Assembly (NCBI GenBank): GCA_016288155.1
Contig: JAEEYP010000063.1
Coordinates: 1 to 64,000, forward strand
Direction of reading: 5' to 3'
Source of the DNA: Clostridiales bacterium
Lineage (GTDB): Bacteria; Bacillota; Clostridia; Oscillospirales; CAG-272
DNA: 64,000 bases
Shown: piece after piece, positions 1-64,000 of the stretch
Numbering within the stretch: position 1 is the stretch's first letter
Layout of the letters: the number at the start of each line of letters is the position of its first letter
The notes under the pieces: model-generated
What the model was told of the DNA's origin: nothing
The model's input: the letters and a program-made list of their open reading frames with translations, nothing else
The model's database searches: none
Translations under genes and position numbers: made by a program

Positions 1-288
1 AATTTACATGCTTTCAAGACGCTCGTACATTGAACCGTAACCGTACTTCGGAATCGCCGGTATCCCGCGCAGCGGGACTGCGGGGCTGTGCCCTCGCAGC
101 GGCGATTCACGTACGAGCACGCTTACGAAATATACATGCTTTCAAGACGCTCGTACATTGAACCGTAACCGTACTTCGGAATCGCCGGTATCCCGCGCAG
201 CGGGACTGCGGGGCTGTGCCCTCGCAGCGGCGATTCACGTACGAGCGCGCTGACGTAATCTACACGCTTTCAGTATGCTCGTACATTA
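1..288. repeat. Tandem array of 128-bp structured repeats
   Basis: Two full units start at 5 and 133, and a partial third starts at 261, so the period is exactly 128 bp. Units 1 and 2 are identical over 114 nt (5-118 against 133-246) and then differ at a few positions in the linker. Bases 1-4 fit the end of a preceding linker, so the array probably continues left of the window. Each unit is rich in nested dyads: outer arms GCTCGTAC (21-28) and GTACGAGC (111-118); an inner stem GAATCGCCG (51-59) with CGGCGATTC (100-108); and two hairpins inside it (63-68 with 72-77, and 78-86 with 90-99). This predicts a three-way junction. The partial third copy runs into the khpA stop codon, so the array is directly downstream of the ffh-rpsP-khpA transcript. 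I see no other copy in the window. Confidence 0.95.
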
Positions 289-552
289 TTCAATATCGAC
301 GGTGACCTTTTTGTCGGCGATCTTGGCGGCGGCCTTCATGACAGTACGGAGCGCGCGGGCGATTTTTCCGTGCTTTCCGATCACCATGCCCATGTCCTCC
401 TCGTCGACGGCCAGCGTGAGCAGGATCCCGTCATCCGATTCCGACTGCCGCACTTTCACCTTGTCGGGATGATCCACGACGGCGCGCGCCATATCGGAAA
501 GAACGCGGCTGAGATCCACGTCGCGCGTAGGGATGCTGACGTTCTCTTCCAT
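286..552 (-). CDS. khpA: KhpA, KH-domain RNA-binding protein
   Basis: This 88-residue protein is a single KH domain with the hallmark loop IGKHGKIA near residue 58 and a short N-terminal extension. KhpA-family proteins bind RNA, usually together with the larger KhpB/Jag, and affect cell division and envelope synthesis in Firmicutes (family knowledge). Its start overlaps the rpsP stop as TAATG, a sign of translational coupling. It is the last gene of the ylxM-ffh-rpsP-khpA run, which is the common Firmicute order. The genes that often follow (rimM, trmD, rplS) are not seen before the window edge, because the 128-bp repeat array begins at the stop codon. Confidence 0.93.
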   Translation of the reverse strand: MEENVSIPTRDVDLSRVLSDMARAVVDHPDKVKVRQSESDDGILLTLAVDEEDMGMVIGKHGKIARALRTVMKAAAKIADKKVTVDIE

Positions 553-797
553 TACTGCTGATTCCCGCTTTTCGCGATCAAAGCGCGGACCGTATCGGTC
601 GGCTGCGCGCCGTTCTTCAGCCAGGTCTGCACTTTCTCCGCGTCGATCTTGATCTCAGCGGGATTCTTCATCGGATCGTACGTGCCGATCTCCTCGATGA
701 AACGGCCGTTGCGGGGATACCGGGAATCGGCAACGACGATGCGGTAGAAGGGCGCCTTTTTCGCGCCGATCCTCTTCAATCTGATCTTGACTGCCAT
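552..797 (-). CDS. rpsP: 30S ribosomal protein S16
   Basis: The 81-residue product begins with the typical S16 N-terminus [20 protein letters not shown] and continues with the conserved [21 protein letters not shown] segment in two halves. S16 binds 16S rRNA early in assembly of the 30S subunit. I chose the ATG at 797 because GGAGGAAATCACT precedes it; the frame stays open upstream but that region does not resemble S16. It lies 38 nt after ffh and overlaps khpA by the shared A of TAATG. Length is normal for the family. Confidence 0.98.
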
Positions 798-835
798 AGT
801 GATTTCCTCCAAAAATGTTTTTTTATAAAAATCCG

Positions 836-2170
836 TCACAGTGAGAACGGCATTTTCATTCGCTTTTTCGATTTTCCGGACATGGACGTGAACTGCTTGA
901 ACATTTTGCTGACCGTCTCAAACTGCCGCAGCAGACGGTTCACGTCCTCGACGCTCGTGCCGCTGCCCGCCGCGATGCGCTTTTTCCGCGACGCGTTGAT
1001 CAGCTCGGGCTTTTCCCGTTCCTTTTTCGTCATGGCGAGGATGATCGCCTCCGTGCGCGCCAGTGCCCGCTCGTCGATCTGTACGTCCTTGAGGGCGCCC
1101 GGCTTGACGCCGGGGATCATACCGGCGATCTGATCGAGCGGTCCCATATTGCGCACCTGCCGGAACTGCTCCAGGTAATCGTTCAGATCGAAGGTGGACT
1201 CGCGGAGCTTGCGCTCCATTTCCTCCGCCTTTTTCTCATCGAAATTCTGCTGTGCCTTTTCGATCAGCGAGAGGACGTCCCCCATGCCGAGGATACGGGA
1301 TGCCATGCGGTCCGGATAGAAGGGCTCGATGGCGTCGAGCTTTTCGCCGATGCCGACGAATTTGATCGGCTTGCCCGTGACGTACCGGACGGACAGCGCC
1401 GCGCCGCCGCGCGTATCGCCGTCGAGCTTCGTAAGGATCACCCCGGTGATGTCGAGACGGTCGTTGAAGGACTGCGCGACGTTCACCGCGTCCTGACCGA
1501 GCATCGCGTCGATCACGAGCAGTATTTCCGTCGGATGGACCGCGTCGCGGATATTCTCCAGCTCCGTCATGAGCGTGTCGTCCACGTGAAGGCGACCGGC
1601 CGTGTCGAGAAAGACCATGTCGCAGCCGCTGCGGAGCGCGTGCTCCACGGCGCCGCGGGCGATATCGACCGGAGAGACGGAATCACCCAGGGAAAAGACG
1701 GGGACGCCGATCTGTTCGCCGACGACCTCGAGCTGCTTGATGGCGGCGGGACGGTATACGTCGCAGGCGGCGAGGAGCGGATGCTTCCCCTGCTTTTTGT
1801 ACATGCCGGCAAGCTTGGCGCTGTGCGTCGTTTTACCGGAGCCCTGCAGACCGACCATCATGACGACGGTGGGCGGCTTGGAGGAGATCTCCAGCTTCGC
1901 CTGCGTTTCGCCCATCAGACGGATCAGCTCTTCATTGACGATCTTGACGATCTGCTGCGCGGGAACGAGACTTTCGAGGACTTCGGTCCCGACGGCGCGC
2001 TCGGAGATGGTCTTGACGAAATCGCGAACGACCTTGAAGTTCACGTCCGCTTCGAGCAGCGCGAGCTTGATCTCCCGCATTCCTTCCTTGACGTCCGCTT
2101 CGGTCAGTTTTCCTTTATTTCTGAATTTCTTGAATGCGTTTGCCAGTTTATCGGACAAGCTGTCAAACAT
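836..2170 (-). CDS. ffh: Signal recognition particle protein Ffh
   Basis: This 444-residue GTPase has an N-terminal helical domain, the G-domain P-loop [14 protein letters not shown] and TKLDG motifs, and a C-terminal methionine-rich M domain ending [10 protein letters not shown]. Ffh binds 4.5S/6S SRP RNA and signal sequences at the ribosome and delivers nascent chains to FtsY at the membrane. The ATG at 2170 is preceded by GGAGGAAGCC; the frame is open further upstream, but that extension overlaps ylxM and has no Ffh similarity. It is 16 nt downstream of ylxM and 38 nt upstream of rpsP, so it should be co-transcribed with both. Confidence 0.98.
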
Positions 2171-2186
2171 GGCTTCCTCCGTCCGT

Positions 2187-2537
2187 TCAGAAGTGGAGTG
2201 TTCTGAGATACCGCACGACCTCGTCCGCGATCGGTTTCCGATCCTGCGGGAGCGCCGCGGAAAGCGATTCAAGGAGCGCGGCGTGCCGTTCTGCGTCGGT
2301 GTGCAGCGCCTCCTGGCGGGCGACGAGACCGAGTTTCTCTTCCCAGCGGAGCAGTTCGGATTCCGTCTTCTTTATGGATTCGCGTACGCCCTGCCGGGAG
2401 ATGCCCGTGTTTTCGGCGATCTCCGATAAGGAAAGATCCTCGGAATAGTACAGCTCGAAGATCTCCCGCCGATGTTCGCTGAGCAGATCGCCGTATGCGT
2501 CCAGCAGCAGGGCGAAATGCATATCCTTTTCAAACAT
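2187..2537 (-). CDS. ylxM: YlxM/UPF0122 helix-turn-helix protein
   Basis: The 116-residue protein begins MFEKDMHFALLLDAYGDLL and has a sigma-region-4-like helix-turn-helix around residues 20-60 (SLSEIAENTGISRQGVRES). YlxM is a small DNA- or RNA-binding protein almost always encoded just before ffh in Firmicutes and is linked to the SRP pathway; its molecular role is not settled. The ATG at 2537 has a modest SD (CGGAG). Upstream lie a near-perfect vegetative promoter and a 19-bp palindrome directly downstream of the -10 box, which makes autoregulation or regulation by another HTH protein plausible (inference). Confidence 0.93.
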   Translation of the reverse strand: MFEKDMHFALLLDAYGDLLSEHRREIFELYYSEDLSLSEIAENTGISRQGVRESIKKTESELLRWEEKLGLVARQEALHTDAERHAALLESLSAALPQDRKPIADEVVRYLRTLHF

Positions 2538-2556
2538 CACGAACGCTCCGATGTGT

Positions 2557-2575
2557 GTAAAGCAAATTGCTTTAC
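2557..2575. promoter_or_regulatory. 19-bp perfect palindrome, candidate operator of ylxM-ffh
   Basis: GTAAAGCAA-A-TTGCTTTAC is a perfect 9+1+9 inverted repeat. It begins 2 nt after the -10 element of the ylxM promoter, so it covers the transcription start. That is a typical position for a repressor site, and it would otherwise form the first hairpin of the transcript. Which protein binds it cannot be read from the sequence. Confidence 0.6.
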
Positions 2576-2577
2576 AT

Positions 2578-2606
2578 AGTATAGCACGGACCGGTCCCGT
2601 TGTCAA
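2578..2606 (-). promoter_or_regulatory. Vegetative promoter of ylxM-ffh-rpsP-khpA
   Basis: On the minus strand TTGACA (2606-2601) and TATACT (2583-2578) are separated by 17 nt. The -35 is consensus and the -10 differs by one base. Initiation should fall near 2571, inside the 19-bp palindrome. Confidence 0.85.
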
Positions 2607-2664
2607 GAGAAAAATAAAAAAATCGCGGCGTCCGTCTGAAATATTCCGGCGGTGTGCCGCGATC

Positions 2665-3153
2665 TTACGGGGAAGGCGTTTTTTGTCGGCGTCGGTACAG
2701 GGCATGGATCAGATATACGAACAGGACCCCGCAGAGCGCGCCCGCCGCGTCGATGCAGATATCGCGCAGCTCACAGCTCCTTCCCGCGACGAAATACTGA
2801 TGGATCTCGTCGCTTACGGCGTAGAGAACGGAGAAAAGCCATGCGAACGCGGCGGAATACGGAGTGAATCGGATCCGGACGGCGACCGGGATCATGACCA
2901 GCGCGCCGAGCAAAAAGTAGATCGCCCCGTGCGCGCATTTGCGGGTGAGGGTGGAAAGCGACTGGATATTCTTCGTCTGTTCGGCTGCCGGACTTTCGGA
3001 GAAGTCCGGATCGAACACGGTCAGAATCCATTTGATAAAACGGCTGCTCGTGTTCGACGATTCCGGCGCCGTCTGTGCGGAGAGGCAGAAGATCAGAACG
3101 CAGCACAGCAAGGCGGGGAGCAGCGCCAGACAAAATTTCAGCGACTTGTTCAA
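2665..3153 (-). CDS. VanZ-like membrane protein
   Basis: About 162 residues with four predicted membrane segments and the VanZ-family signature: RKCAHGAIYFLLGAL in the second segment, then DEIHQYF, a GRSCELRD turn and IDAAGALCG. VanZ is named from a teicoplanin-resistance gene, but most VanZ-like proteins are of unknown function. I place the start at a TTG (3153) because GGAGG lies 8 nt upstream; a GTG at 3171 is in frame but has no SD. It follows rodA by 36 nt and is likely the last gene of the pcrA-proS-rodA-vanZ run. Confidence 0.85.
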   Translation of the reverse strand: MNKSLKFCLALLPALLCCVLIFCLSAQTAPESSNTSSRFIKWILTVFDPDFSESPAAEQTKNIQSLSTLTRKCAHGAIYFLLGALVMIPVAVRIRFTPYSAAFAWLFSVLYAVSDEIHQYFVAGRSCELRDICIDAAGALCGVLFVYLIHALYRRRQKTPSP

Positions 3154-3189
3154 TGATGGAACCTCCGGCACGGAAGATCGGCGGGGCGG

Positions 3190-4320
3190 CTACGCGCGTT
3201 CCCGTTCAAAGTAATACTTATGATTGTGAGTCGCTACACTTTCCGCGACGGCAATGTAAAGATAACAGGCGAGCATGGAGGAGCCTCCGTAGCTGAGGAA
3301 GGGAAGCGTGATCCCGACGACGGGGAGCATACCGAGGCACATCCCGATGTTCTCTACGGCCTGCACCGCCATGATGGCGACGACGCCGACGCAGATATTG
3401 GCGCCGCAGTCTTTGCGCGCGCTGCGGGCGAGATACAAAAGACGGACGATCATGACGCCCATGAGGACCATATACCCGAAGGCGCCGAAGAAGCCGAATT
3501 TTTCCGCCACCATGGCGAAGAAGAAATCGGTCTCATGGGCGGGGACGAGGCGGTAATAGGAGCCGCCGTACAGCCCCGCGCCGCGGAAGCCGCCGGCGGC
3601 GATGGCCGCGCGGCTCTTCAGCGGCTGATACCCGACGTGTTCCGGATCGATCTCCGGATTGAAACCGGCGAGGATCCTGTTGCGCTGATACGGGTGAAGA
3701 CGGGGCCATACGTAGGGGAAAAGAAGAACGAGGATCAAAAACGCCGCGGCGAAATACCACATCGAAAGTCCGGCGGTAAAGAGCATGAAGGCGAAGATGG
3801 CGGCAAAGACGAGCGCCGAGCCGAGATCCCCCGTCAGGAGGACGAGCCCGATGATGATCCCGCCGTGGATGCAGAGGGAGAGCACGGTCAGAGGGCGGTT
3901 GATCTTTTCCTTTACGATGTCGATATGTTTGCCGAACGTCATGATGAAGGCGATCTTTACAAACTCCGACGGCTGGAGCATAACGAATTTCAGGTCGATC
4001 CAGCATCGGTTCGTGGAATCCGGCGTCGGACCGACGCCGAATCTCCACGTGAACGCCATGACGAGCACGGAAACGATGAATAGGGGAAGGACGAGCTTGT
4101 TGAGCAGTTCCTCGTAGTCGATCAGCGAAAAGATGAAGACGGCGACGAGCCCGACAAGCGCGGCGCCTGCCTGCATATAGACGCGGCGTACGCCGGCGTC
4201 CGTCCGCGCGTCTCCGAGCAAAGCCAGCACGCTGAGAACGGTCATGCCGATCGCACAGAGGAGAATCACATAGTCGATCCGCCGGAGCTTTTCCCGCAGA
4301 GATACCGAGAATTCCTTCAT
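3190..4320 (-). CDS. rodA: RodA/FtsW-family peptidoglycan glycosyltransferase
   Basis: A 376-residue SEDS protein with about ten membrane segments. Family marks include LQPSEFVKIAF, QPLKSRAAIAAGG, the PAHETDFFFA loop holding the catalytic aspartate, and GITLPFLSYGGSSML near the C-terminus. SEDS proteins polymerise lipid II together with a class B PBP; RodA works in lateral wall growth, FtsW at the septum. Context does not separate the two paralogues firmly; length and the absence of nearby mur/fts genes favour RodA, though a sporulation paralogue such as SpoVE cannot be excluded. It lies between proS and the vanZ-like gene. Confidence 0.88.
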   Translation of the reverse strand: MKEFSVSLREKLRRIDYVILLCAIGMTVLSVLALLGDARTDAGVRRVYMQAGAALVGLVAVFIFSLIDYEELLNKLVLPLFIVSVLVMAFTWRFGVGPTPDSTNRCWIDLKFVMLQPSEFVKIAFIMTFGKHIDIVKEKINRPLTVLSLCIHGGIIIGLVLLTGDLGSALVFAAIFAFMLFTAGLSMWYFAAAFLILVLLFPYVWPRLHPYQRNRILAGFNPEIDPEHVGYQPLKSRAAIAAGGFRGAGLYGGSYYRLVPAHETDFFFAMVAEKFGFFGAFGYMVLMGVMIVRLLYLARSARKDCGANICVGVVAIMAVQAVENIGMCLGMLPVVGITLPFLSYGGSSMLACYLYIAVAESVATHNHKYYFERERA

Positions 4321-4350
4321 GTCCGTTCTCCGTTACAAATGGATCAGTAA

Positions 4351-5796
4351 TCAGTACGCCTTGCCCCAGTATACGAGCTGCTTGGCGGGACGGCCGCAGC
4401 AGACGCAGCGGTCGGATACGGCTTCCTGCTCAAAGGGGATGCAGCGGGAGCCGACGCCGGTCTTTTCCTTGACGGCGTCCTCGCACGCCTCGTCACCGCA
4501 CCACATGGCGCGCACGAGACCGTCGCCGTTCTCCGCGAGCTTCTGCGTGATCTCGTCGAGCGTCCGGCAGGTATACGTACGCCGTTCGCGGTTGGCGAGC
4601 GCTTTTTCGTACATCCCGTCACGCACGGCGGCGAGACGCTCCGCCGCGGCGTCCTCGAGCCCGTCGAGCGGAACGATCGTTTTCTCGCGGTCGTGGCGCG
4701 TCACGAGCACACACTGTCCGGCTTCCAGATCGCGCGGACCGATCTCGACGCGGAGCGGCACGCCCTTCATTTCGTATTCGGAGAATTTCCAGCCGGGGGA
4801 ATTGTCACTGTCGTCGAGTTTGACGCGGAAACGGACGGACAGCCGCTCCGCAACGGCGCGGGCGGCCTCGGTCACGCCCTCCTTGTGTGCCGCGATCGGG
4901 ATCACGACGATCTGGATCGGCGCGACGGCGGGCGGAAGAACGAGTCCGTTGTCGTCGCCGTGCGCCATGATGATCCCGCCGATCATGCGGGTGGAAACGC
5001 CCCAGGATGTCTGGAACGGGTAGCGGAGCTGGTTGCTGCGGTCGGCGAACTGGATGTCGAAGGCGCGGGCGAAGCCGTCGCCGAAGAAGTGGGAGGTGCC
5101 CGCCTGGAGCGCTTTGCCGTCGTGCATCATCGCTTCGATGCAGTAGGTGTCTTCGGCGCCGGCGAACTTGTCGCTCGGTGTCTTCGCTCCCTTGATGACG
5201 GGGATCGCAAGATCCTTTTCATGGAAATCGGCGTAGACGTTCAGCATGCGGATCGTTTCCTCGCGTGCTTCTTCTGCCGTTTCGTGCATGGTATGCCCTT
5301 CCTGCCAAAGGAATTCTCTGGAGCGGAGGAAGGGGCGCGTCGTTTTTTCCCAGCGTACGACGGAGCACCACTGGTTGTACAGCTTCGGCAGATCGCGGTA
5401 GGAGCGGATGATGTTGGCGTAATGTTCGCAGAAGAGCGTCTCGGACGTCGGACGGACGCACAGCCGCTCCTGGAGCGGCTCGTTCCCGCCGTGCGTGACC
5501 CACGCGACTTCCGGCGCGAAGCCCTCGACGTGATCCTTTTCTTTATTGAGGAGCCCTTCGGGGATAAACATGGGCATATAGACGTTCTCGTGACCGAGTT
5601 CTTTGAAGCGCTGGTCGAGTATGCGCTGGATGTTCTCCCAGATCGCGTATCCGTACGGACGGATGATGATGCATCCCTTGACGCTCGAATAGTCGATCAG
5701 ATCCGCTTTTTTGCAGATATCCGTATACCACTGCGCGAAATCCACGTCCATGGATGTGATCTGCTCCACCAATTTCTTGTCTTTGTCGTTTTTCAT
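4351..5796 (-). CDS. proS: Prolyl-tRNA synthetase, archaeal/eukaryal type
   Basis: The 481-residue length and lack of the editing insertion identify the ProS type 3 form common in Clostridia. Class II motif 2 is in [16 protein letters not shown] and motif 3 in [17 protein letters not shown]. An anticodon-binding domain follows, and the C-terminal domain has Cys pairs ([10 protein letters not shown] and DRCVCCGRP) that probably bind zinc; it ends in WGKAY. It charges tRNA-Pro. It lies 71 nt downstream of pcrA and 30 nt upstream of rodA on the same strand. Confidence 0.97.
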
Positions 5797-5867
5797 TGCC
5801 GTTCCTTTCTTTCGGCGCGGTACGCGCCGCTGTATATGTGGTGTCCGTCGGGCGTCTGTCCGGCGGA

Positions 5868-8288
5868 TTATGCGCGGGTGAGCCGTGCGTAGGTAGCCAT
5901 GAGTTTCTTTGTCCCGACGCGGTCAAAGGCGATCTCGTAAAGCGTGTCGCCGCCCATCTGCCGCACGGACAGGATCTCTCCCTCGCCGAAGGTCGTGTGC
6001 CGGACGCGGTCGCCGACGGCGAAAGACGGGAGTTTCGGTGAATCCAAGACCTTTTTTGAGGAGGCGGACGGCGGGGCGGGACGGAAAGGAGAATTTCCCG
6101 TGCCGTACTGCGCGCGGGCAGGCGAGGCGTTCGATCCGAAGACGATGGTTTTGCCGGACGGGGCGGCGCGGTATACGTCTTCCTCTTCAAGGAGCTCGGC
6201 GGGGATCTCGTCGATGAAGCGGGAGGGCGGATTGTACTGCGTGGATCCGTTCAGCATGCGGTCGTGCACGCAGGTGATATATACTTTTTCCTTGGCGCGC
6301 GTGATGGCAACGTAAGCGAGCCGCCGCTCCTCCTCGACCTCGTCCGGATCGAGGACGGATTGATGACCGGGGAAGATCCCTTCCTCCATGCCGGGAAGGA
6401 AGACGACGGGGAATTCCAGTCCCTTCGCGCTGTGGATCGTCATGAGGACGACGGCGTCCGCCGTCTCGTCGTACTTGTCCACGTCGGAGACGAGCGCGAC
6501 CTCTTCGAGAAATTCGGAGAGGGACGGCTCCTCGGCGGACTGTTCGTACTGGACGGCGGAGGAGATCAGCTCGCCGATGTTTTCGAGCCGGTCCGCTTCC
6601 GCCTCGCCCGCGTCCATCCACATCTTTTCGTATCCGCTTTCGACCGCCGTCATGCGGATCAGCTCGGATACGGATTTCTCCGCCGCCGCTTCCCGGAGCC
6701 GATCGATGAGCGAGGCGAGTTCTTCCATCCCCCGCGCGGCGGCAGCCGGGATCGCCTTGTATTCGCCCGCGTGGGCGAACAGCTCCGTCAGCGGGCAGCC
6801 GACGGCTGCGGCGAGCGTTTCCGCGGCGGTGACGGATTTTTCGCCGATCCCGCGGCGCGGCACGTTCACGATCCGCCGCAGACGGATCCCGTCGAGCGGA
6901 TTGTTGACCACGCAGAGATAGGCGAGGATATCGCGGATCTCCTGACGGTCGTAGAAGCGGAGCGCGCCGAGCATCCGGTACGGGATCCCGCTTTTCGCGA
7001 AGACCTGCTCGATGGCGCGGGACTGCGCGTTCGTGCGGTACAGGACGGCGTAATCGCGGCATGCGTGCGCGTGAGAACGCAGTCCCGCGTGGATCCGGTC
7101 GCAGATGAAGCGCGCCTCGTCGTTCTGGTTGCCGAGACGGCGCAGCGAGATCTTTTCACCGACCGCGCCGTCCGTCCAGAGCGTTTTTTCATGGCGGGAA
7201 GCGTTGTGGGAGATCACGCCGTTCGCGGCGTCGAGGATCGTGCGGGTGGAGCGGTAATTCTGCTCCAGCTTGATGACGCGCGCGCCGCGGCAGGTATCCT
7301 CGAAATGGAGGATGTTTTCGATGGTGGCGCCGCGGAAACGGTAGATGCTCTGGTCGTCGTCGCCGACGACCATGATGTTGTTGTATTTGCCGGAGAGGAG
7401 CAGCGTCAGCTCAAGCTGCGCCCGGTTCGTATCCTGATACTCGTCCACGCAGACGTAGCGGAATTTGTTCTGCACGTATTCTCGCGCCTCGGCGTCCTCG
7501 CGCAGAAGCCGTACCGTCTGCATGATGATGTCGTCGAAGTCGAGCAGATTCGAGGAGACGAGGCGCTCCTGATAGAGCGCGTAGATCTGCGCGATCTGCT
7601 TCAGTTTGAAGTCCGTTCCCGCCTCCCGCGCGAAATCGTCCGGCGTCAGGAGCCTGTCCTTCGCGCGTCCGATCTGGTTCATGACGGTCTTCACGGGGAG
7701 CTGACGGTCGTCGATGTTCAGCTCCTTCATGCATTGGGAGAGCAGCTTCTTCGCGTCGTCCGTGTCGCATACGCCGAAGCCGGGCTGATATCCGACGGAG
7801 ATGCAGTATTTGCGGAGAAGCCGCATGCAGACGGAGTGGAAGGTACCGGCCCAGATGTCGCCCGGCGCCGTGCTGTCCGGACCGAATACGGACGCGAGAC
7901 GGGCTTTGATCTCGCCGGCGGCTTTGTTCGTGAACGTGATGGCGAGCACCGCCCACGGCGGCGGCGTGTTTACGGCGAATCGGGTAAGATACTCACCCAG
8001 TTCCTCCCGCGGCAGTTCCGCCGCGCGGCGAAGTTCATCGAGCGCTTCCTCTCCCGCGTCGGCGGGCACGGTCGGATCGGTATAGGCGCATCCGTAGCGG
8101 ATGATGTGCGCGATGCGGTGCACGAGCACCGTCGTCTTGCCGCTTCCGGCGCCGGCGAGTATCAACAGCGGCCCGTCCACCGCGTACACGGCCTGCCGCT
8201 GCGTTTCGTTCAGGGAGGAATAATAGCGATCGAACAGCGCGCGTTTGGCGCGGAGGTATTCTTTTTGAAGATCCTGTGTCTGCGTCAT
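5868..8288 (-). CDS. pcrA: ATP-dependent DNA helicase PcrA/UvrD
   Basis: A superfamily 1A helicase of 806 residues: motif [10 protein letters not shown] near residue 45, motif Ia [15 protein letters not shown], motif II DEYQDTN, motif [16 protein letters not shown] and motif [15 protein letters not shown]. The C-terminal about 50 residues ([18 protein letters not shown]) form the Tudor-like fold that binds RNA polymerase in PcrA. It acts in nucleotide excision repair, replication restart and R-loop removal. An acidic insertion of about 45 residues (66-111) separates motifs I and Ia, longer than in Bacillus PcrA. It is the first gene after its own promoter, diverging from dacF. Confidence 0.97.
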
Positions 8289-8369
8289 TCATTATCACCG
8301 ATGTCCGCGGAACGCGACTTTCGTATACGGAGAGCGGACGTACGATCCTTTTTTCCATAGGCTGTGTAC

Positions 8370-8398
8370 ATTATAGCATAATGCGCCGCGAAAAACAA
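8370..8398 (-). promoter_or_regulatory. Vegetative promoter of pcrA
   Basis: Minus strand TTGTTT (8398-8393), 17-nt spacer, TATAAT (8375-8370). The -10 is consensus. It lies 82 nt upstream of the pcrA start, in the intergenic region shared with dacF. Confidence 0.75.
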
Positions 8399-8457
8399 GG
8401 GATTTTCATTTCTTGCCGCATTCCGTTTCCGGAAAGCATATCCGGCGCGCTCGATTC

Positions 8458-8486
8458 GTATACTGGAAAAGCATACGGTGAGAATA
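8458..8486 (+). promoter_or_regulatory. Candidate sigma-F (forespore) promoter of dacF
   Basis: GTATA (8458-8462) matches the sigma-F -35 consensus GYWTA, and GGTGAGAATA (8477-8486) matches the -10 consensus GGNRANANTR at every defined position. The spacer is 14 nt, one or two shorter than usual. It lies 22 nt before the chosen start. In B. subtilis dacF is sigma-F dependent, which supports the reading. Confidence 0.5.
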
Positions 8487-8508
8487 ACCGGCAGGGGGGG
8501 AGATGACC

Positions 8509-9672
8509 ATGAAGGGGAAAAACGTAAGGAGGATCGTTCGGTTGGCGGCGGCGCTGATCGCCGCCGCGCTGGCTGTCCCGTGCCTGTGCACGGCGGCGGG
8601 GGAAGCCGCGCCGTTCGACGTCGACGCGCGCAGCGCCGTGCTCATGGAGGCGCACACGGGGCAGGTCCTGTATGCGAAGAACGCGGACGAGGCGCTGCCG
8701 CCCGCGTCCGTCACGAAGATCATGACGCTGCTTTTGGTGATGGAAGCGGTCGACGGCGGGCGGATGCGGCTCGAGGATACGCTGACCGTCAGCGAATACG
8801 CCGCCTCGATGGGCGGTTCCCAGGTGTATCTGGAGCCGGGGGAGAAGATGACCGTCGAGGATCTGATCAAATGTACCGTGATCTCCTCCGCCAACGACGC
8901 CGCCGTCGCGCTCGCCGAAGCGGTCTGCGGTACGGAAGAAGCGTTTGTCGGGCGCATGAACGAGCGGGCGGCGGAACTCGGTATGACGAGCACGCATTTT
9001 GAGAACGTGACCGGATTGGACGACGACACGACGGCGCACCAGACGAGCGCTCTCGATATCGCCCTGATGTCGCGGGAACTGCTCCGCCATGAAACGATTT
9101 TGAAGTATACGACGATCTGGATGGATTCGATCCGTGACGGCGCGTTCGGACTGACGAACACGAACCGCCTGATCCGGTATTTCAGCGGTGCGACCGGACT
9201 GAAGACCGGTTCCACCGCGAAGGCGAAATTCTGCATCAGCGCGACGGCCGAACGGGACGGCATGCATCTGATCGCCGTCATCATGGGTTCGCCGACGCGC
9301 GACGTGCGCAACGAGATGGCGAAGCGTCTGCTCGAATGGGGGTTCTCCCGCTACGCCCTGTACGAATCTCCGGCGGCTGCCTGCGGGACCGTCCGCGTGA
9401 CGGGCGGCACCGCTTCGGAGTGCCGCACGGAACGCGCCGCGTTTTCTTTGGTGATGGAGAAAGAAAAATGCCGCGGCGTCACGGAGGAGACAACGCTCGC
9501 ACAGTCGCTCGAAGCGCCCGTCGTACAGGGGCAGGTCGTCGGGCGCACCGTATTCCGTCTGGACGGTGAGGTCGTCGGCGAGATCCCCGTCACCGCCTCG
9601 GAGGAGGTGACGGAGATCGGCTTCTGGGAACTTCTTCTGCGGCTCGTTCACGGGATGCTTCTCGGAAAATAA
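8509..9672 (+). CDS. dacF: D-alanyl-D-alanine carboxypeptidase, DacF type
   Basis: A low-molecular-weight PBP of about 387 residues. It has a signal peptide (to about residue 30, ending near CTAAGEAAPF), the catalytic PASVTK (SxxK), SSANDAA (SxN) and GLKTGSTAKAKF (KTG) motifs, and a C-terminal beta domain ending in an amphipathic helix likely to anchor it to the membrane. It trims the terminal D-Ala of peptidoglycan stem peptides; DacF and DacB act on the spore cortex in Bacillus. I use the ATG at 8509 because the G-rich SD (8494-8502) touches the other in-frame ATG at 8503, leaving no spacing. The sigma-F-like promoter upstream favours a forespore role (inference). Confidence 0.92.
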   Translation: MKGKNVRRIVRLAAALIAAALAVPCLCTAAGEAAPFDVDARSAVLMEAHTGQVLYAKNADEALPPASVTKIMTLLLVMEAVDGGRMRLEDTLTVSEYAASMGGSQVYLEPGEKMTVEDLIKCTVISSANDAAVALAEAVCGTEEAFVGRMNERAAELGMTSTHFENVTGLDDDTTAHQTSALDIALMSRELLRHETILKYTTIWMDSIRDGAFGLTNTNRLIRYFSGATGLKTGSTAKAKFCISATAERDGMHLIAVIMGSPTRDVRNEMAKRLLEWGFSRYALYESPAAACGTVRVTGGTASECRTERAAFSLVMEKEKCRGVTEETTLAQSLEAPVVQGQVVGRTVFRLDGEVVGEIPVTASEEVTEIGFWELLLRLVHGMLLGK

Positions 9673-9713
9673 CGATTCTTTTTGACAGAAGTCAACTTTT
9701 TGTGCCGGATATC

Positions 9714-9742
9714 TTGCAATGCCCCCGAAGATATTGTATAAT
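9714..9742 (+). promoter_or_regulatory. Vegetative promoter of pgi
   Basis: TTGCAA (9714-9719), 17-nt spacer, TATAAT (9737-9742), 33 nt before the pgi start. A small dyad TTGAC-AGAA-GTCAA followed by CTTTTT (9682-9700) just upstream may weakly terminate dacF. Confidence 0.8.
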
Positions 9743-9775
9743 AACGTCAAATTGAATCTTCGGAGGATGATATCC

Positions 9776-11113
9776 ATGGCACTGAAACTCAACGAGAAAT
9801 TTTTGAAGGATTTTATTTCGGAGAACGAGATGCGCGCCATCGAGCCGCAGGCGATGAACGCCTGCGCGACGGTCGTCGGACACAGCGGACCGGGGGCGGA
9901 TTTCCTCGGTTGGCTCGATCTTCCCGTCGCCTATGACAAGGACGAATTCGCGCGCGTCAAGGCGGCCGCGGAGCGCATCCGCAAAATGTGTGACGTGCTC
10001 GTCGTGATCGGCATCGGCGGTTCCTATCTCGGCGCGCGCGCCGCGATCGAGTTCGTCACCTCTCCGCTGTACAATACGCTTGCGAAGGATACGCCTCAGA
10101 TCTATTTCACGGGGAACAGCATCAGCGCTTCCGCCATGCACGATCTGCTCGAGATCTGCCGCGGAAAAGATATCTGTGTGAACGTGGTCTCGAAGTCCGG
10201 CACGACGACGGAGCCGGCCGTCGCTTTCCGCATCTTCCGCGGTCTTCTTGAGAAGAAATACGGCGTCGACGGCGCGCGCGAGCGGATCTTCGCCACGACG
10301 GACAAGGCGCGCGGAACGCTGAAAGAATTCTCCGACGCAATGGGATACGAGACGTTCGTCGTCCCCGACGATATCGGCGGGCGCTACTCGGTGCTCACCT
10401 CCGTCGGTCTGTTGCCGATCGCCTGCGCCGGGATCGACGTCGACGCGATGATGCGCGGCGCCGCCGACGCGCGGGAACGCTTCCTCAGCGCTCCGTTCGC
10501 GGAAAACGACTGCCTGCGGTACGCCGCGATCCGGAACATCCTTCTGCGCAAAGGGAAGGTCACCGAGATCCTCGCCGCGTACGAACCCGCGGCGCAGATG
10601 CTCAGCGAATGGTGGAAGCAGCTGTACGGGGAGAGCGAGGGCAAGGACAACCGCGGTCTGTTCCCGGCTTCCGTCGTTTTCTCGACCGACCTTCATTCTC
10701 TCGGTCAGTACATCCAGCAGGGACTTCGCAATCAGTTCGAGACCGTGCTCGACATCCGTACCTCGCCCGTTTCCGTCTCCGTGCCGGATGATCCGGCGAA
10801 TATGGACGGTCTCAACTTCCTCTCCGGCAGCGATCTGCACGACATCAACCGCACGGCGATGCTCGGCACGCTCTTCGCGCATACGGACGGCAGCGTTCCG
10901 AACGCCGTGATCGAGATCGACGACAGAAGCGCGTACACGTTCGGCACGCTCGTATACTTCTTTGAACTTGCCTGCGCCGTCTCCGGCTATATGCTCGGCG
11001 TGAATCCGTTCGATCAGCCCGGCGTCGAGGCGTACAAGAAGAATATGTTCGCGCTGCTCGGCAAACCGGGATACGAGGAGAAGCGCGCGGCGCTCGAAGC
11101 GCGCATGGGATGA
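9776..11113 (+). CDS. pgi: Glucose-6-phosphate isomerase
   Basis: The 445-residue product carries [16 protein letters not shown] and [16 protein letters not shown], the phosphosugar-binding SIS motifs of Pgi, and has the short length of Firmicute enzymes. It interconverts glucose-6-P and fructose-6-P in glycolysis and gluconeogenesis. The ATG at 9776 has GGAGG 9 nt upstream; an in-frame upstream ATG lies before the promoter and is excluded. The gene appears monocistronic, with its own promoter and the next gene's promoter 79 nt after its stop. Confidence 0.97.
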
Positions 11114-11191
11114 TTTGACCGGACTTTCCGTTCCCGCCGCGCCGACATGAAAAGTTTACGGTTTGTTTTCACCTTTCCCGGCGATTCCTCC

Positions 11192-11245
11192 TTGCATTTT
11201 CTCCGCCGATACTGTATACTATAGGTGGGTATGTCCGTAACCCAC
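11192..11245 (+). promoter_or_regulatory. Promoter and downstream inverted repeat of the P-loop gene
   Basis: TTGCAT (11192-11197), 17-nt spacer, TATACT (11215-11220). Starting 4 nt after the -10, GTGGGT (11225-11230) and ACCCAC (11240-11245) form an inverted repeat with a 9-nt gap. It could be an operator over the start site or a 5' hairpin. Confidence 0.75.
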
Positions 11246-11274
11246 AAAACATCCACGTAGGAGGAATGCGAATC

Positions 11275-11679
11275 ATGAGACTGATCATCGGAGTGAAGGG
11301 GACCGGCAAAACGAAAACGCTGATCGAGTTGGTGAATACTGCGCTGCAGCAGAGCAAGGGCGACGTCGTCTGCATCGAAAAGGGCAACAAGCTTACATAC
11401 GACATCAAGTATCAGTGCCGCCTGATCGATACGGAAGTGTATTCCGTGTCGGACTGCGAAACGCTGTACGGGTTTGTCGCCGGGATCCTTGCCAGCAATC
11501 ACGACGTGACCGATCTGTTTATCGATTCCGCTCTGAAAATCGGCAACAACGACCGGGATGCGTTCGACGTTTTCCTCAGCCGTGTGGACGCGCTCACCTC
11601 CAAACTCAACGTCAACTGCGTGATGACCTCCTCCATACCCGTCGAGGAAGCTTCGGACACTGTGAAAAAGTACCTTTGA
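11275..11679 (+). CDS. Small conserved P-loop protein of unknown function
   Basis: A 134-residue protein beginning MRLIIGVKGTGKTKTLIEL, with a Walker A motif (GVKGTGKT) at residues 6-13. No convincing Walker B is visible; LFIDSALKIG near residue 80 is the best candidate. I recall closely similar proteins of this length across Clostridia, usually annotated only as ATP-binding or hypothetical. The ATG at 11275 is preferred over 11266 because GGAGG is 10 nt upstream of the former and 1 nt from the latter. The gene is monocistronic: promoter at 11192-11220 and a strong terminator 15 nt after the stop. No substrate or partner can be inferred. Confidence 0.85.
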   Translation: MRLIIGVKGTGKTKTLIELVNTALQQSKGDVVCIEKGNKLTYDIKYQCRLIDTEVYSVSDCETLYGFVAGILASNHDVTDLFIDSALKIGNNDRDAFDVFLSRVDALTSKLNVNCVMTSSIPVEEASDTVKKYL

Positions 11680-11694
11680 TCCGATACGAACCCG

Positions 11695-11734
11695 TCCCGC
11701 GGAGCGGCGCTGCCGCTCCGCGGGATCTTTTTTT
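11695..11734 (+). terminator. Intrinsic terminator after the P-loop gene
   Basis: A 14-bp perfect GC-rich stem (11695-11708 with 11712-11725, loop GCT) is followed by C and a run of seven T (11728-11734). Confidence 0.95.
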
Positions 11735-11744
11735 CTGCCGGATT

Positions 11745-11827
11745 CTGTCATTTTCGCACAGCCCGCATATGATGGTACAGAAGGGCAGCGTGCTCTTTGT
11801 ATGCCGTATGCCCCGCACCGGCGGGGC
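11745..11827 (+). promoter_or_regulatory. Possible promoter and leader hairpin of the Cys-rich gene
   Basis: CTGTCA (11745-11750), 17-nt spacer, TATGAT (11768-11773) is a moderate vegetative match. A 7-bp GC hairpin (GCCCCGC 11810-11816 with GCGGGGC 11821-11827) lies in the leader 36 nt before the start codon. Assignment is tentative. Confidence 0.4.
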
Positions 11828-11863
11828 GTCGATACAGTGCAGAGAAAGGATTCGGTGAAAACT

Positions 11864-12688
11864 ATGAATGATACCAGGAGGGATACGGTGTGCATCGATA
11901 CATACCGCGTCCTCGATTCCTGCCGTGACAAGGATTGCTTTGAGGACGTCCGTGTGTATCTGACGGAAGAGGGACAGGATATCGTCGACCGCAGCGGCTC
12001 GCTCCGCGTGCGTGACGCACAGATCCTGCGCGCGTATATCGATATCGATCCCATGCCGTTCCACCGCGGCTTCTATCAGCTCCATATCCGTCTGTTCATC
12101 AAGATCGTCTGCGAGGCGTGCGTCGGTCAGGGAAATACCCGCGAGCTGTGCGGGGTGTGCGCCGTCGATAAAAAGACGGTCCTCTTCGGGAGCGAAGGGA
12201 GCGTCAGCATCTTCAAGAGCAGCGGCGGATCGGGCTTCTGCCCGGACCGCGGTACGGGAGAATGCAGCGTCGGCAGCAATCTGCCGATCGCCGTGCTCGA
12301 AACGGTGGAGCCTCTCGTGCTCAATTCCCGCATCGCGGAGCCGCACCGTCCGTGCTGCTGCGCCTGTTCCGTCGACGAGATCCCCGACGATATCGGCTGT
12401 ATGCTCGGCTGTCGGCTGACGGCGCCGGAAAATGCGAACCGACTGCTCGTGTCGCTCGGTCTCTTTTCCGTCGTTCGTCTGGAGCGGCCGGCGCAGTATC
12501 TGATCAGCGCGTCGGACTACGCCGTCCCGGAGAAGGAATGCGGCGCCGTGGAGGACGACAATCCGTGCAGCGCGTTCCGCAATATGAAATTCCCGATCTC
12601 CGAGTTCAGCCCTCCGTCCGGGAGCGAACTGGTCGGGGACTGCGGCTGCGGCGCCTCGGATGCATCGACGCGCCGATGCGGCGGATAA
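11864..12688 (+). CDS. Cysteine-rich conserved protein, function unknown
   Basis: A 274-residue protein with 20 cysteines, including CEAC, CGVC, CCCAC, and a C-terminal DCGCG. It starts MNDTRRDTVCIDTYRVLDSC; the middle has a beta-rich segment (RDAQILRAYIDIDPMPFHRG). I recall proteins with this N-terminus as widespread in Clostridia without a known role. There is no signal peptide or membrane segment. The cysteine clusters suggest metal binding or disulfide cross-linking, as in spore coat or exosporium proteins; that is inference. The ATG at 11864 has only a weak SD (AAAGGA). It stands between a strong terminator and a hairpin, so it is probably monocistronic. Confidence 0.8.
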   Translation: MNDTRRDTVCIDTYRVLDSCRDKDCFEDVRVYLTEEGQDIVDRSGSLRVRDAQILRAYIDIDPMPFHRGFYQLHIRLFIKIVCEACVGQGNTRELCGVCAVDKKTVLFGSEGSVSIFKSSGGSGFCPDRGTGECSVGSNLPIAVLETVEPLVLNSRIAEPHRPCCCACSVDEIPDDIGCMLGCRLTAPENANRLLVSLGLFSVVRLERPAQYLISASDYAVPEKECGAVEDDNPCSAFRNMKFPISEFSPPSGSELVGDCGCGASDASTRRCGG

Positions 12689-12695
12689 AAGCAGG

Positions 12696-12726
12696 TCGGG
12701 AGGGTATGCGCCGCATACCCTCCCGA
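12696..12726. terminator. Perfect 14-bp hairpin after the Cys-rich gene
   Basis: TCGGGAGGGTATGC (12696-12709) and GCATACCCTCCCGA (12713-12726) pair perfectly with a 3-nt loop, 8 nt after the stop. There is no U tract on the plus strand, so it may be a 3' end stabiliser or a factor-assisted terminator. Confidence 0.55.
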
Positions 12727-12782
12727 TCCGCCGCTGCGGGCAAAGAAAAGAGAAAAACGTCGTCAAATCTCGCGTCCCCCCC

Positions 12783-12811
12783 TTGCATTTCTCCGGCAAA
12801 TATACTACAAT
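12783..12811 (+). promoter_or_regulatory. Promoter of the nucleotidyltransferase-galE-galM operon
   Basis: TTGCAT (12783-12788), 17-nt spacer, TACAAT (12806-12811). The predicted leader (from about 12818) includes a 13-codon frame, 12838-12879, whose TGA overlaps the next ATG as ATGA; it has no clear SD. Confidence 0.75.
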
Positions 12812-12875
12812 AATACCGTATGGCAGATTTCATAACTATGGAAGAAAGGCAGCCATGCGGCTGTAAGGTTTTGTC

Positions 12876-13781
12876 ATGACGTTATTTGTTCTTGCGGCAG
12901 GGATGGGTTCCCGCTACGGCGGTCTGAAGCAGATCGATCCGATGACGGAACACGGCGAATTCATCATCGATTTCTCCGTGTACGACGCGCTGCGCGTCGG
13001 CTTCGACCGGGTCGTCTTTATCATCAAGCGGGAGAATGCCGCGCTGTTCCGCGAAACGATCGGCGCGCGGCTCGAAGGAAAGATCCGCGTGGAATACGCG
13101 TTCCAGGGAATGGATATGCTCGTTCCCGCCGATAAGATCCCGCCCGAACGTGTCAAGCCGTGGGGAACGTTCCATGCGCTTTTGTGCGCGAGGACGTATT
13201 TGAACGAGCCGTTCGCCGTCATCAACGCCGACGACTTCTACGGCGCGGACGCGTACCGGAAGATGGCGGATTTTCTGCGTTCCGTGGAGAAGTGTCCGGA
13301 CAACCGTACCTTTGCCATGGTCGGCTATCCCGTCGGGAACACGCTGACGGAGGCGGGCAGCGTCGCGCGCGGCGTCTGCGTGACGGAAAACGGGATCCTT
13401 CGTTCCATCGTCGAGCGGACGAAGATCTTCAAGGATCCTGCCGGAGCGCGCTTTACGGACGAAAACGGAAATACCGTGATCCTGCCGCCGGACACCCCGG
13501 TATCCATGAATTTCTGGGGGTTCACGCCCTCCTTCTTTACCGATTCCGCGAAGTATTTCGACGCGTTTCTCGCCGATACGTCGCGCGATCCGCTGAAATC
13601 CGAGTGCTATCTGCCCAGTGTGGTCGGCGAGATGATCCGGGCAAAGGAATGCGAGGTCGCCGTTCTTGCCACGACCGCGCGCTGGTACGGCGTGACGTAT
13701 CACGAAGATAAGGCTTCCGTGACGGAAAGCATCCGCGCCATGGTGCGAAACGGCGAATATCCGGACGGGCTCTGGAAATAA
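12876..13781 (+). CDS. Sugar-phosphate nucleotidyltransferase family protein
   Basis: A 301-residue NTP-transferase fold: the N-terminal [14 protein letters not shown] loop binds the nucleotide, NADDFYG is the metal-binding aspartate region, and [11 protein letters not shown] lies in the sugar-binding half. These enzymes join a sugar-1-phosphate to a nucleotide with release of pyrophosphate. It is followed by galE (37 nt) and galM, so UDP-glucose or UDP-galactose formation in a Leloir-like route is likely (inference); the exact sugar cannot be read. The start ATG has AAGG 7 nt upstream. Confidence 0.85.
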
Positions 13782-13818
13782 AAGACGGGATACCGGCCAT
13801 GCCGGGGAAAGGATAATT

Positions 13819-14835
13819 ATGTCGATTCTTGTTACGGGCGGGAGCGGGTATATCGGTTCCCATACGATCGTCGAGCTGCAGAGCGCGGGATATGACGTCG
13901 TCGTATGCGACAATCTGAGCAATTCAAGCGCAAAATCGCTCGAGCGCGTCCGGGTCATCACCGGAAAGCCCGTCGTTTTCTATAAAGCGGATATCCGCGA
14001 CCGCGAAGCCATGGAGAAGATCTTTGAGGAGCAGAAGATCGATTCCGTGATCCATTTCGCAGGGCTGAAAGCCGTCGGCGAGTCTGTCGCCAAGCCGTGG
14101 GAATACTACGAAAACAACATCGGCGGCACGCTGACGCTCGTCGACGTGATGCGCCGGCACGGCGTGAAGAATATCATTTTTTCCTCTTCCGCCACGGTGT
14201 ACGGCGATCCCGCCTTTATCCCGATCACGGAGGAATGCCCGAAGGGGCAGTGCACGAATCCGTACGGCTGGACGAAATCGATGCTTGAGCAGATCCTGAC
14301 GGATATCCAGCGCGCGGATCCGTCCTGGAACGTGGTGCTTCTCCGGTATTTCAACCCGATCGGCGCGCATAAGAGCGGGCTCATCGGCGAGAATCCCAAC
14401 GGGGTCCCGAACAATCTGATGCCGTACGTGACGCAGGTCGCCGTCGGGAAGCGTCCGGAGCTCGGTGTTTTCGGCAACGATTACGACACGCCGGACGGTA
14501 CGGGCGTGCGCGATTATATCCACGTCGTGGATCTTGCGAAGGGGCACGTGAAGGCACTTGCCAAACTGCAGGGAGAGGGCGGCCTGTATATCTACAATCT
14601 CGGCACGGGCAAAGGGTACAGCGTTCTCGACATCGTAAAGAATTTTGAGAAGGCGACGGGCGTGAGGATCCCGTATTCCATCAAGCCGCGCCGACCGGGC
14701 GATATCGCCACGTGTTATGCAAGCGCCGAAAAAGCAAAGGCGGAGCTGGGCTGGGAAGCGGAAAACGATATTCTCGACATGTGCGCCGACTCGTGGAGAT
14801 GGCAGAAAATGAACCCGAACGGGTACGAAGACTGA
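13819..14835 (+). CDS. galE: UDP-glucose 4-epimerase
   Basis: A 338-residue extended short-chain dehydrogenase: the NAD-binding [10 protein letters not shown] at the N-terminus, active-site Tyr-Lys in NPYGWTKSM near residue 150, a catalytic Ser in SSSATVYG, and the C-terminal DYIHVVDLA and GYSVLDIV segments. It interconverts UDP-glucose and UDP-galactose. AAAGGA precedes the ATG. It lies between a nucleotidyltransferase and galM; neither galK nor galT is present in the window. Confidence 0.97.
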
Positions 14836-14865
14836 AATAGAAAAGGAAGACGAGGTAGAAACGTC

Positions 14866-15927
14866 ATGAGCATTGAAAAGGAACTGTTTGGAAAACTGCC
14901 GTGCGGCTGCGAGGTCTGGGCGTATACGCTGAAGAACGCGTCCTCCACCTCCGTCCGCGTGATGAATCTCGGCGGAACGCTGCTCAATATCTGGGCGAAG
15001 GACAAAAACGGCGAAACGGCGGACGTGATCTGCGGCTACGACTCCGTTGACGGGTATCGCAGTGCGTCGGGGTATCAGGGCGCGCTGATCGGCCGGTACG
15101 GGAACCGGATCGGCGGGGCGCGCTTCACGCTGGACGGCGTCGCCTACGATCTTTACAAGAACGACGGCGACAATCATCTGCACGGCGGGAAGTGCGGCTT
15201 CGATAAGAAGCTTTGGACCGTGCGTCAGTCCGGCACGGACGCGGAGCCCGCGCTGATCCTTACGCTCGTCAGCCCGGCGATGGAGGAGAACTATCCCGGA
15301 ACGCTGACCGTCACGGTGATTTATACGCTCACCGCCGCCGGTGCGCTGTCGATCCGCTATATGGCGATGACGGACGCGCCGACGATCCTCAGCCTGACGA
15401 ATCACTCCTATTTCAATCTGAGCGGCTATCAGAACGGGAACGTCGGTTCCCACACGCTCTGGATCGATGCCGACCGTATCAACGGACTCGGCGCCGGTCT
15501 GATCCCGGACGGGACGATCCTCCCGGTCGACGGGACGCCGTACGATTTCCGCACGGAAAGATCCGTAGGGGACGCGATCGCCGCCGATCACCCGATGGTA
15601 CGTGAGTTCAACGGCTTCGACAACAACTTCATTTTCCGCGATTTCGACGGCAAGGTGCGGCATCGTGCTACGCTCCGCCATCCGGCGAGCGGCCGCGTGA
15701 TGAAGATGTACACGGATCAGCCGTGCGTACAGCTGTACACCGCGAACATGATCAACGAAAACGACGTGCCCTTCAAGGGCGGCGTGCCGCAGCGCGTTCA
15801 CTGCGCGCTGTGCCTTGAGACGCAGGCGATGCCGGACAGCATCAACCATCCCGGCTTCACGAACGTCGTCCTTCGTCCCGGCGAAGCGTACGACCGCACG
15901 ACGGTGTACGAGTTCACCTGCGAATGA
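14866..15927 (+). CDS. galM: Aldose 1-epimerase (galactose mutarotase)
   Basis: A 353-residue beta-sandwich mutarotase. The family marks are GRYGNRIGGARF, the first histidine in DNHLHGG, the catalytic His in LTNHSYFNLSG and the C-terminal catalytic Glu in CLETQAMPDSINHPGF. It speeds conversion of beta- to alpha-D-galactose or glucose, feeding GalK-type kinases. It is 30 nt downstream of galE with a GAGG SD and ends the operon at a bidirectional terminator. Confidence 0.95.
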   Translation: MSIEKELFGKLPCGCEVWAYTLKNASSTSVRVMNLGGTLLNIWAKDKNGETADVICGYDSVDGYRSASGYQGALIGRYGNRIGGARFTLDGVAYDLYKNDGDNHLHGGKCGFDKKLWTVRQSGTDAEPALILTLVSPAMEENYPGTLTVTVIYTLTAAGALSIRYMAMTDAPTILSLTNHSYFNLSGYQNGNVGSHTLWIDADRINGLGAGLIPDGTILPVDGTPYDFRTERSVGDAIAADHPMVREFNGFDNNFIFRDFDGKVRHRATLRHPASGRVMKMYTDQPCVQLYTANMINENDVPFKGGVPQRVHCALCLETQAMPDSINHPGFTNVVLRPGEAYDRTTVYEFTCE

Positions 15928-15950
15928 CCTGGAATTCGGCAAATGCAGAA

Positions 15951-15984
15951 AAAGCGCATGCCCGTGCTGACGGGCATGCGCTTT
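15951..15984. terminator. Bidirectional intrinsic terminator
   Basis: AAAGCGCATGCCCG (15951-15964) and CGGGCATGCGCTTT (15971-15984) form a 14-bp stem with a 6-nt loop between convergent galM and the GNAT gene. The minus-strand reading ends in five U; the plus-strand reading ends in CUUU-CG-CUUU. Confidence 0.88.
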
Positions 15985-15999
15985 CGCTTTATCCGACTT

Positions 16000-16497
16000 T
16001 CAGAGAGACCGCACGCAGCAGATTTCCGTGACTCCCTTGATCTCTTTGTGTTTTGCGGTTGCCGAAAATCCGTTTGCCTCGTAGAACCGTCTCGCGCGTT
16101 CGTTCTCCGCAAAGACCCAGAGCATGACGCGCCCGTATCCCGCCGCCTTCATGTCGCCGAGACATCGCGCCATCATCCGCGTGCCGCAGCCGCGCCGCCA
16201 GTTTTGCGGCAGGCTGTGGATGCAGATGAGTTCCGCGTATCCCTCCATGTCCGCGTCGCGGGCGGCGTCCCACCAGGCGATGCAGTGCGGGGCGCCGTCA
16301 AGGAACAAGAGATAGCCGTTGCCCTTGTTCTCGGCGAGGAGCCGCCGGTACATATCTTCCGCGCGGCCGATCTCCGTGCAGCGGGCGAGCACGTCCGGGG
16401 CGAGGATGGAACGGAAAGCGGCTTTCCAGCTTTCCGTCTGTATATACGCCAGCGTGTGCTCGTCTCCCGGCTGTACGCGCCGTATCGTGATCTCCAT
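16000..16497 (-). CDS. GNAT-family N-acetyltransferase
   Basis: 165 residues of the GNAT fold. The acetyl-CoA pyrophosphate-binding loop is NWRRGCGTRMM near residue 100 and the final motif is NERARRFYEANGF. The acceptor substrate cannot be predicted; it resembles stand-alone GNATs that acetylate small amines or protein N-termini. The ATG at 16497 has an AGGGGGG SD. It is 14 nt downstream of the TrmH-family gene and is the last gene of the prfB run. Confidence 0.9.
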   Translation of the reverse strand: MEITIRRVQPGDEHTLAYIQTESWKAAFRSILAPDVLARCTEIGRAEDMYRRLLAENKGNGYLLFLDGAPHCIAWWDAARDADMEGYAELICIHSLPQNWRRGCGTRMMARCLGDMKAAGYGRVMLWVFAENERARRFYEANGFSATAKHKEIKGVTEICCVRSL

Positions 16498-16511
16498 ACC
16501 GATGCCCCCCT

Positions 16512-17297
16512 TTACGGTTTCTTTGGATCTCTGTTTTGGCGAAGCACCTCATAGGCGAGTACGGAGGCGGCGGAGGCGGCGGACAGGGAACCGCGGAAGG
16601 GCCTCCCGTATTCGAGCCGTACCACGGCGTCCGCCGATGAGAGCACGGCGCGCGAGATCCCGCGCTTTTCTCCGCCGACGATCAGAAAGAGCGGTTTTTT
16701 AAGATCGGCGTCGAACGCCGATACGGAATCGCGGATCCCGGCGCAGACGACCTTGTAGCCGCGCCGCTTCGCCGCGCAGGCCGCTTCCGCCGCTTCCGAT
16801 TCGTACAGCGGCAGAAGCTCCGACGCGCCGGCCGAAGCGCGGCATACGACGCCAGCCGCGCTCATCCAGCTGCGCGGCGGCAGGATCGCCGCGTCCGCGC
16901 CGGAGGCGTACAGCGTACGGAGCGCATAGCCGAAGTTGTACGGATCCTCGATCCCTTCCAGCATCACGACGAACCCGGCGTCGGGGAACGATCCGTCCGT
17001 CAGGGAAGGTATCGTCCGGTCGGAGCATTCGGCGAGGATCCCGCCGTGCGAGGTGCCGGTCGCCAGCGAATCGATGACGTCCGACGTCGTCTTTTCCACG
17101 CAAAAGCCGAGCGCGCTGCCGCTTCTGCGAAGAAAAGCAAGCTCGCGCGCTTTCGCGGTCTCTTTGCCGCCGTCGTACAGGACCCGCAGGATCCGCCGGT
17201 CGCTGACGTGCCGGTTTGCCGCCTCGATCACGGCGGATAGGGAAGTCATCCCCTCGAACAGCGCTGACGGGACGCAGCGCGCCGCTTCTTTTTTCAT
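16512..17297 (-). CDS. TrmH/SpoU-family RNA 2'-O-methyltransferase
   Basis: A 261-residue SPOUT enzyme. Motif 1 is EGIEDPYNFGYALRTL, motif 2 LFLIVGGEKRGIS and motif 3 RGSLSAASAASVLAYEVL, which together form the knotted SAM site. The N-terminal part resembles an L30e-like RNA-binding domain. It should methylate a ribose in rRNA or tRNA; the target (RlmB-like or other) is unknown. In motif 3 the usual SLNVS is SLSAAS, so Asn is replaced, which is worth noting for activity. It begins 4 nt after prfB ends. Confidence 0.9.
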   Translation of the reverse strand: MKKEAARCVPSALFEGMTSLSAVIEAANRHVSDRRILRVLYDGGKETAKARELAFLRRSGSALGFCVEKTTSDVIDSLATGTSHGGILAECSDRTIPSLTDGSFPDAGFVVMLEGIEDPYNFGYALRTLYASGADAAILPPRSWMSAAGVVCRASAGASELLPLYESEAAEAACAAKRRGYKVVCAGIRDSVSAFDADLKKPLFLIVGGEKRGISRAVLSSADAVVRLEYGRPFRGSLSAASAASVLAYEVLRQNRDPKKP

Positions 17298-17301
17298 GAC
17301 G

Positions 17302-18417
17302 TCAGGACTGATGCGCCGTCATTTTCAGATAGGCGTTGATGAATCCGTCGATCTCGCCGTCCATCACGGCCTGGATATCCGTTTCCTCGTAATTCGTGCG
17401 CGTGTCCTTCGCGAGCGTGTACGGCATGAACACGTAGGAACGGATCTGGGAACCCCATTCGATGTTGACCTTCGTACCCTGGATGTCTTCGATCCGTTCG
17501 AGCTTTTCCCGTTCCTTGATCTCCATCAGTTTGGATTTGAGCATTTTCAGCGCCGTTTCCTTGTTCTGGAGCTGGCTGCGTTCCGTCTGGCAGCCGACGA
17601 CGATCCCCGTCGGGATGTGTACGATGCGGATGGCGGAGTCCGTCTTGTTGATGTGCTGTCCGCCCGCGCCGCTCGAACGGTGGGCGGTGATCTCCAGATC
17701 CTCGTCGCGCAGGACGATGGAATTGTCCTCGTCGTCGAATTCCGGCATCACCTCGACGGAGGCGAAGGAGGTATGCCGCCTCCCCGACGCGTCGAAGGGC
17801 GACACGCGCACGAGCCGGTGCACGCCGTTCTCGCTCTTGAGAAAGCCGTAAGCGTTCCGTCCTTCGATGATGATCGTGGCGGATTTGATGCCGGCTTCGT
17901 CCCCGTCCAGCCAGTCCGCGAGCTTTACGGTGTATCCGTGGGATTCGCCCCAGCGCGTGTACATGCGGTACAGCATCTGCGCCCAGTCCTGTGCCTCCGT
18001 TCCGCCGGCGCCCGGATGGAAGGAGAGGATCGCGTTGTTTTTGTCGTACTGACCGCTGAGCAGTATCTCGATGCGCTGCTTGTCCTCTTCACGCCGGATC
18101 CACTGTACGTCGGCGAGGATCTCGTCCGTCATGGATTCGTCGTTTTCCTCGATGGCGATCTCCGTCATGGTCAGCGTGTCCTCCAGCCGCTGCCGGAGCG
18201 CGTCGTAAGCGGCGATCTTGTCCTTGAGCTGCTTCAGCGTCTGCAGCGCCTGCGTCGATTTCGTCTGATCGTTCCAGAATTCGGAGGACTGAGACTTTTC
18301 CTCCAGGAGCGTCGCCTGCTCGCGCAGCGAATCGATATGCAGCGCGCTTCCCAGATCACGGACCCGATCCGTGAAACCGTTCAGTTCGGCTTTGGCGTTT
18401 TCCAATGCGATAATCAA
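17302..18417 (-). CDS. prfB: Peptide chain release factor 2
   Basis: A 371-residue class I release factor with the RF2 codon-recognition motif SPF (in RVSPFDASGRRHTS, near residue 203) and GGQ in SGAGGQHINKTDSA near residue 248. RF2 reads UGA and UAA. The frame is open from a TTG start that has GGAGG 8 nt upstream, and there is no in-frame UGA or AGGGGGUAUCUUUGA-like element near codon 25, so the autoregulatory +1 frameshift found in most bacterial prfB genes is absent. A weak TTG start may limit synthesis instead (inference). Confidence 0.97.
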   Translation of the reverse strand: MIIALENAKAELNGFTDRVRDLGSALHIDSLREQATLLEEKSQSSEFWNDQTKSTQALQTLKQLKDKIAAYDALRQRLEDTLTMTEIAIEENDESMTDEILADVQWIRREEDKQRIEILLSGQYDKNNAILSFHPGAGGTEAQDWAQMLYRMYTRWGESHGYTVKLADWLDGDEAGIKSATIIIEGRNAYGFLKSENGVHRLVRVSPFDASGRRHTSFASVEVMPEFDDEDNSIVLRDEDLEITAHRSSGAGGQHINKTDSAIRIVHIPTGIVVGCQTERSQLQNKETALKMLKSKLMEIKEREKLERIEDIQGTKVNIEWGSQIRSYVFMPYTLAKDTRTNYEETDIQAVMDGEIDGFINAYLKMTAHQS

Positions 18418-18513
18418 AGGGAGATCCTCCGTTGAAGAAAGTAGTATCGTTGTGGATTTCGATATCGCGCGTTCACCGTCCGCGCGATCGCTGAAGGAAC
18501 GGCGCCGACGGCG

Positions 18514-18738
18514 TCATTCGGAAGGGGCGTCCTCCTCCAGGCTGATGTACTCCAGTTTCTGTGCTGCGGGCGGTGCGCCCGGATCGCGCTTGAGCGGATC
18601 ATAGCGGAATGCACGGCATACGTAGAGCGGCGAGACGACGCCGCGTTTACGGCACAGCATCTGATCCTCTCCGTGCAGGGCGGACGCCCACTCGCAGAAG
18701 CGGCAGAGCCGCTCGGTTTCCGGTACGTTCTTTTTCAT
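18514..18738 (-). CDS. Small conserved Cys-motif protein
   Basis: 74 residues beginning MKKNVPETERLCRFCEWA, with CRFC, MLCRKRG and YVCRAFRYDPLKR. The four cysteines could form a zinc site. I recall this CxxC-LCRKRGVV-C-FxYDPLKR pattern as a common unannotated small protein family in Clostridia. No function is known to me. GGGGAGG precedes the ATG by about 9 nt, and a good promoter lies 40 nt upstream. A perfect 8-bp hairpin (18464-18471 with 18481-18488) lies between it and prfB. Confidence 0.85.
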   Translation of the reverse strand: MKKNVPETERLCRFCEWASALHGEDQMLCRKRGVVSPLYVCRAFRYDPLKRDPGAPPAAQKLEYISLEEDAPSE

Positions 18739-18777
18739 GTGGCTGTGCCTCCCCGCGCGTTTTGACTCTATAGCAGT

Positions 18778-18806
18778 AGTATACCGCAGTTTCCGCGAAA
18801 AATCAA
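18778..18806 (-). promoter_or_regulatory. Promoter of the small Cys-motif gene
   Basis: Minus strand TTGATT (18806-18801), 17-nt spacer, TATACT (18783-18778). The -35 box overlaps the last codons of ylbJ (stop at 18803), so ylbJ is not separated from it by a terminator. Confidence 0.8.
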
Positions 18807-19876
18807 GCGCGTTTTCGGAAAATCACAGGAAAAAGGCAGAAAAGAGAGAGCAGAGTGAGCTCCGCCGCGACAAGCGGCGCGGGGGAGAGAGGGGAGGCGG
18901 CGTCGGCTGCGGCGGACGCCGTCACCGCCGGGAACCGTGCGGCGAGCGTACAGGCGGCGGCGCCGGTCACGCATCCCTGCAAAAGCTTTGCGGCGAGCAT
19001 CCGCCGCAGAGAGAGCCCGTGCGGCGCGGCGAACGCTTCCGCCTGCGCGCAGACGGACAGCCCTCCCCACCCGACGGCAAATCCGGTGAGGAACAGACCG
19101 AGACTCCCGCCGTGCGCGGCCGCCCGCCCGACACCGGCGGTCATCTCAAAGAACGGTGCCGCCCAGAGAACGGCGCCGTCGAGACCGACGGACCGTGCGA
19201 TCGAGGAGAACGCGGAGAACAGGCAGGAAAAGAAAACGACGAACCCGCACACGGTCACGACGGAGGATGCCGCCTCTCCGACGGATGCGGTGAAGGCGGC
19301 AGCCCAGTCCGCCGCCTTCGGCGCCGTCCGGCGTTCCTTTTCCGCCGCGGCGTCCCAAGGACGCGGAGCGCTGCGGGCGTATACGGCGCCGATCAGGAGC
19401 GCCGCCAGAAGCTGCACCGCATAGAGAAGGGCACCGAACGCCGCACTGTGCCAGTATACCGCTCCGACGACGCCGACAAGGAATGCGGGACTGACGTTAT
19501 TGGCGATCGCCGCCAGCCGTTCTGCTTCTTCCTTCGTGAGCTTCCCGCGCGCATACAGCGCGGACGCTGCTCTGACGCCTATGGGAAAGCCGCAGAGCGT
19601 GCCGAGTAGAAAGGCGCCGGCGGCGGCATCGGGAAGCCGGAGGATACGGCACAACAAAGGCCGCAGCGGCCGCCCCATGATCTCCTCTGCGCCGAGCGAT
19701 ACGGTCATGGACGAGACGACCATATACGGGAACAGGGACGGTATAACGATGCGCGCGCAGAGAGACAGCGCGTCCCGGGCGGCGTCGGCGGACGCGGCGC
19801 GTCCCGAGACGAGCGCCGCGGCGGCTGCGAGGAGCAGAAGAAGCGGGAGAGAGCGGACAACGCGGCAGTTCTTCAT
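18803..19876 (-). CDS. ylbJ: Sporulation integral membrane protein YlbJ
   Basis: A 357-residue, Ala-rich polytopic protein with a nucleoside-recognition (Gate) fold: segment IPSLFPYMVVSSM, then LLGTLCGFPIGVRAAS and NNVSPAFLVG, and a second half with FFEMTAGV. This is the YlbJ signature; in B. subtilis YlbJ is made under sigma-E in the mother cell and is needed for heat-resistant spores. The ATG at 19876 has GGAGATAAGATC upstream. It diverges from yqfC across 103 nt that holds an inverted repeat. Confidence 0.92.
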   Translation of the reverse strand: MKNCRVVRSLPLLLLLAAAAALVSGRAASADAARDALSLCARIVIPSLFPYMVVSSMTVSLGAEEIMGRPLRPLLCRILRLPDAAAGAFLLGTLCGFPIGVRAASALYARGKLTKEEAERLAAIANNVSPAFLVGVVGAVYWHSAAFGALLYAVQLLAALLIGAVYARSAPRPWDAAAEKERRTAPKAADWAAAFTASVGEAASSVVTVCGFVVFFSCLFSAFSSIARSVGLDGAVLWAAPFFEMTAGVGRAAAHGGSLGLFLTGFAVGWGGLSVCAQAEAFAAPHGLSLRRMLAAKLLQGCVTGAAACTLAARFPAVTASAAADAASPLSPAPLVAAELTLLSLFCLFPVIFRKRA

Positions 19877-19921
19877 GATCTTATCTCCGTATCAGAATGG
19901 GACAAACCGGACGGACATATG

Positions 19922-19952
19922 CATACGGTGGTCCGCGTCAGGGATACCGTAT
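19922..19952. promoter_or_regulatory. Inverted repeat in the ylbJ-yqfC divergent region
   Basis: ATACGGT (19923-19929) and ACCGTAT (19946-19952) are inverted with a 16-nt gap. CATACGGT on the plus strand (19922-19929) is one base from the sigma-E -10 consensus CATACANT at its defined positions, but I find no convincing -35. Sigma-E control of both genes is expected from the family, not proven here. Confidence 0.35.
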
Positions 19953-19979
19953 CTTATGCGGCAGAGGAGGAAAATAGAG

Positions 19980-20279
19980 GTGAGGCGTGGAAAAAAGACG
20001 CATCGGATGCCGTTTCGGGAAAGATTTGCCGAGATGTGCGACGTACCGCTCGCCGCGTTGGGAGGCGCGAGCACCGTTGAGGTAACGGACGGGCAGGAGG
20101 CGGTCGTGACGGGATGCAGGAGCGTGCGCGCATACTCTCCGCAGGAGATCGTGCTGCGTACCGAACGCGGCGAGGTACGTATCTGCGGGGAAGGACTGTG
20201 TATCCGCTCTCTGCTCGGGGACCGCATCACGGTATACGGACGGATACGCACCGTGCACACGGAGGAGGATACGTTGTGA
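19980..20279 (+). CDS. yqfC: Sporulation protein YqfC
   Basis: A 99-residue YabP/YqfC-family protein: VEVTDGQEAVVTGCRSVRAY followed by EIVLRTERGEVRICG and ITVYGRI, a small beta-rich fold. YqfC is a mother-cell (sigma-E) sporulation protein of unknown mechanism encoded before yqfD. The GTG at 19980 is chosen because GGAGG ends 9 nt upstream. Its TGA overlaps the yqfD GTG (GTGA), so the two should be translationally coupled. Confidence 0.92.
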   Translation: MRRGKKTHRMPFRERFAEMCDVPLAALGGASTVEVTDGQEAVVTGCRSVRAYSPQEIVLRTERGEVRICGEGLCIRSLLGDRITVYGRIRTVHTEEDTL

Positions 20280-21478
20280 TCGGATGGCTGCTTGCATGGT
20301 TCGGCGGGTACGCGGAGGTCCTCTGCGCGGGAGAACGTGCGGCACGGATGTGGGAGACGATCCGTCGGCACGGGTTCACGCACTGGCGTATCCGCCGGGG
20401 AGAAGACGGATCGCTGTCGCTCCGCATGAGAGAAAAAGACGCCCGGGCACTGACTTCGATATGCAGCGCGGAGGGAGCCGGGATACGGATCACAGCCGTG
20501 TACGGCCTGCCGCGGATCCTTGAGAGACTGAGAGGGAGATGGGGGATCCCGCTGGGCGTTCTCCTTTTTTCGCTGACGGTTTACGCTTCGACGCGCGTCG
20601 TGTGGGAGATCCGTGTGGTCGGGAACGACGACGTGCCGGAGAGCGAGATCGTCCGGCTGCTCGCCGACTGCGGCTTCGGCGTCGGAAGCCGCTGCCGCGG
20701 CACGGACTGCGACGTGCTCCAGAATGAAGTGCTGCGCCGCACGGATTCACTCGCGTGGATCGCGGTCAATATCCAGGGTACCGTGGCGCACGTGGAGGTG
20801 CGTGAGCGCGGCATGACGCCGGAGCCGGAGGCAGACGGCGTCGCCAACGTCGTCGCGGCGGAGGACGCGCAGATCGTCGAGCTCCGCGTGCGCGGCGGGC
20901 GGGCGGAAGTATCCGCCGGAGACACGGTGCGCGCGGGGGAGCTTCTGATCGGAGGGATACTGACCATCGGCGAGAACGGACTGCGCTTTGAGAGGGCGGA
21001 CGGAACGGTGCTGGCGCAGGTACGCCGGGAGATCTCCGTGACGGTCCCCGCCGTGCGTGAGGAGGACGTGTGCATGCGGGAGGAAAACGGCGGTCTCACG
21101 CTGATATTTTTCGGAAAAGAGATAAAACTTTGCAAAAACAGTGGAATTGAGGAGGGAAGATATGATACAATAATACGGGAGCGGTCCCTGACGCTGCCGG
21201 ACGGCCGGGCGCTTCCCGTTTCGCTGCGGCGGGAAACGCGGCGTATCACGGGCACGGTGACGACCGTTTTGTCGGAAGCGGAGGCGGAGCGCGAGGCGGA
21301 GTCCGCCCTCCGGCGGCAAATGGAAACGCTGCTCGCCGACGGGGAGATTTTGGAGATCACGCTGGAGAGGGACTGGGACGAGAGCGCGTACCGGATAGAA
21401 GGGCAGGCGGTGTGCCTGTGCGACATCGCGCGCGCCGTGCCGGTCCGCGTTCCGCGACAGGCGCCGGGGAGCTCCTGA
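20276..21478 (+). CDS. yqfD: Sporulation protein YqfD
   Basis: A 400-residue protein: a cytosolic N-terminal part, one or two membrane segments around residues 95-112 (IPLGVLLFSLTVYAS), then a long extracytoplasmic part with FtsQ/POTRA-like features (VVGNDDVPESEIVRLL). YqfD is a sigma-E-dependent sporulation membrane protein of unclear role. The GTG start overlaps the yqfC stop by 4 nt, with GGAGG 7 nt upstream. It is followed by phoH, as in B. subtilis. Confidence 0.93.
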   Translation: MIGWLLAWFGGYAEVLCAGERAARMWETIRRHGFTHWRIRRGEDGSLSLRMREKDARALTSICSAEGAGIRITAVYGLPRILERLRGRWGIPLGVLLFSLTVYASTRVVWEIRVVGNDDVPESEIVRLLADCGFGVGSRCRGTDCDVLQNEVLRRTDSLAWIAVNIQGTVAHVEVRERGMTPEPEADGVANVVAAEDAQIVELRVRGGRAEVSAGDTVRAGELLIGGILTIGENGLRFERADGTVLAQVRREISVTVPAVREEDVCMREENGGLTLIFFGKEIKLCKNSGIEEGRYDTIIRERSLTLPDGRALPVSLRRETRRITGTVTTVLSEAEAEREAESALRRQMETLLADGEILEITLERDWDESAYRIEGQAVCLCDIARAVPVRVPRQAPGSS

Positions 21479-21506
21479 TCGATTACTGAAAAAAGCAGAG
21501 TGTACG

Positions 21507-22553
21507 ATGACGGAAAAGAAAATGATACTGCCGAGCGCCGAGGTCACCCGGAGACTCTTCGGGAATTTCGACCGGAACGCGCAGCGGCTGGAGGAAGCGT
21601 TCAAGGTACGTATGTATAACCGTCTCGATACGGACGGGACGGGCGACTGCGTCGTTCTCGAAGGGGACGGCGAGGCGGTCGCGGCGGCGTACGACGCGCT
21701 GGATTATTTGAGAAAGATCGCGGAACTGGGGAACGAGCTGACCGATCAGAACGTGGATTACGTGATCCGCATGGTCAGCGAAGGAGAGACGAGCCAGCTT
21801 ACGGAGCTGGATGACGACTGCTTTTTCGTGACGGCGCGCGGCAAGCCCGTCAAGGCGAAAACGGTCGGACAAAAAAAATACGTGGATGCGATCCGGCGCA
21901 GCACGATCGTCATATGTACGGGTCCGGCCGGGACCGGGAAGACGTATCTCGCCGTCGCCATGGCGGTCAAGGCGATGCGCGCTCACGAGGTCTCGCGCAT
22001 CATCCTGACCCGTCCCGCCGTCGAGGCCGGAGAGAAGCTCGGCTTTCTGCCGGGAGATCTGCAAAGCAAGATCGATCCGTATCTGAGACCGCTGTACGAC
22101 GCGCTGTACGAAATGCTCGGCGCGGAGACGGTCGCGAAGCTCATAGAAAAGATGACCATCGAGATCGCGCCGCTCGCGTACATGCGCGGACGCACGCTGG
22201 ATGATTCGTTCATCATCCTCGACGAGGCGCAGAACACCACGCAGGAACAGATGAAGATGTTTTTGACCCGTCTCGGCAGCGGCTCGAAGATCGTCGTGAC
22301 GGGGGATCTTACGCAGACGGATCTTCCGGACGGGAAACGGAGCGGGCTGTCCGCCGCCGTAAGGATCCTCAAAAACGTCGAGGATATCACGGTGCATGAG
22401 TTCACGGAACGCGACGTCGTCCGGCACCGCCTCGTACAGCGGATCATCATGGCGTACGACCGGTACGACCGAGAGAGACGCGCGAAGCAATCGGAAAACA
22501 AAGAAGCCGTCCGCCGTTTTACGGCAAGGCGCAGCGGAGGTGAAAAGCAGTGA
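21507..22553 (+). CDS. phoH: PhoH-family ATPase
   Basis: 348 residues with an N-terminal KH-like RNA-binding region and a C-terminal ATPase core: Walker A TGPAGTGKTYLA near residue 140 and Walker B FIILDEAQNTT near residue 235. PhoH/YbeZ proteins work with YbeY in rRNA maturation and ribosome quality control. Its stop overlaps the ybeY GTG as GTGA. The order yqfD-phoH-ybeY-era is the usual Firmicute order. Confidence 0.95.
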   Translation: MTEKKMILPSAEVTRRLFGNFDRNAQRLEEAFKVRMYNRLDTDGTGDCVVLEGDGEAVAAAYDALDYLRKIAELGNELTDQNVDYVIRMVSEGETSQLTELDDDCFFVTARGKPVKAKTVGQKKYVDAIRRSTIVICTGPAGTGKTYLAVAMAVKAMRAHEVSRIILTRPAVEAGEKLGFLPGDLQSKIDPYLRPLYDALYEMLGAETVAKLIEKMTIEIAPLAYMRGRTLDDSFIILDEAQNTTQEQMKMFLTRLGSGSKIVVTGDLTQTDLPDGKRSGLSAAVRILKNVEDITVHEFTERDVVRHRLVQRIIMAYDRYDRERRAKQSENKEAVRRFTARRSGGEKQ

Positions 22554-23041
22554 CGAAGGTCAGAATCTATTCTTCCAACAAGCAGAAAAACGTACCCGTG
22601 ACGCCCGCCCTTCGGGCTGCGCTCCGCCGCGCGATCAAGGCGGCGCTCGCGGAGGAAGGGATCCGGCAGCCGGCGGAGATCTCGCTGACGTTTACGGACA
22701 GCGAGGGGATCCGCGCGCTCAATCGGGAGTACCGGGGGCGCGACAGCGCGACGGACGTGCTTTCTTTCCCCCAGTACGATTTTGCCGCCGGGGAGACCGC
22801 GTCCCCCGACGAGCCGCTCGTTCTCGGGGATATCGTCCTGTCTCTTGAGTACGCGCAGAAGCAGGCGGACGAGCTCGGTCACAGCCTGACACGGGAGGCG
22901 CAGTTCCTCTGCGTCCATTCCGTGCTCCATCTGCTCGGATACGATCACGAACGTTCCGATGAGGCGGAAGAGGAGATGCTGAGCCGCCAGCGGACGATCA
23001 TGGCGCAGCTCGGCGAGGAAGGCGGGAAAGAAAATGGCTGA
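22550..23041 (+). CDS. ybeY: Endoribonuclease YbeY
   Basis: 163 residues with the zinc-binding HSVLHLLGYDHERSDEAE signature (HxxxHxxGYDH) near residue 125 and TDVLSFP near residue 68. YbeY is a single-strand RNase required for 16S rRNA 3'-end maturation and 70S quality control. The GTG start has GGAGG upstream and overlaps the phoH stop by 4 nt; its own end overlaps era by 8 nt. dgkA and cdd, which often sit between ybeY and era in Firmicutes, are absent. Confidence 0.96.
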   Translation: MTKVRIYSSNKQKNVPVTPALRAALRRAIKAALAEEGIRQPAEISLTFTDSEGIRALNREYRGRDSATDVLSFPQYDFAAGETASPDEPLVLGDIVLSLEYAQKQADELGHSLTREAQFLCVHSVLHLLGYDHERSDEAEEEMLSRQRTIMAQLGEEGGKENG

Positions 23042-23951
23042 AGGAGAAAAAGGACTTCCCACGCGTACCGCGTTCATAGCCATCATCGGGCGTCCGAACG
23101 TGGGAAAATCCACGCTGATGAACGCCATGCTCGGCGAGAAGGTGGCCATTGTTTCCCACAAGCCGCAGACGACGCGCAACCGCATCACGGGGATCTTTAC
23201 GGAGGGACGGGATCAGTTCGTCTTTCTGGACACGCCGGGGATCCACCGCCCGAAGAACAAGTTGGGCAGCTTCATGATGAAATCCGTTTCCTCCGCGCTC
23301 GGCGGCGCGGACGCCGCGATTCTCATCGCCGAGGCGGGATATCCGGCGGGCGATACGGAGAAGCGGATCATGGAAAATCTGAAGCGCGCCGGGCTGCCCG
23401 CGATCCTCGTTCTGAACAAGATCGATCTGACCGACAGGGAACGGCTCGCCCGGACGATCACGGAATACGCGGCGCTGTACGACTTCGCCGCGGTCGTCCC
23501 GACCTGCGCGGAGAAGGGGAAGAACGTCGGCGAGGTGCTCGACGAGGCGCGGAAATTCCTGCGCGAAAGCGTCTGGTATTTCCCGGACGATATCGCGACG
23601 GATCAGTCGGAGAGGCAGATCGCCGCGGAAGTGATCCGCGAGAAGATCCTGCGCACGCTGTCCGACGAGATCCCGCACGGGACGGCGGTCGTGATCGAGG
23701 AATTCACCGAAGAAGAATCGATCATCCGCATTCGCGCCGAGATCTTCTGTGAGAAGCAGTCGCATAAGGGGATCCTCGTCGGCCGCGGCGGCGAGACGCT
23801 GAAGCGGATCGGTACGTACGCGCGGGAGGATCTGGAGGCTTTCTTCGGGATCAAGGTGTACCTGAATCTGTGGGTCAAGGTCAAGGAAAAGTGGCGCGAC
23901 AGCGACGCGTATCTGCACAGCTTCGGTTTCGATCCGAAGGATCTCACCTGA
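23034..23951 (+). CDS. era: GTPase Era
   Basis: 305 residues: G1 GRPNVGKST, G3 DTPGI, G4 NKID, and a C-terminal KH domain with GILVGRGGETLKRIG, ending in the typical LNLWVKVKEKWRDSDAYLHSFGF region (split here). Era binds the 3' end of 16S rRNA and aids 30S assembly, linking it to cell-cycle and stringent signals. The ATG lies within the end of ybeY (8-nt overlap). Confidence 0.98.
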   Translation: MAEGEKGLPTRTAFIAIIGRPNVGKSTLMNAMLGEKVAIVSHKPQTTRNRITGIFTEGRDQFVFLDTPGIHRPKNKLGSFMMKSVSSALGGADAAILIAEAGYPAGDTEKRIMENLKRAGLPAILVLNKIDLTDRERLARTITEYAALYDFAAVVPTCAEKGKNVGEVLDEARKFLRESVWYFPDDIATDQSERQIAAEVIREKILRTLSDEIPHGTAVVIEEFTEEESIIRIRAEIFCEKQSHKGILVGRGGETLKRIGTYAREDLEAFFGIKVYLNLWVKVKEKWRDSDAYLHSFGFDPKDLT

Positions 23952-23954
23952 CGG

Positions 23955-24737
23955 ATGGACCAGCTTCACGTACGGGGGCTCGTCGTCCGGGAGAATCAGC
24001 TGGGCGAGTACGACAAGCTCCTGACCGTCATAACGGAAGAACTCGGACGCATCACCGTATCCGGAAAGGGCGTGCGCAGTCTCAAAAGCAAACACATGCC
24101 GGCGACGCAGCTCTTCTGCTACAGCGATTTCGTCCTCCGGCAGTCGCACGGCTATTACTACATTTCCGACAGCGCGCTGATCGAGAGTTTCTTTCATCTG
24201 CGGATGGATCTGAACAAACTCGCGCTCGCATCGTATCTGTGCGATATCGCGGCGGAGTTCGCGGTGGAGGGCGTCGGGGATGAAGAACTGCTCCGCCTGA
24301 CGCTGAATACGCTCTACGCGATCTCGGAGGATCGCCCCGGTTCGCTCGAACTCGTGAAGGCGGCGTATGAACTGCGGTCCGCTGCGATCGAAGGATATCT
24401 GCCGAATCTTGACGAGTGCGGCGTGTGCGGCGTCCGGGAAGGGAAGCCGCTGCGCCTCGACATCATGAACGGGCGGCTTTTGTGCGAGGACTGTCTTCGC
24501 ACGGTGCGGCGTACCGCCGATGCCGACGACGAGGGAACGGCGCATATCTATCTTCGGCTGACGCCCGCCGTTCTCGAAGCGATGCGGTACGCGGTGTCCG
24601 CTCCCGTCGGTCGGTATCTTTCTTTTTCGCTGTCCGGGGACGAGATGCCGCTGTTTGCTTCCGTATGCGAGAAATATCTGCTGAATCATATCGAACACGG
24701 TTTTTATACTTTGGAGTTTTATAAATCTCTCCTGTGA
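23955..24737 (+). CDS. recO: DNA repair protein RecO
   Basis: 260 residues: N-terminal OB fold (VRGLVVRENQLGEYDKLLT), central helical region, and a zinc-binding CGVCG...CEDC set near residues 155-180. RecO loads RecA on SSB-coated DNA together with RecR. The ATG is 3 nt after the era stop, without a clear SD, so coupling to era translation is likely. Length matches the family. Confidence 0.96.
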   Translation: MDQLHVRGLVVRENQLGEYDKLLTVITEELGRITVSGKGVRSLKSKHMPATQLFCYSDFVLRQSHGYYYISDSALIESFFHLRMDLNKLALASYLCDIAAEFAVEGVGDEELLRLTLNTLYAISEDRPGSLELVKAAYELRSAAIEGYLPNLDECGVCGVREGKPLRLDIMNGRLLCEDCLRTVRRTADADDEGTAHIYLRLTPAVLEAMRYAVSAPVGRYLSFSLSGDEMPLFASVCEKYLLNHIEHGFYTLEFYKSLL

Positions 24738-24779
24738 TACGCCGGGCGGCGCGTCCGGCGCATGAGGAAACGACGAAAC

Positions 24780-27167
24780 ATGAGTTTTAAAGAAAAAACG
24801 CTGAAAACACTCGAATTTGACAAGATCCGCGCGCTCCTTGCGGAGATCGCCCCGACGGACGGCGCAAAGGAACGTGCGCTTGCGCTTTGTCCGAGCGACG
24901 ACGCGGTCGAGATCCGGCGCCGCATGACGCGGACGACGGATGCCAAGCGTCTCGCACAGATCAAGGGGATGCCCGCCTTCAGCGGCGTGAACGACGTCGG
25001 CGACGCGCTGGAACGCGCGGAAAAGGGCGCGGTGCTCAGCACGCGGGAACTGCTCCAGATCGCGGCGCTTCTCCGCGCCGCCCGGATCCTTCAGGATTAC
25101 AGCCGGGGAGAACGGGATTTTACGACGGTACTCGACGAGATCTTCGAGCGGCTGATCCCCGACCGTCCGCTGGAAGAGCGCATTTCCCGCTCTATCCTCG
25201 CGGAGGATATGATCGCCGACGAGGCGAGCCCGGCGCTCGCGGAGATCCGCCGAAAGATCCGCGCCGTCCAGCTCAAGATCAAGGACCTGATGCAGAAATA
25301 CACCTCCGGTACCGTGGGAAGCAAATACCTTCAGGAGAACATCGTGACGACGCGCGGCGGGCGCTTCGTGATCCCCGTCAAGGCGGAATACCGCAACGAG
25401 GTGAAGGGGCTGATCCATGATACCTCTTCGTCCGGAGCGACGCTCTTCATTGAACCGATGGCCGTCGTGGACGCCAACAATGAGCTCCGTACTCTCCAGA
25501 GTCAGGAGGAGCACGAGATCGAGCGGATCCTTTCCGCGCTGTCCGCTTCCTGCGCGGAGATCGCCCATCCGATCCGCCTCGACTATCTGAACATCACGGA
25601 TCTCGCGTTCGCGTTCGCCTGCGCCTCTCTTTCCTTCCGCATGGACGCGCAGGAGCCGATCGTCACGGAGCGACGAGAGGTACAGCTGCGCTCCGCCCGC
25701 CATCCGCTGCTCGATCCAGACCGCGTCGTCCCGATCTCCGTGAAGCTCGGCGGGGAGTATACGATGCTCGTCATCACCGGTCCGAACACCGGCGGCAAAA
25801 CGGTCACGCTGAAAACGATCGGACTGCTTTCGCTGATGGCGCAGTCCGGGCTGCACATCCCGGCGCAGGAGGGGTCGTCTCTGTGCGTGTTCGACGACGT
25901 TTTCTCCGATATCGGCGACGAACAGAGCATCGAGCAGTCTCTGTCGACGTTTTCCTCGCACATGGTCGGGATCGTATCGTTTATCGATAAAATGACGGAG
26001 GATTCTCTCGTGCTGTTCGATGAGCTCGGCGCGGGGACGGATCCGGTGGAGGGCGCGGCGCTCGCCGCGGCGATCCTCGAGGAGGTCCGGCGCCGCGGCG
26101 CGCTCTGTGCGGCGACGACGCACTACGCGGAACTGAAAGCGTATGCCGTCGAGACGGAAGGCGTCATGAACGCGAGTTGCGAATTCGACGTCGAGACGCT
26201 GCGGCCGACGTACCGCCTCATCATCGGGACGCCGGGGAAGTCCAACGCCTTCGCCATCTCCGAGAAGCTCGGGCTGCCGGAGGAGATCGTTGCGCGCGCC
26301 CGGATGTACGTCGATTCCGGTTCGCGGAATTTCGAGGCGGTGATCGAAAAACTCGAGGAGACCCGCCAGGCGCTGGAGGCGGAGCGCAGCGAAAAAGAAC
26401 GCCAGCGCGTCGAGTACGAGGCGTTCCGCGAGGAAGCGGAAAAGAAACTGAACGAACGGCTCGGAACGGCCGAACGCGACGCGGAACGGATGCGCAAACA
26501 GGCGGAGCAGATGCTGAACGGCGCGAAAGCCACGAGCAATTATATCTACTCCCAGCTCGAAGCGCTGAAAAAGCAGCGGGATTCCGAGCAGCTCGCCGAA
26601 AAACTGGCGGAGACGCGCCGCAGCATCCGTTCGCGCGTAAGGGAATACGAAGAGAACGCTTTATCGGCGCAGGAGACGGACGACGACGGGGAATACGTGC
26701 TTCCGCGCCCGCTCGTCAAGGGCGACCGCGTACGGCACCGCAACCTCGGAACGAACGGGATCCTTCTCGACGCGCCGGATAAAAACGGCAACGTCACGCT
26801 CCGCATGGGGCAGGTAAAAACGCGCGCCAACGTCCGCGATCTGCGCCTCATCGAAGACGCGGAAACGGAGGAGGCCCGCAGCCGGAAACTGCAGCAGCAG
26901 TACCGTGCGGCGGTCACCCGCGAATTCAAGCCGGAGATCGACGTGCGCGGTCAGACGGGCGACGAAGCCTGCTTTATGGTGGACAAGTACCTCGACGAGG
27001 CCGCCGTAGCCTCCGTCCATTCCGTGACGATCATCCACGGGAAAGGAACGGGCGCTCTGCGCGCGGCGATCTGGAATTATCTGCGGGCGGACAGCCGCGT
27101 CGCAACCTTCCGCGCCGGCATGTACGGAGAAGGCGACAGCGGCGTGACGATCGTCGAACTCAAATGA
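24780..27167 (+). CDS. mutS2: Endonuclease MutS2 / ribosome rescue factor RqcU
   Basis: A 795-residue MutS2: core domain, then an ATPase with Walker A GPNTGGKTVTLK near residue 333, DELGAGTDPVEGAALA, a long coiled coil (about residues 515-625) and a C-terminal Smr domain (about 718-795) with DVRG and HGKGTG. MutS2 suppresses homologous recombination and also splits collided ribosomes in B. subtilis. The ATG at 24780 is preceded by AGGAAA; an in-frame ATG at 24762 has no SD. It closes the yqfC-to-mutS2 run. rqcP, another ribosome quality-control gene, lies at 55561. Confidence 0.97.
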   Translation: MSFKEKTLKTLEFDKIRALLAEIAPTDGAKERALALCPSDDAVEIRRRMTRTTDAKRLAQIKGMPAFSGVNDVGDALERAEKGAVLSTRELLQIAALLRAARILQDYSRGERDFTTVLDEIFERLIPDRPLEERISRSILAEDMIADEASPALAEIRRKIRAVQLKIKDLMQKYTSGTVGSKYLQENIVTTRGGRFVIPVKAEYRNEVKGLIHDTSSSGATLFIEPMAVVDANNELRTLQSQEEHEIERILSALSASCAEIAHPIRLDYLNITDLAFAFACASLSFRMDAQEPIVTERREVQLRSARHPLLDPDRVVPISVKLGGEYTMLVITGPNTGGKTVTLKTIGLLSLMAQSGLHIPAQEGSSLCVFDDVFSDIGDEQSIEQSLSTFSSHMVGIVSFIDKMTEDSLVLFDELGAGTDPVEGAALAAAILEEVRRRGALCAATTHYAELKAYAVETEGVMNASCEFDVETLRPTYRLIIGTPGKSNAFAISEKLGLPEEIVARARMYVDSGSRNFEAVIEKLEETRQALEAERSEKERQRVEYEAFREEAEKKLNERLGTAERDAERMRKQAEQMLNGAKATSNYIYSQLEALKKQRDSEQLAEKLAETRRSIRSRVREYEENALSAQETDDDGEYVLPRPLVKGDRVRHRNLGTNGILLDAPDKNGNVTLRMGQVKTRANVRDLRLIEDAETEEARSRKLQQQYRAAVTREFKPEIDVRGQTGDEACFMVDKYLDEAAVASVHSVTIIHGKGTGALRAAIWNYLRADSRVATFRAGMYGEGDSGVTIVELK

Positions 27168-27211
27168 CGCGCTAAGACGGCGGTATTTGCACACGAATTC
27201 CGCGTTCGCCA

Positions 27212-27240
27212 TTGCTTTTTTCAAAGAAAAATGCTATACT
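27212..27240 (+). promoter_or_regulatory. Promoter of the isomerase-rhaB-rhaA operon
   Basis: TTGCTT (27212-27217), 17-nt spacer, TATACT (27235-27240), 53 nt before the first gene. No cre-like or RhaR-type site was recognised. Confidence 0.8.
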
Positions 27241-27293
27241 ATACGCAGTCAGCACGGTCATACCGCAATTCATTACCGTAAAGGAGCAGCATC

Positions 27294-28166
27294 ATGGCAG
27301 TATTCCATCTCAGCGCATTCGCAGACGAGTATTCTCCCGATCTGGAGGAGCAGATCAAGGGACTTCTTGAAAACGGCGTCCATATGATCGAGCCGCGCAA
27401 CGTGGACGGGATCAATATTTCCGATCTTACGTCGGAGAAGGCGATGGAGGTCCACGCGAAGCTCAGCGCGGCGGGGATCACCGTTTCTGCTCTCGGTTCT
27501 CCCATCGGGAAGGTCACGCTCGACGCGGATTTCGAAGCGCACAAGATCAGTCTGCGCCGCACCTGCGAGATCGCGAAGATCCTCGGCGCCCAGCGCATCC
27601 GCATGTTCAGTTTCCGGCTCCCCGCCGGGACGGAGGATTTCTCCGTCTATCGCGACGAGGTCATGGAACGTCTCGGCGCCATGATCGAGATCGCCGAGGA
27701 GTACGGCGTCCTTCTTTGTCACGAAAATGAAAAGGGGATCTACGGCGACACGCCGGAGCGCTGCCTCGAGATCGCCGAGACCTTCGGCGACAGGATCGGC
27801 ATCGTGTTCGATCCGGCGAATTACCTTCAGGTCGGCGCCGTGCCGTTCCCGTCCGGCTTTGAACTGCTGCAGAAGCATATCACGTACATGCACGTCAAGG
27901 ACTGCGTTGCCAACGGTACGGTCGTCGTTCCCGGCGCGGGCATCGGCTGCATCCCGGAGACGTTCGCCGTCCTCAACCGGACGGTACCGGGCGATATGAT
28001 ACTGACCGTCGAGCCGCACCTCCACGTGTTCGACGGCCTGAGCGCGCTGGAAGCGGGCGAGAAGACGAGGATCAACAACAGCGCTTTCGCTTCAAAGGAA
28101 GAAGCTTTCGCCGCCGCCGTTCTCGGCACGCGCATGTGCATGCCGAACAACGCCGTCATTCTTTGA
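27294..28166 (+). CDS. Sugar phosphate isomerase/epimerase, TIM barrel
   Basis: 290 residues of the xylose-isomerase-like AP-endonuclease-2 fold: HLSAFADEYSPDLEEQ at the start, CHENEKGIYGDTPERC (metal-binding Glu), GIVFDPANYLQ (metal-binding Asp), YMHVKDC and the final Glu in ILTVEPHL. Such proteins isomerise or epimerise sugars or keto-acids with a divalent metal. Placed 44 nt before rhaB behind the operon promoter, it may act on rhamnose, rhamnulose or a breakdown product (inference). AAAGGAG precedes the ATG. Confidence 0.88.
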   Translation: MAVFHLSAFADEYSPDLEEQIKGLLENGVHMIEPRNVDGINISDLTSEKAMEVHAKLSAAGITVSALGSPIGKVTLDADFEAHKISLRRTCEIAKILGAQRIRMFSFRLPAGTEDFSVYRDEVMERLGAMIEIAEEYGVLLCHENEKGIYGDTPERCLEIAETFGDRIGIVFDPANYLQVGAVPFPSGFELLQKHITYMHVKDCVANGTVVVPGAGIGCIPETFAVLNRTVPGDMILTVEPHLHVFDGLSALEAGEKTRINNSAFASKEEAFAAAVLGTRMCMPNNAVIL

Positions 28167-28210
28167 TCCATTTCCGAAACCGTATCGGAACGAAAGAAAG
28201 GAGATACTCC

Positions 28211-29692
28211 ATGGCTGAACGCAAAATGCTCGCCGTCGACCTCGGCGCATCCAGCGGAAGAGGCATCATCGGTTCCTTTGACGGGAAGCAGATCACGCTT
28301 TCCGAGATCCACCGTTTTTCCAACGATCCCGTGCACGCCGCGGGCGGCTTCTGGTGGGACACGCTTCGCCTGCTTCACGAGATCAAGGCGGCGATCCTGA
28401 ACGCTTCGCACGAGGGCGGCGTTGAAACGATCGGGATCGATACCTGGGGCGTCGATTACGGGTTCATCGATAAGAGCGGCGCGCTGCTTTCCAATCCGCA
28501 CCATTACCGCGATACCCGCACCGAGAACATCACGAAGGACGTGTTTGCCCGCGTGCCGTGGGAAGAACTGTACGCGGTGACCGGCATACAGTCCATGAAT
28601 TTCAATACCGTCTATCAGCTCATCGCCGATCTGCGCGACCGTCCGTGGGTCGTCGAGGCGGCGGACAAGCTGCTGTTTACTCCGGATCTGCTCGGTTACT
28701 TCCTGAGCGGGGAAAAGCACAGCGAGTATACGATCGCTTCGACCGGCGCGGTGCTCGATGCCGCGCGGCGTGAGTTCGCTTTTTCTCTTCTCGAACGGCT
28801 CGGCATCCGCCGCAGCCTGTTCTGTCCCATCACGGAACCGGGTACCCTCCTCGGTCCGCTGCTCCCCTCCGTCAATGAGGAAACGGGTTTCACCGGCGCG
28901 AAGGTCATCAGCATTGCCTCTCACGACACGGCGAGCGCCGTCCTCTCCGTTCCGGCGGAGAATGAGGACTTCTTATACATCAGCAGCGGCACGTGGTCGC
29001 TCATGGGCATCGAGAGCAAAACGCCGGTCATCTCCGACGCGTCGCGCAATTACGGCTTCACGAACGAGGGCGGCGTCTTCGGCACGTATCGCGTGCTCAA
29101 GAACATCATGGGGCTGTGGCTCGAACAGGAATCCCGCCGTCAGTGGAAGCGCGAGGGCGTTCAGGTCTCCTTCGACGATCTGTCCGCGATGGCTGCCGCT
29201 TCCAAGCCGCTGCAGTCCATCATCAACCCGGACGACGAGAGTTTCTCGCCGGCGGGCGACATGCCGGGGCGGATTCGCGAATACTGCCGCCGCACCGGGC
29301 AGCACGTTCCGGAGAACATGGGAGAGATCGTGCGCTGCATTTTCGAGAGCCTCTCGCTCCGTTACCGTTGGACGGCGGAAAAGCTGGAGCTTCTTACCGG
29401 TCGCCGCTATCCGGTCATCAACATCGTCGGCGGCGGCACGAAAGAGGAAATGCTGTCGCAGTTCGCGGCGGACGCATCGGGCTGCGTCGTTTGCGCCGGT
29501 CCCGTCGAAGCGACGGCTCTCGGCAATATCGCCATGCAGATGATCGCCGGCGGCGAGCTTGCCGACGCATGGCAGGCGCGCAGCATGATCCGCGCTTCCG
29601 TTCCGCTGAAGCAGTATACGCCGGATCCGTCCGCGAAAGCCGCGTGGGACGAGGGCTATTCCCGCTTCCTCGCTTTGATCGGTGAAAACTGA
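28211..29692 (+). CDS. rhaB: Rhamnulokinase
   Basis: A 493-residue FGGY-family sugar kinase: N-terminal phosphate loop [14 protein letters not shown], then [19 protein letters not shown] and the adenosine loop [12 protein letters not shown]. The GASSGR start and overall length match rhamnulokinases, and rhaA follows 40 nt later. It phosphorylates L-rhamnulose at C1. The ATG at 28211 has GGAG upstream; the frame extends further but into the preceding gene. Confidence 0.94.
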
Positions 29693-29732
29693 CGGCGGCA
29701 TCCATGAATCTCACAGAGAGGGAGAACATCGC

Positions 29733-30989
29733 ATGAGTACGGAAAACATGTATCGGATCGCCAGGGATCTGTACGCGGAGATCGGCGTGGATACGGACGC
29801 CGCGATCCGCCGCGTGTCCGACATCCCCGTTTCCATCCAGTGCTGGCAGGGCGACGACGTGCGGGGCTTTGAGAATCCGGACGCCGGGCTGAGCGGCGGC
29901 ATCCAGACGACGGGGAATTATCCGGGACGCGCCCGCAATATCGACGAGCTCCGCGCGGATTTTGATTTTGCCGCGCGGCTCATCCCCGGGAAAAAGAAGA
30001 TCAGCCTCCACGCGATCTACCTCGATAACGGCGGCAAAGCGGTCCCGCGCGACGAGATCGAGCCGAAGCATTTCGCTTCCTGGATCGAATGGGCGAGGGA
30101 ACGCCGTTACGGGATCGATTTCAATCCCACCTGCTTTTCGCATCCGCTGGCCGCCGACGGCTTTACGCTGAGCCACGTCGACCCCGGCGTGCGCGCGTTC
30201 TGGATCCGGCACTGTCTCGCCTCCCGGAACATCGCCGTCGCGATCGGACGCGCGCTCGGACAAACGGTCTGCACGAACTATTGGGTGCCCGACGGTTTCA
30301 AGGATATCCCCGTGGACCGTGCCGCCGCGCGCGCGCGTTTGGCGGATTCCTACGATCAGATCTTCGCCGAGCCCGTGGACGACGCTTTCAATCTCGACGC
30401 GGTCGAGAGCAAGGTGTTCGGGATCGGCGCGGAAAGCTGCACCGTCGGTTCGCACGAGTTCTACATGGGCTGCGCCCTGAAGCATAATCTTCTTCTGACG
30501 CTGGATGCCGGGCACTTCCATCCGACGGAGGTGATCTCCGACAAACTTTCTTCCGCGCTCCTATATAACAAGAAGGGGATCCTGCTCCACGTATCCCGCC
30601 CCGTCCGTTGGGACAGCGACCACGTCGTGATCTTTGACGACGAACTGAAAGCCATCGCTCTGGAGATCCTGCGGTATCACTACGAGGATCGGATCCATAT
30701 CGGGCTCGATTACTTCGATGCGAGCATCAACCGCGTGGCGGCGTGGACGATCGGCGCGCGCAATATGCAGAAAGCGCTTCTGTACGCGGCGCTGGAGCCG
30801 ACCGCACGCCTTCAGGAAATGGAGGCGAAGGGCGACTATACCTCCCGTCTCGCGTATCTGGAGGAGTTGAAATCGTATCCGTTCAGCGCCGTGTGGGATC
30901 GATACTGCGAAAACTGCGGTGTGCCCGTACGCGACAGCTGGATCGCCGACGTGCAGGAGTACGAGAACAGCACGCTGAGCAAACGATGA
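29733..30989 (+). CDS. rhaA: L-rhamnose isomerase
   Basis: A 418-residue RhaA. Conserved segments include [37 protein letters not shown] and [16 protein letters not shown], which hold the metal-binding Glu, Asp and His residues. It converts L-rhamnose to L-rhamnulose. GGGAG lies 9 nt before the ATG. The stop overlaps the next gene's ATG as ATGA. The third pathway enzyme, rhamnulose-1-phosphate aldolase (RhaD), is not in the window. Confidence 0.95.
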
Positions 30990-32290
30990 TCCGATTCTTC
31001 CATACGGCGCTGTGCGCCGCCGCGCTGCTTCTCATCTGCCTCTGCGGCGCATGCTCTTTCCGCCCCGCAGGCGTCGGGCGTTCCGACGTGACGACCGCAT
31101 CCGACACGGAAAAGACCGTACCGGAAACGCTGGACGTCAGCGGGACGCCGGATACGCTGCCCCCGGAGACGGAGACGTCGGCGCCCGATACCGATGCGCC
31201 CGTGACGGAGCCGCCGCCGGAGACAGAGCCGCCGAAGCCCGCCGAGAAGCGCATCTCGCTGCTCGCCGTGGGGGATAATATCATTCATGAATCCGTGTTC
31301 CTCGACGCCCGTGCGCGGGCAACGGGCGGTGCGGAATATGATTTCGTTCCGATGTACGACGGCGTGGCTTCCGCCGTAGCCGCGGCGGATATCGCGTTTA
31401 TCAATCACGAGACGCCGATGGCGGGCAAGGAATACGGTATTTACGGCTATCCGACCTTCAATTCTCCGCGGGAAGCAGGAGAAGCGCTCGTTTCCGTCGG
31501 CTTTGACGTCGTCAATCTTGCCAACAATCATATCCTGGATATGCGCGCTGCCGGAGCGCGCGCCACGCTCGAGTACGTGCGGACGCTTCCCGTCACGGAG
31601 ATCGGAGTGTATACGGATGCCGCCGACGCCGCGAAGGCGCGCATCACGGAGATCGACGGGATCTCCGTAGCGTGGCTTTCCTACTGTTACGGCTCGAACG
31701 GCGCCTATGATCCGGCGAGCGCGGGCTTCGTCTTGTCTCTCTTTGACAACGAAGAACGGATCCGCGCCGACGTGCGCGCCGCGCGGCAGCAGGCGGATTT
31801 CGTGATCGTTTCGGCGCACTGGGGACTCGACGACGTAGCCGACGTTACGGATTTTGAGAAGCGGTGGGCCGCCGTTCTGGCGGACGCCGGCGCCGACGTG
31901 ATCCTCGGTCATCATCCGCACATCCTGCAGCCGGTCGAATGGATCGAAGGATCCGGCGGGAGACGGACGCTCGTTGCGTATTCTCTGGGGAATTTTCTCT
32001 CGACACAGCTCTATGCCCGCAATATGGTCGGCGGTATGATCACCTTCGACCTTGTCAAGGATCCGGACGGCAGGTGTTCGGTCGCCGCTCCGGTGCTCCA
32101 TCCCATCGTCACCCATTATACCATGGCGCGGAACGGACTGCAGATCTACATGCTGGAGAACTACACCAAAGAACTTGCCGCGCTGCACGGATGCCGCGCG
32201 AATTCGCCGGATTTCTCGCTTGACTGGGCGTATTCCCACGTCCGCTCCATCGTATCCGCCGAATTCCTTCCCGCGTATTTTGATGCATGA
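30986..32290 (+). CDS. CapA-family metallophosphatase-like lipoprotein
   Basis: 434 residues: a hydrophobic signal ending in CLCGAC (probable lipobox, though -3 is Cys), a Thr/Pro/Glu-rich linker (about residues 30-85), then a CapA/PgsA domain with [30 protein letters not shown] and [13 protein letters not shown]. CapA proteins belong to the calcineurin-like fold and are linked to poly-gamma-glutamate production, but many clostridial ones stand alone. It is translationally coupled to rhaA (ATGA) and to the amidase that follows. No other pgs/cap genes are nearby. Confidence 0.9.
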
Positions 32291-32304
32291 GGAGCCGCTG
32301 TGAT

Positions 32305-33102
32305 ATGAACGAACGGTACTTCCGCCTCCTCGGCGGACTCATGTGTATCCTTCTTCTCCTCGCCGGCTGCGGCCGTACCGCCGCCGTGATGGCGGAACCG
32401 TCTTCCGGGATCTGGCGTGAAAGCGTCCTTGCTTCCGACGATACCGGCGGCACGGGAGATCGGGGCGGCACCGCGGCGGATCCGGCCGTGACGGATACCA
32501 CGCCCGTGATCTGCGTCGACCCGGGACACGGCTTCGGCGACAACGGCACGTATTCCGATCTGCTCGGCGAACTGTACGAAAAGGACGTCACTCTCGCCAT
32601 CGGTCTCATGCTGCGGGACGAGCTGGAGGCGCGCGGGTTCCGCGTGCTTCTGACCCATGACGGCGAGACTTTCCCGAAGGCGGAGAACGACGACGGGAAC
32701 GATCTTTTCCGTCCGCAGGAACGGATCGCGTACGTAAAGACGAAAAAGATCGATTACTACGTATCGATCCACTGCGATTCCTATGAGGACATTGCTTCCG
32801 TCAACGGTACGCGGATCTATTACAGCGCCGATACGAAGCATACGAAACAGTCCGCCAAGGTCGCCGAGGCGATCTGTAAAGCGATCAACGCCGCGCAGCC
32901 GGACGCGAAGAAGACGACCGTCACCGAGATGAAGTACGATCAGGCGTATTACGTGATCCGCGAGGCGCCGGTACCTGCCGCGCTCATCGAGGTCGGCTTC
33001 GTCACGAACCCGATGGATGCAAAGAATATGACCGATCCGGCATGGCAGGCGCTCATTGCCGCCGCCATCGCAGAGGGGATCGGAGCGTACTTCACGGATT
33101 AG
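32305..33102 (+). CDS. N-acetylmuramoyl-L-alanine amidase lipoprotein
   Basis: 265 residues: a lipoprotein signal with lipobox LAGC (cleavage before Cys near residue 22), a Gly/Asp-rich linker, and an Amidase_3 domain with the zinc ligands in CVDPGHG, the Glu in GELYEKD, the His in VSIHCDS and the catalytic Glu in ALIEVGFVTN. It cleaves the MurNAc-L-Ala bond of peptidoglycan at the outer membrane face. The ATG at 32305 is chosen for the AGGAG 10 nt upstream; an earlier ATG (32287) overlaps the capA-like stop as ATGA. A weak hairpin (33109-33130) then CGGGGTTTT follows the gene. Confidence 0.92.
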   Translation: MNERYFRLLGGLMCILLLLAGCGRTAAVMAEPSSGIWRESVLASDDTGGTGDRGGTAADPAVTDTTPVICVDPGHGFGDNGTYSDLLGELYEKDVTLAIGLMLRDELEARGFRVLLTHDGETFPKAENDDGNDLFRPQERIAYVKTKKIDYYVSIHCDSYEDIASVNGTRIYYSADTKHTKQSAKVAEAICKAINAAQPDAKKTTVTEMKYDQAYYVIREAPVPAALIEVGFVTNPMDAKNMTDPAWQALIAAAIAEGIGAYFTD

Positions 33103-33148
33103 TAGAGAAATCCCGACGAGATTTCCGGGGTTTTATGTAAAAACGATA

Positions 33149-33177
33149 TTGATTTTTTCGCCATTTCGCATTATAAT
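33149..33177 (+). promoter_or_regulatory. Promoter of the prs leader
   Basis: TTGATT (33149-33154), 17-nt spacer, TATAAT (33172-33177). Transcription from here gives an untranslated leader of about 235 nt before prs. The intergenic region 33103-33419 holds this promoter, a 6-bp hairpin (33195-33200 with 33205-33210), the candidate leader peptide and a terminator. Confidence 0.85.
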
Positions 33178-33227
33178 GTTTGTGTAAGGATTTGCTGTCG
33201 GTTTCGGCAGTCGGATACGAGGGGATT

Positions 33228-33317
33228 ATGACGGAGACGGTCTTTCATATTTATGTCCGGATGAAGGCGATGGGAACGTCCTCTTTCTGCCTCTGTGCGC
33301 CTGTGGCTGTGCCATGA
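33228..33317 (+). CDS. Candidate 29-codon leader peptide upstream of prs
   Basis: ATG at 33228 with GAGGGG a few nt upstream opens a 29-codon frame (starting MTETVFHIYVRMKAM and ending CAPVAVP) that stops TGA at 33315-33317, 2 nt before the 5' arm of an intrinsic terminator. The placement is that of a transcription-attenuation leader peptide. No run of one amino acid points to a specific charged tRNA. CCTCTTT (33280-33286) within it could pair with GAAGGGG (33324-33330) as an antiterminator. It could also be a chance frame. Confidence 0.4.
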   Translation: MTETVFHIYVRMKAMGTSSFCLCAPVAVP

Positions 33318-33319
33318 CG

Positions 33320-33345
33320 GGGAGAAGGGGGACTTCTCCCTTTTT
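33320..33345 (+). terminator. Intrinsic terminator inside the prs leader (attenuator)
   Basis: GGGAGAAG (33320-33327), loop of 5, CTTCTCCC (33333-33340), then five T. It lies 75 nt before prs and downstream of the only clear promoter, so prs expression must involve read-through. Two copies of CCGTGCGG (33353-33360, 33363-33370) follow it. Confidence 0.85.
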
Positions 33346-33419
33346 CTGTCGTCCGTGCGGGACCGTGCGGCATACGTATTTCGTCACCGTTGCCTGAATT
33401 TCAAAAAAGGGGAAAGACA

Positions 33420-34577
33420 ATGAAGGAGAGATTGTTCGGAGAACTCGCCGTGATCGGCATGAGCGGATGCGAAAACTTCGTGCAGTGTGTTGACAGTTAT
33501 CTGAAAGAATGGCGCAAGGACGACCCGGACGCGCCGGAGACGTATCTCATCGACGCAGACTGCCCCCGCTTCGGCTCCGGAGAGGCAAAAGCGCTCATCC
33601 ATCAGTCCATGCGCGGCAAGGACGTGTATATCGTCACGGACTGCTTCAACTACGGCGTGACCTACGAGATGCGCGGCATGCGCGTTCCCATGAGTCCGGA
33701 CGATCATTTCCAGGACCTCAAACGGGTGATCGCCGCCATCGAGGGCAAGGCGCACCGCGTGTCCGTTATCATGCCGATGCTCTACGAGGGACGTCAGCAC
33801 AACCGTTCCTCGCGCGAGTCGCTCGACTGCGCGCTGGCGCTTCAGGAACTTGCCAACATGGGTGTCTCCAATATCATCACCTTCGACGCGCACGACGCGC
33901 GCGTGCAGAACGCGATCCCCCTCATCGGCTTCGACAACGTCCGTCCGACCTATCAGATGCTCAAGGCGCTCGTGAAAGAATTCCCGGATATCTCCTTGTC
34001 TCACGATCAGATCATGATCATATCCCCGGACGAAGGCGCGATGTCCCGCTGCATGTACTATTCCTCCGTGATGGGCGTCGATATCGGCATGTTCTATAAG
34101 CGCCGCAATTACGCCGTGATCGTCAACGGCAAGAATCCGATCGAGGCGCACGAATACCTCGGCAAGGATATCCGCGAGAAGGACGTCGTCGTCGTCGACG
34201 ACATGATCTCCTCCGGCGAGTCCATTCTGGACGTTTCCATGCAGCTCAAGGCGAAGGGGGCGCGCCGGATCTTCCTCTTCGTCTCCTTCGGTCTCTTCTG
34301 CAACGGTCTGGAACTGTTCGACCGTGCCTATGAGGACGGGATCATCACCAAGGTCTTTACGACGAATCTGGTCTACGGACCGCCGGAACTTCTGGCGCGT
34401 CCGTGGTACTGTCAGGTCAATATGTGCAAGTACGTGTCGTATATCATCGATACGCTGAATCACGACGCATCGATCAGCGAGCTTCTCAATCCGGTCCAGC
34501 GCATCCACGCGCTGCTCGAACGCCAGTCGGAAAAACTGGGCGAGGCGGAACAGCTGCCGCTGATCAGTAAGGAGTAA
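33420..34577 (+). CDS. prs: Ribose-phosphate pyrophosphokinase (long clostridial form)
   Basis: 385 residues. The PRPP-binding loop VVVVDDMISSGESILDV is near residue 260, and GEAKALIHQSMRGKDVY and FDAHDARVQNAIP match the ribose-phosphate/ATP-binding halves of PRPP synthetase. The enzyme makes PRPP for purine, pyrimidine, His, Trp and NAD synthesis. It is longer than the about 315-residue Bacillus Prs, with N- and C-terminal extensions typical of a second clostridial Prs group. AAAAGGGG precedes the ATG. The leader with its terminator suggests transcriptional attenuation. Confidence 0.9.
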   Translation: MKERLFGELAVIGMSGCENFVQCVDSYLKEWRKDDPDAPETYLIDADCPRFGSGEAKALIHQSMRGKDVYIVTDCFNYGVTYEMRGMRVPMSPDDHFQDLKRVIAAIEGKAHRVSVIMPMLYEGRQHNRSSRESLDCALALQELANMGVSNIITFDAHDARVQNAIPLIGFDNVRPTYQMLKALVKEFPDISLSHDQIMIISPDEGAMSRCMYYSSVMGVDIGMFYKRRNYAVIVNGKNPIEAHEYLGKDIREKDVVVVDDMISSGESILDVSMQLKAKGARRIFLFVSFGLFCNGLELFDRAYEDGIITKVFTTNLVYGPPELLARPWYCQVNMCKYVSYIIDTLNHDASISELLNPVQRIHALLERQSEKLGEAEQLPLISKE

Positions 34578-34586
34578 CGCAGCCCT

Positions 34587-36299
34587 ATGCTTCCATTCAA
34601 ACGATCCATTGCGCACGTGATCGCATGTGCCGCCGCTTCGCGCTGGCCGCATGCCGGTCTCACGGATGAAACGATCCTCGAAATGCTCGAGTACCCTCCC
34701 GACGACGGGATGGGGGATCTCGCGCTGCCGTGCTTCAAGCTGAGCCGCACGCTGCGCGCCGCGCCGCCGTCTATCGCCGCGGCGCTTGCCGAGGCGCTCG
34801 GCGATTTATCCGCCGCCGACGTATCGGCAGCGGGCGGATATCTGAACTTCCGCATGAGCCGTGCGTATCTGACGGATCACGTGCTCGCCTCCATTGAAGC
34901 ACGGGACGAGCGCTACGGCGCCGGTGAGAGCGGAGCGGGGAAGACGGTCGTGCTCGATTATTCCTCGCCCAACGTGTGCAAGCCGTTTCATATCGGTCAC
35001 CTCGGCACGACGGTCATCGGTCATTCGCTGAAGCTCATTCACGAATTCCTCGGCTACCGCTGCGTCGGCGTCAATTATCTGGGCGACTGGGGGACGCAGT
35101 TCGGCAAGCAGATCGTGGCATTCAAGCGCTGGGGCGACCGAGAGACCGTGGAAGCGGGCGGCTGTGACGAGCTGGTGCGTCTGTATGTGAAGTTCCACGA
35201 AGAGGCGGAAAAGGATCCCGCGCTGGAGGACGAGGCGAGAGCCGAATTCCACAAGCTGGAGACGGGCGACGAGGAAAATTATGCGCTTTGGAAATGGTTT
35301 GTCGACGTCTCGCTCGCGGAATACCAGAAAACCTACCGGCAGCTCGACATCAAGTTCGATTACTATCTCGGCGAATCATTCGCTGTCGATAAGGTACCTG
35401 CGCAGGTGGATCGGCTGCGCGATCTCGGCCTCCTGAAAATCGACGATGGTGCTTCGATCGTCGATCTCACGGAGTACAATATGCCTCCGTGCCTGATCCT
35501 TAAAAAGGATGGTTCGACCATCTATCATGCGCGTGATATTGCAACGGCCGTATACCGGAAAAACACGTATGATTTCGATTTGGCGATCTACGTCACCTCC
35601 GCTCAGCAGAGCCTGCATTTTGCGCAGTTGTTCAAGGTCCTCGAGCTGATGGGCTACGACTGGCACGACAAATTGGTTCACGTCCCCTACGGGACGGTCT
35701 CCGTGGACGGCGCCAAGCTGGCGACCCGTACCGGAAACGTTGTTCTGCTCAAAGATCTCTTCCGCCTTTCCATCGAAAAGGTGCGGGAGATCATGGAGGT
35801 AAAGAACCCGAATCTCGCCGACAAGGACGGCGTCGCCGAAGCGGTCGGCGTCGGGGCGATCATCTTCTACTATCTGTACAACAGCCGCATCAAAGACATC
35901 AACTTCACGCTGGAGCAGGCGCTCAGCTTTGAGGGGAGCACCGGACCGTACGCGCAGTACACCTACGCACGGACGTGCAGTATCCTCGAAAAGGCGGGCG
36001 GCGTGCCGGAGGAGGGGACGGTGCAGCTCACCGCACCGGAGGAATCCGCCTTGCTCGTCGTGCTTTCCAAATTTCCCGAGAAGGTCCAGACGGCCGCCGC
36101 ACAGTATGAGCCGTCCGTCATCACGCGGTATATCATCGAGGTGTGCACCGCGTTCAACCGGTTCTACCAGAATTGCCCGATCCTGTCGGCGGAGGACGCG
36201 GCGGTGCGCGCCGCGCGCGTCCGGCTTACCCGCGCCGCGGGGATCGTGCTCCGCAACGCGCTGCATCTCATCTGCCTCAAAACGCCGGAAAAGATCTGA
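34587..36299 (+). CDS. argS: Arginyl-tRNA synthetase
   Basis: A 570-residue class I synthetase: N-terminal additional domain, HIGH motif in KPFHIGHLGTT near residue 130, a degenerate KMSKS region (VDGAKLATRTGN), and the C-terminal DALR anticodon-binding domain starting near GSTGPYAQYTYAR. It charges tRNA-Arg. It is 9 nt downstream of prs. Argininosuccinate genes are far away at 60831-63488. Confidence 0.97.
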   Translation: MLPFKRSIAHVIACAAASRWPHAGLTDETILEMLEYPPDDGMGDLALPCFKLSRTLRAAPPSIAAALAEALGDLSAADVSAAGGYLNFRMSRAYLTDHVLASIEARDERYGAGESGAGKTVVLDYSSPNVCKPFHIGHLGTTVIGHSLKLIHEFLGYRCVGVNYLGDWGTQFGKQIVAFKRWGDRETVEAGGCDELVRLYVKFHEEAEKDPALEDEARAEFHKLETGDEENYALWKWFVDVSLAEYQKTYRQLDIKFDYYLGESFAVDKVPAQVDRLRDLGLLKIDDGASIVDLTEYNMPPCLILKKDGSTIYHARDIATAVYRKNTYDFDLAIYVTSAQQSLHFAQLFKVLELMGYDWHDKLVHVPYGTVSVDGAKLATRTGNVVLLKDLFRLSIEKVREIMEVKNPNLADKDGVAEAVGVGAIIFYYLYNSRIKDINFTLEQALSFEGSTGPYAQYTYARTCSILEKAGGVPEEGTVQLTAPEESALLVVLSKFPEKVQTAAAQYEPSVITRYIIEVCTAFNRFYQNCPILSAEDAAVRAARVRLTRAAGIVLRNALHLICLKTPEKI

Positions 36300-36350
36300 T
36301 ACGGAGCCGGAAGCATACACGAAGAAAAGCAGAAAAGAAAGGAATACAAT

Positions 36351-37082
36351 ATGTCAGGACACAGCAAATGGAACAATATCAAGAATAAAAAAGCGAAGAC
36401 CGACGCCCAGAAGGGCAAGGTATTCACGAAGATCGGCAAAGAGATCGCCATCGCCGTCCGCGAGGGCGGTCCGGATCCGAACGGGAACAGCAAGCTCCGC
36501 GAACTGATCGCCAAGGCGAAGGCGAACAACGTGCCGAACGACAACATCGACCGCGCTATCAAAAAGGCGAGCAGCGCCGGCGCCGTCGAGTACGAGGAGA
36601 TCATCTACGAGGGATATGGACCGAGCGGCGTCGCCGTGATCGTGGAGACCGCGACGGACAGCCGCAACCGCACCGCATCCGATATGCGCCACTATTTCGA
36701 CAAATACGGCGGAAATCTCGGACAGAACGGATGCGTTTCCTTCCTCTTTGAGGACAAAGGCGTGATCGTCATCCTCCGCGAAGACGGCGTCGACGAAGAC
36801 GCGCTCATGGAGGACGCGCTCGAAGCGGGCGCCGCCGACTTCTCCGCCGACGAAGAGGCGTTCGAGATCCTGACGGAAACGGACGATCTGTACGCCGTGC
36901 GCGACGCGCTCCAGGAAAAAGGCTACGTGATCGAATCCGCGGAGGAGGACAAGATCCCCTCGACGTACGTCACGCTCACCGCGGAGGAAGACATCAAGAA
37001 CATGCGCCTTCTTCTCGAACATCTGGACGACTGCGACGACGTCAGCGAAGTATACCATAACTGGGAGAACGAGGAAGAATAA
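36351..37082 (+). CDS. yebC: YebC/PmpR-family protein (TACO1 homologue)
   Basis: 243 residues with the invariant start MSGHSKWNNIKNKKAKTDA and the three-domain YebC fold; the middle has YEGYGPSGVAVIVE. YebC proteins were described as transcription regulators and more recently as translation factors easing ribosome stalling at proline-rich stretches. The next gene encodes a Pro/Gln-rich protein, perhaps by coincidence. AAAGGA precedes the ATG. Confidence 0.96.
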   Translation: MSGHSKWNNIKNKKAKTDAQKGKVFTKIGKEIAIAVREGGPDPNGNSKLRELIAKAKANNVPNDNIDRAIKKASSAGAVEYEEIIYEGYGPSGVAVIVETATDSRNRTASDMRHYFDKYGGNLGQNGCVSFLFEDKGVIVILREDGVDEDALMEDALEAGAADFSADEEAFEILTETDDLYAVRDALQEKGYVIESAEEDKIPSTYVTLTAEEDIKNMRLLLEHLDDCDDVSEVYHNWENEEE

Positions 37083-37162
37083 TCGATTTGCCCGCATAGG
37101 TTATTACGGGACCGAGCGGCTGTCAGCCGTGATCCGTTCCGATGAAATAAGGAGGAAATACT

Positions 37163-37963
37163 ATGGCAAAATTCTGCTCGAACTGCGGAAAAGAACTGGA
37201 ACCCGGCGCGACCGCCTGCCCGGAATGCGGCGCCGAGGTCCCGCAGCAGCAGACCGCACAGCAGACGCAGCCGGATGCACCGGACAGTGCCGAGAAGAAG
37301 GAAACGCCGGATGCCGCCGAGCCCGCCGCCGTTCAGCCGGAAGCATCGAAGACGCCCGATACGGCGCCTCAGCTCACGCTGACGCCGAACGTCTACGGAC
37401 AGCAAAGTCAGCAGCCGCAGTCTTTCGGACAGCAGCAGCCCGCACAGCAGCAGTCGCCTCAGTCCTTCGGTCAGCCGCAGCAATCCGGTCAGCCGCAGTC
37501 TTTTGCTCAGCCGCCGAAGCCGGAGCAGCAGCAGTTCCGTCAGCCGCAGCAGCCCGCACAGCAGCCGCCGCAGGGACAGCCGATCCAGAATATGCAGAAT
37601 CCGACACCCGTGATCGTACCGAACGCACCCGTGCAGCCCATGCCCGTGCCGAACGAATTCGATCCGGAGGAGGCGAAGCGCGTCAAACCGCTGAGCACCG
37701 CGTCGTATTTCTGGCTGATGTTCCTGTTTGCCGTTCCGCTGATCGGTTTCATTGCCTGCCTCATCATGGCGTTTGCCGCCAAAAATGAGAACAGAAAGCA
37801 TTTTGCCCGCTCCATTTTGATCTGGATACTCGTCGGTCTGATCATTTCCGGAGTGATCGCGCTCGTCGGTGCGATCTTCGGTCAGACGCTTCTCCAGAAT
37901 CTCGGCGTATCGGACGTTTCCGGCATACCCGATCTGCTCCAGCAGCTCTTCGGCGGCATGTAA
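37163..37963 (+). CDS. Zinc-ribbon protein with Gln/Pro-rich linker and membrane domain
   Basis: 266 residues in three parts: an N-terminal zinc ribbon (CSNCGKELEPGATACPECG, CxxC-x12-CxxC), a low-complexity linker (about residues 28-165) with near-repeats such as QPQSFGQ, and two C-terminal hydrophobic segments (FWLMFLFAVPLIGFIACLIM and ILVGLIISGVIALVGAIFG). The ribbon is probably cytosolic and the membrane part an anchor. GGAGG precedes the ATG. It is followed 66 nt later by a related smaller protein. The function is unknown. Confidence 0.85.
   Translation: MAKFCSNCGKELEPGATACPECGAEVPQQQTAQQTQPDAPDSAEKKETPDAAEPAAVQPEASKTPDTAPQLTLTPNVYGQQSQQPQSFGQQQPAQQQSPQSFGQPQQSGQPQSFAQPPKPEQQQFRQPQQPAQQPPQGQPIQNMQNPTPVIVPNAPVQPMPVPNEFDPEEAKRVKPLSTASYFWLMFLFAVPLIGFIACLIMAFAAKNENRKHFARSILIWILVGLIISGVIALVGAIFGQTLLQNLGVSDVSGIPDLLQQLFGGM
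37401..37593 (+). repeat. Gln/Pro codon repeat tract
   Basis: CAG- and CCG-rich imperfect repeats encode QPQSFGQ-like units (three near copies of PQSF followed by GQ or AQ). The tract is in frame within the zinc-ribbon gene and likely varies in length between strains. Confidence 0.75.
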
Positions 37964-38029
37964 ACCACCGAAGTTCCCCTTACGGTTCCCCTTATCTTCC
38001 ATACATCATTTTTTAAAAGGAGAAATATC

Positions 38030-38500
38030 ATGATCACCTGCAAGAATTGCGGCACACAGCTCGACGACTCGGCGAAGGTCTGCCCCAACTGCGGCGCACA
38101 GATCGAGGCGGCAGCCTCTCTTGACAGCAAGGTCGCAGAACTCAACAACACGAAGGATTACACCTCCGAGATGGATCCGCAGGACATCGAGAACAATAAG
38201 GTCATGGGCATCCTCGCCTATCTGTTCTGGCTCGTCCTGATCCCGATCTTTGCTGCGAAGGATTCCAAGTTTGCCCGCTTCCACGTCAATCAGGGTCTTG
38301 TCCTTGCGATCGCGGAGCTCGCTTTGATCGTTATCTCCAGCGTTCTCGGCTGGATCCCGGTGGTCGGCACGATCATCTCCATCATCACCTGGGTCGCCAA
38401 CGTCGGCTGCTTCATCCTTTCGATCCTCGGCATCATCAACGCCGTCAACGGCAAGGCCAAAGAGCTCCCCGTGATCGGTTCCTTCCGCATTCTGAAGTAA
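38030..38500 (+). CDS. Zinc-ribbon protein with DUF4870-like membrane domain
   Basis: 156 residues: zinc ribbon CKNCGTQLDDSAKVCPNCG at the N-terminus, a short linker, then three hydrophobic segments in a DUF4870/Tic20-like arrangement (MGILAYLFWLVLIPIFAAK, FHVNQGLVLAIAELALIVIS, ILSILGIINAVNGK). Such proteins are common in Clostridia and of unknown role. AAAAGGAG precedes the ATG. The pair with the preceding gene suggests a shared membrane complex (inference). A strong terminator follows. Confidence 0.85.
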   Translation: MITCKNCGTQLDDSAKVCPNCGAQIEAAASLDSKVAELNNTKDYTSEMDPQDIENNKVMGILAYLFWLVLIPIFAAKDSKFARFHVNQGLVLAIAELALIVISSVLGWIPVVGTIISIITWVANVGCFILSILGIINAVNGKAKELPVIGSFRILK

Positions 38501-38518
38501 TCGCCTTCTTTACCCAAA

Positions 38519-38552
38519 AAGTCTCCCGGTTTTGCCGGGAGACTTCTTTTTT
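38519..38552. terminator. Bidirectional terminator between zinc-ribbon gene and sigG
   Basis: AAGTCTCCCGG (38519-38529), loop TTTTG, CCGGGAGACTT (38535-38545), then C and six T on the plus strand. On the minus strand it is followed by UUUGGG, so it ends both convergent units. Confidence 0.93.
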
Positions 38553-38555
38553 GCC

Positions 38556-39329
38556 TCACATCTGTTTTCTGATCCGCTCAAGCGCTCCCTTTTCGAGACG
38601 CGAGACCTGCGCCTGAGAGATCCCGATCTCGGAGGCGATCTCCATCTGCGTCTTTCCGCGAAAAAAACGCAGTTGGATGATGCGCTTTTCCCGTTCCGTC
38701 AGACGGCGCATCGCTTCACGCAGCGCGATGTTTTCCAGCCACGTTTCATCGGAGGAGCTTTCGTCCCGGATCTGATCCATGACGTAGATCGAGTCGCCGC
38801 CGTCGTTATAGACCGGATCGTACAGGGAAACCGGCTCGACGATCGCTTCGATCGCCTGGTATACGTCGCTTTCCTTTTCGCGGAGTTCCTCGGCGATCTG
38901 GGAAACGGTCGGTTCCGCGTTCAGGGATATCGAGAGGCGCTCCCGCGCCTGCAGCGCGCGGTAGGCAAGATCCCTGACGGAACGGCTGACGCGGATCGTA
39001 TTGTAATCCCGCAGATACCGCCGGATCTCTCCGACGATCATCGGTACCGCGTACGTGCTGAATTTTACCTCCATGGAGAGATCGAAATTGTCGATCGCCT
39101 TGATCAGTCCGATGCATCCGACCTGAAACAGATCGTCCATGCTTTCCCGACGATTCGTAAAGCGCTGGATGATGCTGAGGACGAGCCGGAGATTTCCGTC
39201 GATCAGCTTCTGCCGCGCTTCCCCGTCGCCTTTCTGTGCCCGGACGAGCAGTTCGCGTTTTTCCTCGACGGTCAGCACGGGGAGTTTTGCGGTGTTGACG
39301 CCGCAGATCTCGACCTTGTTATAGTACAT
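38556..39329 (-). CDS. sigG: RNA polymerase forespore sigma factor SigG
   Basis: 257 residues. The N-terminal NKVEICGVNTAKLPVL is diagnostic for sigma-G (it contacts anti-sigma factors CsfB/SpoIIAB in Bacillus). Region 2 is NGNLRLVLSIIQRFTN...DDLFQVGCIGLIKAIDNFD and region 4 ends ISQAQVSRLEKGALERI. Sigma-G runs late forespore genes. The ATG at 39329 has GAGG 5 nt upstream, but SD and start lie in the 3' arm of a large inverted repeat. It is downstream of spoIVB; the usual sigE/spoIIGA neighbours are absent. Confidence 0.96.
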   Translation of the reverse strand: MYYNKVEICGVNTAKLPVLTVEEKRELLVRAQKGDGEARQKLIDGNLRLVLSIIQRFTNRRESMDDLFQVGCIGLIKAIDNFDLSMEVKFSTYAVPMIVGEIRRYLRDYNTIRVSRSVRDLAYRALQARERLSISLNAEPTVSQIAEELREKESDVYQAIEAIVEPVSLYDPVYNDGGDSIYVMDQIRDESSSDETWLENIALREAMRRLTEREKRIIQLRFFRGKTQMEIASEIGISQAQVSRLEKGALERIRKQM

Positions 39330-39379
39330 ACGCGCCTCGCAATACGATTTCTGTACTCCAGTATTGCCGGGGCGCGTAT
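39328..39379 (-). promoter_or_regulatory. Hairpin sequestering the sigG ribosome-binding site
   Basis: Read on the minus strand, ATACGCGCC (39379-39371) pairs perfectly with GGCGCGTAT (39336-39328), and GCAATAC (39367-39361) with GTATTGC (39345-39339), with a small internal loop and a 15-nt end loop. The 3' arm contains the GAGG SD (39338-39335) and the AT of the ATG start. No U tract follows, so it is not a terminator. Confidence 0.8.
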
Positions 39380-39389
39380 TTGTTTATTC
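39359..39389 (-). promoter_or_regulatory. Candidate sigma-F promoter of sigG
   Basis: Minus strand GAATA (39389-39385; one mismatch to GYWTA), 16-nt spacer, GGCAATACTG (39368-39359; full match to GGNRANANTR). The predicted start near 39352 lies past the 5' arm of the sigG hairpin, so this transcript cannot form it. The -35 overlaps the spoIVB stop codon. Confidence 0.6.
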
Positions 39390-40626
39390 AGTTTCCTTCC
39401 TGCCTCATATTGCCATTCGTCTTCGCTTCCTGTACCGCACGGAGCATGTTCTCGATATAGATCCCGTATCCTTTGGCGGGGTTGTTGATCAGGACGTGAG
39501 TTACGGCGCCGATAAGCCGTCCGTTCTGCAGAAGCGGAGAACCGCTCATTCCCTGGACGATCCCGCCGGTCTTTTCAAGCAGCTCCGGATCCGTTACGGT
39601 GATCTCCATGTTTTTGTCGCCGCTTCCGTTTTTGATCTTCCGGATCGTGACGCTGTATTCCTTCGCCCCGTTTTCGTCCACCGTACAGAGCAGCGTCGCT
39701 TCGCCGTCGAGGATCTCTTCTTTCATTGCGATCGGTACGGCGGTTTCTTCACAGACGTTCACCGGCAATTCCGTCAGTACTCCGAACACGCCCTGCGCCG
39801 CGTTCATGTTCAGTACTCCGATCCTGCCGGAAGAAAACTGCCCCCGTAGCTCTCCCGGCGAACCGGGGGCGCCTTTCCGTATGCCGCGGATCTCCGCGTG
39901 CACGACAACGCCGCGCGATATCGGAAGCAGCGCTCCGGTCGCCGTATCGCAGATCCCGTGACCGAGTCCGGCAAACTCGCCGCTTTCCGGCTCGATATAC
40001 GTGATCGTACCGATCCCGGCGATGCTGTCTCGTACCCACATGCCCGTCCGGTATGCTCCGTCTGTGACGGATAGCTGCGGCGTTACGCGGAATACGCGGT
40101 ATTCCTCGCCGCGTCGGACCGTAAATTCCATTTCCTTACCCTCTGACTGCGCGACCGCCTGCGCCAGCTCCTCCGCGGAATATACGATTTTTCCGTCGAT
40201 CTTCATAATGATGTCCGACGGGCGGATCCCGGCGTCATATGCGGGTTGGCAGACGCCGCCCTGTGAATCGACGTCGCCGACAGCCGTGACGAGCAGTCCG
40301 CCGGCGAATATCTTGGCGCCGAACGGCATCCCACCCGGACACAGCCGCGTCTCTTCCAGATACGATACGTCGATATGCTTGAGCGGGACCACGCCGAACA
40401 GACGGGCGGAGCAGCTGAACGCCCGGTATTCGGTGAGTGAGACCGCCGCTTCTTTTTCATCCGACGTTACTGTATACCACTGCCATGCCGGCAGCGAATC
40501 GCCGCGGCGCAGTGTGATCCGGTCGTCGATCTGATAATCCGCCGCGCCGAGGATCAGCGCCGCCGTCACGAGTACGGCGAGCATCCACCGCAGCGGACCT
40601 GTCCTTGCTTGTTTCATCATTTTCAT
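39388..40626 (-). CDS. spoIVB: SpoIVB serine peptidase
   Basis: 412 residues: one N-terminal membrane segment, a PDZ domain (about 110-180, with AYDAGIRPSDIIMKIDG), and an S55 peptidase domain with the His in FAGLGHGICD and the catalytic Ser in VQGMSGSPLLQNGRLIG near residue 361. SpoIVB is secreted from the forespore and cleaves SpoIVFA to switch on pro-sigma-K processing in the mother cell. In-frame ATGs at 40626, 40620 and 40617 are all possible; the SD is weak. In Bacillus it precedes spo0A; here sigG follows. Confidence 0.94.
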   Translation of the reverse strand: MKMMKQARTGPLRWMLAVLVTAALILGAADYQIDDRITLRRGDSLPAWQWYTVTSDEKEAAVSLTEYRAFSCSARLFGVVPLKHIDVSYLEETRLCPGGMPFGAKIFAGGLLVTAVGDVDSQGGVCQPAYDAGIRPSDIIMKIDGKIVYSAEELAQAVAQSEGKEMEFTVRRGEEYRVFRVTPQLSVTDGAYRTGMWVRDSIAGIGTITYIEPESGEFAGLGHGICDTATGALLPISRGVVVHAEIRGIRKGAPGSPGELRGQFSSGRIGVLNMNAAQGVFGVLTELPVNVCEETAVPIAMKEEILDGEATLLCTVDENGAKEYSVTIRKIKNGSGDKNMEITVTDPELLEKTGGIVQGMSGSPLLQNGRLIGAVTHVLINNPAKGYGIYIENMLRAVQEAKTNGNMRQEGN

Positions 40627-40678
40627 CCGCCGTGAGGCGGAGCCCCCGTTTTTCAGAATGAACTTTTTCGTCCTCGCT

Positions 40679-40707
40679 TACTATGTGCCGCCGTGCGGAA
40701 ATTATGA
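40679..40707 (-). promoter_or_regulatory. Possible forespore (sigma-G-like) promoter of spoIVB
   Basis: Minus strand TCATA (40707-40703), 17-nt spacer, CATAGTA (40685-40679), near the sigma-G pattern GHATR and CATNHTA with one mismatch in each box. It is 53 nt before the spoIVB start. Confidence 0.3.
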
Positions 40708-40806
40708 ATTACAATATTACTTGACTCAGTATATTACTGCCTGTGCTTCCGCATACGGCGGAAAAGCGGAAGTTATTATTTTTTTGCTGAAAAAGCGGAA
40801 AAGGGT

Positions 40807-40835
40807 TTGAAATGCGCGCCGTTATGTGATAAAAT
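40807..40835 (+). promoter_or_regulatory. Promoter of cdaA-cdaR
   Basis: TTGAAA (40807-40812), 17-nt spacer, TAAAAT (40830-40835), 29 nt before cdaA. The rest of 40627-40864 holds only this and the spoIVB promoter region. Confidence 0.75.
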
Positions 40836-40864
40836 AATAATGAATACATCGTTTGGAGGAGTTT

Positions 40865-41779
40865 ATGCTTCCGACATGGTTGACGGACACGGCGGAAAGT
40901 GTTCTCAGGACGATCAAGGCGATCACGTTCTTTGACGTTCTGGATATTTTGGGCGTCACGTTCGTGCTTTATTATGCCTATAAGTTTATCCGTGATCGCC
41001 GTGCGGGAAAGCTTGCGGTCGGTGTCGTGCTCATCATTGCCTTCCTGCTTTTGAGCAATCTTTTGAATATGCATGCCATGCTGTTCATCCTCCAGAATTT
41101 CTTCCAGGTCGGTCTGATCACGCTCGTCGTCGTTTTTCAGCCGGAGCTGCGTTCCGTTCTTGAAAAGATGGGCGGGGAATCGCTGCGCGGGATCCGGAGC
41201 ATCGGCGAATCGAAGGAAGCCGCGAATCTGCGCGCGATGACGGAGTCCGTTTCCGCCGCCGCTGCCGATATGTCGGAAAGCAAGACCGGCGCGCTGATCG
41301 TTCTGGAACGCTCGACGAAGCTCGGCGATCTGATCCTTACCGGGACCGTCATCAACGCGGATCCAACTCCGTTTCTGATAAAAAATATTTTCTTCAACAA
41401 GGCGCCGCTCCATGACGGCGCGCTGATCGTCCGCGACGGCAGACTGTATGCGGCGGGGTGTCTGCTCCCGCTGTCGACGAATCCGGATATCGTCAAGGAT
41501 CTCGGTACGCGGCACCGCGCCGCCATCGGTATGAGCGAGAACAGCGACGCCGTTGTGATCGTCGTCTCCGAGGAGACCGGACTTATTTCCGTCGCGTATG
41601 AAGGAAAACTGAAGCGCGGCTTCGATCGCGCCACGCTTCTCGACGAACTGAACCGGTACATGCTCCCGAAGGAAGAAAGACTGGTGGACAAGGCGCGCAG
41701 CCGTTTGACCCGATCCCAATCGTCCGCGGAGCGTTCCCGGAACGGCAAGAAGGAGGACAGAACGCATGGCGCAGAATGA
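40865..41779 (+). CDS. cdaA: Diadenylate cyclase CdaA
   Basis: 304 residues: three N-terminal membrane helices, then a DAC domain with the catalytic LHDGALIV and GTRHRAAIG motifs near residues 180-220. It makes cyclic di-AMP from two ATP, controlling potassium and osmolyte uptake and wall homeostasis. The C-terminus is a basic, Ser-rich tail. The ATG at 40865 follows GGAGG by 5 nt. cdaR overlaps it by 14 nt; glmM, usually third in this operon, is missing here. Confidence 0.96.
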   Translation: MLPTWLTDTAESVLRTIKAITFFDVLDILGVTFVLYYAYKFIRDRRAGKLAVGVVLIIAFLLLSNLLNMHAMLFILQNFFQVGLITLVVVFQPELRSVLEKMGGESLRGIRSIGESKEAANLRAMTESVSAAAADMSESKTGALIVLERSTKLGDLILTGTVINADPTPFLIKNIFFNKAPLHDGALIVRDGRLYAAGCLLPLSTNPDIVKDLGTRHRAAIGMSENSDAVVIVVSEETGLISVAYEGKLKRGFDRATLLDELNRYMLPKEERLVDKARSRLTRSQSSAERSRNGKKEDRTHGAE

Positions 41780-43037
41780 CCGCAACGTTTCCGTCGTCAG
41801 TCTACGTGACGTTTCCGCCGCGAAGCCGAAGTTCGGCAACTGGATCGCCAAGGGCGTTTGCCTCCTGATCGCATTCTTTATCTGGCTGTACGTTATGCAG
41901 ATCGACAATCCGGGACATCAGGAAACGTATTATTCCGTTATGGTGTCGCTGACGAACTCTTCCGTTCTGGAAGGGGCGCACGGTCTGTCCGTGTACAGCG
42001 GATACGGCAATACCGTCGACGTGACCGTGATCGGGCAGCAGAGCGTTCTCAATAAGCTGACCGCAGAGGATTTTTACGCCACGGCGGATCTTTCCGCCAT
42101 CACGGAAGCCGGATTCTCCGACCTGCCGGTGAACGTGGAGCTTCCGAGCGGCGTTTCGCTCGTTTCCGTGTCGCAGAACACGATCCCCGTGTACTGTGAC
42201 GAGAAATCCAGCAAGGTCGTCGGCGTTCGCGCGCGCATTTCGCAGTTTATGATGGCGAGTCACCTTGAGATGGGTGAACTCGAACCGGAATACGATACCG
42301 TTGCGGTCACCGGTCCGAAGGAGGCGCTCGACGCGATCGATTACGCGCAGATCACGCTGGAGCTCGGATCGGTTTCCGCTTCCATGACCGCCTCGGGAAA
42401 ACTGTATCTTGTCGATCATGCGGGAAACCGCATCGACAATCCGTATCTGAAGCTCTCCCGCTCCGAGGTCACCGTGCAGATCCCGGTGTATACCACGAAG
42501 ACTTTGCCGCTGACCGTGAATTATAAATACGGGTACTACAACAGCGATACGGTGCGCGTCGCGCTTTCGCCGTCTACGCTTACCGTTCGCGGCGATCCGG
42601 CTGTGATCGACCGGCTTTCCGAGCTTGTCGTTGCAACGATCGACGAGAAAAAGATCGCCGGCGATTCCACGCAGCTCGTTCCGCTGAATTTTGAGGACGG
42701 CATCACGGCGGCGGACGGCACGGAAAACGTACTTCTGACCATCACGCACGTCGGTACGTACACCGCGGTTTTTTCCGTCACCGATATCGACGTGACCGGA
42801 GCGGTCGGTATCCGCTATGAGATCCTCGATACGTCGCTGTCCGTGACGGTGCGCGGAACACTCGAGCAGCTCAGCCGTCTCCGTTCGACGGATTTTTCCG
42901 CCGTGATCGATCTGAGCGGCTACACGGCGGATTCGTCCGGCGTGATCCGCGAGCCTGCCGTGATCCGCATCGATTCCGTTTATGCGGACGGCGTGTATGA
43001 GGTCGGCGAGTATTCCGTACAGGTGAAACTGAATTGA
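41766..43037 (+). CDS. cdaR: CdaR, YbbR-domain regulator of CdaA
   Basis: 423 residues: an N-terminal membrane helix (GVCLLIAFFIWLYVM) and about four extracytoplasmic YbbR repeats rich in Val and Thr, for example YNSDTVRVALSPSTLTVRG. CdaR binds CdaA from outside the membrane and tunes c-di-AMP synthesis. It starts inside cdaA (14-nt overlap) with GGAGG within the cdaA end, so the two are coupled. Confidence 0.94.
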   Translation: MAQNDRNVSVVSLRDVSAAKPKFGNWIAKGVCLLIAFFIWLYVMQIDNPGHQETYYSVMVSLTNSSVLEGAHGLSVYSGYGNTVDVTVIGQQSVLNKLTAEDFYATADLSAITEAGFSDLPVNVELPSGVSLVSVSQNTIPVYCDEKSSKVVGVRARISQFMMASHLEMGELEPEYDTVAVTGPKEALDAIDYAQITLELGSVSASMTASGKLYLVDHAGNRIDNPYLKLSRSEVTVQIPVYTTKTLPLTVNYKYGYYNSDTVRVALSPSTLTVRGDPAVIDRLSELVVATIDEKKIAGDSTQLVPLNFEDGITAADGTENVLLTITHVGTYTAVFSVTDIDVTGAVGIRYEILDTSLSVTVRGTLEQLSRLRSTDFSAVIDLSGYTADSSGVIREPAVIRIDSVYADGVYEVGEYSVQVKLN

Positions 43038-44668
43038 CAGGTGAATCGCTGTCGGGGATCTCCCGACTTCTTATCGGCGATATCCGTATCCCGGTCGATG
43101 CGCCGGACGCGGCGGCTTTTCGGCAGGCGGAGAAGCGGGCGGCTGCCTGCGGCTGTTTCGGACCGCTTCTGCGTATAAAGATGCACCGCAAATCGATCGA
43201 TGCCCGCCGCAGGGACGCCATTACGTTCGTGTGTACCGTCTATGCGGAGGCGGAAACGACGGCAGATCCGGATACGGAGCGGCTGGCGGCATTCAGGATC
43301 CGCTTCGAGAAACGGGAGCCGCTGGAACGTCCCGTCGGAAAGGAACGGATGTCCGGAAGACCTGTTATCATCGGCATGGGGCCTGCCGGCATGTTCTGTG
43401 CGCTTCTGCTTGCGGAGTGCGGCTTCCGACCGCTGATCCTTGAACGCGGCGGAGCACTGGACGAGCGGATCCGGACGGTAGACGCTTTCAGTTCCGGCGG
43501 GTCACTCGACTGTTCCACGAATATCCAATTCGGCGCCGGCGGTGCCGGTACCTTTTCTGACGGGAAACTGACGACCAGGATCGGCGACGCGCGCTGCGAT
43601 ACGGTGCTCGAATGGCTGCATGCGCTCGGAGCGCCGGAGGATATCCTTTGGCGCGCCAAACCGCACGTCGGGACGGATCTCCTGCGCGGCGTAGTCCGTC
43701 AGGCGGACGCACGGATCCGCGCGTTGGGCGGTGAGATCCGGTATCACGCCCGCGCGGAGCGTGTCGGGGACGATGCGCTCTACGTCGGACGGGAACGGAT
43801 CCCCTTCGGTGCGCTTGTGATCGCCTGCGGACACAGCGCCCGCGATCTGTACGCTGAACTGATCGGCAGCGGGTTTTCCGTTGAAGCAAAAGCGTTTTCC
43901 GTCGGGATACGCATCGAGCATCTTCAAGAGGATATCGATCGTGCCATGTACGGCGGCATGGCGGGCAAATACGGGCTCACCGCCGCCGACTACGCACTGT
44001 CTCTGCGCATCGGCGAGCGAGGCGTTTATTCTTTTTGCATGTGTCCCGGCGGGCAGGTCGTAGCCGCTGCCTCGGAAGAGGGCGGCGTCGTAACGAACGG
44101 CATGAGTTTTCACGCGCGCGGCGGCAGAAACGCCAACGCCGCGCTCGCCGTTTCCGTTCTTCCTTCCGATTGCGGCGGATCTCCTATCGAAGCCGTCGCG
44201 TTTCAGCGGGAGTTGGAACGTACCGCATTCCGATGCGGCGGCGGTACGTATGCCGCGCCGTTTCAGACGGTCGGCGATTTTTTGAACGGGCGAACGGGCA
44301 CCGCGCCGCAGCGCATCCTGCCGACCTATCGGCAGGGGGACGTTCGTGCGGCCGATCTTCACACGATCCTGCCTTCGTTCGTTACTGAAATGCTGGAGGT
44401 CGGTCTGCACCGTTTCGGGCGCCAGATCCGGGGATTCGATGCGCCGGACGTACCGATGACGGGGGTGGAGACGCGCACCTCCGCGCCGCTCCGCATCCTG
44501 CGGGATCCGGTGTCGCTGTGCGCTCTCGGACATGATCGGATCTATCCCTGCGGGGAGGGGGCCGGATACGCCGGCGGGATCATGAGCGCGGCGGTCGACG
44601 GCCTCCGTACCGCGCAGGCGATCCTGCGCCGCTTTGCGCGGCCGCACATCGATACGGCGGATGAGTGA
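43034..44668 (+). CDS. FAD-dependent dehydrogenase-like protein (COG2509 type)
   Basis: 544 residues: an N-terminal about 95-residue domain, then the dinucleotide-binding IIGMGPAGMFCALLLAE, FGAGGAGTFSDGKL and a C-terminal GEGAGYAGGIMSAAVDG. This matches a widespread family of uncharacterised FAD-binding oxidoreductases. The likely start is TTG at 43034, overlapping the cdaR stop (TTGA), with AGGTG upstream. No partner protein points to a substrate. Confidence 0.88.
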   Translation: MTGESLSGISRLLIGDIRIPVDAPDAAAFRQAEKRAAACGCFGPLLRIKMHRKSIDARRRDAITFVCTVYAEAETTADPDTERLAAFRIRFEKREPLERPVGKERMSGRPVIIGMGPAGMFCALLLAECGFRPLILERGGALDERIRTVDAFSSGGSLDCSTNIQFGAGGAGTFSDGKLTTRIGDARCDTVLEWLHALGAPEDILWRAKPHVGTDLLRGVVRQADARIRALGGEIRYHARAERVGDDALYVGRERIPFGALVIACGHSARDLYAELIGSGFSVEAKAFSVGIRIEHLQEDIDRAMYGGMAGKYGLTAADYALSLRIGERGVYSFCMCPGGQVVAAASEEGGVVTNGMSFHARGGRNANAALAVSVLPSDCGGSPIEAVAFQRELERTAFRCGGGTYAAPFQTVGDFLNGRTGTAPQRILPTYRQGDVRAADLHTILPSFVTEMLEVGLHRFGRQIRGFDAPDVPMTGVETRTSAPLRILRDPVSLCALGHDRIYPCGEGAGYAGGIMSAAVDGLRTAQAILRRFARPHIDTADE

Positions 44669-44698
44669 TATCCCGCGTATCCATGGAAAGGAAACGGT

Positions 44699-45169
44699 AT
44701 GGAACAGATCGGCATTGTGAAGGAAGTACGGGGAGAGACGGCGCGCGTGGAGGTGCTGCGCACCGCCATGTGTGAAGGATGTGCCAAACAAACGAAGAAC
44801 GGGAGCTGCGTGTGCGGCGAGCTCCTCGGCGCTGCCAGAACGATGACCGCGGAGGCGGCAAACGACGCCCGCGCCGCTGTCGGTGATCGCGTGCGGCTCG
44901 AAACGGCTTCATCCGTCGTTCTCGGTTATGCGGCTCTCGTGTTCCTCGTTCCCGTGGCTGCCGCGTTTTTGTTCTACTGTGCCGCATCCGCTTTCTCGCC
45001 GCTTGAATGGATCCCGTGGATCGCCGCCGGGACCGGATTTCTTCTCTCAATGGTCGCTGTATACGCCGTCGACCGCTCAAGGAGAAAAGACGGCCCGCAG
45101 ATACGGATCACGGCGATCCTGAGCGATGCCTCTCAAAATTCGGAATCGGATAAGAAAATACAGGAATAA
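44699..45169 (+). CDS. RseC/MucC-family membrane protein
   Basis: 156 residues: an N-terminal beta domain with clustered Cys (CEGCAKQTKNGSCVCG) and two adjacent membrane helices (VVLGYAALVFLVPVAAAFLF and WIAAGTGFLLSMVAVYAV), the RseC layout. RseC proteins are associated with Rnf/Rsx electron-transfer complexes and SoxR reduction; no rnf genes are present here. AAAGGA precedes the ATG. It lies between the FAD enzyme and recJ. Confidence 0.85.
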   Translation: MEQIGIVKEVRGETARVEVLRTAMCEGCAKQTKNGSCVCGELLGAARTMTAEAANDARAAVGDRVRLETASSVVLGYAALVFLVPVAAAFLFYCAASAFSPLEWIPWIAAGTGFLLSMVAVYAVDRSRRKDGPQIRITAILSDASQNSESDKKIQE

Positions 45170-45175
45170 CCAGTT

Positions 45176-47389
45176 ATGAAGCAGCAAAGCAATACGGAAT
45201 GGCGTGTGCGTGTCACGGAGCGATCGATGCGTCAGTCGCCGGTCGTCCGGGCGATTTCGGACGCGCTCGATCTGACGCCGGTCACGGCGCAGCTCCTTAT
45301 CAACCGCGGCTGTACGACGCCGGAGAATGCCGCGGATTTTCTTTCCAAGAAAACGGAGCTATTTCACGATCCTTTTTCTTTGAAGGATATCCGCGAGGCG
45401 GCAGAAACCGTCCTCAGCGCTGTCGAAGAAAAGAAAAAGATCGTCATATTCGGTGATTACGACGTCGACGGCGTTACCTCCGTTTCTTGTTTGTATCTGT
45501 ATCTCAAGTCTCTCGGCGCCTCACCGGAGTATTATATCCCCAGCCGCAGCGGCGACGGATACGGCATGACCGACGCCGCGCTGACCCGACTGGCACAGGA
45601 AGGCGCCGAGGTCGTCGTCACGGTCGATACGGGCATTACCGCCGTTCATGAAGCGGAGACAGCCGCGTCGCTCGGCTTGACGCTCGTTATCACCGATCAT
45701 CATGAATGCACCGCGTCGATTCCGCACGCCGCGGCTGCGGTGAATCCGCATCGGCAGGACGACGTCTCGCCTTTTAAGGAGCTTGCCGGGGTCGGCGTCG
45801 TCTTCAAACTTCTGTGTGCGATGGAATCGCTTCGCTCGCCCGAGCTCCCGATGGGCGAATGCGTCCGCCGTATCTGTATGGAATATGCCGATCTCATCGC
45901 CATCGGTACGATTGCGGACGTGATGCCGATCGTGGGGGAGAACCGGCTTATCGTCGCATTCGGGCTTCATCTGATCGAGACCTCGCCGCGTGAAGGCGTG
46001 CGTGCGCTTCTTGACGCGGCGACGAGCGAATCCAAAACGCCCGCGCGCCGGAGGATCACGTCTTCGCTTGTCGGATTTACGATCGCACCGCGGATCAACG
46101 CCGCAGGGCGTTTACAGGATGCGTCGCTCGCCGTAGAACTCTTTTTATCGCAGGATGCGGAGAAGGCGCGGGAGGTGGCGCACAGGCTCTGCGACATCAA
46201 CCGGGAGAGACAGAACGAAGAAAACGCGATCCTCTCCGAGGCGTATGCACAGATCGACGCACGCCACGATTTCACAAAGGATCCCGTCATCATTTTGGAC
46301 AGCGACCGGTGGCATCACGGCGTCATCGGGATCGTGGCGTCCCGCATCACGGAGCGGTACGGACTGCCGTGCATTTTGATCTCCTTTGAAAATCAGAACG
46401 GTACGGCTGCACCCGAACCGTCGCCGGAGGATCTCGGACGGGGATCGGGGCGCAGCGTCAAGGGCATGAATCTGGTCGACGCGCTCAGCGCGTCCGCTTC
46501 CTGCCTTGTAAAGTTCGGCGGGCATGAGCTGGCAGCCGGACTGACCGTTCAGCGTTCCAAGCTGCCGGAATTGAGAAAAAGCATCAACGACTATGCGAGA
46601 GCGTGCTTTGCATCCGGCCTTCCGACGCCGGTGCTTGAAGCGGAATGTGAACTGAATGCCGCGGACATGACGATTTTGCAGGCGGAGGAACTCTACCGTC
46701 TCGAACCGTTCGGCACCGGGAATCCGACGCCGCTGTTTTATACGGCTTCGATGACGGTCGCAGACGTGTCCGCCGTCGGCGGCGGAAAGCATATCCGCTT
46801 TTACCTCACGCGCGACGGGATCACCGTGACCGCGATGTTCTTCCGCCGTTCCCCGGAGGATATCGACGTATATCCCGGCGACCGCATCGATATCATGTAT
46901 CAGCTCGACGTCAACGAGTTCCAGGGGAACCGTACTGTACAGTGCATTCTGCGGGAGATCCGTCTGTCGGAGGATATTTCCGCCGAAGAGGAGGCGGAGC
47001 ATCTTCAGTACCGTAATGTATGCGAGGCGATGGAGAACGGAAGCGTTCTCTCCGTCGAGACGTTCGATGCCGTTTGTCCGCGGCGTGAGGATTTCGCGGC
47101 CGTCTATACGGCGCTGAAGCACGAGACGTCTCTCGGCCACACGGTATACAGCATCCGGGCGCTGCGCCATCTGCTGCGCTCCGGCAGCACGGCGCTGTCT
47201 TACGTGCGGCTGAAGCTGATCCTTTCCGCGATGAGCGAGCTGCGCCTTTTCGCCGTCGAGACCGCGGAGGATCCGCGTGAGATCTACCGCTTCCGCTATA
47301 TCCCGCAGACGACGAAGATCGATCTGCAGTCTGCTTCCGTCATGCAACGAATCCGCCGCTGCGATCCGGCAGAACACGGCGGCGAATGA
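45176..47389 (+). CDS. recJ: Single-stranded-DNA exonuclease RecJ
   Basis: 737 residues with the DHH-family motifs: IFGDYDVDGVTS (motif I), VTVDTGI, VITDHHE (DHH) and a DHHA1 domain with GGHELAAGLTV, then an OB domain and a C-terminal extension of about 170 residues. RecJ is a 5'-3' ssDNA exonuclease in mismatch repair and recombination. It starts 6 nt after the rseC-like gene and is followed by rel, a common clostridial order. Confidence 0.95.
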   Translation: MKQQSNTEWRVRVTERSMRQSPVVRAISDALDLTPVTAQLLINRGCTTPENAADFLSKKTELFHDPFSLKDIREAAETVLSAVEEKKKIVIFGDYDVDGVTSVSCLYLYLKSLGASPEYYIPSRSGDGYGMTDAALTRLAQEGAEVVVTVDTGITAVHEAETAASLGLTLVITDHHECTASIPHAAAAVNPHRQDDVSPFKELAGVGVVFKLLCAMESLRSPELPMGECVRRICMEYADLIAIGTIADVMPIVGENRLIVAFGLHLIETSPREGVRALLDAATSESKTPARRRITSSLVGFTIAPRINAAGRLQDASLAVELFLSQDAEKAREVAHRLCDINRERQNEENAILSEAYAQIDARHDFTKDPVIILDSDRWHHGVIGIVASRITERYGLPCILISFENQNGTAAPEPSPEDLGRGSGRSVKGMNLVDALSASASCLVKFGGHELAAGLTVQRSKLPELRKSINDYARACFASGLPTPVLEAECELNAADMTILQAEELYRLEPFGTGNPTPLFYTASMTVADVSAVGGGKHIRFYLTRDGITVTAMFFRRSPEDIDVYPGDRIDIMYQLDVNEFQGNRTVQCILREIRLSEDISAEEEAEHLQYRNVCEAMENGSVLSVETFDAVCPRREDFAAVYTALKHETSLGHTVYSIRALRHLLRSGSTALSYVRLKLILSAMSELRLFAVETAEDPREIYRFRYIPQTTKIDLQSASVMQRIRRCDPAEHGGE

Positions 47390-47406
47390 GAATCGGGTGA
47401 GATCGC

Positions 47407-49641
47407 ATGTCCGACGAATTGAGTATGAATCACGAACCTGTCACCATCGATAAGCTGCTCGGGATCCTGGAGGTCAGCGGGAAGAATTACGACATTCCCA
47501 AGATCCAGCGGGCTTTTTCCTATGCGGCGGCGATCCACGAGGGGCAGTTCCGCAACAGCGGAGATCCGTATATCTCTCATCCCGTGGCCGTCGCGGAGAT
47601 CGTGGCTTCGCTCGGACTCGATACGGATTCGATCTGCGCGGCGTTTCTGCACGATACGGTGGAGGATTGTCCGGATAAGACGGACCTGAAGCAGATCGCG
47701 GAGAATTTCGGCGAAGACGTCTCCATGCTCGTCGACGGGCTGACCAAAATGTCCAATATCCAGATCCAGGATCGGGAAGAAGCGCAGATGGAGAATATCC
47801 GGAAGATGCTTCTCGCCATGTCGAAGGATATCCGGGTCATTTTCATCAAGCTCTGCGACCGCCTGCACAATATGCGTACGCTTTCCGCCAAGCCGGAAAA
47901 CAAACGCCGCACGACGGCGCTGGAAACGATGAACGTATACGCGCCGCTTGCGCACCGACTCGGTATGCAGCGAATCAAGCAGGAACTCGAAAACCTGGCG
48001 CTCAGCTATCTGGATCCCATCGGGTACGCCGAGGTGAACGCGGACATAGAACAGAAATTCGGTCAGAACCGCGATTTCCTCGAGAATATCCGCACGTATA
48101 TTTCGGAGAAGCTGTCGGAGTACAAGATCCACTTCACACTCGAAGGACGCGTGAAAACGGTCTACAGCATCTACAACAAGATGTTCAACCACAACAAAAG
48201 CTTCGACCAGATCTACGATTTTTACGCGCTGCGCATCATCGTCGACACGGAACTGGAATGCTATACGGCGCTCGGCATCATCCACGAGCTCTTCAAGAGC
48301 GTCCCCGGCCGTTTCAAGGATTACATCTCCACGCCGAAGCCGAATATGTACCAGTCGCTGCACACGACGGTCATCGGGCGCGCCGGGATCCCTTTCGAGG
48401 TGCAGATCCGCACCTGGGAGATGCATCATATCGCCGAATACGGTATCGCCGCACACTGGAAGTATAAATCCGGTACGCAGAGCAAGGAGGAGATCGACCG
48501 CAAGCTGTCGTGGATCTCCAAGTTGATCGACACGGAAACGACGGCGGCGGACCCGGACGAGTTTCTGCGCGCCTTGAAGATCGATCTCTTCCATGACGAA
48601 ACGTTCGTGTTCACGCCGAAAGGAGACGTGATTTCTCTTCCGCAGGGCTCCACGCTGATCGATTTCGCGTACGCGATCCATTCCGGCGTCGGCAACAAGA
48701 TGGTGGGGGCAAAGATCAACGGTTTGATCGCGCCGATCGACCGTGTCCCGGAGACGGGCGATATCGTCGAGATCCTTACCTCGGCGGCGTCGAAGGGACC
48801 GAGCCGCGACTGGCTGAACATCGTCCGCACAAGCGAAGCACGCTCGAAGATCCGCCAATGGTTCAAGAAAGAAAAACGTACCGAGAATATCGCCGTCGGC
48901 CGCTCGGAGATCCTGCGTGAGATCTCGCGCTTCGGGCGGCAGCTCACGGATACTCAGAAGCTCGATATCGCGGCGGCGGTCGCGCACCGGATCGGGATCC
49001 AGGAACTCGACGATCTGTTCAACACGATCGGTTACGGAGGTCTCCCGATCACAAAGATCGCTCCCAAGCTTCGGGACGAGTACGACCGTTTGGTCAAGCA
49101 GATGGAATCCGCCGAAGCGCCCGTTCTGGAGATCGAGCAGGTCAAGACCGAGGAAAACCGCCGGGTCCATACGGGCGGCATCGTCATCGACGGCGAGGAC
49201 GGCTGTGCCGTGAAGTTTGCCAAATGCTGCAATCCGCTGCCCGGCGACGAGATCATCGCTTTCGTGACCAAGGGGTACGGCGTTTCCGTGCATAAGAAGG
49301 ATTGCCCGAACGTCGTGATCGGCATGAAGAACGAGGAGAACCGATCGCGATGGAAGGAAGCGGAATGGGATACTGCGCCGGGAAGCAGCGACAGTCGGGC
49401 GCTGTATGAATCTTCCATCCTCGTGCAGGCGGAGAACACGATCACGCTGCTCGCTGAGGTGACGACGGCGCTCGCGGAGATGAAGGTCTCGCTTCTGGCG
49501 ATCAATACGCAGAAGAGAACGGACACCTCGATCACCATCCATCTGACCGTCGGATGCAAGAATATAGAACATTTCAATTCCATTCTCTCGCGGCTCAAAG
49601 GGATCCGCAGCGTTCAGTCCGTGACCCGCAGTTTCGGGTAA
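47407..49641 (+). CDS. rel: Bifunctional (p)ppGpp synthetase/hydrolase Rel
   Basis: 744 residues: HD hydrolase domain (SHPVAVAEIV, FLHDTVED), synthetase domain (YDFYALRIIV) with the basic RFKDYIS motif of bifunctional Rel/SpoT enzymes, TGS domain (FTPKGDVISLPQGSTLIDFA), a zinc-finger-like CCNPLPGD and a C-terminal ACT domain. It makes and degrades (p)ppGpp in response to uncharged tRNA on the ribosome. All catalytic motifs look intact. GGTGAG precedes the ATG. Confidence 0.97.
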   Translation: MSDELSMNHEPVTIDKLLGILEVSGKNYDIPKIQRAFSYAAAIHEGQFRNSGDPYISHPVAVAEIVASLGLDTDSICAAFLHDTVEDCPDKTDLKQIAENFGEDVSMLVDGLTKMSNIQIQDREEAQMENIRKMLLAMSKDIRVIFIKLCDRLHNMRTLSAKPENKRRTTALETMNVYAPLAHRLGMQRIKQELENLALSYLDPIGYAEVNADIEQKFGQNRDFLENIRTYISEKLSEYKIHFTLEGRVKTVYSIYNKMFNHNKSFDQIYDFYALRIIVDTELECYTALGIIHELFKSVPGRFKDYISTPKPNMYQSLHTTVIGRAGIPFEVQIRTWEMHHIAEYGIAAHWKYKSGTQSKEEIDRKLSWISKLIDTETTAADPDEFLRALKIDLFHDETFVFTPKGDVISLPQGSTLIDFAYAIHSGVGNKMVGAKINGLIAPIDRVPETGDIVEILTSAASKGPSRDWLNIVRTSEARSKIRQWFKKEKRTENIAVGRSEILREISRFGRQLTDTQKLDIAAAVAHRIGIQELDDLFNTIGYGGLPITKIAPKLRDEYDRLVKQMESAEAPVLEIEQVKTEENRRVHTGGIVIDGEDGCAVKFAKCCNPLPGDEIIAFVTKGYGVSVHKKDCPNVVIGMKNEENRSRWKEAEWDTAPGSSDSRALYESSILVQAENTITLLAEVTTALAEMKVSLLAINTQKRTDTSITIHLTVGCKNIEHFNSILSRLKGIRSVQSVTRSFG

Positions 49642-49665
49642 AGTCCGGTTACAGGAGGCAAACCT

Positions 49666-50133
49666 ATGATCGCCATCGTACAGCGCGTGCTCAGCGCATC
49701 CGTTACCGTGGAAGGGGAAACGGTCGGTTCCTGCGGGAAGGGATTTATGGTCCTGCTCGGGGTCGCCCGGGGGGATACGGAAACGGATGCACAGCTTCTG
49801 GCGGACAAGATCGCCAAAATGCGGATCTTTGAGGATGCGGAGGAAAAGATGAATCTGTCGCTGACGGACGTCGGCGGCGGTGTTCTCGTCGTTCCGAACT
49901 TTACGCTTCTCGCTTCCTATCGCCGCGGGAACCGTCCGGACTTCTTCAATTCGGAGGCGCCGCAGCGTGCCGAGGAACTCTTCCGTTATTTCTGCGAACG
50001 GATGCAGCCGCAGGTCCCGCGTCTCGAACGCGGCGTATTCGGCGCGCACATGGAGGTCTCTCTCGTCAACGACGGTCCGATCACGATCCCGATGGACAGC
50101 GCCGTTCTCCGCGCACCGAAATCCGGCTTCTGA
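49666..50133 (+). CDS. dtd: D-aminoacyl-tRNA deacylase
   Basis: 155 residues of the DTD fold: MIAIVQRVLSASVTVEG at the start, LVVPNFTLLASYRRGNRPDF in the middle, and the cis-Pro NDGPITI motif near the end. It removes D-amino acids (and Gly from tRNA-Ala) from tRNA. The usual SQFTL motif is PNFTL here: Phe-Thr-Leu is kept but Ser-Gln is Pro-Asn. CAGGAGG precedes the ATG. Position directly after rel is conserved in Firmicutes. Confidence 0.94.
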   Translation: MIAIVQRVLSASVTVEGETVGSCGKGFMVLLGVARGDTETDAQLLADKIAKMRIFEDAEEKMNLSLTDVGGGVLVVPNFTLLASYRRGNRPDFFNSEAPQRAEELFRYFCERMQPQVPRLERGVFGAHMEVSLVNDGPITIPMDSAVLRAPKSGF

Positions 50134-50166
50134 GTATCATGAATTCCCGTTGGAAAGAGTAATGAG

Positions 50167-51672
50167 ATGATTCTGAAAATCGACGGCGACGTCAAGCCGT
50201 ACTACGTACAGACGCTGTGCATGATGTTTTTCCCCGGCGTCAAGTTCCCGGAGGACGAGGAGCCGTCTTCGGGCGTTCCGTCCGCGTCGGTGTCCGTGCG
50301 GATGGCCGACGGGTGCGCCGAAGCACGTGTGACGCTTCGGCTCGGCTCCGATACGCGGGACGGGGCGGGGAAGTGCGCGGTGGGAGACGGCGTGGATGCG
50401 CCGCATGCGCGTCAGCTTGCGGTCGGCGAAGCTTTTTACCGCGCTGCCTCCTCTTTGACCGGCGTCTGCCCGCCGTGGGGCATCATGACCGGCGTCCGGC
50501 CGGCGAAGATCGCTTCCGAGCGTTTCCGTGCCGGCGACTCGCCTGCACAGGCGCGGCGCTGGATCGAGGAGCACTATATGGTGACGCCGCAGAAGGCGGA
50601 ACTCGCCGCTGCCGTCGCGGATGCGGAAAGACGGCTGATCCGGGAAGAGCTTTCACGCCGGTGCAGTGTGTATATCGCGATCCCGTTCTGCCCGACGCGC
50701 TGCGCGTACTGTTCTTTCGTGTCTTATACTTCAAAGAAACTGCTTTCGCTGATCCCGTCGTATCTTGAAGCGCTCCGCGTCAATATCCGCGTCATTTTTT
50801 CCGCGATCCGTTCTTTGGGTATCCCCGTTTCCACGGTCTATATCGGCGGCGGGACGCCTACCGTTCTTACGGCTGAACAGCTGCGGTTTCTTCTGGAGAC
50901 CGTTGCCGGGGAAACGGACGTCACGGCGCTTGAGGAATTCACGTTGGAGGCCGGGCGCCCCGATACGATCACGGCGGAGAAACTGGATATCGCCCGCGCC
51001 TGCGGCGTGAACCGTATCAGTGTCAATACGCAGACGCTGAACGAAGAGATCCTGCGTGCGATCGGGCGGCAGCACACAGCGGCGCAGTTTTTCGAGGCGT
51101 TTGACACGGCGCGCCGCTGCGGGATCCCGCAGATCAATATCGATCTGATCGCCGGATTGCCGGGCGAGAGCGCGGACAGCTTTGCCGATACCGTGGATCG
51201 CATTCTTCCGCTCCGGGCGGAAAACGTGACAGTCCATACCTTCTGCGTCAAGAAATCCGCCGAGATCCGTCAAAGCGAGACCTCCGTATACGACAGGGTG
51301 GGCGCAGAGGCTGCTGCCGCCGTGGACTGCGCGCAGCGGACGCTCTGCGGCGACGGGTATATCCCGTATTATATGTACCGCCAGAAAAACACGGTCGGGA
51401 ATCTTGAAAACGTCGGCTATTCTCTGCCGGGAGCGGAGGGACTGTACAACGTCTGTATGATGGAAGAGGTACACAGCATCTTCGCCGCCGGTGCGTCGGC
51501 GGTGACGAAACTGGTATCCCCGCTCTCGCCTGACGGAAGTCAGCGCATCGACCGCATATTTGAGGCGAAATATCCATATGAATATCTGAAAGAGTATTCG
51601 GACGGGTGCCGTGAGGAGCGGATGCGTTCTCTTGCGGATTTTGCACGCACGTTTTATCAAAAGTATTTTTGA
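50167..51672 (+). CDS. hemZ: Radical SAM coproporphyrinogen dehydrogenase-like HemZ
   Basis: 501 residues: an N-terminal about 165-residue domain and a radical SAM core with IPFCPTRCAYCSFVSY (CxxxCxxC) near residue 180, YIGGGTPT and INIDLIAGLPGES, followed by the HemN-like C-terminal part (YMYRQKNTVGNLENVGY). HemZ belongs to the oxygen-independent coproporphyrinogen oxidase family, though true activity in Clostridia is uncertain; no heme genes are nearby. It lies 33 nt after dtd. Confidence 0.93.
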   Translation: MILKIDGDVKPYYVQTLCMMFFPGVKFPEDEEPSSGVPSASVSVRMADGCAEARVTLRLGSDTRDGAGKCAVGDGVDAPHARQLAVGEAFYRAASSLTGVCPPWGIMTGVRPAKIASERFRAGDSPAQARRWIEEHYMVTPQKAELAAAVADAERRLIREELSRRCSVYIAIPFCPTRCAYCSFVSYTSKKLLSLIPSYLEALRVNIRVIFSAIRSLGIPVSTVYIGGGTPTVLTAEQLRFLLETVAGETDVTALEEFTLEAGRPDTITAEKLDIARACGVNRISVNTQTLNEEILRAIGRQHTAAQFFEAFDTARRCGIPQINIDLIAGLPGESADSFADTVDRILPLRAENVTVHTFCVKKSAEIRQSETSVYDRVGAEAAAAVDCAQRTLCGDGYIPYYMYRQKNTVGNLENVGYSLPGAEGLYNVCMMEEVHSIFAAGASAVTKLVSPLSPDGSQRIDRIFEAKYPYEYLKEYSDGCREERMRSLADFARTFYQKYF

Positions 51673-51688
51673 CCCTCGGGAGGGACAC

Positions 51689-52591
51689 ATGGTCTGCGTA
51701 CACAGAAAAATACGGACGCCGGAGCAGGGCGCGGAATTCGTCCGCCTCTGCGACAGGAATTTTGAATACCGTCTCGCGCATCTTGTGCACGACGTCGTTC
51801 ACACCGAAAAACTGGAGAGTATCCTGCTTTCCGGACCCACGTGCGCCGGAAAAACGACGGCTGCCCGAAAGCTTATTGAGGAGATCACCTCCGCGGGCAA
51901 GGTCGCAAAGGTGTTTTCCATCGACGATTTCTACCTGAACCGATCCGAAATGCCCGTCGTGAACGGACGCGTCGATTACGACAGCGTCGCCGCCATCGAC
52001 CTTTCCTTGCTCGGCCGATGCGTCGACCGGATGCTGCGCGAGCTGCCGACGACGCTTCCGCGTTTCGATTTTGTCAGCGGGACGCGCAGCGGCAGCTATG
52101 ATTATACGTGTACTCCGGACGATATCCTCGTTTTTGAGGGGATCCAGGCCGTCTATCCGGAGGTGACCGCGCTGTTCAGCGGCTACGTACACGAGCGCGT
52201 ATTCATTTCCGTCATGGACGACATTACCGTCAACGGCGTTCTCTTTACCGCCAACGAGGTGCGGCTTGCGCGCCGGATCGTGCGCGATTACCGCTTCCGT
52301 GCCGCCGCACCGGAGAAGACGCTCGAAATGTGGGCGGGCGTCCGTGAGAATGAGGACGCGAATATTTTCCCGAACGTCGGGGGATGCCGTTACATCATAA
52401 ACTCTCTGCAGCCGTACGAACTGTTTATGCTCGGTCAGTTCGCCGTTCCGCTTCTGGAGGCCGTCCCTTCTTCCGATCCCCACGCGGAGGAGGCACAGGC
52501 GCTGCTGATGAAATTCCGCGCGATCGCCGGCAACGACATCGATCCGTCCTGTCTGCCGGAAAACTCGGTCTATCATGAATTTCTCGGCTGA
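51689..52591 (+). CDS. Uridine-kinase-like nucleoside kinase
   Basis: 300 residues with a phosphoribulokinase/uridine-kinase fold: P-loop SGPTCAGKTTAARKL near residue 50, FSIDDFYLNRSEMP, VFEGIQAVYP and RLARRIVRDYRFR. Many clostridial relatives carry an extra N-terminal TGS/ThrRS-like region; it is missing here. The ATG at 51689 has GGGAGGG 4 nt upstream. It sits between hemZ and the spoVB-like flippase. The substrate is not certain. Confidence 0.86.
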   Translation: MVCVHRKIRTPEQGAEFVRLCDRNFEYRLAHLVHDVVHTEKLESILLSGPTCAGKTTAARKLIEEITSAGKVAKVFSIDDFYLNRSEMPVVNGRVDYDSVAAIDLSLLGRCVDRMLRELPTTLPRFDFVSGTRSGSYDYTCTPDDILVFEGIQAVYPEVTALFSGYVHERVFISVMDDITVNGVLFTANEVRLARRIVRDYRFRAAAPEKTLEMWAGVRENEDANIFPNVGGCRYIINSLQPYELFMLGQFAVPLLEAVPSSDPHAEEAQALLMKFRAIAGNDIDPSCLPENSVYHEFLG

Positions 52592-52620
52592 TCCGAGACT
52601 TTGCACCGGGAGGTACCATA

Positions 52621-54285
52621 TTGAATAACGGCGAAAGCAAACCGACCGCGCCGAAGGTCAAAAACAGCACGAAGCTGTTCTTCTCCGGCGTGATCATTCT
52701 GACGATCTCCAATCTCATCATCAAGGCGATCGGGCTCCTTTTCAAGATCCCGATGAACTATATCGTCGGTGATACGGGGATGGGATACTATTCCCACGCG
52801 TATACGCTGTATACTTGTTTTTTCATGATCGCCACGAACGGTCTTCCCGTCGCGTTGGCGATGATGCTTTCGGAAAGTCGTTCCAAGCGTCAGCTCAAGA
52901 ACGCGAAACGGATCTTCCGCGTCGCGCTTTTGCTGTTTTTAGCCGTCGGACTCATCGGGATGCTCATCATGATCTTCGGCGCCCGTCCGTATGCGAGATA
53001 CGGCCTGAAGGCGGAGTCCACCGTCTACTGCATCATCGCCATAGCGCCGACGCTGTTCTTTATCACGATCTCCAGCGCGTACCGCGGGTATTTCCAGGGA
53101 TATCAGCAGATGTTGCCTACGGCGGTCTCTCAGATGATCGAGGCGGTATGCAAACTGCTTCTCGGTATTTTCTTTGCCCGCTATGCGCTGGCACAGGGGT
53201 ATGAGATCCATATCGTGGCCGCGTACGCCGCCATCGGCCTGACAGTCGGGGCGGGACTCGGAATGATATTCCTTACGTTTTATAAGCTCCTGTTCCGTGA
53301 GGCAAAATACAACGAGGAGTTCGTGGCGGAGGAAGGGGAAACGGACGAAACGGAACCGGCGGGGAAGATCCTGCGCCGACTTGCCGTGATCGCCATCCCG
53401 ATCACGATCAGTTCCTCCGTGATGAGCATCACGAATCTGCTCGACGCCGTGCTCGTCGAGCGGATCCTCCAGACGATCGGAATGACCGAGGAGGCGGCGA
53501 CGACCGTCTACGGAAATTACACCTCCCTCGCCGTCCCCATGTTCAACATGCCGCCGTACCTGATCTACCCGATCTCCTATTCCATCATTCCGCTCCTTAC
53601 CCTGGCGCGCTCATCGGGAGATCATCCGCGCGCCAACCGTATCATGGAGTCGTCGCTGCGCGTCGCCGTTCTGATCGGTCTCCCGTGCGCGCTCGGACTG
53701 TCCGTTCTGTCCCAGCCGATCCTTTCCATGCTGTACAAGGCGGAATCCGTCGAGATGGCGTGGCCGCTGCTCTCCCTTCTTGCGCCGTCCACGTTCTTTG
53801 TGTGCATGCTGTCCGTCACGAACGCGATCCTGCAGGCGTGCGGTTATGAGAGGATGCCGCTCTATTCCATGCTTGTCGGCGCGGCGGTCAAGCTGGTTTC
53901 CAACTATATTCTTCTCCATATCATAGGTATGTACGGTACCCCGATCAGCACGTTCCTCTGCTATCTGACCGCCACGGGGATGAATATATACTTTGTTGCC
54001 AAACGGGTCGGCGTCATGCCGAATATGGGGCGCGTTTTCGGGCGTCCGCTCGTCGCCGGCATCTGCTGTGCCGCGGCGGCGTTCGGCGCACAAACGGTAC
54101 TCACCTCCGTCATCGGTCTATCCGGCAGGATCCCGACGCTGCTTTCGATCGCTGCGGCGGCCGTCATATACGCACTGATGGTATTTCTCATCCGCGCCGT
54201 CACGGCGGATGATATCCGCTTGATCCCGAAGGGGGAGAAGATCCTGTCCGTACTCAAAAAGATCCGCCTCGTGCGGGAAGCGTAA
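52621..54285 (+). CDS. SpoVB/YabM-type polysaccharide flippase
   Basis: 554 residues with about 14 membrane segments in the MATE-like/oligosaccharide flippase fold (for example KIPMNYIVGDTGMGYYSHAY and IPITISSSVMSITNLLDAVL, each a family region). These proteins move lipid-linked wall precursors; SpoVB acts in spore cortex synthesis, and YabM occupies this position before mazG in B. subtilis. The start is TTG (52621) with GGGAGG 7 nt upstream. I cannot decide between SpoVB, YabM and MurJ function. Confidence 0.9.
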   Translation: MNNGESKPTAPKVKNSTKLFFSGVIILTISNLIIKAIGLLFKIPMNYIVGDTGMGYYSHAYTLYTCFFMIATNGLPVALAMMLSESRSKRQLKNAKRIFRVALLLFLAVGLIGMLIMIFGARPYARYGLKAESTVYCIIAIAPTLFFITISSAYRGYFQGYQQMLPTAVSQMIEAVCKLLLGIFFARYALAQGYEIHIVAAYAAIGLTVGAGLGMIFLTFYKLLFREAKYNEEFVAEEGETDETEPAGKILRRLAVIAIPITISSSVMSITNLLDAVLVERILQTIGMTEEAATTVYGNYTSLAVPMFNMPPYLIYPISYSIIPLLTLARSSGDHPRANRIMESSLRVAVLIGLPCALGLSVLSQPILSMLYKAESVEMAWPLLSLLAPSTFFVCMLSVTNAILQACGYERMPLYSMLVGAAVKLVSNYILLHIIGMYGTPISTFLCYLTATGMNIYFVAKRVGVMPNMGRVFGRPLVAGICCAAAAFGAQTVLTSVIGLSGRIPTLLSIAAAAVIYALMVFLIRAVTADDIRLIPKGEKILSVLKKIRLVREA

Positions 54286-54296
54286 GGAGGAAACAC

Positions 54297-55133
54297 GTGA
54301 TTTCCGAAGAAGCCGCTGCACTTTTGCGTGAGGAGAAGTATGATTTTACCGCTCTCGTGCGGATCATGGCGCTGCTCCGCTCGGAGGACGGGTGTCCGTG
54401 GGATCGGCTCCAGACGCACGCTTCCATCCGCTCCAACCTGATCGAGGAGACCTATGAAGTCGTCGAGGCGATCGACAAGGAGGACGCGCCGCTCCTTTGC
54501 GAGGAACTCGGCGATCTGCTTCTGCAGGTCGTGTTTCACGCGCGCATGTCGGAGGAAGCCGGAGATTTCAGCATCGACGACGTCATCTCCGGCGTTTGTC
54601 TCAAATTGATCCGCCGTCATCCGCATATTTTCGCTTCCGCGCAGGCAGACGGTGCGGAGGCGGTGCTTGAAGCGTGGGAAAAGATCAAAACGGAAGAAAA
54701 GCAGCGCAGAGGGACGGCAGGGTCTCTCGCGGCGATCCCGCCGTCACTCCCGGCGCTCATGCGCGCGCAGAAATGCGTCAAGAAAGCGGCGCAGGCAGGG
54801 ATCGGTGAAAGTACGGAAACGCTTGTCGGCGCCTGCGCGGAACAAGCGGACAAGCTTTACGCCGCGGTGCGCGCGGGTGATACAGAGGACGCCGCCCGAC
54901 GGATCGGAGAGATGGTATTCTGCGCCGCCGCCGCCGCACAGAGCATGGGACTGGACTGCGAGGAGATCCTTTCTCACCGCTGTGAATCCTTCATACGTAC
55001 GGTTTCCGATGAAGAGAAAAATAGGGGCGATTTTTCCGCGTTGACGGATGAATCGCGCGCCGAGATCGCAAATTACGCATTTCTGTTGAAAAACTCGGAG
55101 AATATGTCGTATAAAATCCCGGAAAACACTTGA
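54297..55133 (+). CDS. mazG: Nucleoside triphosphate pyrophosphohydrolase MazG (YabN)
   Basis: 278 residues. The N-terminal MazG domain has WDRLQTHASIRSNLIEETYE with the EExxE and EELGD metal ligands; it hydrolyses NTPs to NMP and PPi. The second MazG-like repeat (from about 170) keeps the fold signs but lacks the EExxE ligands, so it is probably non-catalytic. The B. subtilis YabN also has an N-terminal methylase-like domain, which is missing here. Start GTG, AAGGAGG 6 nt upstream. Confidence 0.94.
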   Translation: MISEEAAALLREEKYDFTALVRIMALLRSEDGCPWDRLQTHASIRSNLIEETYEVVEAIDKEDAPLLCEELGDLLLQVVFHARMSEEAGDFSIDDVISGVCLKLIRRHPHIFASAQADGAEAVLEAWEKIKTEEKQRRGTAGSLAAIPPSLPALMRAQKCVKKAAQAGIGESTETLVGACAEQADKLYAAVRAGDTEDAARRIGEMVFCAAAAAQSMGLDCEEILSHRCESFIRTVSDEEKNRGDFSALTDESRAEIANYAFLLKNSENMSYKIPENT

Positions 55134-55158
55134 TTCCTGTTCACAAAAATGGTATAAT
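55130..55158 (+). promoter_or_regulatory. Promoter of hup
   Basis: TTGATT (55130-55135), 17-nt spacer, TATAAT (55153-55158). The -35 overlaps the mazG stop codon. Confidence 0.85.
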
Positions 55159-55192
55159 AACAGTTGCACATGATTCATATATATTTCATAAT

Positions 55193-55207
55193 TGACATTA
55201 AATGTCA
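55193..55207. promoter_or_regulatory. 15-bp palindrome in the hup leader
   Basis: TGACATT-A-AATGTCA is a perfect 7+1+7 inverted repeat, 21 nt before the hup start and about 28 nt after the predicted transcription start. It could be an operator or small leader hairpin. Confidence 0.5.
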
Positions 55208-55227
55208 TAACAGAAAGGAACGCTACC

Positions 55228-55503
55228 ATGAATAAGACTCAGCTGATCGAAGTTGTTGCCCGTGAGACCGGTCTCAAGAAGAAAGAGGCGGAAGCGTCCG
55301 TCAATGCCGTTCTTGCCGCTGTTACCGACGCGCTCGTGGGCGGTGAGAAGGTTCAGATCGCCGGTTTCGGCACGTTTGACGTCAAGACGAGAGATAAGCG
55401 CATCGGCCGCAATCCTGCTACCGGCGCTTCCATCGAGATCCCGTCTGCCAAGCATCCTACCTTTACCGCGGGCAAGTCCCTGAAGGATGCGGTCAACGGC
55501 TGA
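55228..55503 (+). CDS. hup: HU-family DNA-binding protein
   Basis: 91 residues: MNKTQLIEVVARETGLKKKE at the start, then VQIAGFGTF, and the DNA-binding arm with RIGRNPATG and the intercalating proline. HU bends and compacts DNA as a homodimer. AGAAAGGA precedes the ATG. Codon use is more restricted than in neighbours, as expected for a highly expressed gene, and it has its own strong promoter and terminator inside the mazG-rqcP cluster. Confidence 0.98.
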   Translation: MNKTQLIEVVARETGLKKKEAEASVNAVLAAVTDALVGGEKVQIAGFGTFDVKTRDKRIGRNPATGASIEIPSAKHPTFTAGKSLKDAVNG

Positions 55504-55514
55504 TTCGATCCCGC

Positions 55515-55547
55515 CAGCTCCGGTGTTCCGCACTGGAGCTGTTTTTT
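55515..55547 (+). terminator. Intrinsic terminator after hup
   Basis: CAGCTCCGGTG (55515-55525) pairs with CACTGGAGCTG (55531-55541), one G-U pair, loop of 5, followed by six T. rqcP begins 13 nt later, so it depends on read-through or an unseen promoter. Confidence 0.92.
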
Positions 55548-55560
55548 CCCGGAGGCGTAT

Positions 55561-55812
55561 ATGAGACTGGACAAGTATCTGAAGGTTTCCCGCATCATCA
55601 AGCGGCGCACCGTGGCAAACGATGCGTGCGACACGGAGCACGTCGAAGTGAACGGCAAACGCGCGAAGGCTTCTTACGACGTAAAGGTCAATGACGTCAT
55701 AGCGATCACGTTCGGCGATCGTACGCTTCGATTCCGTGTTCTCAACGTGCAGGAGCACGCCGGAAAGGCTGACGCCGCGTCGCTGTATGAGGTTTTGGAC
55801 GCTGAGGAATAA
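55561..55812 (+). CDS. rqcP: RqcP, S4-domain ribosome quality-control factor (YabO)
   Basis: 83 residues of an S4 RNA-binding domain: MRLDKYLKVSRIIKRRTVAN then VEVNGKRAKASYDVK. RqcP (Hsp15-like YabO) works with RqcH to add Ala tails to stalled peptides on 50S subunits. CGGAGG precedes the ATG. Its last codons and stop overlap a candidate sigma-E promoter for yabP. Confidence 0.95.
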   Translation: MRLDKYLKVSRIIKRRTVANDACDTEHVEVNGKRAKASYDVKVNDVIAITFGDRTLRFRVLNVQEHAGKADAASLYEVLDAEE

Positions 55813-55835
55813 TTTTCCTTCCGTTTGCATAGGAT
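55807..55835 (+). promoter_or_regulatory. Candidate sigma-E promoter of yabP-yabQ
   Basis: GAATAAT (55807-55813; one mismatch to KMATATT), 14-nt spacer, CATAGGAT (55828-55835; two mismatches to CATACANT). Spacing is as expected for sigma-E, and yabP is a mother-cell gene in Bacillus. Confidence 0.45.
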
Positions 55836-55864
55836 AGTGTATCTTATGCTGCGGAGGGAAGAGC

Positions 55865-56140
55865 ATGAATCAGGAAACGCCGCTGCCGCACAGCGTCTGC
55901 ATCCGGAATCGTCAGCTTGCCGAGCTCGACGGCATCCGCGAGGTCGTGAATTTTGACGAGACCGGCATTCTTCTTTTGAGTTCAGACGGCGAGTTGAGCA
56001 TTGAAGGAGAAGGGTTGCGTATCGACCGTTTTTCGGTTGAAAGCGGACACGTGACGGTCGTCGGAAAGATCAGCGCACTGTATTATACGGAACGGAAGAC
56101 AAACGGGCGGAGGTCCATTTTCTCCCGCCGATCCGAATAA
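55865..56140 (+). CDS. yabP: Sporulation protein YabP
   Basis: 91 residues of the YabP/YqfC family: SVCIRNRQLAELDGIREVVN, then DGELSIEGEGLRIDRF and VTVVGKISALYY. YabP and YabQ are mother-cell proteins needed for cortex formation. GGAGGG precedes the ATG. The C-terminus is basic. It shares fold and length with YqfC at 19980. Confidence 0.94.
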   Translation: MNQETPLPHSVCIRNRQLAELDGIREVVNFDETGILLLSSDGELSIEGEGLRIDRFSVESGHVTVVGKISALYYTERKTNGRRSIFSRRSE

Positions 56141-56146
56141 CGCGGT

Positions 56147-56782
56147 ATGCCGCTTTCCACTGAGGAGCAATTCGGCTCGCTGCTGCAGTTTCTGTGCTTA
56201 GGCGCCGCTTGCGGCGCCGTGTATGATTGCCTCCGGATCCTGCGCGTATGTTTCGGCCTCTCTTGTTGTACCCATATCCCCGCGTCGTGGAAAGGACGCG
56301 CTCTTCCGCTCATCGGCGTGGTAGACGAACACCGTTTTCCGGCTTCCCGCCCTTTCCGGCTGTTTTTGATCGGGATCGGTGACGTTTTCTTCGCGTTGGC
56401 GGCAGGCGTTGGATTTTCCGTTTGTCTTTTTGCCGCCGGTTCCGGTGTCTTCCGGTGGTATACTCTTGCAGCCGCCGGAACGGGATTCGTTTTGTATTCT
56501 GTTTTGCCGGGACGCGTTGTGATGCTTTTTACGGAGAGCGCCGCATATCTATTGCGCGTAGTCGGTCGGTATTGCCTATGGCTGATCCTTTTCCCTCTGC
56601 GGTGTACCGCGCGTTTTTGTGTGCGTGCCGGATACTGGATACGACGGCGGTGTATGCTCCCGCTTCGTGCGTATCTGACTCGTATGCGGCGCGTTGCGTA
56701 TACCCACCGGGAAAAGCGGCATCTCATTCTCGCTGTACAATCTTTCGGAAAGGAGCTTATCGATGAACAGTTGGAAAAATAG
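56147..56782 (+). CDS. yabQ: Spore cortex biosynthesis protein YabQ
   Basis: 211 residues with four predicted membrane segments: EQFGSLLQFLCLGAACGAVYD starts the first, and LFLIGIGDVFFALAAGV and WLILFPLRCTARF follow. The GxxxGxxYDxxR pattern after the first helix is typical of YabQ, which is needed for spore cortex synthesis. The end overlaps divIC by 20 nt. The sequence is unusually rich in Cys and Arg. Confidence 0.92.
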   Translation: MPLSTEEQFGSLLQFLCLGAACGAVYDCLRILRVCFGLSCCTHIPASWKGRALPLIGVVDEHRFPASRPFRLFLIGIGDVFFALAAGVGFSVCLFAAGSGVFRWYTLAAAGTGFVLYSVLPGRVVMLFTESAAYLLRVVGRYCLWLILFPLRCTARFCVRAGYWIRRRCMLPLRAYLTRMRRVAYTHREKRHLILAVQSFGKELIDEQLEK

Positions 56783-57044
56783 CGTGATGTTCCGCGCCAC
56801 GCTGCTCATTCTCGTGCTCTTTTCCATCATTATGATCGTGCATCTCCAACTCGAATACAATTCTTTGCGGGCGAAACGCGATGCGCTCGAAGCGCAGGTG
56901 TCCGCTGCGGAGGATCGTGTCGAAGCGCTGAACAGCGCCCTTGAAACGCCGTTTGACGACGAATATATCATCCGGGTCGCGCGGGAAAAACTGAATCTGC
57001 GTCTTCCGGAGGAAATCGTCTTCTACAACGATTTGAATCATTGA
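56763..57044 (+). CDS. divIC: Septum formation initiator DivIC/FtsB
   Basis: 93 residues: one membrane helix (ATLLILVLFSIIMIVHL) and an extracytoplasmic coiled coil (LEYNSLRAKRDALEAQVSAAE), ending with the DEYIIRVAREKLNLRLPEEIVF motif of the family. It works with DivIB/FtsQ and FtsL in the divisome. AAAGGAG inside the yabQ end precedes the ATG. The order yabP-yabQ-divIC matches B. subtilis. Confidence 0.94.
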   Translation: MNSWKNSVMFRATLLILVLFSIIMIVHLQLEYNSLRAKRDALEAQVSAAEDRVEALNSALETPFDDEYIIRVAREKLNLRLPEEIVFYNDLNH

Positions 57045-57049
57045 GCTTT

Positions 57050-57078
57050 CTGCCGCATCGTGTTTTCGCATGCGGCAG
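57050..57078. terminator. Hairpin after divIC
   Basis: CTGCCGCAT (57050-57058) and ATGCGGCAG (57070-57078) pair perfectly across an 11-nt loop, followed by TATTTATA. It may weakly terminate before trxB, which starts 17 nt later. Confidence 0.5.
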
Positions 57079-57095
57079 TATTTATAGGTGACGGC

Positions 57096-58019
57096 ATGTC
57101 CATTGAACTTGGAATTATCGGCGGCGGTCCCGCTGGTCTGACCGCTTCCGTCTATGCTTGCCGCGCCGGGTACCGACCCGTATTGTGGGAGGGTTCCTCG
57201 TGCGGCGGACAAATGCTTCTGACGCCGGAGATAGAGAATTATCCCGGCGTTTCTTCCGTTACCGGCATGGATCTTGCGGATGCCATGACGGCGCAGGCGG
57301 AAGCGCTAGGCGTCGATATCCGTTATGACGCCGTCCGTTCCGTCCGGCTTGCGGACGGGTCGTTCCGTCTCAGTTTCGATGGGACGGAGGATGTTTTGTG
57401 CCGCGCTCTTGTGATCGCGTCGGGAGCGAGTCACAGATCGCTCGGCGTACCGGGAGAGGAAGAATTCCGCGGACGCGGCGTGTCGTACTGTGCCGTATGC
57501 GACGGTCGTTTTTTCTCAGGCAAGGACGTTGCCGTCGTCGGCGGCGGCAATACCGCGCTGGGCGACGCGATGTATCTTTCAAGGATCTGCCGCAGCGTGA
57601 CGGTCGTCCATAGACGGGATGCTTTCCGCGCCGACAAGATCCTGGTCGAGCGAGCCGCGGCGGCGGAGAATATCCGCTTCGTTCTCTCAGCCAACGTGGA
57701 AGCCGTTCTCGGAACAGGGCGCGTTGAGGCGCTGCGTCTTCGGCCCGCTGCCGGATCCTCTGCGGAGAAACCGTGGGAGATATCGGCAAGCGCCGTTTTC
57801 ATCGCTGTCGGAAACGCGCCGCAATCCGGATTTCTTTCCGGGATCCCGGAGCTTGTTCTTGCGGACGGGTACGTGCCGACGGATGAGCGATGCAGGACGT
57901 CTGTACCCGGTCTGTTCGCGGCAGGCGATATCCGCGTCAAGTCACTGCGGCAGATCGCTACAGCCGTTTCAGACGGTGCCGTCGCCGGTACGGAGGCTGC
58001 CGCATATCTCGGCGGGTGA
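57096..58019 (+). CDS. trxB: Thioredoxin reductase-like flavoprotein
   Basis: 307 residues: FAD-binding GIIGGGPAGLTASVYACRAG, redox pair CAVC in SYCAVCDGRFF near residue 134, NAD(P)H-binding VVGGGNTALGDAMYLS and a C-terminal GLFAAGDIRVKSLRQIATA. It reduces thioredoxin or a similar dithiol protein. The ATG at 57096 has AGGTGA upstream. No thioredoxin gene is adjacent. In B. subtilis spoIIE lies in this area downstream of divIC. Confidence 0.94.
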   Translation: MSIELGIIGGGPAGLTASVYACRAGYRPVLWEGSSCGGQMLLTPEIENYPGVSSVTGMDLADAMTAQAEALGVDIRYDAVRSVRLADGSFRLSFDGTEDVLCRALVIASGASHRSLGVPGEEEFRGRGVSYCAVCDGRFFSGKDVAVVGGGNTALGDAMYLSRICRSVTVVHRRDAFRADKILVERAAAAENIRFVLSANVEAVLGTGRVEALRLRPAAGSSAEKPWEISASAVFIAVGNAPQSGFLSGIPELVLADGYVPTDERCRTSVPGLFAAGDIRVKSLRQIATAVSDGAVAGTEAAAYLGG

Positions 58020-58070
58020 GCGCGTTATTTCAATCCATTCGCTGCAGTCATAAACGGGGTGAATCAAAAC

Positions 58071-59477
58071 ATGTCCAAAAAGTTTTCCCTTATTCTCTTT
58101 GTGCTTCTCTTTCTTCTTGCCGGTATGACGGCTCTTTCTTTGTGGCTGTACTGCGAATACGAGAGCCCGGAGGAGATCGCCGCTTACGCGGATGCGAGCC
58201 GTCTCGCGCAGGCGCTTTCCGACGCGCGGCAGGAGAATTCCAATCTTAGTGCGGAACGTTCCCGTTTGACTGAGCTTTTGATCAATGTGCAGAATGAACT
58301 GAAGGATACGCAAGCCAAAATCGAAGAGTTAGAACATAAAGTCACCGTGCTGATCCGCGAGGGGAACGCGTCGGACGAGTATCAGCAGATCCTGCTCGAT
58401 GAGATCGAATCGCTGCGGCGGGAAGCGGAAACGTCTGCCGCCGAGATCGCTTCACTGAACGAGCTGATCGAAAATTACGAAAACATCACAACGCTGAATT
58501 TCGGCTATCAGGCTCAGAAGATCAGTGATCTCCTTTTGAAACTCGCCGAGCCGAACCGTCCCACGCGAACCGTCGTTACCGAGAATACGGATGACGTCAC
58601 CGGCGAGATCGTTACCACTGAAACGGAAGTTTCCGCGAACATTTCCTTTTACTACCGGGATATTACGACGGGGTACACGCTTTCTTACAATTCTGACGAC
58701 GTGATGTATTCCGCCAGTCTCATCAAGGCGCCGTACATTTATTCTTTGCTTCAGACGGTCGCCGATTTTGAGGATCGGAAGATGCACTTTGACGCCCATG
58801 GCGATCCTCTCTACGACGAAGAAGGAAATCCGCTCTTTTCCGGACAGCATCCGAACCTGGACGCGAACGGGAACATTGTCTACGGTGCCGGAGAAGAGAA
58901 GTACGATCTCAGCAGGATCTGGACCTTTAATAAAAAGAAGATGACGGTGGAGGGCTCCGGCGTCCTCGCTGAGGCGGAGGACGGTCTGCAGCTCACCTAT
59001 CTGGAACTCGTGCAGTACGCGATCCTGTACAGCGACAACATCGCGTTCGCACAACTCAGAGAAATGTTCGGGTATTCGGAGTTTTATACCATTGTCCGCG
59101 CTCTCGGCGTACGCGGCACCTCCAGCGGGTTCATGCGTCTTTCCGCCGCGGACTGCGGGAAGTTCCTTGAGGCGATGTATACCTTTATGGAGGAGAACGA
59201 AAAGTACGGTTCCGTTCTCAAGGATGCAATGCTCCGTTCTACGCACAACGTCCTCATCCCGTACAGCGTGTCGCCGCTCCCCTGTGCCCACAAATACGGA
59301 TGGGACGAGGCTTCCTATCACGATATGGCGATCGTCTATGACGAGCATCCCTATATACTCGTCATCATGACGGATCTGGATCAGGGCGGCAGCGAAGTGA
59401 ACGGCTATATCCGGGACGTAGTGCGGATGATCCATGACATCCACCGCACGTTTTACGCGTCCGGCGCGAGTTCATAA
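58071..59477 (+). CDS. Membrane-anchored beta-lactamase-fold serine hydrolase
   Basis: 468 residues: an N-terminal membrane helix (LILFVLLFLLAGMTALSLWL), a coiled coil (about 45-140), a Thr/Glu-rich stretch, and a class A beta-lactamase-like domain with SLIK (SxxK, near residue 215), SDN in YSDNIAF near 320 and HKYG (KTG-like, near 407). The domain also holds a DxxGxPLYDEEGNPLF-type insertion. It could be a D,D-peptidase, an esterase or a beta-lactamase. The ATG at 58071 has GGGGTGA 9 nt upstream. The extracytoplasmic coiled coil suggests interaction with another envelope protein (inference). Confidence 0.85.
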   Translation: MSKKFSLILFVLLFLLAGMTALSLWLYCEYESPEEIAAYADASRLAQALSDARQENSNLSAERSRLTELLINVQNELKDTQAKIEELEHKVTVLIREGNASDEYQQILLDEIESLRREAETSAAEIASLNELIENYENITTLNFGYQAQKISDLLLKLAEPNRPTRTVVTENTDDVTGEIVTTETEVSANISFYYRDITTGYTLSYNSDDVMYSASLIKAPYIYSLLQTVADFEDRKMHFDAHGDPLYDEEGNPLFSGQHPNLDANGNIVYGAGEEKYDLSRIWTFNKKKMTVEGSGVLAEAEDGLQLTYLELVQYAILYSDNIAFAQLREMFGYSEFYTIVRALGVRGTSSGFMRLSAADCGKFLEAMYTFMEENEKYGSVLKDAMLRSTHNVLIPYSVSPLPCAHKYGWDEASYHDMAIVYDEHPYILVIMTDLDQGGSEVNGYIRDVVRMIHDIHRTFYASGASS

Positions 59478-59506
59478 AAAATTCACCGGGAATCATCGGC
59501 AGGCTA

Positions 59507-59535
59507 TTGCAATTTCAGCGCCGTTATTATATAAT
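59507..59535 (+). promoter_or_regulatory. Promoter of the Gfo/Idh/MocA gene
   Basis: TTGCAA (59507-59512), 17-nt spacer, TATAAT (59530-59535), 41 nt before the start. Confidence 0.85.
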
Positions 59536-59576
59536 TTTAGAGGTCAAAGGAAATCTGAAAATTTCAGGAGGGTATT

Positions 59577-60743
59577 ATGGATCAGCTCAGATTCGGCATT
59601 GTCGGCATCGGCAACATGGGCAGCGGTCATCTGAACGACCTTTATCACAAGAAGGTTCCGAACGCCGTCTTGACCGCCGTTTGTGATTTGAAGGACGACC
59701 GTCTTGCGTGGGCGAAATCGGTCTGCGGCGATGAGGTCGCGTATTACAAGGATTATAAGGAAATGCTTGCGAGCGGCAAGATCGATGCCGTCATCATCGC
59801 TACGCCGCATTATCTGCATCCCGTCATCGGCATCGATGCGTTCCGCGCCGGTCTCAACGTGCTGAGCGAGAAGCCGGTGGGCGTCTACACGAAGAAGATC
59901 GAGGAACTTATGCAGGTCGCGCGCGAGAGCGGAAAAACGTTCGGTTTGATGTTCAACCAGCGCACGAACCCCGCGTATCAGAAGATGCGCGAGATCGTGC
60001 AGTCCGGTCAGCTCGGCGCGCTGAAGAGATGCGTGTGGATCATCACCAGCTGGTACCGTACGCAGGCGTACTATAACAGCGGCGGATGGCGTGCGACGTG
60101 GGCCGGCGAAGGCGGCGGCGTGCTGATCAATCAGTGCCCGCATCAGCTCGATCTTTGGCAGTGGATTTTCGGTATGCCGAACAAGATCCAGGCTTTCTGC
60201 TCTTTCGGTAAGTATCATGATATCGAAGTGGAAGACGAAGTCACCGCCTATGCCGAGTATCCGAACGGCGCGACCGGCGTTTTCATCACGACGACCGGTG
60301 AATGCCCCGGGACGAACCGTCTGGAGATTTCCGGCTCCAAGGGGAAGCTTGTGTTCGAGAACGGCAAGCTGAAATACACGGCGCTTTCCATGGACGACCG
60401 CGAATACTGCTACGCAAGCCAGAATGCGTTCAAGCAGATCGAGTGCAAGACGGAGGAGACCGTCTTTGAGAACGACGGCGAACAGCATCTCGGGATCCTC
60501 AAAAACTTCACGAATCACATCCTCAACGGAGAGCCGCTCCTCGCCCCCGGTTACGATGGGATCAAGGAGCTTTCCATTTCCAATGCAATGCTTCTCTCTA
60601 CGTGGAAGAACGCCCCGGTCTCTCTCCCGAACGACGGCTCGGAATTCTGGGACTATCTCCAGGAGAAGATCAAGACTTCCCGCGCGAAAGAGAATATCGC
60701 CGAGAAAGTTTTCGATACAGCGGGTTCCTATATGACCAAATGA
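59577..60743 (+). CDS. Gfo/Idh/MocA-family oxidoreductase
   Basis: 388 residues: Rossmann start GIVGIGNMGSGH, the EKPVG cofactor/catalytic motif near residue 98, and a C-terminal alpha/beta domain with the catalytic-region GGGVLINQCPHQLDLW. These enzymes oxidise or reduce cyclitols and sugars with NAD(P). No sugar genes are adjacent, so the substrate is open. AGGAGG precedes the ATG. Own promoter and terminator make it a single-gene unit. Confidence 0.93.
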   Translation: MDQLRFGIVGIGNMGSGHLNDLYHKKVPNAVLTAVCDLKDDRLAWAKSVCGDEVAYYKDYKEMLASGKIDAVIIATPHYLHPVIGIDAFRAGLNVLSEKPVGVYTKKIEELMQVARESGKTFGLMFNQRTNPAYQKMREIVQSGQLGALKRCVWIITSWYRTQAYYNSGGWRATWAGEGGGVLINQCPHQLDLWQWIFGMPNKIQAFCSFGKYHDIEVEDEVTAYAEYPNGATGVFITTTGECPGTNRLEISGSKGKLVFENGKLKYTALSMDDREYCYASQNAFKQIECKTEETVFENDGEQHLGILKNFTNHILNGEPLLAPGYDGIKELSISNAMLLSTWKNAPVSLPNDGSEFWDYLQEKIKTSRAKENIAEKVFDTAGSYMTK

Positions 60744-60776
60744 TCGGCACAGGATACCGACAGTACACATGAATAA

Positions 60777-60809
60777 AGAACGCCCGGAGTCGTCCGGGCG
60801 TTCTTTTTT
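60777..60809. terminator. Bidirectional terminator between the oxidoreductase and argH
   Basis: AGAACGCCCGGA (60777-60788), loop GTCG, TCCGGGCGTTCT (60793-60804) and more T to 60809. The minus-strand reading ends in UUUAUUC. Confidence 0.95.
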
Positions 60810-60830
60810 GCTGTGAAGATCGGGATACGG

Positions 60831-62216
60831 TCAGGCGTGCGAAGCGAGATAATCGTTCAGCAGATCGAGCTGGTGTCTGACTGAGGCGGGGGCCGGTCCG
60901 CCGTAGGCGTTCCGTCCCGCGACACAAGCGGCGAGATCGATCGCTTCGTATACGTCCACCTCAAACAGCGGAGAATATCTGCGGTATACCTCGAGCGGCA
61001 GTTCCTCCAGCGTCGTTTCCTCGGCGATGCAGTGCGCAACGAGGCGTCCGCTGACTTTATAGGCGTCGCGGAAAGGCATTCCTTTTTTCACGAGATAGTC
61101 GGCGCAGTCCGTCGCGTTGATGAAGCCGCGGGAAGCCGCCGCTCTCATTGCGTCACGGCGTACGGTCAACGTATCGAGCATTGCGGTAAATACTTCGAGA
61201 GAGATCTCCGTGTTGTCGAGCGCGTCGAAAATGGCTTCCTTATCTTCCTGCATGTCTTTGTTATAGGCGAGCGGAAGCCCCTTCATCATCGTGAGAAGCG
61301 TTGTCAGATCGCCGTATACCCGTCCGGTCTTGCCGCGCACCAGCTCGGCGACGTCCGGATTCTTTTTCTGCGGCATGATCGAGGAACCGGTCGCATACGC
61401 GTCGTCCAGTTCGATGAAACGGAACTCCGAGGAACACCAGAGGATGATTTCTTCCGCGAAACGGCTCATATGCATCATGAGGATGGAGAGCGCCGATGCA
61501 AGCTCCAGTACGAAGTCGCGGTCCGATACGCCGTCGATGCTGTTTTCCGTTACGCCGTCGAACCCGAGCAGTTGTGCCGTTCGCTGCCGGTCGATCGGAT
61601 ACGTTGTCGCCGCGAGCGCGCCGGATCCGAGCGGCATCACGTTGGTACGCGCATACGCGCCTTCCAGACGCGCGAAATCACGTTCGAGCATTTGGGCATA
61701 GGCGAGGAGGTAATGAGCGAATGTGACGGGCTGTGCGCGCTGCAGATGGGTATATCCCGGCATGACCGTTTCCGTGTTCTCTTCCGCCTTATGCGCGATC
61801 ACGCCGAGCAGGGAAAGGACGCGCTTTTGTATGTCGCGGATCCTGTCGCGCAGGTACATGCGGATATCGAGTGCGACCTGATCGTTGCGGCTGCGCGCCG
61901 TGTGGAGCCGTTTGCCTGTCTCGCCGATCCGCTGCGTCAAGACTTCCTCCACGAACATATGGATATCTTCCGCTTCCGGATCAAACGCGAGCGTACCGGA
62001 TTCGAGATCCGCTTTGATCTGCTTCAGTCCCGCGACGATCTTGTCTGCTTCGGCGGGAGAGATGATCCCGCATTCACCGAGCATGGTCGCGTGGGCGACG
62101 GAGCCGTCGATGTCGCAGCGGTACATCCGATAATCAAAACGGATGGAGGAATTGAAGTCGTTTACACGCGCGTCGACCTTTTTGGAAAAGCGCGCATCCC
62201 ACATTTTTTCTTTCAT
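60831..62216 (-). CDS. argH: Argininosuccinate lyase
   Basis: 461 residues of the fumarase/aspartase superfamily: LHTARSRNDQVALDIRMYL and the signature GSSIMPQKKNPD with the catalytic serine. It cleaves argininosuccinate to arginine and fumarate. GAGG precedes the ATG by 5 nt. It is 51 nt downstream of argG and ends at the shared terminator. Length is normal. Confidence 0.98.
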   Translation of the reverse strand: MKEKMWDARFSKKVDARVNDFNSSIRFDYRMYRCDIDGSVAHATMLGECGIISPAEADKIVAGLKQIKADLESGTLAFDPEAEDIHMFVEEVLTQRIGETGKRLHTARSRNDQVALDIRMYLRDRIRDIQKRVLSLLGVIAHKAEENTETVMPGYTHLQRAQPVTFAHYLLAYAQMLERDFARLEGAYARTNVMPLGSGALAATTYPIDRQRTAQLLGFDGVTENSIDGVSDRDFVLELASALSILMMHMSRFAEEIILWCSSEFRFIELDDAYATGSSIMPQKKNPDVAELVRGKTGRVYGDLTTLLTMMKGLPLAYNKDMQEDKEAIFDALDNTEISLEVFTAMLDTLTVRRDAMRAAASRGFINATDCADYLVKKGMPFRDAYKVSGRLVAHCIAEETTLEELPLEVYRRYSPLFEVDVYEAIDLAACVAGRNAYGGPAPASVRHQLDLLNDYLASHA

Positions 62217-62267
62217 AATTACCTCGCGCCTTTTCTTTTCATAGAAGGATCGAAAAACTGCCGACGA

Positions 62268-63488
62268 TCATTCCTTCGGCCCGAGCAGTTTGGCGCGTAC
62301 CTTGAGCGGCAGACCGTACAGGTTGATGAAGCCCGCGGAGTCCATCTGATTGTAATCTTCGTCCTTTCCGAAGGAAGCGGTCTGCTCGTCATAGAGCGTG
62401 AAGGGGGAAGTAACGCCGGCGGAGATCAGATTGCCCTTGTACAGCTTCAGTTTGACGTCGCCCGTCACCGTCTTCTGCGTTTCATCGATAAAGGCGGCGA
62501 TGGCTTCGCGCAGCGGAGTGAACCACTGTCCGTTGTAGACGAGTTCGGCGAGCTTCTGGGAAACGATGTTCTTGAAATGGGAGGTCTCCTTATCGAGCGT
62601 GATGCTTTCCAGCACTGCATGCGCCTTGTAAAGGATCGTGCCCGCGGGCGTCTCATAGACGCCGCGGCTCTTCATGCCGACAAGACGGTTTTCCACGATA
62701 TCGAGGATCCCGATACCGTTCGCGCCGCCGATGGCGTTCAGCTGTTCGATGAGCGTTACGCCGTCCATTTTTTCTCCGTTCAGCGCCGTGGGAATACCGG
62801 CTTCGAAGTGGATCGTCACGTACGTCGGGACGTCGGGCGCCATCTCGGGCGAAACGCTGAGTTCGAGAAAGCCCTTTTTCTGATAGTCCGGTTCATTGGC
62901 GGGACTTTCAAGATCCAGTCCTTCGTGACTCAGATGCCAGAGGTTTTTGTCCTTGGAATAGTTTGTCTCACGGCTGATCTTCAGCGGGATGTCGTGCGCT
63001 TCCGCATAGTCGATCTCCTCGTCGCGGGAACGGATATTCCATACGCGCCACGGGGCGATGATCTGCATGTCCGGCGCAAACGCCTTGATCGCCAATTCAA
63101 AACGCACCTGATCGTTGCCCTTGCCGGTGCAGCCGTGACAGATGGCGTCAGCGCCCTCTGCCTTTGCGATCTGCACGAGGCGCTTGGCGATGCAGGGACG
63201 GGCGTGCGAGGTACCGAGAAGATATTCCTCATACTTCGCATCGGCCTTCAGGCACGGCCAGATATACTCGTTGACGTACTCGTCGCGCAGATCCTCGATG
63301 TACAGCTTGGAAGCGCCGGTTTTCAGAGCCTTTTCTTCCAGTCCGTCCAGTTCCGTCCCCTGACCGACGTTCCCGGACACCGCGATGATCTCGCACCCGG
63401 GATAGTTTTCTTTCAGCCATGGGATGATGACCGAGGTGTCGAGACCGCCGGAATAGGCAAGAACGATCTTTTTGATTTCTTTTTTCAT
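62268..63488 (-). CDS. argG: Argininosuccinate synthase
   Basis: 406 residues: the PP-loop [17 protein letters not shown] at the N-terminus, [15 protein letters not shown] and [14 protein letters not shown]. It joins citrulline and aspartate using ATP. GGAGGCATACC precedes the ATG. With argH it forms the last two steps of arginine synthesis. An AT-rich leader with repeated TGAATA-like half-sites lies between promoter and start. Confidence 0.98.
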
Positions 63489-63500
63489 GGTATGCCTCCG

Positions 63501-63529
63501 TGAATAAATATATGAATATATATGGAATA
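63501..63529. promoter_or_regulatory. AT-rich direct repeats in the argG leader, possible ArgR sites
   Basis: TGAATA (63501-63506), TGAATA (63513-63518) and TGGAATA (63523-63529) are direct repeats spaced 10-12 nt between the promoter and the argG start. TGAATA resembles one half of an ARG box, but the palindromic TGAATN4ATTCA arrangement is not present, so the call is weak. Confidence 0.35.
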
Positions 63530-63538
63530 CATACTAAT

Positions 63539-63567
63539 ATTATACAATCAAGAAAGGGCGGCGTCAA
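63539..63567 (-). promoter_or_regulatory. Promoter of argG-argH
   Basis: Minus strand TTGACG (63567-63562), 17-nt spacer, TATAAT (63544-63539), 51 nt before argG. Confidence 0.85.
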
Positions 63568-63728
63568 GTGGCAAATCAACCAAAATTCCGACAGCCCCCA
63601 TGCTGAATTCTAACAGGAAAGGAAAAGATCCCGTGACGGCGGATAAAGCCGTGCGAACTGGTATCGATTTCAACGGGTAATTCGTCATCCGGTGCAGATA
63701 ATACTCTGCGGACAGAAAGGAGAGACAT

Positions 63729-64000
63729 CATGAGATCACGATTTTTTGCCGCGGTTTCCGCGGCGGTGCTTTTGTGCGGTTCCGGTACGCAGGCTGCTCG
63801 TCCGAATGAGGCTTTCAACTGGTATTGCCGTCACGTCACGGACGGAAGCCAGCCCGCGTGCGATGGAGCCATGCAGTTTATCGAATCCTGCGGCGGGTAT
63901 TATATCGATCATCGGAACAGCGATCCGGAGGCGGCAGAGAAAGTCATTTATCTGACCTTTGACGCAGGATATGAAAACGGCAACGTGGAGAAGATCCTGG
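63729..64000 (+). CDS. pdaA: Polysaccharide deacetylase, PdaA type (5' part only)
   Basis: The first 90 codons are in the window and the gene continues beyond it. MRSRFFAAVSAAVLLCGSG is a signal peptide; the mature part has NWYCRHVTDGSQPACD and then IYLTFDAGYENGNVEKIL, the opening NodB motif with the DAGYENG form characteristic of PdaA rather than DDGP. PdaA makes muramic delta-lactam in spore cortex with an amidase. AGGAG lies before the ATG. No clear promoter was found in the 240-nt divergent region shared with argG. Confidence 0.85.

Follow-up and report, generated by a model that had tools for sequence, protein, structure and literature searches.

In the 64,000-nt stretch of DNA analysed here (the window), the prs-argS-yebC operon is probably controlled by a ribosome-coupled transcription attenuator in which an MKxMG-GGA block within a leader peptide is the likely control point, a reading to which we assign a probability of about 0.6. 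The stop codon of a tiny ORF touches an intrinsic terminator and a five-residue signature in this ORF is kept in five gut bacteria, so ribosomes probably decide whether prs is transcribed. PRPP synthetase supplies purine, pyrimidine, histidine, tryptophan and NAD synthesis.

Leader cassette upstream of prs

The initial annotation had described a promoter, a Shine-Dalgarno sequence with a 29-codon frame, a terminator and then prs, with the terminator stem beginning 2 nt past the stop codon of the frame, and this layout is borne out by the sequence (Table 1). The promoter is the sole sigma-70-like site detected within 32800-33800, and the terminator reads GGGGAGAAG-GGGGA-CTTCTCCCT followed by a T-run, its stem occupying 33319-33341. 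As for the downstream genes, the prs of the window is distant from the classical PRPP synthetases of 310-320 aa and is matched only weakly in several other genomes of the order, while the third gene of the presumed operon is one that we take, from its sequence, to belong to the YebC/PmpR family.

Table 1. Features of the prs leader and of the genes that follow it (window coordinates)
Feature	Position	Strand	Basis
Inverted-repeat-like element GTTTTATGTAAAAA, just 5' of -35	33130..33143	+	Same promoter, 5/5 species
Sigma-70-type promoter, TTGATT-17-TATAAT, 10/12	33149..33177	+	TTGATT..TATAAT identical in 5/5 genomes
Shine-Dalgarno of leader ORF, GAGGGG	33219..33224	+	Sequence; in-frame SD and ATG in 5/5 species
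Leader ORF, 29 codons/29 aa, MTETVFHIYVRMKAMGTSSFCLCAPVAVP*	33228..33317	+	Sequence and genus comparison
Conserved block ATGAAGGCGATGGGA, encoding MKAMG (genus: MK[N/A]MG)	33261..33275	+	Peptide/codon comparison
Predicted antiterminator strand GTCCTCTTTCTGCCTC, window only	33278..33293	+	Predicted fold; absent in relatives
Intrinsic terminator, 9-bp stem, about -15 kcal/mol, T-run	33319..33347	+	Predicted; conserved 5/5
Shine-Dalgarno of prs, AAGGGG	33408..33413	+	Sequence
prs, ribose-phosphate diphosphokinase, PRK06827 type, 385 aa	33420..34577	+	Pfam/NCBIfam
argS, begins 9 nt past prs	34587..36299	+	Same order in relatives
YebC/PmpR-family gene (presumed), next in presumed operon	36351..37082	+	Same order in L033, L034

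The window was compared with four further species of the genus (G001 to G004) found by whole-genome search, which brings the genus to five known species, all represented by fragmented assemblies, and prs loci on the minus strand were re-oriented beforehand; the relatives include Clostridia bacterium RGIG4529 (L033, a roe deer MAG) and Oscillospiraceae bacterium SIG701 (L034, a MAG). All five species carry before prs the promoter core, a Shine-Dalgarno sequence, an in-frame leader ORF and a terminator with a GGGAGA stem. The cassette directly follows the promoter in the window and G004; in G001 (L034), G002 (L003) and G003 (L005) a gene that we assign by its sequence to the AEC transporter family lies between the two, its stop codon preceding the leader ORF by some tens of nucleotides. 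The cassette is thus kept before prs as a unit even when it has become intercistronic, which counts in favour of attenuation. A covariance model built from the four relatives picked out the correct position in the window, but with a score of only 22 bits (E=0.06 in 64 kb). Neither the intercistronic location downstream of a transporter gene, seen in three species, nor the MKxMG signature and the genus restriction described below were part of the initial annotation.

All five species share the promoter TTGATTTT...TATAAT and, upstream of it, an element TTTTATGnAAAA, the most diverged copy of the latter being that of G004. In the window, this inverted repeat (GTTTTATGnAAAAC-like, 33130-33156) adjoins the -35 box, and it is kept at the prs promoter throughout the genus. 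It is possibly an operator or an UP element; as the operator of a wider regulon it was rejected, genome-wide matches showing no enrichment over a reversed-pattern control. Past the terminator, no promoter was found before prs in the window or G001, which counts in favour of attenuation. A promoter-like site, possibly an extra promoter, is present in this interval in G004 and weaker ones in G002 and G003, and these count against it.

Leader peptide signature and predicted folding

The five leader peptides (MTETVFHIYVRMKAMGTSSFCLCAPVAVP in the window, then MFSALLIHMAAMKNMGYLYACGQISGII, MLHSIFVSSMKNMGQYGYVYSFSEYL, MSVCAAHMICPMKNMGFLSVFVKTE and MLYNSSVSTMKNMGITGEVYAFGASCPRDL) are 25-30 aa long and cannot be aligned except for MK[N/A]MG, where all of them share four identities in a five-residue window. 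Not one of 20,000 residue shuffles of the five peptides reached even three identities. Outside this block, resemblance is near-random between most pairs (only G002 and G003 are somewhat alike), and shared ancestry alone therefore leaves the block without explanation. The comparison of prs leaders proposed in the initial annotation brings out a conserved peptide signature, and the leader frame, whose breakage in close relatives was named there as a refutation, is intact in them. The glycine codon of the block is GGA in all five species, although GGA makes up 15-22% of glycine codons in prs, argS and yebC (where available), so that codon choice or the RNA itself may be constrained in addition to the peptide. 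The C-terminal region of AEC also reads KNMG (IMAKNMGSD), and an origin of the leader from it was considered, but the likeness is probably a coincidence.

The position of the frame also appears constrained. An in-frame Shine-Dalgarno sequence and ATG are present in all five species (less than 1% of flank shuffles per species), and in each the first in-frame stop codon falls no more than 13 nt before the stem (6-15% of shuffles per species), the actual distances being 1, 4, 5, 7 and 11 nt. The MKxMG/GGA block lies 41-55 nt upstream of the terminator stem, and 10-17 codons, variable among species, separate it from the stop codon. None of the five peptides contains a run of codons for one sensed amino acid or an Arg-x-Arg-type stall motif (RLR/RYR).

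The terminator stem GGGAGAA is common to all five species, and no other conserved helix was found in their leaders. The 5' hairpin of the initial annotation, near 33190-33216, is not evident in G004, the other promoter-proximal leader. Similar small hairpins between terminator and prs can be drawn by eye in all five, for which RNAalifold gave no common structure. As for the antiterminator proposed initially, in which CCTCTTT inside the frame pairs with GAAGGGG, predicted window folds do pair this strand with the 5' arm of the terminator, but the four relatives have no counterpart, so that folding predicts an antiterminator in the window alone and none conserved across the five species. What survives of the translation-coupled attenuation suggested there is a conserved leader ORF coupled to a terminator before prs, and not the antiterminator.

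The effect of a translating ribosome was modelled in the five leaders by removing, codon by codon, the RNA up to its leading edge. In the four relatives, the terminator is predicted to fold unless a ribosome covers it (P about 0.98): it forms at nearly every ribosome position (P about 0.94-1.0) and is lost when the ribosome occupies the stop codon or roughly the final one to three codons. For the window, the predicted antiterminator dominates in ribosome-free RNA, unlike in the relatives, and the untranslated state may therefore differ there; the terminator can form again with a ribosome at codons 15-26, whereas a ribosome at codons 27-30 covers it. Common to all five in these predictions is that a ribosome just past MKxMG leads to termination, and one at the end of the ORF to readthrough.

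Distribution within and beyond the genus

The cassette is restricted to this genus in the samples searched. Among 77 prs loci from GTDB species with enough upstream sequence, an MKxMG ORF was found in genus members only; in most of the other loci the 5' leader is short and no terminator separates the promoter from prs. When 295 family genomes were searched by pattern, true matches came from the five genus species alone, once each (a match in L130 was a chance overlap), and in a 391-genome class sample no cassette was found in other genera by a pattern search that, since it demands an xA[C/T] middle codon and TTTTT, would miss variants and does miss the window itself. Each genus genome has a single copy, at prs; other ATGAARNNNATGGGA matches in the genus, considered as possible second copies, sit in long frames or in short frames lacking the ORF-terminator layout.

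A different RNA element is found between the upstream gene and prs in sister genera, at seven loci (L054, L062, L071, L087, L091, L093 and L096; 2912-2970 in L087), with a further copy upstream of prs in L166 (G032:C5:63647-63705). Its CUGAC/GUCAG hairpin bears the loop GAAAAAUNACC and is accompanied by a second hairpin and by the tail AAUUGGGGA; a loop CCY could pair with a GGG of the tail as a pseudoknot. Across the seven loci, pairing is kept in 100% of the sequences at 12 pairs, and double changes occur at six of the seven P2 pairs, a covariation far above slid and shuffled controls. A model of the element recovers the seven and, in 146 genomes, the copy before prs in G032. A search of Rfam gave no match for this two-hairpin RNA. 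It is a candidate for an orphan riboswitch or other cis-regulatory RNA of prs.

Possible mechanism, rival readings and known attenuators

A simple scenario can be outlined in which transcription would begin at the conserved promoter and the short leader ORF would be translated. A ribosome reaching the last codons or the stop would cover the 5' arm of the terminator, allowing RNA polymerase to continue into prs, whereas if translation were absent, late or held at MKxMG/GGA, the hairpin would fold and transcription would end. MKxMG-GGA would most likely set a pause or a nascent-chain arrest, making the outcome responsive to a signal. That a ribosome can act in this way is illustrated in E. coli, where termination fell from about 90% to less than 10%, in a translation-dependent manner, once a stop codon had been shifted to 5 bp upstream of a terminator (PMC4824070). 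The main general objection comes from B. subtilis, in which RNA polymerase runs ahead of the ribosome (PMC9226507). Such runaway transcription weakens steric coupling unless the polymerase pauses, and the prs leader would require a pause if its host behaved likewise. Also speaking against attenuation are the lack of a conserved antiterminator helix, which belongs to the classical trp/his and vmlR designs but is not needed for steric coupling, the lack of a run of a sensed amino acid, a trait of amino-acid-sensing designs only, and the ribosome-free fold predicted for the window. That MKxMG-GGA might be a new metabolite-responsive arrest signal for PRPP or nucleotide status, feeding back on PRPP synthetase through attenuation, is a speculative extension that we consider doubtful.

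Four other readings of the same cassette are less likely. The ORF might only bring a ribosome beside the terminator, the signal being polymerase speed (UTP or another NTP) as in pyrBI/pyrE, with another role or none for MKxMG. The stop codon right before the terminator in all five species, the role of prs in nucleotide synthesis and the U-rich stretches visible 5' of the stem in G002 and G004 would fit, but no such stretch is visible in the window or G001 and the conserved MKxMG/GGA block is left without explanation; this reading is unlikely. Quite unlikely too is a small-protein gene expressed constitutively, or a mere spacer, followed by a terminator through which fixed readthrough would set prs dosage or the AEC:prs ratio: it agrees with a terminator that is stable in nearly all predicted states of the relatives and with the location of the cassette between AEC and prs in three species, but an ordinary small protein would hardly be so divergent and yet keep a strict five-residue signature, and the stop-terminator spacing is constrained.

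The 15-nt block ATGAARNNNATGGGA could also be an RNA or DNA site (for a protein, an sRNA or a structure) in which the reading frame is incidental. The invariant GGA, despite its low share among glycine codons, speaks for such a site, as does a GGGA that could pair with UCCC in the 3' arm of the terminator. However, pairing of the block with this arm or the U-tract, although it can be drawn by eye for some of the species, cannot be drawn for the window and in most species is no better than in shuffled sequences, the Lys codon varies, as does the third base of the Asn codon, in the manner of coding sequence, and the in-frame Shine-Dalgarno sequence and ATG are universal in the genus; we regard this as very unlikely. 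Least probable is the small-molecule riboswitch (PRPP/ykkC class or new) that the initial annotation had offered as an alternative. A metabolic gene with a 5' leader ending in a terminator is where one might be sought, but with a threshold as loose as E=10 the leader gave no Rfam match beyond chance hits to lncRNA families, the covariance models for PRPP/ykkC riboswitches and other cis-elements included; the window leader is no more stable than its shuffles (z about -1.1), and the terminator is the only conserved helix.

Ribosome-coupled attenuation, the reading we favour, has clear parallels. The pyrBI and pyrE attenuators of enteric bacteria are cases of translation-coupled attenuation and, as here, they have, upstream of a nucleotide-synthesis gene, a leader ORF that ends close to or at an intrinsic terminator, so that a ribosome beside the stop would mask the hairpin; the prs leader differs in its MKxMG signature, its Bacillota host, its gene and the lack of a consistent U-rich pause tract. 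TnaC and SpeFL are metabolite-sensing arrest peptides that share with the prs leader a poorly conserved sequence with few invariant residues. Both arrest and ligand are putative in the prs leader, and its variable MKxMG-to-stop distance makes it unlikely that arrest occurs at the stop codon with fixed tunnel contacts, as in TnaC. In Bacillota, vmlR, bmrCD and hflXr likewise have a short ORF 5' of an intrinsic terminator at which ribosome position decides readthrough, and combine antiterminator/anti-antiterminator switching with antibiotic stalling, at an RLR motif in hflXr (PMC9226507; PMC6310831), whereas the relatives of the window have neither an antiterminator nor an RLR-type motif. With the ykkC PRPP riboswitch the prs leader shares a tie to PRPP metabolism but no covariance-model match. 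Leader-peptide attenuation of prs was not found in literature searches, in which coverage of subscription papers was limited. To our knowledge, the leader-peptide attenuators of Bacillota are mostly antibiotic sensors, and an attenuator of a housekeeping gene whose peptide signature is both minimal and new, in a conserved block short enough to be tested directly by mutation, would represent an additional class of translational sensor and bear on whether ribosome-polymerase coupling controls metabolism in lineages where such coupling is supposedly weak.
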